This document shows positions 1-53,823 of a stretch of 53,823 nt of DNA, one piece after another. The stretch spans positions 1-53,823 of the forward strand of contig CALVSI010000007.1 in the NCBI GenBank assembly GCA_944358985.1. The letters are read 5' to 3'. The translations under genes were made by a program, and so were the position numbers. The notes beneath the pieces are model-generated. The model searched no databases. It saw nothing but the letters and a program-made list of their open reading frames with translations, and was not told the DNA's origin. This DNA comes from an uncultured Bacilli bacterium (GTDB lineage Bacteria; Bacillota_I; Bacilli_A; RFN20; CAG-826). Position 1 is the stretch's first letter. Every line of letters begins with the position of its first letter.

Positions 1-22
1 TGCTGCCCTTGGGGAATGAGCC

Positions 23-46
23 TGCCGCCTATATGGGTGGCACTTT
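23..46 (+). terminator. Hairpin with short T run, likely terminator of an upstream transcript
   Basis: TGCCGCC (23-29) pairs with GGTGGCA (36-42), including one G-T pair, around a 6-nt loop, and CTTTT follows. This fits the intrinsic terminator of a plus-strand transcript that begins outside the window. The T run is short, so confidence is limited. A second overlapping pairing, CCTATATG (28-35) with CATATAGG (48-55), is possible. The segment before it (1-22) could be the 3' end of a structured RNA, but too little is visible to name one. Confidence 0.4.
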
Positions 47-69
47 TCATATAGGGGTGTTAATTAACG

Positions 70-121
70 ACGTTTACAAACGTTTAAATCATATTGGTAG
101 TTAAAAATATAAATTTAAACG
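70..121. promoter_or_regulatory. Palindromic site and inverted repeat downstream of rhaB
   Basis: ACGTTT-AC-AAACGT (70-83) is a perfect 6+6 inverted repeat, resembling a LacI-family or cre-like operator. CGTTTAAAT (81-89) also has an exact inverted copy ATTTAAACG (113-121) that spans the rhaB stop codon and could form a weak 3' hairpin. No gene start lies directly beside the palindrome in this window, so its target, if any, is unknown. Confidence 0.3.
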
Positions 122-1416
122 ATTGACATTATATTGCCTAATGCTGTGCTTTCAATAGGTCCTTTTATTACTTTAAGTCCGGTTATTTCTTCGATTAAAT
201 TATTTAAAAGTTCATTTTTAACGCCGCCACCAAAAACAGTGATTGTTTGATATTTTTTCTTTGTTATTTTTTCTAAATCTAAGATAGTTTTATTGTATAA
301 AAGGGCTAGCGAATGGAAAACACTGAAGTATAGTTCGCCATCATTGTCTGGTTCTTGATATCCGCTAGCTAATAATAATTTAATTATTTTTTGTTTTAAA
401 TTTTTCGGCGAATGAAGTGTTTGATCATTAACATTAAATGTTCCATCATAATGTCTATTCGCTTCAGCCAATAAAACAGCTTCCTTAATATCAATATGTT
501 TTGTGTTTTCTTTAATTAATTCATTTATGAGCCACATTCCGGTAATATTTTTTAAGAAACGTATTGTATTCTTTATGCCCAATTCATTTGATAATCCATC
601 TTTGTATGCGCTTTCGTTTATAATTGGATGTATTAAATTCACACCGATTAAACTCCAAGTGCCGGAAGACAAAAGTATCGAATCATCTTTAGCGTTAGAA
701 CCAAAAAACGACGAAGCAGTATCGTGCTGAAGCGAAGCATAAACTTGTGCTTGATATCCAACTGTCTTTGCGATTGCATCCTTAAATTTACCAATCAAGG
801 TGCCGCTTGTTATAGGCTTAACTAAAAAGTCTCTTTTAACATTGAGCATATTCATTATTTTATCAACTGGTCTTTTTGTTCTTGTGTCAATAATGCCAGT
901 GGTGGACAGACTAGAATACTCGTTATTCAAAACACCGGTTAATAAATATGTTAAATATGATGATAACATTAGAAAATGTTTCGCGTTTTTTAATCTACCA
1001 GTTCTTTTATCATCTAGTAGTTGATAAATGGTGTTATATCCTAATGGTTGTACACCTGTTAGGAAAAACATCTCCTCATTGCTATTTAATGATTGCATGA
1101 CTCGATATCCGCGATCATCGCGATATGAATAAACCGGATAGATTGCTTTTAAATCAGCATCTAGTAAAACATAGTCTACACCAAAAGTATCAATGCCAAT
1201 GCGCGAAGGAATTTTCTTTAGCTCTTTGGCTACTTGAAGGCCTTTTAAAACATTTTCAAATAAATCATCGATATCCCAATAAAAATGGTCGTTTTCTTTG
1301 ATGATTTTTGTTTGAAATCGATATATTTCTTCGATAATTAATTCGTTGTTTAAATAATAACCGATTATGTGTCTTCCCGATGTAGCGCCTATATCAATCG
1401 CCAAATAATACGTCAT
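115..1416 (-). CDS. rhaB: Rhamnulokinase (FGGY family), C-terminus shortened
   Basis: Cytoplasmic kinase that phosphorylates L-rhamnulose to rhamnulose-1-phosphate. Seen: the N-terminal phosphate-binding motif DIGATSGR (residues 8-15), GIDTFGVDYVLLD, YRDDRG, LSSGTWSLIG and the C-terminal FGGGVKNELL adenosine-binding segment, all typical of RhaB. The protein is 433 residues, whereas family members are usually about 470-490. It stops right after GPIESTALGN, where homologues continue for several more helices, so the tail appears lost. Its ATG overlaps the rhaD stop as ATGA, showing translational coupling and TGA used as a stop. Last gene of the rhaA-rhaD-rhaB operon. Activity of the shortened form is uncertain, because the ATP-binding motifs are intact and only the terminal helix region is missing. 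Confidence 0.9.
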   Translation of the reverse strand: MTYYLAIDIGATSGRHIIGYYLNNELIIEEIYRFQTKIIKENDHFYWDIDDLFENVLKGLQVAKELKKIPSRIGIDTFGVDYVLLDADLKAIYPVYSYRDDRGYRVMQSLNSNEEMFFLTGVQPLGYNTIYQLLDDKRTGRLKNAKHFLMLSSYLTYLLTGVLNNEYSSLSTTGIIDTRTKRPVDKIMNMLNVKRDFLVKPITSGTLIGKFKDAIAKTVGYQAQVYASLQHDTASSFFGSNAKDDSILLSSGTWSLIGVNLIHPIINESAYKDGLSNELGIKNTIRFLKNITGMWLINELIKENTKHIDIKEAVLLAEANRHYDGTFNVNDQTLHSPKNLKQKIIKLLLASGYQEPDNDGELYFSVFHSLALLYNKTILDLEKITKKKYQTITVFGGGVKNELLNNLIEEITGLKVIKGPIESTALGNIMSIV

Positions 1417-2237
1417 TTTAAATATCCTTTAACAGGAGTAACATTAAATCTTTTTGCGACATCTTTGATGCCTTGATCAGTTATATCGTTAATAATTTCT
1501 AGATGATTATGTGTTAGTAAAAATATCTGCGCTGATTTTTCAATGGTTTCAATTAGTCCAAAGGCATCATCAAGATTATTTTCACAACCATAAATGCCGT
1601 GTAGCGGCCATATTACGCATCTTGTTTTTTTCATTTTTTCTGCTGTTTCTTCGCCGATTTTTTGTGTTCCACATACTTGCCAAGGAATTAATCCGACTCC
1701 ATCAGGATAAACAATTACACTTTCGGTCATTGTTCGCCACAAATCGACCGTCAAAGATTTTTCATCTAATTCGTGCACGTGCGTTAGCGCTAAAATGTAA
1801 AGAGGATGCGTATGCATGACAACGTGGTGGTTAGGATCAATTTTTAATCTCGTTGAATGACATAATAAATGTGCGTAAATTTCGCTCGTAAATGTTCCAT
1901 TATTTTCAAAGCCCCATATTACTTCTGCTTTCGTACCATCTTGAGATATTCGCATTACTCCGATGTTTGTCTTTGGATCATTTTTAACATTTCGAAAATA
2001 TTTTGTTGTGCCGGTAATAACGAAAACCAAGCCTCTAATATTTTCGTTTGCAATTAAGGGAAGGGGAATGGTTCTTTTTGTTTTGGCTTTGCCAAACACT
2101 CGTTTAACTTCTTCCTCATCCATTAAAACAGAAATATTTCCGCCATTTTTTTCGTCCCAGCCTAGACGATACATGTTGTCGATGATTTCGATAAACTTTT
2201 TTATTGTTTCGCTTTTATTGATAATGCTGTCTTTCAT
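1413..2237 (-). CDS. rhaD: Rhamnulose-1-phosphate aldolase
   Basis: Class II aldolase that splits rhamnulose-1-phosphate into DHAP and L-lactaldehyde in the cytoplasm. At 274 residues it has the normal RhaD length. Zinc-site residues are recognisable: Glu119 in FTSEI, His142 and His144 in MHTHPLY, and His213 in WPLHGIYG, close to the positions in the E. coli enzyme. The NGGNIS phosphate-binding stretch lies at about residues 31-36. Start ATG at 2237, with a GAGGA ribosome site inside the end of rhaA and only 2 bp between the two genes. Middle gene of the rhamnose operon; its lactaldehyde product would need FucO, which in this window exists only as a deleted gene at 53.3 kb. Confidence 0.95.
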   Translation of the reverse strand: MKDSIINKSETIKKFIEIIDNMYRLGWDEKNGGNISVLMDEEEVKRVFGKAKTKRTIPLPLIANENIRGLVFVITGTTKYFRNVKNDPKTNIGVMRISQDGTKAEVIWGFENNGTFTSEIYAHLLCHSTRLKIDPNHHVVMHTHPLYILALTHVHELDEKSLTVDLWRTMTESVIVYPDGVGLIPWQVCGTQKIGEETAEKMKKTRCVIWPLHGIYGCENNLDDAFGLIETIEKSAQIFLLTHNHLEIINDITDQGIKDVAKRFNVTPVKGYLK

Positions 2238-2239
2238 TT

Positions 2240-3499
2240 TTATTTCCTCAGCGATTGAACATCTTTTTCGTACTTTTTAAGGGCGGCTAATGCCTCTTTG
2301 CCACCGGGAATGTTGTGACTTTCTAAAAGATAATTCCAAACATCGTTATATGGTAAGTTATTGCTTTCTTCAATGTAGAATAATCTAGAAGAATAGTCGC
2401 GTTCTAATTCCATTTTTTGCATTAATTCGGTCGGTTCTAACAAGGCGTATAAAAGAGCTTTTGCCGTTGCTCGTAAACCGATTGTCCACTCGAAAACACG
2501 GTTTATTGAAGCGTCGAAGAAATCTAGGCCGATTGCCACTTTATCGAGCAAATCCGCTCGTTTTAGTTCTAACATTAAATTATTTAAACTATCGTTTTCA
2601 ATAACAGTATGATCTGAATCCCAGTGCAAACTTCTAGAAACATGGAGCATAACGTTTTTTACAAACGGCTCGATCGCTGTAATTTTATCGGATACATCTT
2701 CGCCTTCTCGAAAATGACCCGCATCAATTGTTACACCTAAATTATGACTAGCAGCATATCCAATATAAAATTCATGACTACCACAAACGAAATATTCTGA
2801 ACCAATTCCAAAATACTTGCCTTCTAATACATCAACTGCATATTTTTCTTCTTCTTTTGTATATGGAACGCCGTAAATTTCGTCTAGACCGTCGATTAAT
2901 CGTTTTCGAAATTCTTTGCGATTGACCGTAATGTCTTTTAAGCCATCAGGAATCCAAAAGTTGTTATAGCAAGGCTGGCCTAATGCCTTACCGATTTCTA
3001 CCGCGCATCTTCGGGTTGATTTTCCAACTTCAATCCAATATTCTCGCACCTTTTTATTTGGAGAGCATATTGAAAGACCATCATCCATCATTTTCGAGGA
3101 AAAGAAAGTGCCATTTAAATCTAAGCCAATGCCTATTTTTTTCGCCCAAGTAATCCATTTTGAAAAATCTTGACCAGTGAGCTTACTCCTTTCGGTTTGG
3201 AATTCGGCATAGATTGAATGGAGTTGAACTTTATGTTTAAGCGGTGATAAGGAAAAAGCCATCTCGATATCTTTTCTAAGCTCATCGCCGTTTCTAGCCG
3301 CATAAGGATAATTGCCAACAACGGTATTTTCGTTTTTGACTCCTTCGACATTTTCGAAGCCTTTAATGTCGTCACCCGCCCAACATTGTAAAGAAATGGG
3401 AATATTCTTAAATTTAGCGATTGCCAAATCGACATCGACGCCGTAAGATGCATAAATTTTTTTTGCTTCGTTAAAACGATTAATTGTCTCTTGCTTCAT
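2240..3499 (-). CDS. rhaA: L-rhamnose isomerase
   Basis: Converts L-rhamnose to L-rhamnulose, the first step of the pathway. Its 419 residues match the usual RhaA length. Family landmarks seen are the N-terminal SLQCWAGDDIKGFE segment, HSIYAEF, DLNGTFFSS, NFWIPDGLKD and the metal-site region with TIDAGHF and HVSRSLHWDSDH. The start is supported by AGGAGG at 3505-3510, six bases upstream of the ATG. First gene of the operon and divergent from the DeoR-family regulator, which is the likely control protein. A rhamnose mutarotase gene (rhaM) is not present nearby. Confidence 0.95.
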   Translation of the reverse strand: MKQETINRFNEAKKIYASYGVDVDLAIAKFKNIPISLQCWAGDDIKGFENVEGVKNENTVVGNYPYAARNGDELRKDIEMAFSLSPLKHKVQLHSIYAEFQTERSKLTGQDFSKWITWAKKIGIGLDLNGTFFSSKMMDDGLSICSPNKKVREYWIEVGKSTRRCAVEIGKALGQPCYNNFWIPDGLKDITVNRKEFRKRLIDGLDEIYGVPYTKEEEKYAVDVLEGKYFGIGSEYFVCGSHEFYIGYAASHNLGVTIDAGHFREGEDVSDKITAIEPFVKNVMLHVSRSLHWDSDHTVIENDSLNNLMLELKRADLLDKVAIGLDFFDASINRVFEWTIGLRATAKALLYALLEPTELMQKMELERDYSSRLFYIEESNNLPYNDVWNYLLESHNIPGGKEALAALKKYEKDVQSLRK

Positions 3500-3630
3500 A
3501 AGAGCCTCCTATGATTTATATCTTTATATTATTTAATAAATTAATAATACGCAAATCATATTTTTCTCATTATTATTTATTGCAAATTAATCAAAATCAA
3601 TCAATAATTAAAGCAGGTGGAATAAAAAAT
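3500..3630. promoter_or_regulatory. Divergent control region between rhaA and the DeoR-type regulator
   Basis: This 131-bp, very AT-rich gap must carry the promoters for the rhamnose operon (leftward) and the regulator (rightward). AGGAGG (complement of 3505-3510) is the rhaA ribosome site and AGGTGG near 3615-3620 is that of the regulator. Several -10-like AT-rich hexamers exist, but none stands out enough to place a promoter, and I see no clear operator repeat. Confidence 0.5.
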
Positions 3631-4389
3631 ATGCTTATCAATGAAAGACAACAAGAAATATTAAATTTAATCAAAACGTATAATACGATTAGCGTTGAAG
3701 AAATATGCAAAAAAATATATGCTTCGCCGGCGACAGTAAGGCGCGATTTAACAGACTTAGAATTACATGGTTTAATTCGCCGAGTTTGGGGTGGCGCTTC
3801 TATCATGGATGCCTCTTCTGGTGAAATATCATCGTTCATTCGCCAACAAACAAATGTGCAAGAAAAGAAGCGAATGGCTCACGCTTGCATCGAATTTTTA
3901 AAAAACGATAGTTCATATTTTTTTGATTCTTCTTCTACCGTTAGCCATATCATCCCATTTTTAAAGAAAATTAGTGGTGGAATTGCCATAACCAATGGGT
4001 TATGTTCGGCTAATGCTCTCTCGAATATATCGACGATTAAGTCATTTATGATTGGTGGGGAAATCCAAACTCAAACAGGCGCATCAATCGGTGGTAATGC
4101 CGTCGAACAATTGGCCAATTTTTATTGTGACGTCTGTTTCTTTTCTTGCCACGGCTTTTCCCTTACTGGACCTAATGAAGGCACCATTGACCAACAAAAA
4201 GCTAAGGCGATGATGATAAGAAACTCAAAGTTAAAGATATGTCTAGTCGATCATACGAAATTTAATAAGCAATTTTTTATACAAACTTGTAGCATTTCTG
4301 ATATCGATGTTTTAATAACTGATAAAATGCCTGAAGATGAATATCTTGATGTTATTAACAAAAACAATGTTCGCTTAATTGTTGTTTAA
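3631..4389 (+). CDS. DeoR-family transcriptional regulator
   Basis: Sugar-phosphate-responsive repressor. The N-terminal winged helix-turn-helix (about residues 5-57, with RQQEILNLI, SPATVRRDL and GLIRRVWGGA) is classic DeoR, followed by the DeoR sensor domain with ITNGLCSANAL, GGEIQTQTGASIGG and the C-terminal DHTKF motif. I place the start at 3631 (252 residues), where AGGTGG lies 10 bases upstream. The open frame extends back to 3511, but that extension is AT-rich leader without a ribosome site. Divergent from rhaA and upstream of the transporter operon, it probably controls one or both; a phosphorylated intermediate such as rhamnulose-1-phosphate is a plausible inducer (inference). Confidence 0.9.
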   Translation: MLINERQQEILNLIKTYNTISVEEICKKIYASPATVRRDLTDLELHGLIRRVWGGASIMDASSGEISSFIRQQTNVQEKKRMAHACIEFLKNDSSYFFDSSSTVSHIIPFLKKISGGIAITNGLCSANALSNISTIKSFMIGGEIQTQTGASIGGNAVEQLANFYCDVCFFSCHGFSLTGPNEGTIDQQKAKAMMIRNSKLKICLVDHTKFNKQFFIQTCSISDIDVLITDKMPEDEYLDVINKNNVRLIVV

Positions 4390-4445
4390 GTATAAATTGA
4401 TAAATAAGCAAAAATAATCAATATTAGTCAAACTCGATAATTTAG

Positions 4446-4475
4446 TTGATATGAAACTTTTGTTTATTTTATAAT
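4446..4475 (+). promoter_or_regulatory. Promoter of the glycan importer operon
   Basis: TTGATA (4446-4451) and TATAAT (4470-4475) are separated by 18 bp, a good sigma-A-type promoter about 45 bp before the ATPase start codon at 4520. It lies in the gap after the DeoR-family gene, so the importer operon probably has its own start site. The stretch between the boxes could hold an operator, but no symmetrical repeat was recognised. Confidence 0.7.
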
Positions 4476-4519
4476 GGCATTGAATAAAACAATATGTGGG
4501 TTATTTATAAGGATTTGTT

Positions 4520-6388
4520 ATGGCGAATTTATCTTTAAAACATGTTTATAAGGTCTATCAAGATGGAACTATGGCCGTCAGCAATTTTGACCTAGACATC
4601 GAAGAAGGAGAATTTGTGATATTAGTCGGTCCATCAGGTTGTGGAAAATCGACGACTTTAAGAATGATTGCTGGCTTAGAAGATATTACTGCCGGCGATT
4701 TATATGTTGCTGGTAAATATGCGAATTTAATGGAGCCAAAAGATAGAAATATGGCGATGGTTTTTCAAAACTACGCTTTATATCCTCATATGAATGTTTA
4801 TGAGAATATGGCTTTTGGCCTGCGTATTAAGCATCTTGACAAGACCAGCATCGACAACCGTGTTAAAAACGCTGCTGCAATACTTGGATTAACTTCGCAG
4901 TTAGCGAAAAAACCAAAAGATATGTCCGGCGGGCAACGACAAAGAGTCGCTTTAGGAAGAGCCATTGTGCGTAATCCGTCCGTTTTCTTGCTCGACGAGC
5001 CGCTTTCAAATTTAGATGCGAAATTGCGCGCATCGATGCGCACCGAAATAAAAAGATTGCATAATACGTTAAAGACAACCTTCATCTACGTGACTCATGA
5101 TCAAATTGAAGCGATGACAATGGGCACAAAAATTGTGGTCATGAATAAAGGCGTGATTCAACAGGTCGATTCTCCAATGAATCTATATGATTATCCGTGT
5201 AACATGTTCGTAGCAGGCTTTATCGGCACGCCACAAATGAACTTTTTCGACGCAACAATTTTTGTTGATGAGACAACTTTGAAATTGCGTTTAGGCGACA
5301 ATTTGTTATCATGTCCGCTTGCTTTATTTAGAAAATTAGACTTGCTAGAGGTTTTCCAAAATCCAAATGTTAAATTAGGAGTTCGCCCCGAGCACATGAG
5401 GTTGGCTGATGAAAGCGTTCCTAACGATCAATGTTTACTCGTCAATGTTAATTTGGTGGAGGCTTTAGGAAACGAAACGGTGGTTGAAGGAACCATCAAA
5501 GGTAGTGAACATCGAATTTCGATTAAAATTAATCGTAATGATTTGATTAAAGAAGGCAGCGAAATAAAAATATCGATTGATTTTTCAAAGATACATATCT
5601 TTTCAAAAGAAACGACAAACTCTATTTGTCCGCGCATTCCAACGCATAATTATATGAAATTTAGTAATAATTTATTTGGCAAGAAATTTATTTTTCCAAA
5701 AAAATTATTCGATGCGCTTTCTGAATATAAAGATTTATATATTGAATTTCCTATTGACGCCGTGATAAAGGGTGACGATTATTGCGCTAGCGTTTTATCA
5801 TGCGAATTAACCAACCAAGGTTTTTACTTACTAGAATTGCAATTAAAAGGTGGCCAAATTTTATTTGCCGTCAGTGAAGAAAACATAAGTGCTGGCGATT
5901 ATCATTTTTCAATCAAACAAGAGAATATATCATTTTATAATCATGTAGATAAAGTTCTATCATCAATGCCTCGATTTAACCATGTAAGAGGAAAATTGGT
6001 TCCTAACAAGCGACCGGTATTAACTGGCAAAAAAATGAAAAAAAGAAAAGTCTTTGACTATTCAATTTTAGGCGTTTGCATTCGGCCAAATGATGAAAGT
6101 GTGAATAAAATTTATGCTTTGTTAGGCAAAAAATTTCATTTGCACGATATTGATTTTTCCTTTTCACCAGACGACGTATCTATAGCTGAAGAAGGAATAA
6201 AGGCAACCTTGCAAAATATTATCAAGTATAGTGACAATTCTATTTTTGGAGTGTTTAAACATGATGATGTAGATATTGTTGTTAAATTAGAATCTGATTC
6301 TTTAAATATAGGCCAAGAAGCACATTTAGCTATCAACGCTGAAAAGATTAAAGTAAGGGATGTAAATTTTGATGTAATCATCATTTAA
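4520..6388 (+). CDS. ABC transporter ATPase, MsmK/UgpC type, with extended C-terminus
   Basis: Energises sugar import at the cytoplasmic face. The nucleotide-binding domain (residues 1-235) has Walker A GPSGCGKST (37-45), signature MSGGQRQR (135-142), Walker B FLLDE (156-160) and the H-loop His193. A MalK-like OB/TOBE regulatory region follows (about 236-370, with LGVRPEHM). The family normally ends near residue 370, but this protein runs to 622. Two further beta-rich segments (about 375-475 and 515-622) look like additional OB-like copies, joined by a basic linker (KKMKKRK, 504-510). The second ATPase in the window (28223-30769) has the same extension plus a coiled coil. First gene of the importer operon; it may serve the LplB/YtcP-type permeases just downstream, which usually rely on a shared ATPase encoded elsewhere. 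Confidence 0.92.
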   Translation: MANLSLKHVYKVYQDGTMAVSNFDLDIEEGEFVILVGPSGCGKSTTLRMIAGLEDITAGDLYVAGKYANLMEPKDRNMAMVFQNYALYPHMNVYENMAFGLRIKHLDKTSIDNRVKNAAAILGLTSQLAKKPKDMSGGQRQRVALGRAIVRNPSVFLLDEPLSNLDAKLRASMRTEIKRLHNTLKTTFIYVTHDQIEAMTMGTKIVVMNKGVIQQVDSPMNLYDYPCNMFVAGFIGTPQMNFFDATIFVDETTLKLRLGDNLLSCPLALFRKLDLLEVFQNPNVKLGVRPEHMRLADESVPNDQCLLVNVNLVEALGNETVVEGTIKGSEHRISIKINRNDLIKEGSEIKISIDFSKIHIFSKETTNSICPRIPTHNYMKFSNNLFGKKFIFPKKLFDALSEYKDLYIEFPIDAVIKGDDYCASVLSCELTNQGFYLLELQLKGGQILFAVSEENISAGDYHFSIKQENISFYNHVDKVLSSMPRFNHVRGKLVPNKRPVLTGKKMKKRKVFDYSILGVCIRPNDESVNKIYALLGKKFHLHDIDFSFSPDDVSIAEEGIKATLQNIIKYSDNSIFGVFKHDDVDIVVKLESDSLNIGQEAHLAINAEKIKVRDVNFDVIII

Positions 6389-6397
6389 AATTGCGCT

Positions 6398-7375
6398 ATG
6401 TGGAAACTAAAATACGACAAATTAATTGACACCGATATTGGAACAAGGGTAGGTGGAACCAAAAAGAAGATTTGGAATAAGACCGCCGTCCAACTTCTTT
6501 TAATGGTTATTCCTGGCATAATTTTTGTGGCAATATTTTGCTATTTGCCGATGTTTGGTATCATTTTGGCTTTTAAAGATGGTGACGGTCAATTAAACGT
6601 TTTAGAAGCCATGATGAATACAGAATGGGTTGGTTTTGATAATTTTATTGCTTTTTTTAATGATCCGGATTTCGGTAATGTCATGATTAACACATTAGGG
6701 TTAAATTCCTTGATGTTATTAATTAATTTCCCGGCTCCGATTATTTTTGCTATTTTGTTGAGCGAATTGCCGTTTAAAAGAATTCGAAAAGCCATTCAAA
6801 CCGTCACATATTTTCCCTATTTTTTATCGTGGATCACTTATGGTGGTATTGTCTTAGCTTTAATAAATTCTGACGGAATAATTAATTCTATTTTAATGTC
6901 TTGCAATATTATACAAAGCCCATTAGATATTGCCGGTTCCCCAGAATGGTTTTGGCCATTAATTATAATTACTTCCTTATTAAAAGGCTTAGGCTGGGGA
7001 TCGATTATTTATATTGCTGCAATCGCCGGTATCGATCCTCAATTATACGAAGCAGCGAGGATGGATGGCGCCAATCGATGGTATCGCATAACAAAGATAA
7101 CGATTCCGATGATTTCGCCGACGATTGTTTTGTTTTTGATTTTATCTATCTCAGGAATTTTAAATAACGGATTTGACCAAATTTGGGTTTTTAGAAATCT
7201 AACTAATTTAGCGCGCAGTGAAGTGCTAGATACATTCATTTATCAATATGGCGTTGTCTTACAAAATTATTCTTTTACAACGGCCGTTGGCTTATTTAAA
7301 TCGGTCATTTCGATTACATTGCTTACTATTGGCAATTTAATTGCCAAACGAATAACTGGGAAAGGGATTATTTAA
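6398..7375 (+). CDS. ABC sugar transporter permease, LplB type
   Basis: Inner-membrane permease subunit for oligosaccharide import. Seen: the family N-terminal segment around residues 45-60 (YLPMFGIILAFKDG), six hydrophobic spans and the ATPase-docking EAA loop (YEAARMDGANRWYRITKITIP). At 325 residues it is typical of LplB/YtePQ-type proteins used for complex glycans such as rhamnogalacturonan. It starts 9 bp after the ATPase gene; the ribosome site before the ATG is weak, which suggests coupled translation. It pairs with the permease that follows 1 bp after its end. Confidence 0.93.
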   Translation: MWKLKYDKLIDTDIGTRVGGTKKKIWNKTAVQLLLMVIPGIIFVAIFCYLPMFGIILAFKDGDGQLNVLEAMMNTEWVGFDNFIAFFNDPDFGNVMINTLGLNSLMLLINFPAPIIFAILLSELPFKRIRKAIQTVTYFPYFLSWITYGGIVLALINSDGIINSILMSCNIIQSPLDIAGSPEWFWPLIIITSLLKGLGWGSIIYIAAIAGIDPQLYEAARMDGANRWYRITKITIPMISPTIVLFLILSISGILNNGFDQIWVFRNLTNLARSEVLDTFIYQYGVVLQNYSFTTAVGLFKSVISITLLTIGNLIAKRITGKGII

Positions 7376-7376
7376 T

Positions 7377-8300
7377 ATGGTCTTAAAAAGAGTGTATAAG
7401 AAAAATCAACTTCTTGTCGGCACGACTGGAAAAAAACAAAAGAAGACCGTTTTTGACTGGATTAATGTTGTCGTGTTAGTGGCTTTTGCTATTATTTGTG
7501 CCTACCCACTTGTCTATGTTTTGGCCGGTTCATTTAATCAAGGCAAAGATTATATAAATGGTGGAATTTTCCTTTGGCCAAGAGTTTTTTCAACTGAAAA
7601 TTATTGGGTTGTTATCAATGATGTACGGCTATGGAAAAGCTATGGTATCACTATTGCAAGAACCATTGTAGGCACTTTGACTGGCGTTTTATTTACCGCG
7701 ATGATTGCCTACGCTATGTCGCGTCCTAATTTAATCGGTAAGAAAATTTATTATTATGTTTTTATAATTACAATGTTTTTTTCAGGCGGTCTAATTCCCT
7801 TCTTTTGGGTCATTTTAGAAATTGGATTGTTTGACACGTTTTGGGTATATATAATTCCGGCGCTTTTTAGCGTCTATAACATGTTGGTTTTTGTTAATTT
7901 CTTCAAAACAATTCCCGAAGAAATTCACGAATCGGCAATCATGGATGGAGCGAGCGAATTTAAAATCTTTTTCCGAATTATTTTGCCATTATCTACACCG
8001 GTTATCGCAACCATTGGTCTATGGATAGCTGTCGGCCATTGGAATTCATTTTTTGACACGATGATTTATACCTCTAATAACAATCTATGGACGCTTCAAT
8101 ATTATTTGATGAAAGTAATTAAGGAATCATCGTTACCGCCAACGGGTTCATCGTTACCGGCAGATTTTTTAGAAAATATTGCTCCTGAAACCGTCTCATT
8201 AGCGGCGATTATTGTTTCGGTCGTTCCTATTTTTGCTTTTTATCCATTAATATTTAAGTCATTAACAAGTGGAGTAATTATTGGATCTTTGAAAGGTTAG
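7377..8300 (+). CDS. ABC sugar transporter permease, YtcP/LplC type
   Basis: Second permease of the importer, 307 residues, carbohydrate ABC transporter subfamily CUT1. Evidence: six predicted membrane spans, the conserved FFSGGLIPFFW stretch, the EAA loop IHESAIMDGASEFKIFFRIILPLS and the family C-terminal end TSGVIIGSLKG. GGGAAAGGG at the end of the previous gene serves as ribosome site, and the genes are 1 bp apart. Together with 6398-7375 it should form the channel for the ligand delivered by the lipoprotein at 8310. Confidence 0.94.
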   Translation: MVLKRVYKKNQLLVGTTGKKQKKTVFDWINVVVLVAFAIICAYPLVYVLAGSFNQGKDYINGGIFLWPRVFSTENYWVVINDVRLWKSYGITIARTIVGTLTGVLFTAMIAYAMSRPNLIGKKIYYYVFIITMFFSGGLIPFFWVILEIGLFDTFWVYIIPALFSVYNMLVFVNFFKTIPEEIHESAIMDGASEFKIFFRIILPLSTPVIATIGLWIAVGHWNSFFDTMIYTSNNNLWTLQYYLMKVIKESSLPPTGSSLPADFLENIAPETVSLAAIIVSVVPIFAFYPLIFKSLTSGVIIGSLKG

Positions 8301-8309
8301 GAAAGGAAA

Positions 8310-10061
8310 ATGAATATGAAAAAAATTATCTTATCACTTCTTACTTGTGGTTTGCTTTTGACTCTCCCCAGTTGTGCGAGTCAAGAGAAAGAAGTTATCT
8401 ATCCGGATTTTGAATTGACACCTAGTGAAAAAAATTCTTGGGAGTATCTTTTAGATGAAAATGGTAAGCCAAAAGAAGAAATTACAATCGAATGGTATGT
8501 CAATGACTCGACTTTTTCTTGGCCCGGTTATGGTAACGATGTCGTAAGTAAAGTAATCAAAGAGAAAACTGGCATAACGATTAAATTTGTTACCCCGGTC
8601 ACTGACGACGGGCAAAAACTTGCCACTTTAATTTCTGGAGATGCGCTTCCAGATGTCGTTTCGGTCCAATCGTGGTATCAACAATGCAGTCAATTAGCTA
8701 TGCAAAATTATTTATTTGCAGTCGATGAATTGATGGACCGTTGGGCACCTAAAATGGAAGCCACTATGGAAGAAGATTTATGGAAATATTTTCAATTAGG
8801 AGATGGGCACAATTATGGTTTTCCCAATCTATGTTTTTCTAATAATTATTTGACCGGTGAGCAATTATATCCAAATGGTGGCATTTTGGTTAGAGAAGAT
8901 TGGTATAATGAAGTACTTTTGGCAACAGGCAACGATATGACGACGCCGCAAGGCTTCATTGATGGATGCTTATATATTAAAAATAAATATAGCGATTCAA
9001 TCCCATTTCAATTGGATGCCTTTACAAACGAAGGGAACAAATCAATTACTTGGCTTGCACAATATTTTGCTACACCATTTGAAACCGAAGAAGGCGAATA
9101 TCAAGATTTACGAACCGATGATCATTACATTCAAATGTTGCGCTTTTTAAACGAATGCAATAAGGCCGGCATTATTCGTAGCAGCAATTTTTCGGACACA
9201 TATTCTCAGTTAAAAACAAATATTTCTCGGGGTAAAGTTTTTGTTAGCGCTGGTACCCCACAAGATTATCAAGTTGCTTTTCAAAATTGTTATAATTCAG
9301 GCATTAATTATATTCCATTAGTTTTAAGAAATTACGATGGAGATGCGCCGGTTTTGCAAGATATTTCAGGACAAGGATATTTGTTCTCGATGATTTCTAC
9401 AAACTGCAAAAGACCAGATATCGTAATCAAATTGTTCGATTATTTGCATAGTGAAGAAGGACAACGGCTTGTTTCTTTCGGCATCGAAGGGGAAACGTGG
9501 GAATGGACGGATGAAACTAAGACTGAAATCAAGTGGACAGATAGATATATTTCCGGAGCGCTTAATTTAAACGAAGAAGATGCCGCTTGGCTACAAGGAT
9601 ATGGCTTAAACGCTATGACATTGATGATGAATATGTCTTATATCTTCAAATATCGTCCAAATGAAGGAAGAAAAGAGGAAGTTGTTTATATTGATAATCA
9701 AAAAAGACCTCTTACTCCTTATTCATATGATTTTAGACCATCATTTTTGAAACACGACACGGCCGACGACAACTATTTTTCAATTTCTACCAAAGCTAAA
9801 AAAATAGATATTAAATGGGCACAAGCCTTAATTGATATTATTCAAGCCGACGATTATTTAAGTGAGTATCAATCATCGATTGATTATGCGAATCGTCAAG
9901 GTCTTGATGAAGTTGTCGAATTTTATAAAAAGTCTTACAAGGATACTTTGGCTGTTCTAGGACTGGAACGTGGTTATCCTACTCATCAAGAAGGATATGT
10001 CGAGCCAGTTACTGGCCCAAATGGTGATTTTTCTTATTGGATAGGAGCAACCCATGAATAA
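8310..10061 (+). CDS. Extracellular sugar-binding lipoprotein (LplA type)
   Basis: Solute-binding protein that captures the imported glycan at the cell surface. The signal peptide ends in a lipobox LPSC with Cys22 as the lipid anchor. At 583 residues it matches the large LplA-type binding proteins that accompany LplB/YtcP permeases. Residues 40-130 hold the usual N-terminal lobe (TIEWYVND, IIKFVTPV-like strand, SGDALPDVVS). The ATG follows GGAAAGGAAA closely. The stop overlaps the start of the nucleoside-hydrolase gene by 8 bp, tying that enzyme to the transporter. Substrate cannot be read from sequence; context suggests a rhamnose- or pentose-containing oligosaccharide (inference). Confidence 0.92.
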   Translation: MNMKKIILSLLTCGLLLTLPSCASQEKEVIYPDFELTPSEKNSWEYLLDENGKPKEEITIEWYVNDSTFSWPGYGNDVVSKVIKEKTGITIKFVTPVTDDGQKLATLISGDALPDVVSVQSWYQQCSQLAMQNYLFAVDELMDRWAPKMEATMEEDLWKYFQLGDGHNYGFPNLCFSNNYLTGEQLYPNGGILVREDWYNEVLLATGNDMTTPQGFIDGCLYIKNKYSDSIPFQLDAFTNEGNKSITWLAQYFATPFETEEGEYQDLRTDDHYIQMLRFLNECNKAGIIRSSNFSDTYSQLKTNISRGKVFVSAGTPQDYQVAFQNCYNSGINYIPLVLRNYDGDAPVLQDISGQGYLFSMISTNCKRPDIVIKLFDYLHSEEGQRLVSFGIEGETWEWTDETKTEIKWTDRYISGALNLNEEDAAWLQGYGLNAMTLMMNMSYIFKYRPNEGRKEEVVYIDNQKRPLTPYSYDFRPSFLKHDTADDNYFSISTKAKKIDIKWAQALIDIIQADDYLSEYQSSIDYANRQGLDEVVEFYKKSYKDTLAVLGLERGYPTHQEGYVEPVTGPNGDFSYWIGATHE

Positions 10062-10974
10062 AATTAAGCCAAAAATTATTTTTGATACTGATATTGGCGA
10101 TGATATTGATGATGCTTTCGCTTTGCTATTTTTGGTTGAGAGCAAAGCGTTTGATGTCTTGGGCGTTACAACCGTTTTTCGTAATACTAGACAAAGAGCG
10201 CACATGGCCAAATATTTGCTCGAAGCATTAAATAGCGATATCAAAGTTTACGCTGGTTGTGATTATCCGTTGATTTCTAATCCTGATAAGTTGAACGTTG
10301 AAGCAATTCAAAAGAAAGAGAAAAAAGATCGCTATGGGATGTATCAACTTCCTCAATGGAGTGAAGAAATGGAGAGCGCTCAATTCGAAAAACAACATGC
10401 GGTGGATTTTATTATCGAACAAATACACAAATACCCTCATGAAGTTATCTTGTGTGGCGTTGGTCCTTTAACTAATTTTGCAATGGCATTAAGAAAAGAT
10501 CCTACCATCGTTCCATTAATCAAAGAATTTCGTTTGATGAGCGGTGGACAGAATTTAAATTTTGCCGAATGGAATGTGTTTTGTGATCCCGAAGCTAGCT
10601 ATATCGTATATAACTCAAATGTTAAGACTATTTGCATCGGCATTGACACTACATGCAAATTAGGTTTGTCAAAAGAAGACATCGATAAACTAATTCATTC
10701 GCAATCAAAAGCCATCAAAATTACTTATGACATGATGATGAAGTGGTTCGCGCATTATGCGTTTGAAGCACCTGTTATGCATGATCCGCTCGCAGTCGTA
10801 TCTATTATTAAACCAAACTTATGCCAGTATGAAGAAAAACCATTGACTGTTGACTTATCAAATAGAAGAGGCTTCATAGTCCAAGACGATAAAAAAGCTC
10901 ATAATAAACTAACTATATCAACTGATGTTAATGTGCGCGAATTCATAAATTTATTTATGAGTGTTATTTTATAA
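10054..10974 (+). CDS. Nucleoside hydrolase family protein (inosine-uridine type)
   Basis: Predicted cytoplasmic N-glycoside hydrolase that releases ribose from ribosides. The calcium and ribose-binding motif DTDIGDDIDDAFAL (about residues 10-23) and the C-terminal HDPLAVVSI segment carry the family active-site Asp and His residues. Length 306 is typical. It overlaps the binding-protein gene by 8 bp and sits inside a glycan importer operon whose last gene is a ribokinase, so a role in freeing ribose (or a similar furanoside) from an imported compound fits better than general nucleoside salvage. That substrate assignment is inference; the fold assignment is firm. Confidence 0.88.
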   Translation: MNKIKPKIIFDTDIGDDIDDAFALLFLVESKAFDVLGVTTVFRNTRQRAHMAKYLLEALNSDIKVYAGCDYPLISNPDKLNVEAIQKKEKKDRYGMYQLPQWSEEMESAQFEKQHAVDFIIEQIHKYPHEVILCGVGPLTNFAMALRKDPTIVPLIKEFRLMSGGQNLNFAEWNVFCDPEASYIVYNSNVKTICIGIDTTCKLGLSKEDIDKLIHSQSKAIKITYDMMMKWFAHYAFEAPVMHDPLAVVSIIKPNLCQYEEKPLTVDLSNRRGFIVQDDKKAHNKLTISTDVNVREFINLFMSVIL

Positions 10975-11014
10975 ATTATTTTTTGCATCTTAAGATGTTT
11001 ATTAATTGCCTAAG

Positions 11015-11066
11015 AAAGGAGGAATTAGTCAGTCAAATTAAAGGCTTAGCTGATTAATAAGACATT
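11015..11066 (+). promoter_or_regulatory. Leader with ribosome site bridged to the start codon by a hairpin
   Basis: A strong AAAGGAGG (11015-11022) lies 44 nt before the ATG at 11067, too far to act directly, and no other ribosome site is closer. Between them 11024-11032 pairs with 11050-11058 (9 bp, one G-U) around a 17-nt loop. Folding this stem leaves one base before it and eight after it, an effective spacing of 9 nt, which is ideal. A 12-bp palindrome CATCTTAAGATG (10986-10997) lies just upstream and may end the preceding message. Confidence 0.6.
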
Positions 11067-12716
11067 ATGAAAATCAACAAAATTAGTGTTGCACTTCTTA
11101 TGAGTGCCCTTGCACTTGTGGCCGGTACAGCCGCATTGACGCCAAGTGGCCAAGTTAAAGTTATGGCCGCCGATACGCAAGAAGTGCCTTACGACATCCG
11201 TGGAGGTGGTAGAATTACCTACACAGCAAGCGATGATGGCGATTCGGGATGGACTTATTTAAATGTTGTTTGCATGGAACAAACAACCCAAGGTAACGGC
11301 ATTTCTTTCCGTGCTCGTAATCATACAGGCATAACGACGCCATTATCGATTCAACTTGCCGACGGGAAAGGCGGAATGTACATGCCTAGCGCCGATGGCT
11401 TAAAGTATTACACATATGATATTTTCGGTAATAATGAAGTCGAAAAAACATATTTGTATGTGACAAATATTGAATTAGATCCATATTTCGATGGAATTAT
11501 TTATTTGCCATTTGCCAATTATACTAGCGAAGTCACTACACCTTCTTTAACCGGAGCGCCCGATTTTACAAAATTGTGGAAAATTAGTTTTGGCTTGCAG
11601 CCATTATTTAATGGATTTGCTGATTATACCATCGGCGATGTTTTTAATGCCGGTGGAATGAATTTGGACACTTCCGTTTTAAACAATGAAACTTTCTCGA
11701 CATTTTTTATCGGAGAAAATTATACAACAGGTGACATCCATATCAATCAAGGCATAATGAAAGATTTTGATCCGACGGGGAAGGATTATTTGGGTGGCAT
11801 AAATATTAGAACTTATACATCTGACACTAATAAAGGTCCAGTCGCCGACATTGTTGCGTCGGAACAGGGAATTTTTGGTTCGGGCTTTTGGATGCGAGTA
11901 AAAAATTACGGCAATGAAGTGTCACCGATGTTACAAGTCATGGGGTGCGAAGGAGACAATATGCTTCCAAGCGATGGAAAACCATTTCTATACTACGATA
12001 AAGAGGGCAATTATACCGCAACAATTGCCGCCAATCCATACAATGGATTTGTCATACCGGCCAATTTTGATGGTTTTATTTATGTACCACTTTCATCTTT
12101 ATATAATGGAAATCCTGGAACACCAGTTAGAATGGACTGGCTATATGGAATTTTTGTTAATGTAGACGCGTTGGCTTTTCCAAACGCTAATCTAATTTTT
12201 GGCGATGTATTCAATCATAACAACATGCTGACGGATGGATCTACTACCACTCATGCTTCTTTTGCTTCGCAGCGTCATGTATCTAACGAGACGGGCAAAA
12301 TATATCACTATCCGGGCTTTAGCGGCGAACTTGCGACGGCGTGGGCTGAAATGTTTTTAGAAGCCACTTATCCGTGTAATACGGCGGCAAGCCAAGTTTG
12401 GGAAGATATGAAAGCTGAATATGATGTTTTAAGTCAGGACGATAAAAATCTTCTTATAGAAGCTGTTTATTTAGGAAAGGCTGAAGAAGATAAAAATCTT
12501 GTCGAACAAGCAATGGAACGTTTTGATCTAGCTGTTTTAAGACAAGGTCTTGAGAATTTTACTTCCCGAACGATTCAGCCTTCTAATTCGATAATTATTT
12601 ATAATCAAGTCAACGATCGTGTTGTCGTCATAGTTTGCTTAGTTATAACGCTATCATTAATGGTCACAGGTGTTGCGTTTTTTATCAGCAAAAAAAGAAA
12701 AAAATTAAACGATTAA
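11067..12716 (+). CDS. Membrane-anchored surface protein with two beta-rich repeat modules
   Basis: No named family recognised. Signal peptide ends near VMA-A (residues 33-34). Two related modules follow (about 45-215 and 218-400). Each carries the sequence order G..FR.RN (polar), a YD..G turn, P..FDG.IY.P, and FGDVF..N..D. The second is introduced by FDPTGKDYLGG. A helical domain (about 420-500, with TYPCNTAASQVWEDMK) precedes a transmembrane span (518-540) and a basic tail SKKRKK, so the protein is held in the membrane with its modules outside. The same modules and helical domain recur in the genes at 12737 and 16418. A glycan-binding role is inferred from the operon. The start is set by the hairpin-bridged ribosome site. 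Confidence 0.8.
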   Translation: MKINKISVALLMSALALVAGTAALTPSGQVKVMAADTQEVPYDIRGGGRITYTASDDGDSGWTYLNVVCMEQTTQGNGISFRARNHTGITTPLSIQLADGKGGMYMPSADGLKYYTYDIFGNNEVEKTYLYVTNIELDPYFDGIIYLPFANYTSEVTTPSLTGAPDFTKLWKISFGLQPLFNGFADYTIGDVFNAGGMNLDTSVLNNETFSTFFIGENYTTGDIHINQGIMKDFDPTGKDYLGGINIRTYTSDTNKGPVADIVASEQGIFGSGFWMRVKNYGNEVSPMLQVMGCEGDNMLPSDGKPFLYYDKEGNYTATIAANPYNGFVIPANFDGFIYVPLSSLYNGNPGTPVRMDWLYGIFVNVDALAFPNANLIFGDVFNHNNMLTDGSTTTHASFASQRHVSNETGKIYHYPGFSGELATAWAEMFLEATYPCNTAASQVWEDMKAEYDVLSQDDKNLLIEAVYLGKAEEDKNLVEQAMERFDLAVLRQGLENFTSRTIQPSNSIIIYNQVNDRVVVIVCLVITLSLMVTGVAFFISKKRKKLND

Positions 12717-12736
12717 AATAATCGTTGGAGGTAAAT

Positions 12737-15307
12737 ATGAAAACATTCTTCGCTCTTCTATCGTTAGTTGCAACTGTTGGTTGTCTTTCTTTGGCAAGCG
12801 CTCCTATTCCAAAAAGTATCGATTATGTTCAAGCCGCATTATCGTATGAGGGGGATTTTGTTTTGGGAGCAAAGGTTGATTTTTTGGCCAATTCCGATGA
12901 ACAATCAACCGATTATGTCAGTGTAAATTTGTCCGATACAACAAATAACGGAACAAATTTCTTTGTGAGATTAAAAAATTTAACGAGCGAAGATGTTGAT
13001 TTACATCTTGTCGTAGAGAGTGTTAATGGCCATGGTTCCACAATTAAAGCTAATGGCCGATACACTCTCTATGATGAAACCGGTGAGATTCCCCAATCTT
13101 ATACTTCAATCAGTGGAGAATTCTTTACGCTTCCAAAAAATTTCAATGGCTATTTTTCAATTACAAATTATAATTTAGCGAGTCAAGAAGGTTGGCCTGG
13201 CAACGAAGGAAGTGAAAAAGATATTAAAAACTTGCGCGCTCTCCATTTTGGCGTGTGTGGCGGTTTATATGCTGGGGTAAGCATAGGAATTGGTGATATT
13301 TTTACGACCGACATTATGAATTTGGATGTTTCTAGTTTAGACGAAGAAGTTTTTCTAAGCACATTTGTGCCAATGAATGATTCGCCATATGTGGAAATTA
13401 CTCGTTTACCGGAAACGGATTTTGATGCGAATCATGATATGGATGGTGGCGTATTAGCTACCGTTCAATATATGAGTGAAGACATTTCAAGCTATTGGCT
13501 AATCCATCCAAAAGATAATAATTTATCTTCGACAGGTATTTATTTTAGATTGCAAAATGGGTGGGCGTACGGTTATTGGATTCAATTTTATATATTGGAT
13601 GGTAACGGTCATCGCATGATGTTAGGTTTAAAACAAAATATTTATCAATATGATAGCCAAGGAAAAAATAAAGAAATTAAAACCAGCAGGGAATTTGGAT
13701 CATATTTTTATATCGATGGATTATTTGACGGCTTTATTTTTATTCCTTATGCTTCTTTAGTTGACGATTCTACTTGGTCTGGCAATCAAAGCGCCCCGAC
13801 CATGGATTATACAAATGTATATTCATTAATATTTGGGTTATCAACAAAACATGATTATTCGGCGCAAACAATGTTTGGCGATATATTTACAGATAACACA
13901 ACTGTTTTTGATGGAAGTGAAGTCGGTCTAGACGAAATTGATACATATTTTGAAGCTGATGTTTATGGAAATGGCAATTACATAAATTTATCGCGTTTAA
14001 AAGGATATAAAGAAGAAACATTTTTGGATTATAGCAATGTCAAAAATTATCGTGAAACGACGATAACTGGTGGTGTAAAATTTAATGTAACGCAAGGGGA
14101 GGAAGATGTATTACCCTCCTTTATCATTGATTACGATTTTGATTTTCAAAATCAAATTGCCATTGCCATAAGGCTTAAAAACTATTCTTATGACTATCCA
14201 TATAAAATTGTTGTTAAAGACGATAGTGGCAGACAATGTTCATTGGAAGGTGAAATACTTGGTAACGTCTATTATTTAGATTTAAACGGTAAGTGCGTCG
14301 CCAACGATTGGGGAGGTAATCCAATTTTTGCCAAAATACCGATTGGCTTTGATGGTTTAATGATTATTCCATTTGCCTCGTTAGGTGGCGGGACACATTT
14401 AAACTTATCAAAACTAACTAGTTTAGAGTTTTTCGTCAGCTCAAAGTATGATTATGGCTTTGATGTGGCATTTGGGGAAATTGGTGGCATAGATAAAAAT
14501 CTTACATTTAATTCTCTATTATCTCCTAATGATTTGACCGATGAAGAGTGGAAAAACATTTATAAATTAAACGAATACGCCGAACTCGGTCATATTACAA
14601 GAGTCGAAGAAGAGGTGCTTTGTCCCATGATTGGTGACACCAAAATTTTAAATTCATTAATTTATGATAGCGACGAAGAAATGGCTAACGAGTTATTGAC
14701 CGATGACGCCGATAATCCGCTCACTTACGAGCGAAGTCCGGATGGTTTGCTCATTACTCCCGGCGAGTATGAAGTAGGACATGCAAATGGACCGTACTCT
14801 TGTTTGGTTTTATTGAATAATTCTAAATATGCCGACAGGACTACAATGCAATTGAGCGATGGTACGCTCGCAAAAGGATTGACATTATATGTTAAAAATC
14901 TTTCCTCGAGAGAAATCGGCATCTCACTAGGCTTTGATCAAATTTTAGAAGACAATAAAATTCAGCGTTGGACTTTGATTGGATATCCATCAATGTATTA
15001 CGGTTACGATGTAAATGTTGATGCAGAATACACTTTTTATTGCAAACGTGACCAATTTCAAATTCCAGTCGGCTTTGAAGGATATATTCGGATTCCCTTT
15101 TCTTCTTATGGTGTGCCAGATTGGTCGAGTACCAATCAGCCGTTAGATATCACTTCTTTAAGTGGTAATTTATATTTGACACAAGATAATCGTAGTTATG
15201 CAGGATTGCAGTATTTAGTGAAAAATGTTGGTGTTTATTTTAAAACGACAGCGGCCGCTAGTTTGTTTAATGAGGAAAACACCATTAAATCAAACATGGG
15301 TTTATAA
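12737..15307 (+). CDS. Secreted protein with four beta-rich repeat modules
   Basis: 856 residues, not matched to a named family by eye. The ATG at 12737 follows GGAGG with five-base spacing; an in-frame TTG four codons earlier is less likely. A signal peptide probably ends near VQA-A (residues 33-34). Four copies of the module seen in 11067-12716 can be traced (about residues 37-205, 216-400, 435-590 and 690-850), with motifs such as LFDGFIFIPYASL, TMFGDIF and FEGYIRIPFSS. Unlike its neighbours it lacks the helical domain and a C-terminal membrane span, so it may be released or held by partner proteins. The many modules suggest multivalent glycan binding (inference). Confidence 0.75.
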   Translation: MKTFFALLSLVATVGCLSLASAPIPKSIDYVQAALSYEGDFVLGAKVDFLANSDEQSTDYVSVNLSDTTNNGTNFFVRLKNLTSEDVDLHLVVESVNGHGSTIKANGRYTLYDETGEIPQSYTSISGEFFTLPKNFNGYFSITNYNLASQEGWPGNEGSEKDIKNLRALHFGVCGGLYAGVSIGIGDIFTTDIMNLDVSSLDEEVFLSTFVPMNDSPYVEITRLPETDFDANHDMDGGVLATVQYMSEDISSYWLIHPKDNNLSSTGIYFRLQNGWAYGYWIQFYILDGNGHRMMLGLKQNIYQYDSQGKNKEIKTSREFGSYFYIDGLFDGFIFIPYASLVDDSTWSGNQSAPTMDYTNVYSLIFGLSTKHDYSAQTMFGDIFTDNTTVFDGSEVGLDEIDTYFEADVYGNGNYINLSRLKGYKEETFLDYSNVKNYRETTITGGVKFNVTQGEEDVLPSFIIDYDFDFQNQIAIAIRLKNYSYDYPYKIVVKDDSGRQCSLEGEILGNVYYLDLNGKCVANDWGGNPIFAKIPIGFDGLMIIPFASLGGGTHLNLSKLTSLEFFVSSKYDYGFDVAFGEIGGIDKNLTFNSLLSPNDLTDEEWKNIYKLNEYAELGHITRVEEEVLCPMIGDTKILNSLIYDSDEEMANELLTDDADNPLTYERSPDGLLITPGEYEVGHANGPYSCLVLLNNSKYADRTTMQLSDGTLAKGLTLYVKNLSSREIGISLGFDQILEDNKIQRWTLIGYPSMYYGYDVNVDAEYTFYCKRDQFQIPVGFEGYIRIPFSSYGVPDWSSTNQPLDITSLSGNLYLTQDNRSYAGLQYLVKNVGVYFKTTAAASLFNEENTIKSNMGL

Positions 15308-15317
15308 GGAGGACATT

Positions 15318-16418
15318 ATGAAAAAGTATCGAATCGTCTCACTTTGTATTCTTGCTACTTTGATGGTTCTATCGACGAGTTGCCAAGGATCACAATTAAA
15401 AACTCCTAGTGGTATCAATCCAATCTGGATTGATGAGGTCGGATATTTATCGAAAGCAGCGACAGTAATTCAAGAAGATAATGTCCGTTACGTTATTTAT
15501 GAGACAAATGAAAAAATCAACGATGAAACAATTTCCTTTGCACTTAAAATCGGTCATTACGAAAATGATGCTTGGGAATATTCGAATCGCGAAATTATTT
15601 TAAAAGGTAGTGACTCTTCTTGGGATAAATATATTTTTTCACCTAGCGTCATTAAAGGCGAGTTTAAAAAAGGCGCCGAAACATATAATTATTTGTTGGC
15701 CTATGGTGGCAGAAAAACTTCAAATGACATAGCTAACCAAATCGGAATTGCCTATGCCAAAGAATTAACCGGACCTTGGATTAAACATCCTGAACCATTA
15801 ATAAAATATGATGCTGGTATTTATGGGGATGAATATGGTGCTGGCGCGCCTAGCTTAGTTAGTTATGACAAAAAAGGAAAGGTAAGAATTTTTTATAGTT
15901 ATGCCGAAACCAATTTGGCCAACGAGCGAGTTCTTGATGCTGATTTATCTAATTTAGATAACATCATTTTAGATAAAGGCACAAGACAAATCTCGGTCGA
16001 TGGGTTGAGGGATAATGCCGACATGACCATTTTAGCTAACGCGGATTTTGCTTTAGATGAAAACGATACTCTTTATGTTGTTCGAGATGTATATCCTTTA
16101 TCTAGCAATATTCCAGGTAACGCGACAAGTTTACAAGTCGCTAAAGCAAACGTGAAGATTCTTAACGATTTTGTCAATTACTCTTGGGAAGTTATTGAGA
16201 CATTTAATTCATCGAATACGATTGATTTTGATAATCCGGAATCTATGGGCTGGGATGAAATATATTCGGGGGCCTTTGTTCGAGATTCATATGGATACAT
16301 CAGTTCAACTCAAGACAAATTAGAATATATTTATTCAACGAGTGATGAACCAGAAGATATAAGCGATGAAACATATAAATTTTCACCTTTTTTAGCGATA
16401 AGGAGCACTAATTTTTAA
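15318..16418 (+). CDS. Lipoprotein with GH43-like beta-propeller
   Basis: 366-residue lipoprotein with signal peptide and lipobox-like STSC. I set the start at 15318, where AAGGAGGA (15306-15313) lies just upstream; the open frame reaches back to 15225 inside the previous gene. The mature part resembles the N-terminal domain of 16418-19102 and the protein at 19089, with the shared landmarks SPSVIKGEF, YNYLLAYGG, IGIAYAKELTGPWIK and a D.SNLD strand, as in five-bladed GH43/GH117-type propellers. It is the most divergent of the three: the RNHN.G..TD motif near the end of the other two is replaced by YSGAFVRDSYG, so it may bind rather than cleave. Confidence 0.75.
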   Translation: MKKYRIVSLCILATLMVLSTSCQGSQLKTPSGINPIWIDEVGYLSKAATVIQEDNVRYVIYETNEKINDETISFALKIGHYENDAWEYSNREIILKGSDSSWDKYIFSPSVIKGEFKKGAETYNYLLAYGGRKTSNDIANQIGIAYAKELTGPWIKHPEPLIKYDAGIYGDEYGAGAPSLVSYDKKGKVRIFYSYAETNLANERVLDADLSNLDNIILDKGTRQISVDGLRDNADMTILANADFALDENDTLYVVRDVYPLSSNIPGNATSLQVAKANVKILNDFVNYSWEVIETFNSSNTIDFDNPESMGWDEIYSGAFVRDSYGYISSTQDKLEYIYSTSDEPEDISDETYKFSPFLAIRSTNF

Positions 16419-19102
16419 TGACGTTTTTACCTCTTTCGTTAATGATTTTAATGGGTATTAGTATGATGCCATCATCTTTCTTCAATTCTAATAATTTAGA
16501 TAGGCTTGCGGAAACTTCTTCTATTAGCGAAGCGACGCTTTTGTTTGATTATGAAGTTGATGGCGATAAAAGATTTTATAATTATTGCCCAAGTATTTTC
16601 GAAGAAAATGGCGTTCGCTATATTTATTATTGTACGAACAAAGAAGCCGGCAATGTTACCGATTATATAGGTTATCGTGAAGGCACATTTGACGGAAAGA
16701 AGTGGATTTATTCTGACTTGCAAATTGTCTTATCTCCCGAAAGCGGCATGTGGGATCAAAGACATGTTTGTGATCCGAGCGTTATAAAAGGTCAATTTAC
16801 TTATAATGGACAAACATATAACTATTTAATGAACTATCTCGCTTCAAGCCAAGACGATTCTATGGGCAATGGAACCGGTTTTGCCGTGGCGACTTCTCCA
16901 AGTGGTCCTTGGATTAAATGCTACGATATCAATCCGTTTATTCCTTTTAATTCAGCGACAGATGTTTGGGGAAACGGTCAAACTTCTATGATAAATTTAG
17001 ATGGATTAGGGCACGTTTTATATTTTTATTCATATGGCGGCAAAGATGGGACGTATGAAATAGTTAGAGAATATGATTTGTCCAATTTAAATGATGCTAA
17101 ATTGATTAGAAGCACCAAATTATCATTAAACGGATTAATTAGTGGTGACATAACGATTAATGATGCAGAATTTGTGCTAGATAAAGAAAATGAAAAATTA
17201 TTGATGGTGAAGGCGAAACATCCATATGTCGATGATGATTTAACACCAACATTTATTTCTTCTTCGTTGATTTTGTATATGCTAGATTTAAGCGGCGGTG
17301 AAAATTTAATTGATAAAATTTTTAGCGCCGATAGTTCTACTAAATGGGAATATATCAGAGAAATTGATAGTTCGATATCCGGTTTTCCTCGTAATCATAA
17401 TCCTGGATTAGTAACCGATGCATTTGGATTTATTTTAACGGATAAAAAACTTGATGTAATATTTTCTACAAGTATTACGAACGATGATTTTTGGACTTAT
17501 TTATCCACTTATCGTCTATATCAAACATCTATTCCATTATCTTATGGTAAATTTTCAATGAACCGATTGAATAGCGGAGCAAAAATTGCTTTGAAGCAAT
17601 CGACAAATGTCGATGATCTTTCAACTATTCGTGTGAACTTAAGCAGCAATTCAATCACTAGTGGAGAAGGACTATATTTTCGATTTCGAAATTACACGAC
17701 CATCGATACTCCGATTGATATGCTATTTGAAAATAGTAGTGGTTATAAAGTTAAGCCAACTCCAAATGCAGAAATATTTACCTATGATGTTAATGGCGAC
17801 AATAAAAAGACCATTAGTTTTCGTGAATTTGGTAATTATTTAATGCTTCCGGCAATGTTTGATGGATATATTTATATTCCTTTTTCATCACTAACGAGTC
17901 AAGAAGAAGGCGAAAGAGATTTGTCTTCAATTAAATATATATATCTAACCATTTCTAATTATTACGATTATTTTGCTAGTTTTTCCCTTGGAGATATTTT
18001 TTCTAATCACCTTACCAATGTTGATGTTTCATCTTTATCAATGATGAATTTTAATTCAACATTTTTAGTTACTAGCAATTCAAAGCTAGTAGAAATACAT
18101 CGTCTTCCGACTACTGATTTTGATCCAACTGGACACGATTTATTAGGAGGAATTAGAATGACGATGAATCGGGACGAAAATGTTGATCGTCCTGCCCAAT
18201 GGATTTTAAAAAGCAGCAACGCTGATTTAGCGGGTGAAGGCCTTTATTTTCGCCTAAAAAACAATCATTTTAATCCATATTATTTAATATTTTATCTTCT
18301 AGATCAAACCAATCATCGAATGGCATTAGCCCTCAATGCACCAATATTCTATTACGATTGTAATGCGACTTTATTATACGAAGGACAAGCGCGTGAATTT
18401 GGTTCATATTTTTATGTTGTCGGAAGTTTTGATGGTTTTATCTATATTCCTTATTCATCATTAACAAATGACGCGACTTGGAGCACTAACACGTATATGC
18501 ACTATGATAAAATAGCGCATATTTATTTAGGTGCCTCATCAATGTATGACTATTTGCTCGATATAACTTTTGGTGACGTTTTTACGACGAATTCGTTTTT
18601 ATATGATGGAAGTGAGTCGCGTTATGACGATTTTGCGTTACATGCAGAAAAGGTTTGGGAAGCCGATTATGTTAATATTGAATACGCTGAAGGATATAAA
18701 AGCGAAGCAACATGTTATGGCGAAGACTTTTTGAGTGATACATATCCTTGTTATGAAAAAGCATCAATCGTTTGGAATGATTATAAAGTGAAATTTAATA
18801 ATTTAAGCGAAAGCGCTAAAAACGAGTTGATAAGTGCGAGTTATGCTGGGAAATTATACGATGAATGCACAATTATTGAACAATGTGTTTGGCGTTACGA
18901 TTTAGCGGTAAAAAATCAAAGTTTAGAAGATTTTATGAATAGAAACATTTCTTTGTTATCGACGAATAGTGTTGCCTTGAACGAGTTTAATTATTATCTT
19001 GATTTTATCATTTTTGGCGCGATATTGTTGATTTCATGCATACCTTGTTCGGTTTATTTATATAGTAGAGGAAAGGAAAAAGAAAAAAATGAAGAAAATT
19101 AA
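16418..19102 (+). CDS. Surface protein fusing a GH43-like propeller to two repeat modules
   Basis: 894 residues. An N-terminal hydrophobic signal (1-22) leads to a five-bladed-propeller-like domain (about 40-375) with YNYCPSIF, CDPSVIKG (118-125), GPWIK, NGQTS and RNHNPGLVTD (325-334). Two beta-rich modules follow (about 380-555 and 560-735), the second introduced by FDPTGHDLLGG. Then come a helical domain (766-842, TYPCYEKASIVWNDYK), a membrane span (861-882) and a charged tail. The start codon overlaps the previous stop by one base (TAATG). This fusion links the propeller and module families physically. Enzymatic activity is possible, but catalytic acids cannot be assigned with certainty by eye. 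Confidence 0.8.
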   Translation: MTFLPLSLMILMGISMMPSSFFNSNNLDRLAETSSISEATLLFDYEVDGDKRFYNYCPSIFEENGVRYIYYCTNKEAGNVTDYIGYREGTFDGKKWIYSDLQIVLSPESGMWDQRHVCDPSVIKGQFTYNGQTYNYLMNYLASSQDDSMGNGTGFAVATSPSGPWIKCYDINPFIPFNSATDVWGNGQTSMINLDGLGHVLYFYSYGGKDGTYEIVREYDLSNLNDAKLIRSTKLSLNGLISGDITINDAEFVLDKENEKLLMVKAKHPYVDDDLTPTFISSSLILYMLDLSGGENLIDKIFSADSSTKWEYIREIDSSISGFPRNHNPGLVTDAFGFILTDKKLDVIFSTSITNDDFWTYLSTYRLYQTSIPLSYGKFSMNRLNSGAKIALKQSTNVDDLSTIRVNLSSNSITSGEGLYFRFRNYTTIDTPIDMLFENSSGYKVKPTPNAEIFTYDVNGDNKKTISFREFGNYLMLPAMFDGYIYIPFSSLTSQEEGERDLSSIKYIYLTISNYYDYFASFSLGDIFSNHLTNVDVSSLSMMNFNSTFLVTSNSKLVEIHRLPTTDFDPTGHDLLGGIRMTMNRDENVDRPAQWILKSSNADLAGEGLYFRLKNNHFNPYYLIFYLLDQTNHRMALALNAPIFYYDCNATLLYEGQAREFGSYFYVVGSFDGFIYIPYSSLTNDATWSTNTYMHYDKIAHIYLGASSMYDYLLDITFGDVFTTNSFLYDGSESRYDDFALHAEKVWEADYVNIEYAEGYKSEATCYGEDFLSDTYPCYEKASIVWNDYKVKFNNLSESAKNELISASYAGKLYDECTIIEQCVWRYDLAVKNQSLEDFMNRNISLLSTNSVALNEFNYYLDFIIFGAILLISCIPCSVYLYSRGKEKEKNEEN

Positions 19103-20219
19103 AAAAGGGTTTTGTTTAGTGATGGTTATTTTGTGTCTAACTTCTTGTTCGCCCGTGGAAGTAAAGCCGTATTATGCGCCAACTGATCAAGTGATGAAAT
19201 GGTTTGATCATGGGACATTTGGCGAATCAAGATTTTATAATTACTGCCCTTCTACCTTTATTGAGGATGGTAAGCGCTATGTTTATTATTGCACCAATCG
19301 CGATGAAGGAAATATTACAGATTACGTAGGGTTTAGAAGCGCTCAATATAGCGAAGATACCGGATGGAATTGGTCAGACATGGAAATAGTTTTAGGACCA
19401 ACCGAGGGAACATTTGATCAAAGGCATACATGCGATCCTAGTGTGACCAAAGGTAAATTTATTTATAATGATGAAACATATAATTATTTGATGGCATATT
19501 TAGGCTCGATTCAAAGTGATAATAACGGAAATGAAATAGGCATAGCGGTTTCAAAAACTCCAGAAGGGCCGTGGATTAAATGCGATGAAATCAATCCGTT
19601 AATTCCCTATGACCGCGAAAACGCTATTTGGGGAACCGGTCAAGCATCGCTTGTTAATATTGATGGTGAAGGCGATATTTTAATGTTTTATTCAGTAGGT
19701 AATAAGGACGGAACTTATGAAGAAGTTCGAGAATATGATCTCTCTAATTTAAATGAACCTGTTTTGCTTCAGCACGCAAGGGTGCCTACCAATGGTTTGC
19801 AAAGCGGCGATACTTTAATCTGCGACGCCGATGTTTGTTATGATGTTGCCAACAAAAAGATGCTTTTGGTAAAGGGAAAAATACCATATTCACCAGACGG
19901 TAATTCGCCGGCTTTTATTGCTGATAAACTTGTAGTTTATTATATGGATTTAAGCAATTCTAGCAAACCGACAGATGAACTTTTTAAAGGCAATAATGCT
20001 AGCAATTGGCGGCTTCTTGGCGAAATAGGTTACGAACAAACAGGTTTTATGCGAAATCATAATGCTGGTTTATTGACAGATCCTTACGGTCATTTGCTTG
20101 AAAATACAGATTTTATTGAAGTTGCGTTGACGCGTAGCGATATCGCTAATAATGAATGGAACTGGCTTTCCACTTATCGAATATATAGTCTTTCGTTGCC
20201 ATTAACATACATGGATTAA
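19089..20219 (+). CDS. Lipoprotein with GH43-like propeller
   Basis: 376-residue lipoprotein (lipobox LTSC) that overlaps the previous gene by 14 bp in another frame. It is very close to the propeller part of 16418-19102, sharing FYNYCPS, RYVYYCTNRDEGN, FDQRHTCDPSV, GPWIKCDEINPLIPY, WGTGQ and RNHNAGLLTDPYG. It therefore keeps every conserved polar motif of the family and is the best candidate for an active glycosidase among the three paralogues (inference). It looks like a free-standing copy of the fused domain, created by duplication. The GH43-like superfamily placement rests on the overall pattern, not on a search. Confidence 0.78.
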   Translation: MKKIKKGFCLVMVILCLTSCSPVEVKPYYAPTDQVMKWFDHGTFGESRFYNYCPSTFIEDGKRYVYYCTNRDEGNITDYVGFRSAQYSEDTGWNWSDMEIVLGPTEGTFDQRHTCDPSVTKGKFIYNDETYNYLMAYLGSIQSDNNGNEIGIAVSKTPEGPWIKCDEINPLIPYDRENAIWGTGQASLVNIDGEGDILMFYSVGNKDGTYEEVREYDLSNLNEPVLLQHARVPTNGLQSGDTLICDADVCYDVANKKMLLVKGKIPYSPDGNSPAFIADKLVVYYMDLSNSSKPTDELFKGNNASNWRLLGEIGYEQTGFMRNHNAGLLTDPYGHLLENTDFIEVALTRSDIANNEWNWLSTYRIYSLSLPLTYMD

Positions 20220-20221
20220 TT

Positions 20222-20938
20222 ATGGGAAAAAGTTTTGAAAAAAGAACAAAATCAAAATGGTATTGGTCGTTGAAAATAATGGCTGATTTAGTGATTGTTA
20301 ATTTTATATTTACGATAATATCGATACTCTCACTCTTTGTTTTATTTTTTCCTGGCATTATTTCTCTTACAACCACAGTCAATAAAATATTAAATGGTGA
20401 ATATTATAATCCATTTACTACTTTTTTCGAACAAATTAAAGAGCAATGGTCTTTTATGTGGCGACTTGAAGTTTTGGGCATGTCAATCATATTAATTTTT
20501 GCCTTAGTTGCCTATGGATATTATGCTTACATCGTCAATTTTGGATACGATTGGATAATTTGGTTGGCCATTATTATTGTGGCTGTTACCGCGTTAGTGT
20601 TTCTTGTCTTATTCTTACATTTAGTAATTTTCAATGAGTATTTTAAAAATGACACATTTTTTATGATGATTAGAAAGGCAGGAGTCATTGCTAGGAAAAA
20701 AGCGTGGCTCTCCTTTTTGATGATTTTATTTTTACTGGCTTTTGCCGTCGTTTTCTTTCTTTTGCCCTTTTTAATTCCGTTTATTCCCTTTTCAACATTG
20801 GCCCTGATAAATTTATCTATTTCGAAAAAAACATATACTCAATTAGCGCTTGAAGAGCAAAAGCGGGAAATGTTAGAAGGCAACTTGTTTATGCCGGTTG
20901 TTTACAAAGATAAGTCCACTAAGCGAAAGGAGGACTAG
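20222..20938 (+). CDS. YesL-family (DUF624) membrane protein
   Basis: 238-residue integral membrane protein with four to five hydrophobic spans. The N-terminal pattern (W.LK..DL...N, followed by a span ending FFPGIISLTTTVNKIL) is typical of the YesL/DUF624 family, which accompanies LplB/YtcP-type transporters in operons for plant-wall glycans such as the B. subtilis yes cluster. The molecular role of the family is not settled; a helper of the transporter or sensor is often proposed. It begins 2 bp after the previous stop. Confidence 0.85.
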   Translation: MGKSFEKRTKSKWYWSLKIMADLVIVNFIFTIISILSLFVLFFPGIISLTTTVNKILNGEYYNPFTTFFEQIKEQWSFMWRLEVLGMSIILIFALVAYGYYAYIVNFGYDWIIWLAIIIVAVTALVFLVLFLHLVIFNEYFKNDTFFMMIRKAGVIARKKAWLSFLMILFLLAFAVVFFLLPFLIPFIPFSTLALINLSISKKTYTQLALEEQKREMLEGNLFMPVVYKDKSTKRKED

Positions 20939-20942
20939 CGTT

Positions 20943-21836
20943 ATGAAAAAAATTGCAGTTATCGGAAGCATAAATGTTGATACAACAATATACGTTAGTG
21001 CTTTTCCAAAGCCAGGCGAAACGACTACAAGCATTCGTAAAGAAACTGTTGTTGGAGGTAAAGGCTTTAATCAGGCTGTCGCCATCAAAAAAAGTGGCGT
21101 TGATGTGGATTTCTTTTGTACAATTGGTAATGATTATTTTGCTAATTTAGCTATTCAAGCCATTGATAACAATAAAATAGCATCGCATATTGATCATAGT
21201 GATACACATACCGGTTCGGCCTTTATTACAATTGATAAAACCGGGCAAAATACGATTGTTTTAGATGGTGGTGCTAATAATAATTTTCAACCTTCGTTTT
21301 TAAATGATGATTCCATTTTAGATAAATACGATATCATTTTGTTAGAGAACGAAATTCCTCAATTGGTCAACGAAAGAATAATTAAAAAATACGGGCTAAC
21401 GAAGACGATTATTTATAATCCTGCACCTAGCCGAAATGTTTCAAAAGAAATATTAAAAAAGATTAAGTATTTAATTACAAACGAAATTGAAATTCAAGAT
21501 ATTACGCACACCGATGATTTAACGACTGCTTTTAATGTTGTGAAAGATTTACATATTCCAAATGTAGTGGTTACCTTAGGCAGTAAAGGAGCAATGTATC
21601 TTGGCGAAAATCTTTCTCTTTTTGTGCCGACATATCATGTTGAGGCAATCGATGCGGTGGCTGCCGGTGACACGTTTATTGGATATTTTGTTTTTGGCTT
21701 AGCTAATGATTTTGAGATAAAAGAATGTTTAAAAATTGCCAATGCTGCCGGAGCAATATCTGTAACGAAGAAAGGCGCCAGTTCTTCGATACCTACATTA
21801 GAAGAAGTAAAAAGCTTTTTAAATAATAATATTTAA
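20943..21836 (+). CDS. rbsK: Ribokinase (PfkB family)
   Basis: Cytoplasmic kinase expected to make ribose-5-phosphate. Seen: IGSINVD at the N-terminus, GGKGFNQAVA sugar-binding segment (about residues 39-48), GSAFI, the ATP-binding VTLGSKGA and the catalytic AAGDTF motif whose Asp acts as base. Start at 20943 is supported by AAAGGAGG (20926-20933); an upstream in-frame ATG at 20898 lies inside the YesL gene and has no ribosome site. The 297-residue length is usual. As the last gene of the importer operon it would trap ribose released by the nucleoside-hydrolase-like enzyme. Related pentoses or deoxyribose cannot be excluded. Confidence 0.88.
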   Translation: MKKIAVIGSINVDTTIYVSAFPKPGETTTSIRKETVVGGKGFNQAVAIKKSGVDVDFFCTIGNDYFANLAIQAIDNNKIASHIDHSDTHTGSAFITIDKTGQNTIVLDGGANNNFQPSFLNDDSILDKYDIILLENEIPQLVNERIIKKYGLTKTIIYNPAPSRNVSKEILKKIKYLITNEIEIQDITHTDDLTTAFNVVKDLHIPNVVVTLGSKGAMYLGENLSLFVPTYHVEAIDAVAAGDTFIGYFVFGLANDFEIKECLKIANAAGAISVTKKGASSSIPTLEEVKSFLNNNI

Positions 21837-21965
21837 TGTTTTTATAGAGCCATTAAAATATCCAATCTTAAAATTATTAAGTGGCATATTATTGCGTGTA
21901 ATGTTTAAAACATCATTAAAAGGTTTTAGACAGAAAAAAATATATTTTTATTTTTGTAGTACAAA

Positions 21966-22172
21966 TTAAATTATTTCTTTGCGAAATGTATCTGCTGTTT
22001 TAGGATCATATATTTCGCTAATCCACATAATCGTATGACTTGGTTTATCGCCAATATTCTTAATTTGATGTGTGTATCCTACTTTGATATCGATGGGGCG
22101 TGGATCATTTTCATCGACAATATCAACTATTGTTTCACCAGTTTGAATGTTTTGCTGAATAATTTCTGACTT
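21966..22172 (-). pseudogene. C-terminal remnant of a CapF/WbjC-like cupin domain
   Basis: Reading the minus strand gives a 68-codon open stretch that starts after a TAG (22173-22175), has no start codon at its head, and ends at TAA. It contains DPRPIDIKVGYTHQIKNIGD, then HTIMWISEIYDPKTADTF, which matches the conserved end of CapF/WbjC-type UDP-sugar reductases (PRPVDIPPGYTH, then WA.E.FDP..PDT). The NAD-binding domain is absent, so this is the tail of a decayed or deleted capsule-sugar gene. Family call from motif memory, not a search. Confidence 0.65.
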
Positions 22173-22337
22173 CTAATCGCTATCGCTATGATACAAATAG
22201 CATTTATAAATAAAGTTTTTTTAAATTTAGGTTAATATATACCTAAGTTTAAAGAATAATGTTTATTATGATAATCAAAATATTTAATGATAATATCTAC
22301 ATTGATATATGATTTCTTTAGTTAAATAGGTATTTTT

Positions 22338-22397
22338 AAGGGTATCGTTTTTCCAGTAAGGGTATTATTTCAATAGTAGTGGTATCGTTTTGTATCA
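22338..22397. repeat. Three tandem 20-bp repeats (GGTATCG type)
   Basis: Three consecutive 20-base units at 22338-22357, 22358-22377 and 22378-22397 share the core GGTAT(CG/TA)TTTT at the same offset. The rest of the 22173-22474 gap is AT-rich with no gene that I can support. The arrangement recalls the repeats upstream of the AAA ATPase at 37.6 kb and may be the leftover control region of a lost gene. Confidence 0.5.
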
Positions 22398-22474
22398 ATG
22401 CGATAACACAAAATTAAATAGGTTATTTTATAAATAATCTCTTTTAACAGAATATAAGTTAAAATAAAGTTAAT

Positions 22475-23587
22475 CTATTTTTTTAACAGTTTTAACATAT
22501 CAATAGTGTTTTTACCAAATATGCCATGGCCACTGGTGTATTGTGACAGCCAAATTGATTGATATATTAAATTTAATTCTACAAGAACTATATTTTCATT
22601 TTGATCAAGCGTTATATCAAATGATACCATTTTTAACATAGATAATCTTTTTTCATGGATTTCTTTGCATTTTTCAACTATTTTTTGGAAATTTGGAATC
22701 CAAACATCAGCAAATTTAATATTTGTAACAGGATGATAATAATATTCTTCTCCATCCAAAGTAATTGCTTTTTCTAATAGTTTACCTGTTTTTATATCTA
22801 TACCAATAAATGCACCACCAGAATGAATATTGTCAACATAAGAAGTGCGGTTAATAGCCATCCTTAATAATGGTGCACAAACATAAATCTTATTGTTGTT
22901 GATATAAGTAATAATTCTAATCGTATTAACTGAATTAGGATTAATATTTTGTAATGTTTGAGAATTTGTGATTAATTCTTGAATAACAAAATTATTATTA
23001 TACGTTTTTAAAAAGTCATTTATTTTGAGTTTAGTATTAATTTCAATACCATCAATAATATTTATTTTTCTACATTCTTTTCCTGAATTACTATCATGCG
23101 CGGGTTTTATAAAACATTCGCCAATATTTTTTATTTTGTCATAAAATGCTTCTTCATCAATTAAATATCCTTCATACATTAAATTAAATTCATTTGTCTT
23201 ACTTGCTATAATTTTAGGTGTTTTTATGTCGTTGATTCCAGATAAAATATTTTCAAGCATAGACTTATCCGCTAGTGCATATGCTATTGTTTTATTATTT
23301 AATTTATATTCCAAGTTTCCAATAAATAAACAATCTGGAAAAATTGTTTCATCAAAAATGTTTGTCGCAGAATAAGCATATTGATGATAGTAATATGGTA
23401 CTTTTTTACCATAATTTTTCATATAAAAATCATCTATTTTCTTTTTTTGTTCTTTGGTTAATTCTTTTTTCTTATTTCCAAGTTTTGATAAAATATTTTT
23501 AACTTCTTTTAAATTGATTTTCTTTTGTCGCTTCTTTGTAATTAAATAATATATTTTTTCAAGAAACTTATTATTAATAAAAGTCAT
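22475..23587 (-). CDS. ATP-grasp protein, sugar-transfer-associated type
   Basis: 370 residues. The motif pattern CFIKPAHDSNSGKEC, FVIQELITN, SVNTIRIITY, GGAFIGIDI and the metal-binding VLVELNLIYQ fits the ATP-grasp group found in polysaccharide gene clusters (ATPgrasp_ST), which is thought to attach an amino acid or similar acid to a sugar. I prefer the ATG at 23587, with AGGTG eight bases upstream; a GTG at 23596 overlaps that site. Divergent from the GT-C-like membrane protein at 23663 and next to a capF remnant, so this may be part of an older capsule locus. Substrate unknown. Confidence 0.75.
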   Translation of the reverse strand: MTFINNKFLEKIYYLITKKRQKKINLKEVKNILSKLGNKKKELTKEQKKKIDDFYMKNYGKKVPYYYHQYAYSATNIFDETIFPDCLFIGNLEYKLNNKTIAYALADKSMLENILSGINDIKTPKIIASKTNEFNLMYEGYLIDEEAFYDKIKNIGECFIKPAHDSNSGKECRKINIIDGIEINTKLKINDFLKTYNNNFVIQELITNSQTLQNINPNSVNTIRIITYINNNKIYVCAPLLRMAINRTSYVDNIHSGGAFIGIDIKTGKLLEKAITLDGEEYYYHPVTNIKFADVWIPNFQKIVEKCKEIHEKRLSMLKMVSFDITLDQNENIVLVELNLIYQSIWLSQYTSGHGIFGKNTIDMLKLLKK

Positions 23588-23662
23588 TAATTTCACCTAT
23601 ATTTAATGCTACATTAACGCATCTTTCTTGTAAAATATTTTCGCTATTAAATTTATATTAAA

Positions 23663-25882
23663 ATGATAAAATATAAGTTAGTCAGTCTTATGGATTTCGC
23701 TGTTAAATTTAAATCAATATTTAAAAAAGATAATATTTCCAAATTCATTTTATGGATAATACCATATATTGTTTTATTAATTGCCACTCTTTTGCCATTT
23801 TGGTTTTGGATTGTTTATCCATTTATGACTGGTGGGGATGATTATGTCACTCATCTAGCGTTAGTGTATGACTTAGTGTATGGTTTTAAACACGGATTTT
23901 TTTATTCCACTAATCACATATATTATGGGATATTTGCATATGATGCATCGCTTTTTTATGGAATGTTTCCTCACTATTGCAGTGCCATTTTTAATTATTT
24001 ATTTTCATTTACAGGCATCGGAGTTGTTAGTTCAATAAAAATTATAAGTATAATATTTTCATTTATTGCCGCTATTTTTGCTTATAAATTAGTTAGTCAT
24101 ATTTCTAAAAATAAAGTTGTTGGTATTGCAGGTGGTATTGCGTATGCATTTTTACCTTATCGAACATTTTGTTTTTTTTATCGCTTTGCTTTTAGTGAAG
24201 CAATTGCACTAACTTTCATTCCAATGTTTTTTTATGCACTATATCGAATAATTAATGATGAAAAATTATATATTTCTCCATTTATAATTTTAATTTTGTC
24301 ATTAGCGATGTGCGTATTTTCTCATCCTTTTACAGCTATATTAATCGTGCTAAGTGGTATAATTTTTTGTCTTTTTAATATTAAAAAATTGTTCTTTAAA
24401 TTTAAAAAATTAAGATTTTCTTTATACATGTTAACATCTGTCATTTTAGAAGTGGGACTTGTTTTTTGTTTTGTTTTTCCGATGCTTGAAGCATATGGAT
24501 TAGAAATATATCGAGTAAGCGATAATGAAATCATGTGGACGAATTTAGAAAGCGTACTTGGTAGGATGGTCCAATCTTTTCAATTTGCTGGATTATTAAA
24601 TTTTCAATGGCTAGAAGCGTTTGGGATATCTTCTCCAACCGATTCCACATTATTATGGACATTAGGACTGATTATTTTCCCATTTTCTTGTATTGGAGCA
24701 TTCATATTAGATTTTTTCATTTTAAAGAAATTAAAAGTTAATATTATCTTAAAATATATTATTCGTGTACTAGTTTTATTTATCATTGTATTTATTCCAA
24801 GCATAGCGGCTTTTCAAAGAATTGAAATGTATCTTGCCTTATCATTATTTTTTGTTTCTTACATAATTCTTTTTATGATTGATTGGAAAAAAATATTTCA
24901 TAAAAAGGAAGAAGAAAAGGAAAGCGATGATAATCCTAATATTGGTAAAGAATATTATGATTTATTAAATGACACTAATGTTTATTGTTGTTTGCTTTTA
25001 ATAATTGTGGGGATGTTTTATTTATTTAATGCACAAATTTGGGAAATTTCTCCATCATTTATGTATATGGGACAATTTCCTTTTAGATTTTGGGGTATTG
25101 TAGGATTTTTTATAATATTTTTACTAGCTATTATTTTAAGACCGTTAAGAAAGAATAAATATGTTGGACCAATAGCGATTGCTATCTCGTGTTATTTATT
25201 AACTCTTAATATGTCTTTAGTGGATAAAAGATTATATTCGATTCCTAATGAATCGCATCAAGTTGTAGAAGCAAATGAAGAATGGGTTAAAACCGTTACT
25301 TATTTTGGTGCACAAAATGAATATCTTCCACAAATATTTTACGATATATACGAAGGAAAAAAAGATGAATCATATGATAATTCATTAGGATATGAAGTTG
25401 CTAGATATTTATGTACAAACCGAATTAAGCTATTTGGTATAGAAGAATATATTCAACCAGTATATTTAGATGGAAGCGGTAAAGTAGAAATAACTTATCT
25501 TAATACACCTGACGCGAATTTTGAGGTAGTTTGCGATGAAAAAGGATTGATTCAAATTCCACAAATATATTATCCTGGTTATAACGCTGTTGCTGTTGAT
25601 GAAAATGGTAATCATTATGATTTAGAAATTAGCAATGTCGATGGATTGGTAACTTTTTCTATTCCAAAAGGTTCATATGATGTTTATTTAACTTTTCCTG
25701 GTAATAGTTTAAAAAACACCGGTTGGGGGTTATTGATTTTTTCATCAATTGGTGTCGTTATATTTGCTACTTATGGTTATATAGATAGAAAATTAAAAGA
25801 TAAAAAATCAAAAAATAACTGCAATTTGCAGGAAAAAAGAGGAAAAAATGCTGATGAACAAGTTTATGAAGATGGCAATTAA
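23663..25882 (+). CDS. Large multi-span membrane protein, GT-C glycosyltransferase-like
   Basis: 739 residues with about a dozen hydrophobic spans. After the first span comes an acidic extracytoplasmic loop GGDDYVTHLAL, where GT-C glycosyltransferases carry their catalytic Asp, followed by a region resembling YfhO/6-pyruvoyl-type membrane proteins (FPHYCSAIF, YAFLPYRTF, HPFTAIL). The C-terminal part (about 560-690) is a beta-rich extracellular domain, then a last span and a basic tail. It probably transfers a sugar from a lipid carrier to a surface polymer or lipid (inference). There is no good ribosome site at the 23663 ATG; an ATG at 23690 is an alternative. Its end overlaps the deaminase gene by 35 bp. 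Confidence 0.7.
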   Translation: MIKYKLVSLMDFAVKFKSIFKKDNISKFILWIIPYIVLLIATLLPFWFWIVYPFMTGGDDYVTHLALVYDLVYGFKHGFFYSTNHIYYGIFAYDASLFYGMFPHYCSAIFNYLFSFTGIGVVSSIKIISIIFSFIAAIFAYKLVSHISKNKVVGIAGGIAYAFLPYRTFCFFYRFAFSEAIALTFIPMFFYALYRIINDEKLYISPFIILILSLAMCVFSHPFTAILIVLSGIIFCLFNIKKLFFKFKKLRFSLYMLTSVILEVGLVFCFVFPMLEAYGLEIYRVSDNEIMWTNLESVLGRMVQSFQFAGLLNFQWLEAFGISSPTDSTLLWTLGLIIFPFSCIGAFILDFFILKKLKVNIILKYIIRVLVLFIIVFIPSIAAFQRIEMYLALSLFFVSYIILFMIDWKKIFHKKEEEKESDDNPNIGKEYYDLLNDTNVYCCLLLIIVGMFYLFNAQIWEISPSFMYMGQFPFRFWGIVGFFIIFLLAIILRPLRKNKYVGPIAIAISCYLLTLNMSLVDKRLYSIPNESHQVVEANEEWVKTVTYFGAQNEYLPQIFYDIYEGKKDESYDNSLGYEVARYLCTNRIKLFGIEEYIQPVYLDGSGKVEITYLNTPDANFEVVCDEKGLIQIPQIYYPGYNAVAVDENGNHYDLEISNVDGLVTFSIPKGSYDVYLTFPGNSLKNTGWGLLIFSSIGVVIFATYGYIDRKLKDKKSKNNCNLQEKRGKNADEQVYEDGN

Positions 25883-26306
25883 TGAAGCCAAAAAAGGAAT
25901 ATTAAATAATCATGGTGGTCCTTTTGGAGCGGTTATTGTAAAAGATGGTAAGGTTATTGCAAAGGGTCATAATCAAGTTATTAAAAATCAAGACGCGACA
26001 TGCCATGGCGAAATGATGGCAATTAGAAAAGCGAGCAAAAAATTAAATACTTTTGATCTAAAAGGATGTGAAATTTATACGACAGGAGAACCATGTCCAA
26101 TGTGTTTAGGCGCTATATTATGGGCGCATATTGATAAGGTTTATTATGGTTGCAATATTGTCGATACCGAGGATATTGGTTTTAAAGATTTAGAATTTTA
26201 TAATAAATTAGAAAATAAAAATTCATTTATTAAAGAACTTGATCGTGAAGCTTGCCTAAAACTATATGATCAATACAAAAACTTAACAGATAAAAATCAT
26301 TATTAA
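25848..26306 (+). CDS. guaD: Guanine deaminase (cytidine-deaminase fold)
   Basis: 152 residues. Zinc site: CHGEMMAI (His and catalytic Glu, about residues 53-60) and GEPCPMCLGA (two Cys ligands). GGPFGAVIVKDGK near the N-terminus and the DIGFKDLEFYNKL segment resemble bacterial guanine deaminase (B. subtilis GuaD) rather than the tRNA-editing TadA, which has PVGAV at that site. The usual His-Ala-Glu is His-Gly-Glu here, a tolerated change that keeps the ligands. It starts inside the preceding gene with AGAGGA upstream and is followed by a terminator. Would convert guanine to xanthine in the cytoplasm. Confidence 0.82.
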   Translation: MLMNKFMKMAINEAKKGILNNHGGPFGAVIVKDGKVIAKGHNQVIKNQDATCHGEMMAIRKASKKLNTFDLKGCEIYTTGEPCPMCLGAILWAHIDKVYYGCNIVDTEDIGFKDLEFYNKLENKNSFIKELDREACLKLYDQYKNLTDKNHY

Positions 26307-26311
26307 AAAAT

Positions 26312-26332
26312 AAGCCCACAGGGCTTTATTTT
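26312..26332. terminator. Terminator between convergent genes
   Basis: AAGCCC (26312-26317), a 3-nt loop and GGGCTT (26321-26326), then TTATTTTTG. The strong GC stem with T-rich tail serves the guanine deaminase gene on the plus strand; the A-rich other side lets it work for the opposing lipoprotein gene, whose stop codon lies at its edge. Confidence 0.8.
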
Positions 26333-27093
26333 TGTTCATTATAATTTACTTTAATAGAAGTGGTGAATCGTCTTTGTTGAACACTATTAGGGGCATTTGA
26401 CATATCATTATGATAATCTAATAACATCCCATATTCATCAATTAGCATATCATATTCAATATATGTATTATCCTGTTGAATATGTGTTTTTGGCATGACA
26501 TATTCTAAATTATTATCTTTGTTTATCGACATCATCATGTAATTTGTATTTAACATGTAATTTAGCATATCCCCATAATATAATCCATTAGTTATCATTC
26601 CTTGGTTTTCTTCACCAAAAAATAATATCAATTTACTATAAACATAATCTGAACTTAAGTCTGAGCCACTATTGGATTCTCCATCACCTTCATCAGGTAT
26701 GACTATCGAGCCATTTTCAAGTGTTTGCGTCTCTATTCTTTGATATATGGTTTTGCCATTCTCATTTATTCCTTTTTTGCTTATAATTACTTCGTTTTTT
26801 ATAATATTATCAATGATATGATCGCCTGTATATGTTTCAATTAAATGAGCGGAATAATTATTTTCATCAGATATATCATATGTATAATCAACCGCATAAG
26901 TTCCAATCGAGATGCCCTTATCAAAAACTTCTTGAAAATATTCTAATGTTCCTTTTTGGTGCGTCTTTATCGCATTAGATAAAGAAAAATTATTGCAAAA
27001 ATGCAATAATTCCTCAGGAATATTTGGATTATAACAACCTGTTATTGTTAAAACAAATACTGGAAGAAATAAAAGATATTTTTTATTCACCAT
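26326..27093 (-). CDS. Lipoprotein of unknown function at the end of the maltodextrin operon
   Basis: 255 residues with a signal peptide ending in lipobox ITGC. I recognise no family. The mature part has no membrane span; it is rich in Asn, Asp and Tyr with alternating beta-like stretches and a Gly/Ser/Asp-rich segment (about residues 133-143, GDGESNSGSDL) that may be a flexible loop. It starts 11 bp inside the preceding lipoprotein gene, so the two are translated together. Position after the amylase and ATPase genes suggests a surface role in starch or maltodextrin handling, or a separate housekeeping function; neither can be decided from sequence. Confidence 0.7.
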   Translation of the reverse strand: MVNKKYLLFLPVFVLTITGCYNPNIPEELLHFCNNFSLSNAIKTHQKGTLEYFQEVFDKGISIGTYAVDYTYDISDENNYSAHLIETYTGDHIIDNIIKNEVIISKKGINENGKTIYQRIETQTLENGSIVIPDEGDGESNSGSDLSSDYVYSKLILFFGEENQGMITNGLYYGDMLNYMLNTNYMMMSINKDNNLEYVMPKTHIQQDNTYIEYDMLIDEYGMLLDYHNDMSNAPNSVQQRRFTTSIKVNYNEQK

Positions 27094-28192
27094 AAGTATA
27101 AATATAATCAGCGTACGCTCCTACATTTTTATCATAATACATTAATGATACATAAGTTTCACGCACTAATCGACCTTGTTCATCGTATTCGACAGCCATG
27201 TTTGATTTATTTGAAATTGATATTTGATCATTTTCACTAAAAATACCCGCTGAAAAAATCTTTAACATGTTCGATGATGGTGCATAAAATATTAAGTGAT
27301 TATCTTTGGTTAATCCCATTCTTAATTCATAATCATAACCAACAATTGACCAAACTAACGCTTGTTTGATTCTAGAATATGAGCAGCTAGTGGATATTGA
27401 TCCATTTGATGTTAAACTATAAAATGTTTCTTTATTTATTTGCATTGGAACACCTAATAATGTAGAAGTTGATATTTCAGGACTTGTCAAACAAACCATA
27501 GATAAAGAACTACTTGTTGAACAAATATAAACATTGGTATCGCCACCATCAAAAGATTGATATAGTGCATTATAATCTAAATCATATGAGAAATTAAAAA
27601 CTTCTTCTTGATATTGCGGATAATAGCCAGAGCCTTCCTCATTAGCAGCAATAGCAACATACATACCATTATAATTGCTTTCTTCTTTTTTAACTTTGAA
27701 ATTATAATTATCGCCATCAACGGTCGTTGTAAATAGGGCAGCGTTGTCTAATTCACGAGAACATTCTAATGCACTAGAACCTCTAGGAACGCCACCAGTT
27801 AAATAACTAAGACGTTGGTTTCTAGCGTTTACATAGCCAAGATAATAATCTTGTCCACTTGTAACAGAAGAAGTAACAGAAGAAGTATTAGGATCAATAA
27901 TTTGTAAATATTGATCACGGTAGACAACAAAAGCTTCAACTGACCCCGTCAGCGGTTCTTCAAGTCGATTGTAACCAGTATAATCGTTGAAAGCAAAAAA
28001 TGTTTTGCCAGTATAAGTTGCGTCACCTTCAGTTGGAATTTCATCTGAAACATATTCGACAGCTTCTTCGGGTGATGAAATATTTGTATTGATTAGCTTT
28101 ACCATTTGATTATAGGCAAAATCTCCGCCATTGTTAGAACATGCACTTAACAGCAAAGGAATTACAAGCAGTGATAATAATTTCTTTTTCAT
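27083..28192 (-). CDS. Lipoprotein of unknown function in the maltodextrin operon
   Basis: 369 residues; signal peptide with lipobox LSAC, then a polar, Ser/Thr/Tyr-rich extracellular part without membrane spans. AAGGAGG lies just before the ATG. It follows the ATPase gene by 30 bp on the same strand. It shares a general style with the next lipoprotein (both end in a strand-rich region with D.YGMLL or DEQGRLVRE turns, and both contain extended Tyr-rich strands), so distant relationship is possible. No enzyme motif recognised. Confidence 0.7.
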   Translation of the reverse strand: MKKKLLSLLVIPLLLSACSNNGGDFAYNQMVKLINTNISSPEEAVEYVSDEIPTEGDATYTGKTFFAFNDYTGYNRLEEPLTGSVEAFVVYRDQYLQIIDPNTSSVTSSVTSGQDYYLGYVNARNQRLSYLTGGVPRGSSALECSRELDNAALFTTTVDGDNYNFKVKKEESNYNGMYVAIAANEEGSGYYPQYQEEVFNFSYDLDYNALYQSFDGGDTNVYICSTSSSLSMVCLTSPEISTSTLLGVPMQINKETFYSLTSNGSISTSCSYSRIKQALVWSIVGYDYELRMGLTKDNHLIFYAPSSNMLKIFSAGIFSENDQISISNKSNMAVEYDEQGRLVRETYVSLMYYDKNVGAYADYIYTYGE

Positions 28193-28222
28193 ATTTTTTC
28201 CTCCTTCGTTAAATGAATATTA

Positions 28223-30769
28223 TTAGACAAGACGAATATTTAAACTATTTTCATAAATTTCAACTTTATTTAAGTCGATTTCAAAATTTACAGTGCTTCC
28301 AACAGGAAGTTCTTTTCTTGATAATAGATAAATATAATTTTTATTACCTTCGCTATCGCTATATTCGCATTTATAGTATTTGTGATCAATATAACTAATG
28401 ATTTCGGTAACAGTTGCATTTAATTTTCCATCTTCTTTTAAAACGTATGCATTATGTGGAACTTCCACACGATATTTTTTAGTAAAGACACGGCTACCTA
28501 AACCTTGAATAATCTTGTTAGAAATTGTTTCTGGTAGCATAAATGGAATATTATTGATTGTTAAGAAGAATAATAATGAAGCTTGTTTAATTTCAAACGC
28601 CATTTTTGCATTTAATTGTTTTAGTTCTTTATTATACTTACTATTTTCATGGGCGATAGGATTTTTATAATAACCCATTTCCTTTTTCATTTCTTTAAGG
28701 GAAGATTTTAAATTGTATTTTGTTCTTTGATATTCGCTAGAAATACCAGACATTTTCATATCAAAATCTTGTTGAAGAATTTGCTTTCTAGTTGTCAATT
28801 CACCTAATTTTTCACTAGGAAGTGTTTCTTTAAAGATTTCATGATCAGCCTTTCTAGCAATACGTGTTGCACGATCTTTATTTAAAGACATTGCAAGACG
28901 ATAATCTTCGTTTTCTTCTTTACGACGTTTAGCAAATATTTCATTAACTTCTCGAATAGCCTTTTTAGTATCTTCTTTAAATTTGGCTTTTAATTCAGCT
29001 TTATTTTTGACATATTTTTCTTTTGCTTCATTAAATTTAGCGGATAATTCTTGTTCTTTTTCTTTGTTAGCTAAAACTACTTCATTATATTTTGCTTGCA
29101 AATCAATATTTGAAAGTTCCGCTAATTTAGCGTCATGTTTTTCTGTTAATTCTTTAATTTCTTCTTCGATAGGTTTTTTTACATTTTCAATTCGTAAAGA
29201 AATTTCTTCATCATGCATTGATTGATTTAATTTTTTGCTCTTAACTGTTTCATAATTGGTGAAATATGCTGAGAAACTATCAGTTTCCTTAATAGGTTCT
29301 TTAACACATTTTTCACCTTCATAGAATGATACTTTATCAAAATCGATAGAAACAGTTACTTCATCACCAACTTTTGCATTTCTTGTAACTAACGCGAAGA
29401 ATAAATGTTGATTAATTCTTAAATAAGCAAGATGCTTATCTTCAACTTCTTCGATTTTTTCAATTTTAGCTTTTAAACCACGAGTTTTGTCAAGGCGCAT
29501 CGCTTCAATTGGAACAACCATTTCGCCATGATAATTTTCTAATCCAGTTTCAAAATCTACATCATGAGCCAAAACATGCAATTTTCCATCTTTATCAGTT
29601 TTAGCTTCAAAAACATTGACTTTTGGTAAACGTGGGGAAATCGACATTTCAGTTTTTCCATCAAAGAAATGAGCTTTTACAATGTCAAATTTAACATTAA
29701 CAACTTGTCCCATTTTTAATTCACCGCGATTTATAGTTTTAACAATAATTCTAGTTGGAGAATCAATTACCAAACTATCTTTTAAATCTAAATCGCCATA
29801 AATTAATGTTTCATTTCCTAATTCTTCAAAATGATTGATGCGCATTGGAACAACGTTAATTTTATCATCTTTGTCAGCAATTGATACATTTTCACAACGA
29901 ATACCTAAAGTAACAGGGCGTTGGCCATCAAAATATGATTTTTGAACTTTTAATAAATGTTCCAATTTAATATTAAGATGGGCATCAACATCTTTAAAAT
30001 TAATGTCGATAATATCGTCATTTCTTTTTAATGTGGTATTAAAGAAATTCATTTGAGGAGTACCAATAAATCCAGCGACGAATTTATTGATTGGATAGTC
30101 GTAAAGATTTTTTGGTGCATCAATTTGTTGAATGCGTCCTAATTTCATAACAACAACACGAGTACCAAGAGTCATGGCTTCAACTTGGTCGTGAGTAACA
30201 TAAATAAATGTAGTTTGAAGATTTTGATGTAATTTAGAAATCTCACTTCTCATTTGAGAACGCAATTTTGCATCTAGGTTAGATAATGGTTCATCTAACA
30301 ACATAACTTTTGGATTACGTAAAATAGCACGTCCTAATGAAACTCTTTGTCTTTGACCACCAGACATTGCTTTTGGTTTACGATCAAGATATTCAGTTAA
30401 GCCTAAAACATTAGCGGCCCACATTACTTTTTCATGAATTTCATTTCTTGGTACATGTCTTAATTGAAGACCAAAAGCCATGTTTTCATAAACAGTCATA
30501 TGAGGATACAAAGCATAATTTTGGAAAACCATCGCGATATCACGATCTTTTGGTTCCATATCATTAACTATTTGATCGCCGATATAAAGTTCGCCAGAAC
30601 TAATTTCTTCTAAACCCGCAATCATTCTAAGAGTTGTAGATTTACCACATCCAGAAGGACCAACGAAAACAATAAATTCTTTATCTTTGATTTCCATTGT
30701 AAAGTCATTTACTGCTTTTGTTCCGTTTGGATACACTTTGTAAATGTGTTCTAATTTTAAACTTGCCAT
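28223..30769 (-). CDS. malK: Maltodextrin ABC ATPase (MalK/MsmK type) with inserted coiled coil
   Basis: 848 residues, more than twice the usual length. The nucleotide-binding domain (1-235) has Walker A GPSGCGKST (37-45), signature MSGGQRQR (135-142), Walker B VMLLDE (155-160) and His193. A MalK OB regulatory region (236-370) is followed by a second beta-rich segment (about 378-488). A long charged coiled coil (about 518-725, rich in K and E) is inserted before a third beta-rich domain (about 760-848, ending VNFEIDLNKVEIYENSL, which mirrors VTVSIDFDKVSFYEG near 471-484). AAAGGAG precedes the ATG. It lies in the malE-malF-malG-amylase operon, so it should drive maltodextrin uptake. The extension parallels the 622-residue ATPase at 4520, which lacks the coiled coil. 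Confidence 0.9.
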   Translation of the reverse strand: MASLKLEHIYKVYPNGTKAVNDFTMEIKDKEFIVFVGPSGCGKSTTLRMIAGLEEISSGELYIGDQIVNDMEPKDRDIAMVFQNYALYPHMTVYENMAFGLQLRHVPRNEIHEKVMWAANVLGLTEYLDRKPKAMSGGQRQRVSLGRAILRNPKVMLLDEPLSNLDAKLRSQMRSEISKLHQNLQTTFIYVTHDQVEAMTLGTRVVVMKLGRIQQIDAPKNLYDYPINKFVAGFIGTPQMNFFNTTLKRNDDIIDINFKDVDAHLNIKLEHLLKVQKSYFDGQRPVTLGIRCENVSIADKDDKINVVPMRINHFEELGNETLIYGDLDLKDSLVIDSPTRIIVKTINRGELKMGQVVNVKFDIVKAHFFDGKTEMSISPRLPKVNVFEAKTDKDGKLHVLAHDVDFETGLENYHGEMVVPIEAMRLDKTRGLKAKIEKIEEVEDKHLAYLRINQHLFFALVTRNAKVGDEVTVSIDFDKVSFYEGEKCVKEPIKETDSFSAYFTNYETVKSKKLNQSMHDEEISLRIENVKKPIEEEIKELTEKHDAKLAELSNIDLQAKYNEVVLANKEKEQELSAKFNEAKEKYVKNKAELKAKFKEDTKKAIREVNEIFAKRRKEENEDYRLAMSLNKDRATRIARKADHEIFKETLPSEKLGELTTRKQILQQDFDMKMSGISSEYQRTKYNLKSSLKEMKKEMGYYKNPIAHENSKYNKELKQLNAKMAFEIKQASLLFFLTINNIPFMLPETISNKIIQGLGSRVFTKKYRVEVPHNAYVLKEDGKLNATVTEIISYIDHKYYKCEYSDSEGNKNYIYLLSRKELPVGSTVNFEIDLNKVEIYENSLNIRLV

Positions 30770-30788
30770 AATTTAAATCTCCTTTTGA

Positions 30789-32372
30789 CTATCTTAATAT
30801 TGCTATACCATATGGCGGTATTGTAATTTGATTTGAAGTGAGCGATATTTCATTTTCAACATCTATAACTAGTGTTCCAACTAGTTCAAGATTATTAGAT
30901 ACATCGCCAGTGTATGTTGATTCATCTGATATATTAATAATAATTTTGATTTGTTCGTTTTGATATTTTTTATCTAAAGTAATAATTTTTTTATCCGAAT
31001 CAAAATTTGATGTTTCTAATAAGTCACCACGAGCAATTTCTGGGTTTTGGTTTCTTAAAAGATTAGCTTTTTTATAATAATTTAAAATGCTATTTGGATC
31101 GGTTTCTTGAACTGCGACGGAAGGATGGACATATTCTTTTAATGTTGCACCAGCTGGGTTATCGCATTTTCCTACAAAATTATCTCCTTCTTCCCATTTC
31201 ATGTAACAACGGACATTTTCATCAGGTGGATTAGAGCCAGTTAAACCAATTTCATCACCATAGTATGTAAATGTTGCACCATTCATCATCGATAATAATC
31301 CATAAAATATTTTTGTTGAATTAACATTGGTAATTCCAGATCTTGGTCGATCGTGATTATTCATAAATGGGGCAGGGGTGTAACCATTTGCCATAGTTAT
31401 AGAATCTTTTAATCCTTTCAGATAATAAGAACCATTTGCACCATGTAAATATGTCGATCTAGTAACAAAATCTTTAACGTCAAAGTTAAAGAAACTTGTT
31501 ATTCCACTTTCATAATAACGCGCGACAATAGAAGATGAAGTCCAAGCTTCGCCAACAATATAAACATCTTCATTAATTCCTTGACAATAATCCATAAAAT
31601 TAGATAAAAATTCGACATTTTTATCAGTTTCGTTAAGGAAATAATATATAACAGCGTCCAATCTAAATCCATCAACGCCTAAATCAAGCCAATATTTTGC
31701 TATGTCGTTAAACATCTTAACAACATCAGGATTATCCAAATTAAATTCAGGCATGCCAACACTAAAATTAGATTCCACAAAGAATGTTTTATTAGCATAA
31801 CCTTCAACTGTTGAATAGCCTTGTTGCATTTCCTCTGAAAACACATAATAATCTTTCATTTTTTCTTCATCCGGAGACAAAGTTTCACCATCAATGTGTT
31901 TTCCATATGCAGTAGCAGCGTCTATAAATGTTTGATTGTTTCTAGATGAATGATTAATCATCAAATCTATAATAAGAATAATATCTCTATCGTGACATTC
32001 TTTAATTAATGTTTTCATATCATCCAATGTGCCATAACTTGGATCAATTTCATAATAAGAATTTGCGTCATATTTATGATAAGAATCAGAATCAAATATA
32101 GGCATTAACCAAATCCCGTTATATCCTAAATCCTTAATATAATCTAATTTTGATGTAATTCCATTTAAATCGCCACATCCATCGCCATTTGAATCATAAT
32201 ATGATGCGACATAAATTTCATAAAAATTACGATAACTATCCTCGATAATATTAGTCGAAATAGAGGAACTTGTTTGACTAGATGTTGAAATACTTGTTGT
32301 TTCAGGCACACAACTAGTTAAAGCTAGACAAGTTAGCGATAAAGTAAAGAGAAATGATTTTGAAATTTTCAT
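30789..32372 (-). CDS. Alpha-amylase family (GH13) lipoprotein
   Basis: 527-residue surface glycosidase acting on starch-type alpha-glucans. Signal peptide with lipobox LTSC (Cys21) and a Ser/Thr-rich linker (about 25-42). The TIM barrel shows the GH13 regions DLMINHSS (136-143), GFRLDA with nucleophile Asp239, IVGEAW with acid Glu275 and MNNHDR with Asp341, so it should be active. The calcium-type loop DSNGDGCGDLNG (60-71) is also present, as in oligo-1,6-glucosidase-like enzymes. It sits between malG and the ATPase gene with short gaps. It would trim extracellular starch to maltodextrins for the MalEFG importer. Exact bond specificity (neopullulanase, amylase or 1,6-glucosidase) is not decided. 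Confidence 0.92.
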   Translation of the reverse strand: MKISKSFLFTLSLTCLALTSCVPETTSISTSSQTSSSISTNIIEDSYRNFYEIYVASYYDSNGDGCGDLNGITSKLDYIKDLGYNGIWLMPIFDSDSYHKYDANSYYEIDPSYGTLDDMKTLIKECHDRDIILIIDLMINHSSRNNQTFIDAATAYGKHIDGETLSPDEEKMKDYYVFSEEMQQGYSTVEGYANKTFFVESNFSVGMPEFNLDNPDVVKMFNDIAKYWLDLGVDGFRLDAVIYYFLNETDKNVEFLSNFMDYCQGINEDVYIVGEAWTSSSIVARYYESGITSFFNFDVKDFVTRSTYLHGANGSYYLKGLKDSITMANGYTPAPFMNNHDRPRSGITNVNSTKIFYGLLSMMNGATFTYYGDEIGLTGSNPPDENVRCYMKWEEGDNFVGKCDNPAGATLKEYVHPSVAVQETDPNSILNYYKKANLLRNQNPEIARGDLLETSNFDSDKKIITLDKKYQNEQIKIIINISDESTYTGDVSNNLELVGTLVIDVENEISLTSNQITIPPYGIAILR

Positions 32373-32377
32373 CTTTG

Positions 32378-33289
32378 TTATCCTTTAACGGCACCTCCAG
32401 CAATGCCTTCAACATAATATCTTTGTAGAACAAAGAATAAAATCATAATCGGAATAGAAACGAATACGCCTCCAGCACAGAATCTAGTAAAGTATTCGCT
32501 TGCATAAATACCAACCATTTGTTGTAAACCAACAGCGACGTTAAATAAATTTCTATTACCTTGTGCAAGGTAAGCCGCCATCATATAATCACCCCAAGGT
32601 GATGTAAATGAAATTAATATTGTATAGACAATAATTGGTTTACTAAGCGGTAAAATAATTCTCCAAAATACTGTGTTATTAGTGCCGCCATCGATTAAAA
32701 CAGCTTCATCAAGAGATTTTGAAATTGTATCAAAAAATCCTTTTGCAATATAGTAGTTCATTGCACTACCAGCAATATAAAGCAAGATTAATGAGAAAAT
32801 AGATCCAGACATACCAAGTAATTGCAAGATGAAATAGTTAATGATCATTCCTAAAAACCCTGGAAACATACCAATGATTAGGATCATATTCATAATTGCT
32901 TTACGTCCTTTAAATCTTAATCTTGATAAAGCATATGCGGTTAATAGTACAAGTATTGTTTGAACCACACTTGTTATAACAGCAATTATAAGAGTGTTTA
33001 ACCACCAAGTAAAAAATGGGAAGTTAGGGTCGGTAAATAAAGCAATGTAATTGTCAAATGTCGCATTGCCCGGATTATCTCCATTTGGGAAAATAGGGAA
33101 GAATAACGTCGCACTATAAGGTGCTTGAGGACCAGCAGTCATTGAAATGAATGATTGTCCAAGTAGGTATGCGAAAGGAATTAGCCAAATTATTGATAGG
33201 ACAACCAAAAATATGTAAGTAATAATTTGTTTAGTAATTTTTATACTTTTTTGTGAGCGATATTTCTTTTGCGAAATCATTTTTGCCAT
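32378..33289 (-). CDS. malG: Maltodextrin ABC permease MalG
   Basis: Inner-membrane permease of the CUT1 family with six spans, the EAA loop (DEAVLIDGGTNNTVFWRIILPLS) and the conserved C-terminal end GIAGGAVKG. I choose the ATG at 33289, one base after the malF stop (303 residues); a start at 33322 would overlap malF. GAGGGG upstream acts as a rather distant ribosome site. Pairs with MalF. Confidence 0.92.
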   Translation of the reverse strand: MAKMISQKKYRSQKSIKITKQIITYIFLVVLSIIWLIPFAYLLGQSFISMTAGPQAPYSATLFFPIFPNGDNPGNATFDNYIALFTDPNFPFFTWWLNTLIIAVITSVVQTILVLLTAYALSRLRFKGRKAIMNMILIIGMFPGFLGMIINYFILQLLGMSGSIFSLILLYIAGSAMNYYIAKGFFDTISKSLDEAVLIDGGTNNTVFWRIILPLSKPIIVYTILISFTSPWGDYMMAAYLAQGNRNLFNVAVGLQQMVGIYASEYFTRFCAGGVFVSIPIMILFFVLQRYYVEGIAGGAVKG

Positions 33290-33290
33290 A

Positions 33291-34832
33291 TTAGTTGAAA
33301 TCCCCCTCGTTTTTGACTGCATTAGATTTGTTATATGTAATTAATGAGAAGAAAGCAATAATAGCGAAGATAATAACACCTAAAACAGATGCTAATGCAT
33401 AGTCTTTAGGAATAGTGGTAGTGGACATTTTGTAAATCCAAGTAATTAATAAATCCGTTCTTCCAACACCTTGTAATGTTCCAGGAACTTGTTGAGAACC
33501 ATAACTGAAATTTGGACCGCCTCCGCTTAACAAGTAGATAACATTAAAGTTATTAATATTTCCAACGAATTGGCTAATTAAATATGGACCGGTAACAAAT
33601 AGCATATATGGAAGTGTTATTTTCATATACATTTTATATGGTGAAGCACCATCGATTTTAGCTGATTCGTATAAATCATTAGGAATGTTCATCAAAATTC
33701 CAGTACAAATCAACATTGTATATGGTATACCAACCCAAGTATTAATTAATATAATCATTACCTTTGGAAGCAATGCATTATTTGCACCATCAGATAACCA
33801 TCGAATTGAATCCATATTTTCAATCCAACCCAAATTATTTAATATACCATTAACTAAACCACCAGAAGGCGCAAACATTCTACTAATTAAAAGTAGTGAA
33901 ACAAATTGAGGAACGGCAATAGTTGTAACTAAAATTGTGCGCCATAACTTTTTAAGCTTAATTGTTTTTTGGTTAATAATTAATGCGACAATCATTCCTA
34001 AAAAATAGTTAGAGAAAGTCGCAAAGAAAGCCCAAATAAGTGTCCATAATAAAACTTGCAAGAAAGTTTGTAAAAATAATGAATTTCCTGCATCACCTGA
34101 TGTCAAAATCGTTGAATAATTATAAAATCCAACCCATTCGAATAAATGGTTAGGAGTCATATGATTACTATTGTAGTTAGTGAAACCAATTAAAATCATA
34201 ATTGCGATAGGGATAATTGTAAAAACAACTAATCCTAACATTGGAACAGACAATAAAAATATATGATAACTTTCGCCAGTTAAACTTTTTACAAACTTTT
34301 TAAAGGAGTCATAATGACCGACACGTTCTAAATCTTGTAGTTTTTTGGCTGAACGTATGGATGATACCCAAAAAGCAAACATAATTAAAATCAAAACTAT
34401 TGTAACAACACTATAGATCATGATAGTTAATGAATTGTCATTGTAGTAATAAAGAGAATCGCCAATCTGTATACTCCCCATGATTCCTAATGTTCCTAAA
34501 TTTCCTAAATTAGGACCACCAACAAGTATCATAAAAGCGATAAAAACTATTTCATATGCAAATACTAAGGCACCTTTAACTACTTGATGGCGAGTCATTT
34601 GACCAAATCCACATAAAATAAATGATAATCTAACTTTCCAATCACCATATAAAAGTGCATCTTTAATATCTTTTACGGGAGTAATAATAAGTTTTTTTAT
34701 AATTTTATATAGCCAATTAGGTATTTTTTTCAAAAATTTCCAAATCGCAATTGGGATATTTTTGAAAAAAGAACCAATCCTAACAAAAAATCTTTGCGGC
34801 TTAGATAAAGATAGATATTCTACAGTGGTCAT
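33291..34832 (-). CDS. malF: Maltodextrin ABC permease MalF
   Basis: 513 residues from an ATG at 34832 that follows AAGGAG (34839-34844); the open frame begins earlier, but without a ribosome site. The C-terminal half is a CUT1 permease with the EAA loop YESAKIDGASPYKMYMKITLP and FNVIYLLSGGGP. The N-terminal 200 residues add a basic amphipathic region and two extra spans before the core, as seen in Gram-positive MalF/MalC proteins. Separated from malE by an attenuator hairpin, so it is likely made at lower level than the binding protein. Confidence 0.93.
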   Translation of the reverse strand: MTTVEYLSLSKPQRFFVRIGSFFKNIPIAIWKFLKKIPNWLYKIIKKLIITPVKDIKDALLYGDWKVRLSFILCGFGQMTRHQVVKGALVFAYEIVFIAFMILVGGPNLGNLGTLGIMGSIQIGDSLYYYNDNSLTIMIYSVVTIVLILIMFAFWVSSIRSAKKLQDLERVGHYDSFKKFVKSLTGESYHIFLLSVPMLGLVVFTIIPIAIMILIGFTNYNSNHMTPNHLFEWVGFYNYSTILTSGDAGNSLFLQTFLQVLLWTLIWAFFATFSNYFLGMIVALIINQKTIKLKKLWRTILVTTIAVPQFVSLLLISRMFAPSGGLVNGILNNLGWIENMDSIRWLSDGANNALLPKVMIILINTWVGIPYTMLICTGILMNIPNDLYESAKIDGASPYKMYMKITLPYMLFVTGPYLISQFVGNINNFNVIYLLSGGGPNFSYGSQQVPGTLQGVGRTDLLITWIYKMSTTTIPKDYALASVLGVIIFAIIAFFSLITYNKSNAVKNEGDFN

Positions 34833-34881
34833 ATTTTTCTCCTTGGATATCGCTAATTTGCAAACGAATATTAGCAATAAA

Positions 34882-34912
34882 AACCTGCTAGGCTATAAAA
34901 GCCCAGCAGGTT
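34882..34912 (-). terminator. Attenuator hairpin between malE and malF
   Basis: AACCTGCT-A-GGCT (34882-34894) pairs with AGCC-C-AGCAGGTT (34900-34912), 12 pairs with one mismatch and a 5-nt loop. On the minus strand it is followed by GGTTTTTATT, so it should stop part of the transcription that starts before malE. This is the common way to make more binding protein than permease. Confidence 0.8.
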
Positions 34913-34927
34913 AATTAAAATTGACTA

Positions 34928-36244
34928 TTAGGCGAGTTGTTCAATGGTATCGTTTAGAGTTGCCATTGCTTCAGCAATGTTTTCTAAAGTAATTGAACCA
35001 TCTTTAATACCAGTGGTGAATGTAACTGGAGCATTCCAAATTTTTGGTGGGACTGCAGTTTGTGGAACAGCAAATTCAGCTTGAGCAGAAATAGCTTTGA
35101 CTGCGATATTGCTTGTAACTTTGTCCATAGCAGCGACTACTTCATTAGTAGGAGCAATTGAGAACGCATCGAAACGAGATTCTTGAACTTCTTCACTAAC
35201 AAGATAAGTAGCAACTTCGTGTGCTAAGGCTAAACGTGTGGCATCACCTTGAGATCTTTGTGGGTTAACACCATATAGTTTATAACCTAAATAAGATGAT
35301 AGATTTTTGGTTTGGCCATCAACTGTGATAGTTGGGAGTTTTGTTGCAGCATAATTTTCACCAAGTGCTGATTCATAGGTTTGTGCGTTCCATGAACCAG
35401 AGACAACTGCCACTAATCCATTTTCAGCGGTTGGAGCAGGTGTATTACTACTTGAAACATCATTAATGCCATCATTTGTTAACATTTGATAGACGGCTTT
35501 GCCACCTAAAATACCTTGTTCGGTATCAAATGTACCTTCAATTTTTGATACTGCACCAGTGTTATCAACTTCCATTGTGTATCCAGCACCAAATGTCATT
35601 AAAGCACCAGCACTATAGAATGCTTCACTTAAAGGATAACCAACTTGTAATCCTTTTTCTTTTGCTGCAGCTGCTAATCCTTCAATAGTTGCACAATCTT
35701 CTTCACTAACTAATGATTTGTTGTAGTATAAGAAGTAGCCATTGTCACCAGCATATGGATAGGACAAAACTCTACCTGCAAAACTAGCAGCGTCTAATGA
35801 AGCTTCGGTCATTGTGTCTTCAATCATTGCAACACTTTCTTCTGGCAATTCTGCTAGAGCGCCGGATTGGAACAAACTTTGAATTTTATCTGATGCATAA
35901 GCATAGACATCTGGTCCAGTTGCCCAGTCAGTAATAGTCGAGTCGACTTTGTCTTCTTCGTAGACCAATACTTCAAATTCAACTTCTTCTTTTCCTTCTT
36001 CAGCTCTTTTTGCGTTGAATGCGTCTAATGTAGTTGTTAACCATTCAGATTGTCTTGATGGACCTGAAACTGATAATGATAATTTTTCAGTTTGTCCTCC
36101 ACCTTGTGATGTAGTTGTAGATGTGTTGCCACCTTGAGATGTTGTAGAAGTGCCATCACCACCACAACTTGCTAACACAGCAGCAGAGCCGACTAAAAGA
36201 GCAGCAATACCCACTACTGATAAAGCTTTAAAATTCTTTTTCAT
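34928..36244 (-). CDS. malE: Maltodextrin-binding lipoprotein MalE
   Basis: 438-residue solute-binding lipoprotein: signal peptide with lipobox LASC (Cys27) and a Gly/Ser/Thr/Gln linker (28-52) that spaces it from the membrane. The mature fold pattern (LSLSVSGPSRQSEWLTTTLD, GPDVYAYASDKIQSLFQSG, YPLSEAF, VVSGSWN) matches MalE-type proteins. AAGGAGG lies before the ATG. First gene of the operon, with an attenuator after it. Ligand inferred as maltodextrin from the amylase and MalFG partners. Confidence 0.93.
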   Translation of the reverse strand: MKKNFKALSVVGIAALLVGSAAVLASCGGDGTSTTSQGGNTSTTTSQGGGQTEKLSLSVSGPSRQSEWLTTTLDAFNAKRAEEGKEEVEFEVLVYEEDKVDSTITDWATGPDVYAYASDKIQSLFQSGALAELPEESVAMIEDTMTEASLDAASFAGRVLSYPYAGDNGYFLYYNKSLVSEEDCATIEGLAAAAKEKGLQVGYPLSEAFYSAGALMTFGAGYTMEVDNTGAVSKIEGTFDTEQGILGGKAVYQMLTNDGINDVSSSNTPAPTAENGLVAVVSGSWNAQTYESALGENYAATKLPTITVDGQTKNLSSYLGYKLYGVNPQRSQGDATRLALAHEVATYLVSEEVQESRFDAFSIAPTNEVVAAMDKVTSNIAVKAISAQAEFAVPQTAVPPKIWNAPVTFTTGIKDGSITLENIAEAMATLNDTIEQLA

Positions 36245-36555
36245 AAAAACCTCCTTGGAAATCGAATTTTATATATTAATAAGTTAATATTAATACCGAA
36301 CTGATGCTGGAAAAAAACTTTAAATTAATTATAAGAATATGTAATCGTCTTTAAATCAAATGCATCTTAAACATCTGCAAAACTATTTTAAAGTTGATCG
36401 CAATATCAATCTTTATATAGTTTTATTCCACGTTATACATTTTAATTATCATTGTTTTTTATGTCAACTAGATATTTGTGTGCTTTGTTTAAAAAGACTT
36501 ATTTTTCAAAAAAACGATATTATATTTTTTTTATTATATATATAATAGTAGGAGT
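36245..36555. promoter_or_regulatory. Divergent promoter region of malE and a small membrane protein
   Basis: About 310 bp, very AT-rich. Leftward, TATAAT (complement of 36328-36333) is a likely -10 box for the maltodextrin operon, with only a weak -35. Rightward, AT-rich -10 candidates at 36524-36546 precede the gene at 36556. I find no convincing cre site or repressor gene. Confidence 0.45.
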
Positions 36556-37062
36556 ATGACCGAGCAAAAAAAGAACCTAATATTTAGACTAATAAGCAGT
36601 GGTATGTGCTTAATATCCATTGGTATTAGTATATATTTATTTTGCGTATGCATGCTTTCACAAACAGAAGAAAGCCTTTGGTTTCATATGGTTGGAATTG
36701 CTGCAAGTGCAATTCTTGCACTAGTGGAGATGATTATTTTATTTAAGAATATTAAAAAAGAATTAATTATTGAGTATATTATATTTAATGATAATAAGAC
36801 CATAAATAAAATGGGTTTAATAGTTGTTATCATAATGACAATAATAGGATTAGGTCTATCCATCATGAGCATATGTTTTATATGCGGATTTGCTTGGGAT
36901 GAAGTTTCATATTATGCAGCGGTTGTAATATTAAGTTGTTCATTGCTATTATTTTTAAATTGCATTCTTTACTACATATACATACTGATGTTTAGAGAAC
37001 ATAAATTGACATTAGATGATTTAGGAAAAGTAATTAAAGACCAAACAAAAAAGAAACATTGA
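36556..37062 (+). CDS. Small four-span membrane protein of unknown function
   Basis: 168 residues with four hydrophobic stretches (about 12-35, 43-65, 86-112, 120-146), a basic lysine-rich tail and no recognised motif. TAGGAG precedes the ATG by a few bases and the stop is TGA followed directly by TAA. It stands alone between the maltodextrin operon and tRNA-Leu. The small, mostly hydrophobic composition gives no hint of function. Confidence 0.65.
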   Translation: MTEQKKNLIFRLISSGMCLISIGISIYLFCVCMLSQTEESLWFHMVGIAASAILALVEMIILFKNIKKELIIEYIIFNDNKTINKMGLIVVIIMTIIGLGLSIMSICFICGFAWDEVSYYAAVVILSCSLLLFLNCILYYIYILMFREHKLTLDDLGKVIKDQTKKKH

Positions 37063-37098
37063 TAAAAAACATCTATATATGCTATATTATTTAGGCAT

Positions 37099-37183
37099 GC
37101 CCAAGTGGCGGAATAGGTAGACGCACAGGTCTCAAAAACCTGCGGAGAAATCCATACCGGTTCGATTCCGGTCTTGGGCACCA
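37099..37183 (+). tRNA. tRNA-Leu (anticodon CAA)
   Basis: Class II tRNA of 85 nt with variable arm. Acceptor GCCCAAG pairs with CTTGGGC, anticodon stem CAGGT/ACCTG around loop CTCAAAA gives anticodon CAA, and TTCGATT lies in the T arm. The 3' CCA is encoded. A terminator follows. Confidence 0.95.
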
Positions 37184-37197
37184 TAATGGTAATTCAT

Positions 37198-37237
37198 GTC
37201 TGATACTCCGAAAGGGGTGTTCAGGCTTTTTCTTTTT
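37198..37237 (+). terminator. Terminator after tRNA-Leu
   Basis: GTCTGA-T-ACTCC (37198-37209), tetraloop GAAA, then GGGGTGTTCAGGC (37214-37226) form an almost continuous 12-bp stem with a bulge, followed by TTTTTCTTTTT. Strong intrinsic terminator for the tRNA transcript. Confidence 0.8.
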
Positions 37238-37267
37238 ATGCCGACAATTAAGGACTTTTGAAAACAG

Positions 37268-37361
37268 CCCCTTGTAATAGTGGTCGAATTCACGGATTTT
37301 TTGGGGTAACCATTACAGGAAGAGGGTTCACAAATACAAGGCGCACAACAATTACAAGGGG
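37268..37361. repeat. 11-bp perfect inverted repeat in a GC-richer patch
   Basis: CCCCTTGTAAT (37268-37278) and ATTACAAGGGG (37351-37361) are exact inverted copies 72 bp apart. The segment 37250-37380 looks richer in G and C than its surroundings and holds further ATTACA-type echoes (37312, 37351). No convincing gene lies in it. It may be a structured RNA or the remains of a small element beside the tRNA. Confidence 0.45.
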
Positions 37362-37518
37362 ATGTGAACACCATTAGTCAAAGAGACTTTCGAATCTCCA
37401 TATATTTAAAAGAATATTTTTATCCGTACCAGGAACACTGTTGAAATAAGCAAATGTTTAAAATGAATTTAAGTATCTAAACAAAATAACTATTATATTA
37501 TCTTAGTTTGAAAACATA

Positions 37519-37612
37519 AACATTTTGCATTTTGAGGTAAAAGTATGCACTGAACATTTTGCATTTTGAGGCAAAAGTGCATACTAAACATTTTGTATTT
37601 TGAGGCATAAGT
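37519..37612. repeat. Three direct repeats with exact 34-bp period before an AAA ATPase gene
   Basis: Near-identical 26-bp units begin at 37519, 37553 and 37587 (AACATTTTGCATTTTGAGG plus a variable end AAAAGT/ATAAGT), separated by 8-bp spacers. They lie 34 bp before the ATPase start codon, and a TATAGT-like -10 follows the last copy. Three evenly phased sites suggest a protein-binding array or a growing repeat in the promoter. Confidence 0.8.
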
Positions 37613-37645
37613 GGTATAGTATATTTATAACAGCGAGGTATTATT

Positions 37646-38998
37646 ATGATTTTTAAAAGAAAAATATATCAACAGTTATTAGATTGGAAGCACCAATATC
37701 AAGGTAAGCGAGCTCTATTGATTGAAGGTGCTCGTCGTGTAGGAAAATCAACTATTTTAAGACAATTTGCTAAAAACGAGTATAAATCTTTTATTATGAT
37801 AGATTTTGATGAAGAAGGAGACGAAATTAAAGAGCTTTTTAATAACGGTTTTCGTAATTTAGATATCTTCTTTCAACGTTTATCAGTTTTTTATCAAATA
37901 CCATTATATGAAAGACAGACATTAATAATTTTTGATGAAATACAGAAATTTCCTCGTGCACATGAAGCAATGAAATATTTAGTAAAAGATGGTAGATATG
38001 ATTTTATTGAAACTGGTTCGCTAATCACTTTAAAATTGATGTCTAGTAATATTACAATACCAAGTGAAGTAAAAAATATATCTATGTATCCGATGGATTT
38101 TGAAGAATTTTTGTGGGCGATTGGAGATAATCTAACTTTTGCGTTTTTAAGAGAACATTTTGTTAAAAAAATGCCATTAGGCAATTCTATGCATAAAAAG
38201 ATGATGGAATTATTTCGTACATATCTTTGTGTTGGCGGAATGCCACAGGCCATTGAACAATACGTTAAAGATAAAACTAATTTAAGTAAAGTTGATGAAG
38301 TTAAAAGAGACATTATTAAATTATATGAAGATGATTTGTTACGTTATGATAGTATTTATAGAACTTTTACTCATCAAATTTATTCTTTTATTCCATCTTT
38401 TCTTTCAAATAAAAATAAAATATTTAAATATTCAAAAATAAAAAAAGGCGGTAAATATACTCAATATATGCATTCTATAGATGGAATAAAAAAGTCTATG
38501 ACAGCGAATATATGTGTAAATGTTAGCGATCCAAGTATAGGTCTATCTTTAAGCGCTAAAGCGGAGGAATTTAAAATTTATAATGCTGACACTGGCTTAT
38601 TAATTAGTCAAATTTTGGCTAACCATAATTTAACGTCAACAAATTTGTACAAACAAATTATATTTGATAAATTGTCGATTAATAACGGCATGATCTTTGA
38701 AAACGCAGTAAGTCAAGCGCTTATTTCTAGTGGCCATAATTTATTTTTTCACGTTTTTAAAAAAATAGATAATAACATATCTAAAAAATATGAATTAGAT
38801 TTTATAAGTGAAAAAGATGGTAAAATAATTCCTATTGAAGTTAAGTCTTCATCTTATAAACAACACCACAGTATTGATGCTTTTATAGAAAAATATAAAG
38901 ATAAAAATGTTTCTAACAGCTATATTATTTATAGTAAAGATTTATATTGTGAAAAAAATATAATATATTTACCTATTTATATGACTTATTTTATTTAG
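37646..38998 (+). CDS. AAA-type ATPase with DUF4143 C-terminal domain
   Basis: 450 residues. N-terminal ATPase core with Walker A GARRVGKS (28-35), Walker B LIIFDE (93-98) and sensor ETGS (122-125). The C-terminal DUF4143 part has the pattern ELDFIS..DGKIIPIEVKSS, which resembles a PD-(D/E)XK nuclease-like core. Such proteins are widespread and often multi-copy in gut Firmicutes and Bacteroidetes; their function is not established. GAGG precedes the ATG. The gene stands alone with repeats upstream, no partner genes, and decayed DNA downstream, which suits a mobile or accessory gene. Confidence 0.9.
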   Translation: MIFKRKIYQQLLDWKHQYQGKRALLIEGARRVGKSTILRQFAKNEYKSFIMIDFDEEGDEIKELFNNGFRNLDIFFQRLSVFYQIPLYERQTLIIFDEIQKFPRAHEAMKYLVKDGRYDFIETGSLITLKLMSSNITIPSEVKNISMYPMDFEEFLWAIGDNLTFAFLREHFVKKMPLGNSMHKKMMELFRTYLCVGGMPQAIEQYVKDKTNLSKVDEVKRDIIKLYEDDLLRYDSIYRTFTHQIYSFIPSFLSNKNKIFKYSKIKKGGKYTQYMHSIDGIKKSMTANICVNVSDPSIGLSLSAKAEEFKIYNADTGLLISQILANHNLTSTNLYKQIIFDKLSINNGMIFENAVSQALISSGHNLFFHVFKKIDNNISKKYELDFISEKDGKIIPIEVKSSSYKQHHSIDAFIEKYKDKNVSNSYIIYSKDLYCEKNIIYLPIYMTYFI

Positions 38999-39046
38999 GG
39001 AAATTTGACAATATTATTTATCTAGCATCCAAAATGTTTTAAGACA

Positions 39047-39225
39047 TTATATTATATATTCAATATCAATATTATCAGTAACATAATAGGCATTTTCTTT
39101 TGCCTTAATATTGCATTGCCTAAACAAATACTATATTAATCTTGAATTTCTCATTTGGATGCATAGAAGATTCTTTGACTATGAATAACACCAAAAGCTT
39201 GCATCTTATTAGGGTCATAATCGTA
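39047..39225 (-). pseudogene. Decayed coding remnant, family not recognised
   Basis: Minus-strand stretches in two frames look like protein: DYDPNKMQAFGVIHSQRIFY (39151-39225, then TGA) and NIKAKENAYYVTDNIDIEYI (39047-39130, then TAA), with TAG and TGA between. The second lies one frameshift away from the first, so they may be parts of one broken gene. I cannot name the family. Confidence 0.35.
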
Positions 39226-39332
39226 TCAAAATAGATAATTTTTTAGTATTATTTTTATTTGTTTTAAATTTTAAAATCAAATTAAGATTTTATTTAGTTA
39301 GTCTTTTAAACATCCGATAGGAGTCAATTTAA

Positions 39333-39482
39333 TTCCACTAACTAATTATTTAATCAACCATAAAGATATTGTAAATGAATATGGATAACTCAAAGAAAAA
39401 CCAGCTTCAACGGCTATTATGATGAAAAGAAGAGTTTGTTAAATTGCTCGAGCGAGACGCACTTATTTTATATAAACAATAA
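39333..39482 (+). pseudogene. C-terminal remnant of a GrpB-like (UPF0157) protein
   Basis: The plus strand reads TNYLINHKDIVNEYG, then a stop and LKEKPAS; after a frameshift it continues EFVKLLERDALILYKQ and TAA. This order matches the end of GrpB/UPF0157 proteins (RDYL..HPE...EY..LK..LA...FI.E.ER.AL.WYK). No N-terminal part is visible, so this is a dead fragment. The rest of the 681-bp gap (39000-39680) shows nothing I can support apart from the minus-strand remnant. Confidence 0.5.
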
Positions 39483-39680
39483 AAATATCGATAAAATGTG
39501 CGTTTATTAAGGGTAATGTAGAGAATACACCGCTTCCTAAATAATTGTATTTATGTAAGTTAATTGTTTAGAAAACATTTATAAGATTTTTTATTTAATT
39601 TTTTAAATGTAATGAAATTTAGATATTAAGGTTATATACACTATGAATTTTGGTTAGTTAAATTATTAATTAGCGGTACT

Positions 39681-41162
39681 TTATTGATATCTTGTATTAT
39701 TTTTTAATTTAGAATTAACCATGTAAATGTAAGTGTGGATAAACTCTTTGAAATCTTTTGCATACATATTTTTGAAGGATACAAAATAGATAGTAATAGA
39801 AAATAATACAATCGTGATAAAGGCATATTCTGTGTCGAACAAAAAACTCGTTGGCAAAGTAAAAATGGTCATAATTATAGTTAAAGAAATAGGTTTAATA
39901 TAATTTTTTAATAAATTAAATACATTTTGTTTGAAAATTAATACAAAGAAAATTATATATAGGGTGATATTTACAACGCACATCACATATGATGCACAAA
40001 AATAAAGATCTTCACCTAAATATGTAAACGAATAGTATGTAAGACCACCTATAACTGTTTCTATAAGTTGATAAATAATGGATGTGTAAACTTTTCCTTT
40101 AGAAATTAAAGCAGTTGAAAGAAAGTTGTTGGTAATAGCGTTTACACCTTGATAGCACGCAAGAGCTCCAATTAATGGTGCTGCTTCTAGCCAATCATAT
40201 CCAAACATTATCAACGTTACTTCTTCTTTAAATATAATTATTCCGGCACACATTGGGATGATTAAATATGCTAAATATCGTTGATTTTTATAATAGACAT
40301 CATAATATACATTATCAGATTCCGCTTTTGATAATCCGCTTAATAAGACTGGCATAGTTGCAGCAATAAATATTGAATATAATGCGGTGATTGTGGAACT
40401 CGAATTTTTATATAGACCTAAATAATGTTGTCCAAATGATTGAGAAATAACAAATGTGCTCATATATGATGCTGTATAGATGAATAGCTGTCTTAGCGTC
40501 AATATAAAGCAAAACATAAACATCTTTTTTAATGCTTTAAAAGAAAAAGAAAAAGAAGGTTTCCAACCAGAAAAAATTAAATAAAGAACAAATTTTAGTA
40601 AGTATGAGGCAATCGTACCAATAATTATTGAGTAATATGAAAGTCCTAAAGCAGCAAGTGGAATAGTGACAATAAATGGTAAAAAAGAAGTAATCATTAA
40701 AATTATTGATGATTGTTTAAATCTAAATTGCTTGTTCATGTATGCGATAAATATTGATGAAAGTGCATTTAATGGAATTTCAATACATGCAAGCATTAAA
40801 GCTGTTTCATAACCTGGCGTACCTAAAAAATTGCATAAAGGATTTGATAAGGCAACAATGAGTCCTGCAAATAATAAACTCATTATCAGATTGGACCAAA
40901 AAGATGTAGTTAAACTAGTTTTAAAATCTTCTTCATTATCGAATTTATGTTGAATAATATAATTAGAAAATCCACCATCGACAAATATAAAAGAGAAACT
41001 AATAATAATGGTAATGGTTGCAACAATACCAAATTCTTCTGGCATTAGTATTCTAGCCAAAATCATGTTGATTATAGGCGAAGCTATTTTTGCCACTATT
41101 TGGCCTAGCAAAGCCCATTTAGTGGAATGTTTTATATTTTTGTCGAGTAACTTATTTTCCAT
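39681..41162 (-). CDS. Polysaccharide flippase (Wzx-like)
   Basis: 493 residues with about 12-14 hydrophobic spans. The N-terminus (KWALLGQIVAKIASPIINMILARILMPEEFGIVATITI) is typical of Wzx-type lipid-linked repeat-unit flippases. It should move undecaprenyl-linked oligosaccharide units across the membrane for polymerisation. On the minus strand downstream of gpsA, opposite the rest of the cluster. The gap of 135 bp to gpsA holds no gene. Confidence 0.9.
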   Translation of the reverse strand: MENKLLDKNIKHSTKWALLGQIVAKIASPIINMILARILMPEEFGIVATITIIISFSFIFVDGGFSNYIIQHKFDNEEDFKTSLTTSFWSNLIMSLLFAGLIVALSNPLCNFLGTPGYETALMLACIEIPLNALSSIFIAYMNKQFRFKQSSIILMITSFLPFIVTIPLAALGLSYYSIIIGTIASYLLKFVLYLIFSGWKPSFSFSFKALKKMFMFCFILTLRQLFIYTASYMSTFVISQSFGQHYLGLYKNSSSTITALYSIFIAATMPVLLSGLSKAESDNVYYDVYYKNQRYLAYLIIPMCAGIIIFKEEVTLIMFGYDWLEAAPLIGALACYQGVNAITNNFLSTALISKGKVYTSIIYQLIETVIGGLTYYSFTYLGEDLYFCASYVMCVVNITLYIIFFVLIFKQNVFNLLKNYIKPISLTIIMTIFTLPTSFLFDTEYAFITIVLFSITIYFVSFKNMYAKDFKEFIHTYIYMVNSKLKNNTRYQ

Positions 41163-41297
41163 TTTCTCAATAATACTAATATATTTTTAATTACATTTTA
41201 AATATTTTTAATTACAACTTTTTATTTTGTCAGTGGTTATTAAAAAGAAATTTGTACTATTTTTGCCTAAAACAGTGCAAAATCTAATTATTTTGTT

Positions 41298-42287
41298 TTA
41301 TTTTTCAATTTTTAATGAACGATTGAATAGTTTTTTTACTTCCTCGGAAGGAGCCATGTTATTATAAACAACATTATAAACCGCAAAGGTAATTGGCATT
41401 TCAATTTTGTATTTATTTGCTAAATGATAAGCTGCTTTTAATGCGTTTAAGCCCTCGATTGCCATTCCCACTTTTTGTTTTGCTTTTTCAACACTATAGC
41501 CCTGACCTAAATATATACCAGCTTCATGATTTCTTGAATGTGTCGAAGTAGCGGTGACAACCAAATCTCCTAAACCAGCAAGCCCATAAAATGTTGATTG
41601 TTTTCCTCCTAAAGTTATACCTAATTTAGCAATTTCATTTAACCCGCGTGTGATAAGTGCTGCTTTAGCATTATCACCATATCCTAATCCCTCCGCTATT
41701 CCTGCACCAAGAGCTATGATATTTTTTAATGCACCACAAAGTTCAACACCATAAATATCTTCACTAGCATAAACTCTAAAATAATTTGTTGAAAAAATAT
41801 CTCTTACCAAGATAGCAGATTTTAAATCTTTTGAGGTAGAGACACAAAGAGTTGGCGTTTTTAAAATTACTTCTTCAGCGTGAGTTGGACCACTTAATGC
41901 TATAACTTTACATAAATTATTTGTTTCTTCTTCGATTATTTCACTCATCGTTAAAAAAGTATTATCTTCTAAGCCTTTGCTTACAGTCACTAACAACATT
42001 TTTTTGTTTAAATAGGGTAGTGCTTTTTTAACCATATCTCTCATATAAGGAGAAGGTATAGCAAAAACTACTACATCAGCGTTTTCTAATGTTTTTGAAA
42101 TATCATTAAAAAACATAATATGTTTGTTTAATTTAACACCAGGAAATCTTGGATGAGTATAATTAGAAGATAAATTAATGTATTCTTCATCAAAGTGACA
42201 ATAAACCGAAACATTATAGTGTTTTGCCGACAAAAGATTAGCGAGTGCTAATCCCCAAGTCCCACTTCCGATTATTCCAATATTCAT
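41298..42287 (-). CDS. gpsA: Glycerol-3-phosphate dehydrogenase [NAD(P)+]
   Basis: Makes sn-glycerol-3-phosphate from DHAP for lipids or glycerol-phosphate polymers. N-terminal Rossmann motif GIIGSGTWGLALA follows the ATG at 42287 (329 residues), which fits the family; the frame can be extended to a TTG at 42317, but that adds residues not usual for GpsA. KGLE, SGPTHAEEV, the catalytic-lysine region ELCGALKNIIALGAG and GLAGLGDLVVTATS.HSRN are all present. Ribosome site not obvious. Its place beside the flippase may hint at a glycerol-phosphate decoration of the polymer, but gpsA is also a housekeeping gene. Confidence 0.95.
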   Translation of the reverse strand: MNIGIIGSGTWGLALANLLSAKHYNVSVYCHFDEEYINLSSNYTHPRFPGVKLNKHIMFFNDISKTLENADVVVFAIPSPYMRDMVKKALPYLNKKMLLVTVSKGLEDNTFLTMSEIIEEETNNLCKVIALSGPTHAEEVILKTPTLCVSTSKDLKSAILVRDIFSTNYFRVYASEDIYGVELCGALKNIIALGAGIAEGLGYGDNAKAALITRGLNEIAKLGITLGGKQSTFYGLAGLGDLVVTATSTHSRNHEAGIYLGQGYSVEKAKQKVGMAIEGLNALKAAYHLANKYKIEMPITFAVYNVVYNNMAPSEEVKKLFNRSLKIEK

Positions 42288-42474
42288 ACAATAAGAATAT
42301 AACGATTTTGTATTCAAATAAAGAAAAAGAGATATAGACTTGTTATTAGTGCTGTTAGCTAGAAAGCATTACTAAAATTGTTTAATAGTTCTTTTACAAA
42401 TTCTTATTACTTTTAAACATTGATTTTATGTTATAAAATATAAAAGCCAAAAATCATTTTCTTGGTATATTATT

Positions 42475-43578
42475 ATGAAATTATGCTTCTGTCTAGATAG
42501 TCTTGGTTCAGGTGGTGCTGAACGTGTTGTTTCTGTATTAGCAAACGAATTTGTAAAACGCAATATCGAAGTTTTTATAATTTTGGTCTCATCATTAAAT
42601 AAAAACTCATTTTATTTTATTGACAGCAAAGCACATCTAATATCTATTTGTGAAAATTATAAAAAAAAGCCAAAGTTTGTTAAACGCACGTTTTTGCTTA
42701 GAAAAGCATTTAAAACAATTAAGCCAGATGTAATTATTTCTTTTATACCACATATTATTGTCTATTCGTATTTTGCTAGTCGTGGGTTAAAGATTCCACT
42801 TATTGTTTCTGAAAGATCGAGTCCTATACAAAGAAAAAAACGCAATGATAACAAATTAAATGATTATGTTTATAAACATGCAGATGGATGTGTCTTTCAA
42901 ACAAAAGATGCCTTTACATACTATGAAAATATATTAAAGAGAACATGCGTAAGTAAGATTATATATAATCCTTGCAATATTGAATATGGTTATAATTTTG
43001 ATAAATCATTATCTAGCAACACCATTGTAAGTTCAGGTCGCTTGTCAGAATCAAAAAATTATCCTTTACTCCTAGACACTTTTAAAAAATTTAATCTAAA
43101 TCACAATAATGGTTTCATTTTAAAAATATATGGAGAAGGAGAGCTTGAAAATTATTTAAAAAATTATGTAAAAAAATTAAATATAGAAAATAATGTTCAT
43201 TTTATGGGAACTGATAATGATTGGATCAAACATAATTTAGATTGCAAATTTTATATTTTATCTTCTGATTATGAAGGCATGCCAAATTCATTGCTCGAAG
43301 CAATGTGTGCTGGTATTCCTTGTATTTCCAGCGATTGCCCAATAGGTGGTCCTAAAGCATTAATTAAAGATTCTGACAATGGATTATTATTTGAAACTGG
43401 AAATTCAAAAAAACTGTTAGATTGTATGGAAAAGTATGCAAATTCCGATGAATTTAGGCAAAATGTATCTAAAAATAACAAATTATTTTATGAAAGGTTT
43501 AAAGCAAAAACCATATGCGATAATTGGTTAGAGTTAATTAATTTAGTGAAGGATAAATATTATGGAAAAAAGAAGTAG
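42475..43578 (+). CDS. Glycosyltransferase, GT4 type
   Basis: 367 residues, GT-B fold, no membrane span. N-terminal donor/acceptor loop GSGGAERVVSVLANEF and C-terminal nucleotide-sugar site SSDYEGMPNSLLEAMCAGIPCISSD with the E.(7)E motif typical of GT4. Retaining enzyme that adds a sugar to a lipid-linked intermediate at the cytoplasmic face; GalNAc-type acceptors are frequent for this subgroup, but that is not proven here. There is no clear ribosome site before the ATG. First gene of the plus-strand polysaccharide operon. Confidence 0.9.
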   Translation: MKLCFCLDSLGSGGAERVVSVLANEFVKRNIEVFIILVSSLNKNSFYFIDSKAHLISICENYKKKPKFVKRTFLLRKAFKTIKPDVIISFIPHIIVYSYFASRGLKIPLIVSERSSPIQRKKRNDNKLNDYVYKHADGCVFQTKDAFTYYENILKRTCVSKIIYNPCNIEYGYNFDKSLSSNTIVSSGRLSESKNYPLLLDTFKKFNLNHNNGFILKIYGEGELENYLKNYVKKLNIENNVHFMGTDNDWIKHNLDCKFYILSSDYEGMPNSLLEAMCAGIPCISSDCPIGGPKALIKDSDNGLLFETGNSKKLLDCMEKYANSDEFRQNVSKNNKLFYERFKAKTICDNWLELINLVKDKYYGKKK

Positions 43579-44515
43579 TTGGATTTTAAATCACTTGTCG
43601 GATAACACATTATTTTCAAGAATCCAGTGCAAATTATTTTTTAAAAAATGGGCAGATAAATTAGATGAAATTTCTTTAACAAATAAAGTCCATTCAAAAT
43701 GCCTACATTACAAATTTGATCTAAATAATCCAAGAACTTTTAATGAATATTTGTGTTGGCTTAAATTTAATTATCATAATGATTTATGGTGTCGCTGTGC
43801 TGATAAAATCGAAGTTAAACAATTTTTAAAAGAGATAGGTTTAGAAAAATATGTGCCAAAAACATTAGCGGTTTATAATTGCTCAAAAGAAATTAATTTA
43901 GATAATTTACCTAATAAATTCATTTTAAAGACTAATCATGATTCGGGCTCAATATATAGGTGTGATAAGAGCCATAGTGATTTTACTCATATTTTTAATT
44001 CATTAGATGTATCTCTAAGAAAAGATTATTCAAGTAAAGATATTAATCATGAATGGGTTTATGAAAATATTGTTCCAAAAATTTTTGCGGAAGAAATTTT
44101 AATTCCAGAATCAGGCAATGATTTGATTGATTATAAATTTTTTTGTTTTAATGGGAAACCGAAATTTGGATTCATTGGACAAGAAAGAGCCAAAAATATT
44201 AAATTTACAGTTTTTTATCCTGAACCATTTACATTAACTAAAATTAGATATATTTATCTACGACCAAAAAATAAAAATAGACCATGTAAACCAAAATGTT
44301 ATGATGAAATGCTTGATGTTGTAAAAAAAGTAGCAAGTCACTTTTCTTTTGTTCGGGTTGACATGTACGCTACTAGTCAAGGTCCTAGAATCGGTGAATT
44401 AACTTTTTTTAGTCAATCTGGAAATGGTAAATTTACACCGACAAAATATGACTTTAAGTTTGGCGAATATTTTAAAGATTGCTTTGCAATAAAAGGAAAA
44501 GTAAACAATAATTAA
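43562..44515 (+). CDS. TupA-like ATP-grasp protein
   Basis: 317 residues. FNEYLCWLK followed by D.WCRCADKIEVKQFL, KFILKTNHDSGS, the EWVYENIVP segment and the C-terminal FVRVDMYATSQGPRIGELTFF match the TupA-like ATP-grasp group named after the teichuronopeptide locus. Such enzymes are thought to join an acid or amino acid to a polymer. Overlaps the preceding glycosyltransferase by 17 bp, so the two are co-translated. A second, different ATP-grasp protein is encoded at 22475-23587. Confidence 0.85.
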   Translation: MEKRSSWILNHLSDNTLFSRIQCKLFFKKWADKLDEISLTNKVHSKCLHYKFDLNNPRTFNEYLCWLKFNYHNDLWCRCADKIEVKQFLKEIGLEKYVPKTLAVYNCSKEINLDNLPNKFILKTNHDSGSIYRCDKSHSDFTHIFNSLDVSLRKDYSSKDINHEWVYENIVPKIFAEEILIPESGNDLIDYKFFCFNGKPKFGFIGQERAKNIKFTVFYPEPFTLTKIRYIYLRPKNKNRPCKPKCYDEMLDVVKKVASHFSFVRVDMYATSQGPRIGELTFFSQSGNGKFTPTKYDFKFGEYFKDCFAIKGKVNNN

Positions 44516-44519
44516 GTAT

Positions 44520-45821
44520 ATGAATATTAAAAGAGAATTTTTGGTATTTTATCTAAAACACAAAAAAAGATTACCTCTATTTTTTATTTTTATGAGTTTA
44601 TTTTTTGCTAGTTTTACTTCTGTTTTTGTTATCAACAATTATAGCAACGCTGGGTCGTCAACTAAGTTAGCAGCATTAATCAGTAATAATAGCATGTATA
44701 ATTCTACGACATTAACCACTAATGTATTATTAGAAAGAAATAAAGAAGGCTATATGTCTGATATGGTAAAAACGATTAACCAAGTTCAAGATTATTACAC
44801 AAGATATAGCACTTCTTCTATATATTATGAAGGTCGTGTTGGATTTAATTTTGATGGTGGAACAAAAGTTTTTACAGTTCAAAACGAAAATTATGTTTTT
44901 GGCGAAAAAGATTCAGACTTTTCATTACAACCGCCAATCTTAATTTCGTCTGCTAATTCAATGACAATAAATGATGAAGGGGTTGCCATTCATGATTTTT
45001 TTAAATTAGCTATGATGTTTGATTATTCTACTAATCCAAAATATACAACTAATTATGTTGATTATGATAATTTTTGCTTTATTACAAAGGAACGAGCAGA
45101 TTATATTTTAAAAGAAAATTCTACTAAGTATTCTAATTATGGCGATTTAATTGGTGAAACGTTGTTTTTAACAAATGAAATGAAAAGTACAAATCTTAGG
45201 TGGCGAATCGCTAATATTTTTATTCCTTATGATGGAACTGATTATGACTTTTATCAAAATACTTATGGTGATTTTATTTGTGCATATGCTGCGACATATT
45301 ATTATGATCATTATTCAATAAGTTTTGATTTTGGAAATTCAGATAATGATAATTTGAGAAATTTACAAATTATTTTTAATTTTGCAGATTATAATTTTGA
45401 TTGTAAATTAAATGAATATAACATAATAAATAAAACAAAATTTTCTGAAATACCAAATATGATAATGGAATATAAAGAAAATTTAGGTAATCCAGGAATG
45501 TTTATTTTATATTCTTCAATGCTTTTGCTTATTCCTATGATAATTTTATTAATTTGTAGCGTCTATTGTCAGTTGTATGATATGTTAATAGTTTCTAGCT
45601 TTGCTGGTTTTGCTTTATCTTATGCTGTCTTTTGGATAATTGCTAACGCTAATGTTTATTATGTATCGTTTTTTTCAAACTTTGCACTAATGATGAATAT
45701 TGGATTATTTATTGTTTATTTAGTTCTTGTTATGTTAATAAAATATCTTATGCTAAACTACGTTTTCAAAAATAAAAGGAAAGGGAAGGAGGTTGTTATC
45801 AAAGATGAATTTAACTTCTAG
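44520..45821 (+). CDS. FtsX/MacB-like membrane protein of unknown function
   Basis: 433 residues: one N-terminal span (about 18-37), a large extracellular domain (40-320) and three C-terminal spans (about 325-410) with a basic tail. The layout and the segment resembling SEKLA..G.liG..i.l.......i..if (FITKERADYILKENS to RWRIANIFIPY) resemble MacB/FtsX-type ABC permeases, yet no ATPase gene is nearby and the protein lies between ATP-grasp and polymerase genes of a polysaccharide operon. I do not recognise a closer family. It could be a partner of polymer assembly or export. Four bp after the previous gene; overlaps the next start by 17 bp. Confidence 0.7.
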   Translation: MNIKREFLVFYLKHKKRLPLFFIFMSLFFASFTSVFVINNYSNAGSSTKLAALISNNSMYNSTTLTTNVLLERNKEGYMSDMVKTINQVQDYYTRYSTSSIYYEGRVGFNFDGGTKVFTVQNENYVFGEKDSDFSLQPPILISSANSMTINDEGVAIHDFFKLAMMFDYSTNPKYTTNYVDYDNFCFITKERADYILKENSTKYSNYGDLIGETLFLTNEMKSTNLRWRIANIFIPYDGTDYDFYQNTYGDFICAYAATYYYDHYSISFDFGNSDNDNLRNLQIIFNFADYNFDCKLNEYNIINKTKFSEIPNMIMEYKENLGNPGMFILYSSMLLLIPMIILLICSVYCQLYDMLIVSSFAGFALSYAVFWIIANANVYYVSFFSNFALMMNIGLFIVYLVLVMLIKYLMLNYVFKNKRKGKEVVIKDEFNF

Positions 45822-47124
45822 TTTCAAAACTTTTTATAATAATTTATCTAATCAATTTAAAAACGACAAATTAGAAGTAATTTTACGATACATCGTTTAT
45901 TTTCTTTCTTTTTTATGTTTGAGTACACTTCCTATTTTTACTTTTATGGAAGAGTATAACATTATTACTAATATTCTTTCCGTGGCGGTTGCTTTATCTT
46001 CTTTTATTTACGTTTTATTTAGAGGCAAAATAGTAATTAATGTTTATGTCGTTTGTTTTCTAATTTTATTGTTATACGCTGTTTTGTTGACTTCTTTTAC
46101 CACACAAGCTTGGACTAATTTAAAAACAATGGCAACAGTTTATTCTATATCGTTAGTGTTTTTTACAATGGCTGTTAATTTCAAACATGTTAAACCATTT
46201 TTATTTAGTTATGTATCTGGAATTTTGATCTTATGTATCTGGTTTTTAATCGAATATAGAGATGATATTTTTTCTTTAAATTTTGAACGTTTGGGCAGTC
46301 AATTTGGAAACGTTAATCAAGTTGGAAGAAATATCGCGCTTGGCGCTATTATTCTAGGATATTTTATATGTAAGAAAAAAGGCTGGTATTTTATTCTTAC
46401 AATTTTAGTTGCCTTTTTTTCTTTTTTTGTTTTAATTACTGGTTCTAGAGGTGCTTTGTTTGCTTTAATTGTTGGTATTTGTGTTGATATATTTGCTTTG
46501 TTTGGAAAAAATAAAATTTGGTGGTACATACTTACAATTGTATGTTTAATAATTTTAGGAGTGGTTATATTATTATTGCCTCCATTTAGAGGCTATCTAG
46601 ATAGACTTATAGGATTTTTAAACGAAATATTTGGTTTCAGCGATAATTTAGTTGAAGCATCTACTTCACAAAGATTTGCGATGCTGCAAGATAGCATTTA
46701 TATTGGCATAAGAAATTTATTTTTTGGTGGCGGAGCGGATTATTTTAGACTGCATTCAAGTTATGGTACTTATTCCCATTTTAATATTGGTGAAATGCTT
46801 TGTAATTATGGTTTGGTCGGTTTGATTTTATTTTATACACCATTTATAGGTGCATTATTTAATAAGAATAAACAACATCTTTGGATTTTATACATTTCGT
46901 TTTTTGCTGTATGCATTATTTTATATTCGCTTATATCAATTGTTTATTATGATAAAGTTATTAATATTTTATTCTCTTTTGTTTTTGCTCAATTATATTT
47001 GGATAATAAGGAAAATCAAAAAGCCTTACAATTAACAATTAGATTTAAAAAGCAATTCATGGAAATTATTCCTATAAATTTCAATTTGCCGACTTTGGAA
47101 AGACATAAAAAATATGGAAAATAA
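45805..47124 (+). CDS. O-antigen ligase/polymerase family membrane protein (Wzy-like)
   Basis: About a dozen spans, with the family hallmark region QFGNVNQVGRNIALGAIILG and LITGSRGALFALIVG before a large extracellular loop (about residues 265-330) holding YFRLHSSYGTYSHFNIGEML. Such proteins polymerise or ligate lipid-linked repeat units outside the membrane. I choose the ATG at 45805 (439 residues) with GGAAGGAGG about 12 bases upstream; a TTG at 45793 would sit directly on that site. The preceding gene overlaps its start. A match with the flippase and initiating transferase suggests a Wzx/Wzy-type pathway. Confidence 0.85.
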   Translation: MNLTSSFKTFYNNLSNQFKNDKLEVILRYIVYFLSFLCLSTLPIFTFMEEYNIITNILSVAVALSSFIYVLFRGKIVINVYVVCFLILLLYAVLLTSFTTQAWTNLKTMATVYSISLVFFTMAVNFKHVKPFLFSYVSGILILCIWFLIEYRDDIFSLNFERLGSQFGNVNQVGRNIALGAIILGYFICKKKGWYFILTILVAFFSFFVLITGSRGALFALIVGICVDIFALFGKNKIWWYILTIVCLIILGVVILLLPPFRGYLDRLIGFLNEIFGFSDNLVEASTSQRFAMLQDSIYIGIRNLFFGGGADYFRLHSSYGTYSHFNIGEMLCNYGLVGLILFYTPFIGALFNKNKQHLWILYISFFAVCIILYSLISIVYYDKVINILFSFVFAQLYLDNKENQKALQLTIRFKKQFMEIIPINFNLPTLERHKKYGK

Positions 47125-48238
47125 TTCTCATAAAAAAACATTTATGCTTCTTTCTGGCTCAATCAGTTTAGATGGTGTTGGACGTGTTAGCTTATTTATT
47201 GCTAAATATTTTGTTATGAAAGGGTACCGTGTAGTGGTTTTACCTCTTTTTGAAAGAACATCAGATATTTTGGATAATAATAATGAATTAGAAAAACAAA
47301 TTATTATAAAAACCTTTCCAAAAAAATACGACCCTATACAGCATAAATTAAAAAGTTTACCAACTTGGTTAAAAATGATAAAGAAAAATATTAACGAATA
47401 TAAACCTGATTGTATTTTAGCAATAACATTCAAATTGGGTGCATTAGCAGCGTTTGTAAAGCCAAGTTATGCAAAAAAGATAACAGTTCGTGAAATAAAT
47501 AATCCACTTTCAATAGCCAGAAATCCACTGATTAAATTCATCAGCAGTGCACTTTGCTTTAATATTAAAAATTTTATTTTTCAAACTAATTTTCAAAAAA
47601 AATGTTATAGCAAAAGAATACAAAACAAAAGTGTTGTTATTCCAAATGCTTTAATGATTAACAACAATCTTATTTGTTTACATAATGAAAAAAAATTATT
47701 TACATTAGCAAGACTAGATCTTAAACAAAAAAGATTAGATGTACTTATTAAAGCTTTTGATTTAGTTTATCAAGTGCATCCTGAATACGTATTAGAAATT
47801 TATGGACGCGCAAATACAGAAGACGAGTATAAAGAAATTTTAAATATTATAAATTCCACCAGTGCAAAAAATAATATAAAAGTTTTAAATCCTATTAAAA
47901 ACGTTCACGAAAAAGTTAAAAACTATCGTGGTTTTATCTTAACTAGTGATTATGAAGGAATGAGCAATGCTTTACTTGAATGTTTTAGTTTAGGAATACC
48001 ATGCATAAGCAGTGATTGGGATGGTGTTGAAGATGTTTTGACAAATAATGTCGATTCTTTGATATATCATAGGCAAGATATAACTCAATTGAAAAACTGC
48101 ATCATTAAAATTATTGAAAACGATGCATTTTGCGATGAAATCACCGCAAATGCCAAACAAAATTGCAAAAAATTTGATAAAAATACTGTTATGAGTAAAT
48201 ATATTGAAATTATAACTAAGGAAAAAAATAATGGATAA
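47114..48238 (+). CDS. Glycosyltransferase, GT4 type
   Basis: 374 residues, GT-B fold. The N-terminal DGVGRVSLFIAKYF loop and the C-terminal TSDYEGMSNALLECFSLGIPCISSD nucleotide-sugar site are typical of GT4. LFTLARLDLKQKRLDVLIKAF marks the start of the C-terminal domain. Overlaps the polymerase gene by 11 bp and the next gene by 8 bp, so it belongs to the same operon. Adds one sugar of the repeat unit; donor and linkage are unknown. Confidence 0.9.
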   Translation: MENNSHKKTFMLLSGSISLDGVGRVSLFIAKYFVMKGYRVVVLPLFERTSDILDNNNELEKQIIIKTFPKKYDPIQHKLKSLPTWLKMIKKNINEYKPDCILAITFKLGALAAFVKPSYAKKITVREINNPLSIARNPLIKFISSALCFNIKNFIFQTNFQKKCYSKRIQNKSVVIPNALMINNNLICLHNEKKLFTLARLDLKQKRLDVLIKAFDLVYQVHPEYVLEIYGRANTEDEYKEILNIINSTSAKNNIKVLNPIKNVHEKVKNYRGFILTSDYEGMSNALLECFSLGIPCISSDWDGVEDVLTNNVDSLIYHRQDITQLKNCIIKIIENDAFCDEITANAKQNCKKFDKNTVMSKYIEIITKEKNNG

Positions 48239-48995
48239 CAATAAAGTTTCTATAATAACTCCGCTTTACAATTGCGAGAAATACATAACCGATACTTTTA
48301 ATAGTGTCATTAATCAAACTTATAAGAATTGGGAATGGATAATTGTTGATGATTGTTCAACCGATAATTCATTAAGTTTGATAAAAAAATTAGCAGAAAA
48401 TTATGAAAATATTAAGATAATTTCTCTTGATAAAAATTGTGGTCCTTGTGTTGCTAGGAACAAAGGATTAGATATGGCAACAGGCGATTATATTTGCTTT
48501 TTAGACAGCGATGACATGCTAGATGCAACAATGCTTGAAAAACAAATAAAATTTATTTCGCAAAATAATTATGATATTGTCTACTGCTCATTTAGAAGAC
48601 TTAGTGATAAATCATGTTCAGATTACATCGTTCCAAAAATAAGTACTTATAAATCTATCTTGAAAGGTAATCCATTTTCTATAGGAGCGGTTATTTATAA
48701 ATTAAAAACATTTAGTAAAGAAAGATTTAGGGAAGATTTATATCGTTCTAACGATCGTGAAGATTATGCTTTTTGGCTATCTTTACTAAAAAAAGGATAC
48801 ATAGCTTACGCTAATCAGGAAGTACTATGCACATATCGAATTGTAAAAAATTCACGTTCTTCTAATAAATTTAAAATGATTATTCCACAATGGAGAATTT
48901 ACTTTAAAATTGAAAAATTAGGATTTTTTAAAAGCATTTATTATTTATTTTGTTGGGCTATTTATGGCTTAAAAAAATATAAAAATGTGAAATAA
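48231..48995 (+). CDS. Glycosyltransferase, GT2 family
   Basis: 254 residues, GT-A fold. VSIITPLYNCEKYI, IIVDDCSTDNS and the DxD-containing FLDSDDMLD metal site are classic GT2, followed by the acceptor region with NDREDYAFWL. No membrane anchor is evident until a short hydrophobic stretch near the C-terminus (about 237-250). Last plus-strand gene; its stop abuts the stop of the convergent sugar transferase with no gap. Confidence 0.92.
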   Translation: MDNNKVSIITPLYNCEKYITDTFNSVINQTYKNWEWIIVDDCSTDNSLSLIKKLAENYENIKIISLDKNCGPCVARNKGLDMATGDYICFLDSDDMLDATMLEKQIKFISQNNYDIVYCSFRRLSDKSCSDYIVPKISTYKSILKGNPFSIGAVIYKLKTFSKERFREDLYRSNDREDYAFWLSLLKKGYIAYANQEVLCTYRIVKNSRSSNKFKMIIPQWRIYFKIEKLGFFKSIYYLFCWAIYGLKKYKNVK

Positions 48996-49670
48996 TTATC
49001 TTGCACCTTTATGATTTAACACAGCAGGTATCGTTAAAAATATAAGTTTTAAATCAAAAAATAAACTTCGTTTTCCTAAATAGGCAAGTTCCATTTCTTG
49101 TCTTTTCCTATTTTCATATGAGACATCACTTCTTCCGCAAGCTTGCCAATATCCAGTAAGTCCAGGTTTAATACTTAATAATGCACTTTGTTCTTCTTTT
49201 GTATAATTTGCATCTAATTCGTTTCTTGCAACAGGGCGAGGCCCAACAAATGACATATTTCCAACAAATATGTTAAACAATTGAGGCAATTCATCTAACG
49301 AAGTTTTTCTTAAGATTTTACCGATTTTGGTTATTCTTTTATCATTATCAATTTTTCGTTCAATTTTCCATTTTTCGATTTCTTCTTTAGTCATGTATTT
49401 TTCAATATTTGTTTCAGCATCAACGTACATTGTACGAAATTTATATACATTAATTTCTTTATTATTTCTTCCTACTCTTTTATCTTTAAAAATAATTTTT
49501 CCTGGAGAATTAATAGCAATTAAAATAACAATTATCAAAAATAGAAGAGACAAAATAATTATTGATAAAGTGGAAAATAAAATATCAAAAAATCTTTTAA
49601 AAAAATCATAAGTTTTTGATTTTCTAATATAAATTAAGTCAGTGTCCATTTTCTTTCCCATTTGCAACAT
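48996..49670 (-). CDS. Initiating sugar-phosphate transferase (bacterial sugar transferase family)
   Basis: 224 residues. One N-terminal hairpin-like span (about 28-52), then GKIIFKDKRVGRNNKEI.VYKFRTM, RKTSLDELPQLFN (Asp-Glu catalytic pair), NMSFVGPRPVARNE and KPGLTGYWQ.CGRS. This is the catalytic domain of the WbaP/PglC-type enzymes that transfer a sugar-1-phosphate to undecaprenyl phosphate and so start the repeat unit. The ATG at 49670 has no good ribosome site; an ATG at 49649 (preceded by GGGAAAG) is an alternative, so the N-terminus is uncertain by a few residues. Confidence 0.92.
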   Translation of the reverse strand: MLQMGKKMDTDLIYIRKSKTYDFFKRFFDILFSTLSIIILSLLFLIIVILIAINSPGKIIFKDKRVGRNNKEINVYKFRTMYVDAETNIEKYMTKEEIEKWKIERKIDNDKRITKIGKILRKTSLDELPQLFNIFVGNMSFVGPRPVARNELDANYTKEEQSALLSIKPGLTGYWQACGRSDVSYENRKRQEMELAYLGKRSLFFDLKLIFLTIPAVLNHKGAR

Positions 49671-49733
49671 TTAAAGATTATACACAAATAAGTGTTATTT
49701 GCAACCTTATATTAATTATATAAACGAGACATG

Positions 49734-49761
49734 TTGATAAATTCGTAAATTTAAATATAAT
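49734..49761 (+). promoter_or_regulatory. Promoter of the riboswitch-controlled cation pump
   Basis: TTGATA (49734-49739) and TATAAT (49756-49761) are separated by 16 bp. Transcription would start just before the GGGGAGTAGC riboswitch motif at 49773. Confidence 0.7.
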
Positions 49762-49767
49762 ATTATC

Positions 49768-49850
49768 TGATTGGGGAGTAGCGTGACATATTTGTCGTCA
49801 ATACGATATATAAAATATATCCGGCCATATGTGATAATATAGCAAGACCA
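49768..49850 (+). promoter_or_regulatory. yybP-ykoY family (manganese) riboswitch
   Basis: Conserved elements occur in order: GGGGAGTAGC (49773-49782), GTCGTCAATACGA (49794-49806), CCGGCC (49821-49826) and GCAAGACC (49842-49849). They match Lactococcus and Streptococcus examples of this RNA, which senses Mn2+ and often precedes P-type cation ATPases. Pairing of GATATAT with ATATATC forms one arm. No terminator hairpin is seen between it and the ATG at 49891, so control may be at translation. Family assigned by motif, not by covariance search. Confidence 0.85.
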
Positions 49851-49890
49851 AGTTACACATTAATGCTTAATTACAAAGGAGTATTTCTTC

Positions 49891-52809
49891 ATGAGAAAAA
49901 AAGAAACATCAGCCAGTAGTTCGCCTACTCAAAATAATAAAAAGATTGCTTATGAATCTTTAACAATTGAACAAACTAAGCAAGCTCTTTCAACTGATAT
50001 TGATAAAGGTTTAACAAACGAAGAGGCGAAAGCAAGATTAGAAAAATATGGTCCAAATAAATTACAAGAAAAAAAGAAAAAAAGTTGGATAAGAATATTT
50101 TTTGAACAAATGAACAATCCAATGATTTTTGTTCTTTTTGCTGCGATTGGTGTTTGTATAGCGGTTTCAATTTATGAAACAATCAATACAATGAATATTA
50201 TAAACGCTGGGGGAGAGGCTGCATTTGATTGGTTGGTAAATCATGGTTTTATAGAAAAAGAGACTCTCTTTGATCCAAATTTAATTGGTCCAGCGAGTAG
50301 TCAAATCAACTGGTTTTTAGATATTGGGGATTGGTCTGATGTCATTATTATTTTAGCGGTCGTTTTATTAAATTCGATTATTGGTACTGTTCAAGAAGTC
50401 AAAGCCCAAACATCCTTAGAAGCTTTAAAAAAGTTGTCGTCACCAGAATCCACTGTTATTAGAGGTGGGAAAAGATTTAAAGTTAAATCGTCTGATTTAG
50501 TTATTGGCGATGTAGTTATTTTAGAAGAGGGAGACACTATTGGAGCGGATTTACGTCTTGTTGAAGCTGTTAACTTAAAAGCAAATGAATCATCATTAAC
50601 TGGTGAATCTGTTCCTGTTGATAAAGATTGTCAAATAACTTTTTCTAACGAAGTAGCACTTGGTGACAAATGTAATATGGCTTTTATGTCCACTCCTGTT
50701 AGTTATGGTCGCGGTCGTGGTATTGTATGTGCAACAGGCATGAATACTGAAATAGGTAAAATTGCTACAGCATTAGATGAGGAAGAAGATAGCCAAACTC
50801 CACTTCAAAAAACATTAGCCAAACTATCAAAGTCCCTTGGTTTATTGACATTAGTAGTAGTTATTCTAGTCTTAATTGCAGACATTATTTGGATATTTGT
50901 TGATGGAAACGGAAGTAATATCGAATCCTGGATTGAAGCTATTTTATCTTCTATTGCATTAGCGGTTGCCGCAATTCCTGAAGGATTAGCTGCTGTTGTC
51001 ACAATTGTTTTATCTATAGGTGTTAGAAAGATGACAAAAGTTAACACAATTGTTAGAAAACTTCCATCTGTTGAAACATTAGGTGCTGTTAGTGTTGTTT
51101 GTAGTGATAAAACTGGCACTTTAACTCAAAATAAGATGACTGTTTTAAAAGCTTATACAAACAATTCTTTCTATGTAAGTGAAGATTTTAATAAAGAAAA
51201 TAAAGAAGAACATTTATTATTGCTAGCAAAAGGCATGTCGCTATGTAGTAACGCCACTGTTGATGAAGGATTGTATGGTGATCCTACTGAAATCGCTTTA
51301 GTGGCTTTTGCTAATGAATTTAACATGCGTAAAAAAGATTTAGAAAAGGCATTACCACGTGTCGATGAATTGCCTTTTGATTCAGTTAGGAAAATGATGT
51401 CTACCAAACACAAAAAAGATGATAAGAAACACATTATATTTACTAAAGGCGCATTGGATTCTATTCTTTCAAATACCTCGTTTATATTAGAAAATGGAAA
51501 AGAAAGAAAAATAACCAAACAAGATATTGATAAAATTTATGAAGTAAATTCCATGTATTCTAATGAGGCATTACGTGTATTGGCATTGGCTTATACAAAT
51601 AAGGAAACAATAGAAGAAAAAGATTTAATTTTTGTCGGTTTAGTGGCGATGATTGACCCCGCTAGACCTGAAGCAAAACCTGCGGTAAGCAAATTTAAAG
51701 GTGCTGGTATTGTCACAGTTATGATTACCGGTGATCATAAAGATACTGCTTTTGCTATCGCCAAAGAATTAGGAATTGTAGAATCAATTGATCAATGTGT
51801 AATGGGTAAGGAAATCGATGCTTTAACTTTTGATGAATTATGCGAAATTTGTAAAAAAACTAGGGTTTTTGCAAGAGTTTCGCCAGAAAACAAGGTCCAA
51901 ATTGTCAAAGTTTTCCAAGCAAATGGCAATATTTGTGCGATGACAGGTGATGGTGTTAATGACGCTCCTTCTTTAAAAGCAGCAGATATTGGTATTGCAA
52001 TGGGTATTACTGGAACTGATGTCGCTAAAGGTGCTGCTGATATGGTTTTAACCGATGATAATTTTGCTAGTATTGAAAAAGCGGTAGAAGAAGGTAGGGG
52101 GATTTATGCAAACATCAAGAAAACCGTTATTTTCTTACTTTCTTCAAATATTGCAGAAGTATTAGCAATGTTTTTCATTATATGTATTGGTTTTCCCGCT
52201 CCATTAATTGCCATTCATTTGCTTTGGGTTAATTTGATTACTGACTCAACACCAGCTATTGCATTAGGTATGGATGGAAAAGATAGTAATATCATGAAAG
52301 AAAAACCACGAGATCCAAAAGAAACTTTCTTTGCTCATGGTGGCCTTATTATTACTTTAGTTTATGGTGCAATATTAACTATAGCCGTATTACTTGCTTA
52401 CTTTAGCTGTGCTTGGTTACATGGCGTATTTGATTTTAATGGTATTAAAAATCTATATTCCAATGATCCTACAATTTTGCATGAAGCTCAAACGATGGCT
52501 TTTACGACTTTAGCCGTTGGAGAATTATTCCACATGGTTGGAATGTCTAATATCAAGCAAAGTTTTGTTAGAATTTTTGCTAAGAAAAATTACATGATGT
52601 TAATCGCTTTTGTCGTCGGTATTGCTTTGCAATTGTTTGTTATTGAGACTCCAGGAGTTCAAGATGTTTTTAGTACCGCTAATCTTGATTGGAAAGAATG
52701 GTTAATTACTTGTTCGCTTTCTGTTATCCCATTAGTGGCACACGAGTTGATTGTCTTTGGCATGTGGATTAAAAACAAAATCAAAAACAAAAAAATACAA
52801 ACAAATTAA
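49891..52809 (+). CDS. P-type cation-transporting ATPase (Ca2+/Mn2+ type)
   Basis: 972-residue membrane pump of the PMCA/SERCA-like P2 group. It has the actuator TGES (237-240), the phosphorylated Asp406 in CSDKTGTLT, GDGVNDAPSL with the hinge, PEGL (363-366) in TM4 and NLITDSTPA in TM6, which keeps the Asn, Thr and Asp that bind calcium in SERCA. TM4 reads PEGLA where most relatives have PEGLP, a possible selectivity change. An unusually long extracellular loop (about 100-150) lies between TM1 and TM2. The yybP-ykoY riboswitch upstream argues for manganese export, as for the pneumococcal MgtA pump, rather than calcium alone. GGAG precedes the ATG. Confidence 0.93.
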   Translation: MRKKETSASSSPTQNNKKIAYESLTIEQTKQALSTDIDKGLTNEEAKARLEKYGPNKLQEKKKKSWIRIFFEQMNNPMIFVLFAAIGVCIAVSIYETINTMNIINAGGEAAFDWLVNHGFIEKETLFDPNLIGPASSQINWFLDIGDWSDVIIILAVVLLNSIIGTVQEVKAQTSLEALKKLSSPESTVIRGGKRFKVKSSDLVIGDVVILEEGDTIGADLRLVEAVNLKANESSLTGESVPVDKDCQITFSNEVALGDKCNMAFMSTPVSYGRGRGIVCATGMNTEIGKIATALDEEEDSQTPLQKTLAKLSKSLGLLTLVVVILVLIADIIWIFVDGNGSNIESWIEAILSSIALAVAAIPEGLAAVVTIVLSIGVRKMTKVNTIVRKLPSVETLGAVSVVCSDKTGTLTQNKMTVLKAYTNNSFYVSEDFNKENKEEHLLLLAKGMSLCSNATVDEGLYGDPTEIALVAFANEFNMRKKDLEKALPRVDELPFDSVRKMMSTKHKKDDKKHIIFTKGALDSILSNTSFILENGKERKITKQDIDKIYEVNSMYSNEALRVLALAYTNKETIEEKDLIFVGLVAMIDPARPEAKPAVSKFKGAGIVTVMITGDHKDTAFAIAKELGIVESIDQCVMGKEIDALTFDELCEICKKTRVFARVSPENKVQIVKVFQANGNICAMTGDGVNDAPSLKAADIGIAMGITGTDVAKGAADMVLTDDNFASIEKAVEEGRGIYANIKKTVIFLLSSNIAEVLAMFFIICIGFPAPLIAIHLLWVNLITDSTPAIALGMDGKDSNIMKEKPRDPKETFFAHGGLIITLVYGAILTIAVLLAYFSCAWLHGVFDFNGIKNLYSNDPTILHEAQTMAFTTLAVGELFHMVGMSNIKQSFVRIFAKKNYMMLIAFVVGIALQLFVIETPGVQDVFSTANLDWKEWLITCSLSVIPLVAHELIVFGMWIKNKIKNKKIQTN

Positions 52810-52861
52810 CTAATATTGGTCAATAATTTAAGATTTGGTTTTAACTGATTGCAAATTATTC

Positions 52862-52889
52862 TTGCAATAAGTGCGTATTTAAATATAAT
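52862..52889 (+). promoter_or_regulatory. Promoter of the tRNA cluster
   Basis: TTGCAA (52862-52867) and TATAAT (52884-52889) with 16 bp between, followed by a GC-rich start region and tRNA-Thr at 52913. Confidence 0.7.
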
Positions 52890-52912
52890 ATTATTTGCTG
52901 CGCTGCTAGAAC

Positions 52913-52989
52913 GCCGACTTAGCTCAATCTGGCAGAGCAACTGAATCGTAATCAGTAGGTTGTAGGTTCAATTCCTATAGTCGGCACCA
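52913..52989 (+). tRNA. tRNA-Thr (anticodon CGT)
   Basis: 77 nt including the encoded CCA. Acceptor GCCGACT/AGTCGGC, anticodon stem ACTGA/TCAGT with loop ATCGTAA, anticodon CGT reading ACG. T arm contains TTCAATTC. Confidence 0.95.
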
Positions 52990-53007
52990 AAATTATTGAC
53001 CAGCTAT

Positions 53008-53083
53008 GGATGTTTAGCTCAGCTGGGAGAGCACCTGTTTGACGTACAGGAGGTCGAGGGTTCGATCCCCCCAGCATCCACCA
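53008..53083 (+). tRNA. tRNA-Val (anticodon GAC)
   Basis: 76 nt including encoded CCA. Acceptor GGATGTT/AGCATCC (one G-T), anticodon stem CCTGT/ACAGG with loop TTGACGT, anticodon GAC. Eighteen bases after tRNA-Thr, so both are on one transcript. Confidence 0.95.
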
Positions 53084-53095
53084 AATTATAAAAAT

Positions 53096-53116
53096 ACCGG
53101 TGTTCCGGTTTTTTTA
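53096..53116 (+). terminator. Terminator between tRNA-Val and tRNA-Gly
   Basis: ACCGG (53096-53100), loop TGTT, CCGGT (53105-53109), then a T run. The stem is short but GC-rich, and it splits the tRNA cluster into two transcripts or reduces tRNA-Gly expression. Confidence 0.75.
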
Positions 53117-53123
53117 TACAAAC

Positions 53124-53194
53124 GCACCTGTAGTTCAATGGTAGAACGTTAGCTTCCCAAGCTGAATACGCGAGTTCGATTCTCGTCAGGTGCT
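53124..53194 (+). tRNA. tRNA-Gly (anticodon CCC), CCA not encoded
   Basis: 71 nt to the discriminator base. Acceptor GCACCTG/CAGGTGC, anticodon stem TTAGC/GCTGA with loop TTCCCAA, anticodon CCC reading GGG. The DNA continues CCG, so CCA must be added after transcription, unlike the other tRNAs here. Confidence 0.93.
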
Positions 53195-53340
53195 CCGTCT
53201 AAATCAAATTGTAATTGTAACGCTTTAGATAATTTAATATTTAAATTCGTTTAACTTCCAATTAAAAACAATTTAAAAATTATAAACTTTTACATTTTTT
53301 TAAAATTAAATTAAAATATTTTTTTGGAGGATTTAAATAT

Positions 53341-53712
53341 ATGGTCAATAGAATAATTTTAAATGAGACAAGTTATCATGGTCGTTGTGCAATTTTAGAA
53401 ATTGCAATTGAAGCCAAAGCAAGAGGATTTAAAAAAGCGTTTCTTTGCTCGGATCCTGATTTATTAAAATTTCATGTCACAGATAAAGTTATTGATGTTT
53501 TAAAAAGTAATAATTTAGATTATGAAATTTATTCTGATATTAAAGCTAACCCAACAATTGAAAACGTTTTACATGGCGTTGAAACATTTCAAAAAAGTGG
53601 GGCTGATTATATCATCGCGGCTGGAGGTGGTTATAACAATGCTTGTGCTCCTGGAAACCCACGCACAGCATCTGTAAAAGAAATTAAAAATTTGTATAAA
53701 TCATTAATGTAA
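53341..53712 (+). pseudogene. fucO: fucO-like lactaldehyde reductase with large in-frame internal deletion
   Basis: 123 residues. Residues 1-97 match the start of FucO-type iron alcohol dehydrogenases (NRIILNET, PTIENV, FQKSGADYIIA.GGG). Residues from about 101 on (CAPGNPRTASVKEIKNLYKS) match the very end of the same family (CTGGNPREAT.EDI..LY). The middle of about 260 residues, holding the iron-binding Asp and three His, is gone, but the frame is intact. GGAGG precedes the ATG, so a short protein is probably still made, without dehydrogenase activity. FucO would reduce the lactaldehyde made by RhaD. An assembly or sequencing artefact is the main alternative. Confidence 0.8.
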
Positions 53713-53747
53713 AATATTTATATTTTTTCTTTTTAAAATATAGTATG

Positions 53748-53794
53748 AAGAATTGAATTCTTAAGTGCAACACATTCCTTGACCCCTAGGGGTC
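53748..53794. repeat. Two adjacent perfect palindromes
   Basis: AAGAATT-G-AATTCTT (53748-53762) and GACCCCTAGGGGTC (53781-53794), 18 bases apart. The second is GC-rich in AT-rich DNA. No T run follows, so neither is a clear terminator; a protein site or structured leader of a gene beyond the window is possible. Confidence 0.45.
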
Positions 53795-53823
53795 GCGAAA
53801 ACAAATAATTAAAAAGTTCATAG

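Follow-up and report, generated by a model that had tools for sequence, protein, structure and literature searches.

Layout of the 549-aa gene and its leader

The window, i.e. the whole stretch of DNA that was analysed, comprises 53,823 nt from an uncultured Bacilli bacterium. On its forward strand a nucleoside hydrolase gene is followed by two related surface protein genes, and the leader of the first of these contains a strong Shine-Dalgarno (SD)-like sequence, AAAGGAGG, at positions 11015-11022, while the ATG of the gene occupies 11067-11069. The spacer between them is 44 nt; the initial annotation had placed the SD at this distance 5' of the ATG, and its coordinates proved right on re-reading. 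The genes and the elements of the leader are as follows.

10054-10974, + strand: upstream gene, nucleoside hydrolase family (PF01156), ending 40 nt before the SD
11001-11011, + strand: arm of a competing hairpin, pairing with 11020-11029 (last SD bases and left arm of the putative bridge); -5.2 kcal/mol alone; excludes the bridge
11015-11022, + strand: strong SD-like sequence AAAGGAGG
11024-11033, + strand: left arm of the hairpin proposed as a bridge, from folding of the spacer
11034-11048, + strand: hairpin loop of 15 nt with a weak AAAGG, from folding and anti-SD duplex energy
11049-11058, + strand: right arm of the hairpin proposed as a bridge, from folding of the spacer
11059-11066, + strand: linker up to the start codon, unpaired in the fold and without an SD
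11067-12716, + strand: gene of a 549-aa secreted or surface protein, with a signal-like N-terminus and a hydrophobic and basic stretch at the C-terminus (by eye)
12737-15307, + strand: next gene, for a related surface protein; TTGGAGG, an ordinary SD, stands 5 nt before its ATG

The 549-aa protein had no match in Pfam or NCBIfam. ATG 11067 is the credible start of its gene, because the reading frame is closed just 5' of it by TAA (11058-11060) and the N-terminus resembles a signal peptide by eye. The next in-frame ATG (11100) was rejected as a start, as it would truncate the signal-like stretch (by eye) and has no SD. The initial annotation had named a true start elsewhere with a normal ribosome site as one of the findings that would overturn its reading, and no plausible alternative start was found. 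A leader peptide begun from AAAGGAGG was also rejected, there being no ATG, GTG or TTG 3-14 nt behind it. Two starts further downstream probably differ from those in the ORF list: the list opens the frame of the 856-aa surface protein at TTG 12725, and the likelier start is ATG 12737 with TTGGAGG just 5' of it (12725-12737); the 397-aa ORF listed from 15225 overlaps the preceding gene, and its likely start is ATG 15318, after TAAGGAGG (15225-15318).

A scan of the + strand between 10900 and 11200 found no promoter-like site. The same scan gave an 11-of-12 site 5' of the first transporter gene of the operon, with a count of sites not above that of shuffled sequence. The palindrome CATCTTAAGATG (10986-10997) was considered as an operator and discarded: the window holds a single perfect copy, and matches with two mismatches occur at chance level.

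Strength and spacing of the SD and the predicted hairpin

The usual anti-SD, CACCTCCTTT, was seen in a 16S gene of the same genus. For the same-genus genome G003 the 16S tail was visible only as GGAGGTG, on the opposite strand; the window's own genome gave no 16S match. With this anti-SD the duplex energy of AAAGGAGG is -11.9 kcal/mol, compared with -3.3 kcal/mol for the AAAGG in the loop and -0.4 kcal/mol at best within 11047-11066, so ATG 11067 has no SD at the usual distance. SD usage was surveyed in 189 ORFs from the window and a further 200 kb of its genome; as a simple longest-ORF rule defined them, the statistics include some wrong starts. Six-base SD matches were found 94 times at 5-14 nt from the start and 15 times at 15-64 nt, three of the latter arising from the 11015 site alone. 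Eight ORFs of the 189 have a distant six-base match and no near one; the full AAAGGAGG is found among these eight only before the 11067 gene, and in at least one of the others a GGAGG plainly stands close to the ATG. Starts with no clear SD are also common, amounting to 62 of 188 first ATGs and to 36 of 189 genes when any start within the first 60 codons is allowed.

The genome holds 58 AAAGGAGG sites, 57 of which were examined (one lies outside the fetched stretches). Thirty-eight of the 57 stand 3-14 nt before an ORF of at least 80 aa and 17 have no such ORF, several of these preceding shorter ORFs and one lying at a contig end. Only two sites are distant, and the second looks fortuitous. 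The 11015 site is the only convincing distant AAAGGAGG among the 57, and a full SD 44 nt away is really unusual here. Spacings between AAAGGAGG and ATG, collected from 37 pairs, range from 4 to 12 nt, with 8 nt in nine pairs and 9 nt in eight. At 922 of L122, AAAGGAGG is normally spaced before an ATC, after which a lysine-rich stretch stays open without any ATG (by eye); this may be an ATC start or a sequence error.

Folded alone, the spacer forms one hairpin of 10 pairs with a 15-nt loop at -8.2 kcal/mol, two of the pairs being G-U (28/54 and 33/49, the last two digits of the positions). The stem of 9 bp described initially is therefore present and one pair longer, joining 11024-11033 with 11049-11058. 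The predicted fold leaves A11023 and 11059-11066 unpaired, which bears out the effective spacing of 9 nt claimed at the outset, and this value is among the commonest spacings in the genome. The fold itself is unexceptional in its wider context: a 63-nt segment gives a z of -1.1, with 25 of 200 shuffles folding as well, and a 146-nt segment gives a z of -0.17 with a minimum-energy structure that differs from the bridging hairpin. Bridge geometry was defined as one stem, 5-12 nt left unpaired and an energy of -8.2 kcal/mol or lower. Dinucleotide shuffling of the spacer gave it 21 times in 2000; 45 of 4263 44-mers drawn from the sampled genome at matched GC had it, as did 5 of 188 other upstream regions. 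The chance odds that the spacer folds as a bridge are about 1-3%, and the case for a bridge is suggestive and not proof.

The mean pairing of the stem predicted at 37 C ranges from 0.39 to 0.74 across six sequence contexts, depending on the length of RNA folded, and from 0.29 to 0.77 in four contexts when the SD and the AUG are held open. The bridging hairpin and the pairing of 11001-11011 with 11020-11029 are both predicted and are mutually exclusive. Between 25 and 55 C the predicted occupancy of the stem in the window sequence increases, because competing folds melt first, and no melting occurs in the physiological range. The temperature tuning suggested by the initial annotation is not supported, as the stem is predicted to gain occupancy with heat, contrary to a heat-opened switch. 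Its other suggestion, a factor binding the loop, likewise finds no support; the leader matches no Rfam family at the gathering score, nor with E allowed up to 1.

The leader in relatives and the shared segment

The 100-nt leader matches fully in three of 224 family genomes, namely the window's own genome, G003 of the same genus and G021 of another genus, and the other 221 contain at most short, weak matches (E 1.6e-4 or weaker among the matches listed). A dispersed repeat was discarded on the same count. The three leaders are 99% identical and share the same stem; the single difference is A/G at 11020, within the SD and outside the stem, which gives AAAGGGGG in both relatives versus AAAGGAGG in the window, with predicted anti-SD duplexes of -11.0 and -11.9 kcal/mol, respectively. 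Differences amount to 1 in 92 nt of the leader, and to 22 in 1650 (G003) and 58 in 1650 (G021) of the 549-aa gene. At this level of divergence the leader seems to change no faster or slower than its flanks; it is not clearly more conserved, and the comparison gives no sign of selection on the stem. The check for covariation in relatives, proposed in the initial annotation, can draw on only these three leaders at 99% identity, in which the stem is the same in 3/3 and no covariation can show.

A search with the N-terminal region matched 10 of 279 genomes, seven of which lie beyond the near-identical three and hold distant homologues. Nine loci from these seven genomes were read (a tenth, L151, falls within one 737-aa frame with L148 and was left out). 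An adjacent SD, with duplex energies of -8.2 to -13.0 kcal/mol, precedes the gene in eight of the nine loci; the ninth, L142, lacks one close to its apparent start and is counted all the same. The apparent start at this locus (295-360, in G158), MKINKTPILL, comes directly after a terminator-like hairpin and a T-rich run (by eye). The gene directly follows a nucleoside hydrolase gene in six of the nine loci, as in the window, and these six genes, which carry an adjacent SD, match the 12737 gene of the window better than the 11067 gene. None of the nine is a clear orthologue of the 11067 gene, and the comparison informs on the family only. In the genomes covered, the split layout is limited to one recent lineage, and AAAGGAGG could be the own SD of the 11067 gene or a leftover of an older arrangement.

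The operon itself is shared over a longer distance. A stretch of about 21.7-21.8 kb (104-21838), which begins close to the contig start, ends with a PfkB kinase gene and codes for an ABC transporter, the nucleoside hydrolase, the surface proteins, a GH43-family protein and the PfkB kinase, is 97.3% identical in G021, and two other stretches of the window's genome are represented there only by short pieces of 65-85% identity. This pattern points to recent horizontal transfer or to mis-binned contigs. G003 is 98% identical over 78-31902, with about 99% in the first 10 kb and 95.6-97.4% from 24 kb on, and 94-95% identical to the two other tested stretches. In G003 the 549-aa gene also has a 42-nt insertion (14 codons) at about 11168, at the end of the signal-like region, which duplicates adjacent sequence.

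A proposed split ribosome-binding site and competing readings

Split ribosome sites are known mainly from phage T4. In the part of a review used here (PMC3014915), which describes Nivinskas 1999 and Malys and Nivinskas 2009 on the T4 split regions, a hairpin is reported to shorten the spacing from 22 to 5 nt in gene 38 and from 27 to 11 nt in gene 25, and these sites are backed by mutants and by DMS probing (gene 25) and are conserved in close T-even phages. In both T4 genes, as covered there, the SD is too distant from the AUG and the intervening hairpin restores a functional spacing. The 11015 site resembles them in its strong distant SD, the lack of a nearer SD and a predicted hairpin that leaves a functional spacing. 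Unlike the T4 sites, it precedes a chromosomal gene of an uncultured bacterium, its spacing would be reduced from 44 to 9 nt, and it is known by prediction and from three near-identical genomes.

In the E. coli thrS gene, which is autoregulated, the SD adjoins the start codon. Its split ribosome-binding site contains a hairpin that is accommodated without unfolding, and the single-stranded domain 5' of the hairpin is essential for binding, according to the portion of PMC3936740 used here. The two leaders are alike in being bacterial and chromosomal with a hairpin within the ribosome-binding region, and they differ in that here the SD itself sits 5' of the hairpin, where thrS has, in that account, a single-stranded domain. 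The cry3A gene of Bacillus thuringiensis has a sequence termed STAB-SD and, downstream of it, a ribosome-binding site of its own. The STAB-SD is SD-like, binds 16S rRNA and blocks RNase J1, and does not serve initiation, as stated in the part of PMC4113751 used. The common feature is a strong SD-like sequence well 5' of the start codon; in contrast to the present leader, which has no second SD near the start, the cry3A site is described there as lying near a mapped 5' end at -129. A narrow search of the literature for chromosomal split ribosome sites, mostly in open journals, led to T4 and thrS only.

We propose, with a probability of about 45%, that 11015-11069 is a split (bridged) ribosome-binding site like those of T4 genes 25 and 38. 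The anti-SD of a 30S subunit would pair with AAAGGAGG at 11015-11022, the hairpin 11024-11058 would remain folded and be accommodated by the subunit, and ATG 11067, effectively 9 nt from the SD, would enter the P site. Such a site, having arisen in this lineage, would most likely work constitutively and not as a sensor. The layout and its rarity are plain from the coordinates and the genome counts; that the hairpin forms in the cell and is used by ribosomes is our inference. The bridged site suggested in the initial annotation is thus upheld as far as AAAGGAGG is the only strong SD, none lies nearer and the hairpin leaves the usual 9 nt, and it is weakened by leaders that are near-identical, distant homologues without the layout and the occupancy of 0.39-0.74.

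A possible but doubtful explanation is that the ATG at 11067 is used independently of an SD, in the A-rich and weakly structured AATAAGACATTATGAAAATC, and that AAAGGAGG is a relic and the hairpin a product of chance; AAAGGAGG could, for example, once have been the SD of a hydrolase-adjacent gene before the 549-aa gene arrived. The frequency of genes without a clear SD agrees with such a start (62/188 first ATGs; 36/189 with any start in 60 codons), the same hairpin geometry in 5/188 other upstream regions agrees with a chance hairpin, and the weaker AAAGGGGG in two of the three genomes agrees with a relic SD. Six distant operons have a 12737-like gene with an adjacent SD right after the hydrolase, so the 11067 gene may have been placed between the hydrolase and its older partner. 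This history is reconstructed and not traced, and a relic does not readily account for near-full SD complementarity, which would need keeping, or for the spacing left by the hairpin, which is the modal one. The competing folds, the like hairpins in 5/188 other upstream regions and the SD-less genes tell against the bridged reading, and from the SD-less genes it follows that an SD may not be needed.

It is rather unlikely that the upstream SD binds the 30S subunit without placing it directly on the start, either as a standby site, from which the subunit would slide or hop past the hairpin, or as a STAB-SD, which would block a 5' exonuclease and stabilise the mRNA. Standby ribosomes are described in the consulted part of PMC3936740 as able to pass hairpins at an energy cost, and Bacillus cry3A provides in that of PMC4113751 a precedent for an SD-like sequence with no part in directing initiation. 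This reading is weakened here: the + strand between 10900 and 11200 gave no promoter-like site, and hence no hint of a 5' end shortly before the SD, and no separate downstream site with its own SD is found near ATG 11067, where an SD-less start is possible. A most improbable reading is a switch with two states, set by the partner of the left arm: pairing upstream (11001-11011 with 11020-11029) would mask part of the SD, pairing downstream would form the bridge and leave the SD free, and something would shift the balance. Both folds are predicted and exclude each other, but any AU-rich leader can be expected to have alternative folds, the z over 146 nt is only -0.17, no better than shuffled sequence, no Rfam family matches, and a leader present in three near-identical genomes only affords no phylogenetic test. 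Highly improbable, too, is the composite account of a split site that acts as such a switch, bridges a longer spacer (44 nt) than T4 genes 25 and 38 and moved between genera on the 21.8-kb segment with the surface-protein operon.

If the bridged reading is correct, the leader of the 549-aa gene would exemplify, in a bacterium and outside phages, a naturally occurring split ribosome site whose bridge is unusually long, and gene finders that seek an SD at 5-12 nt would miss such starts. The 11015-11069 leader would also be a compact test case for the size of structure that the 30S subunit can hold between the SD and the start codon.
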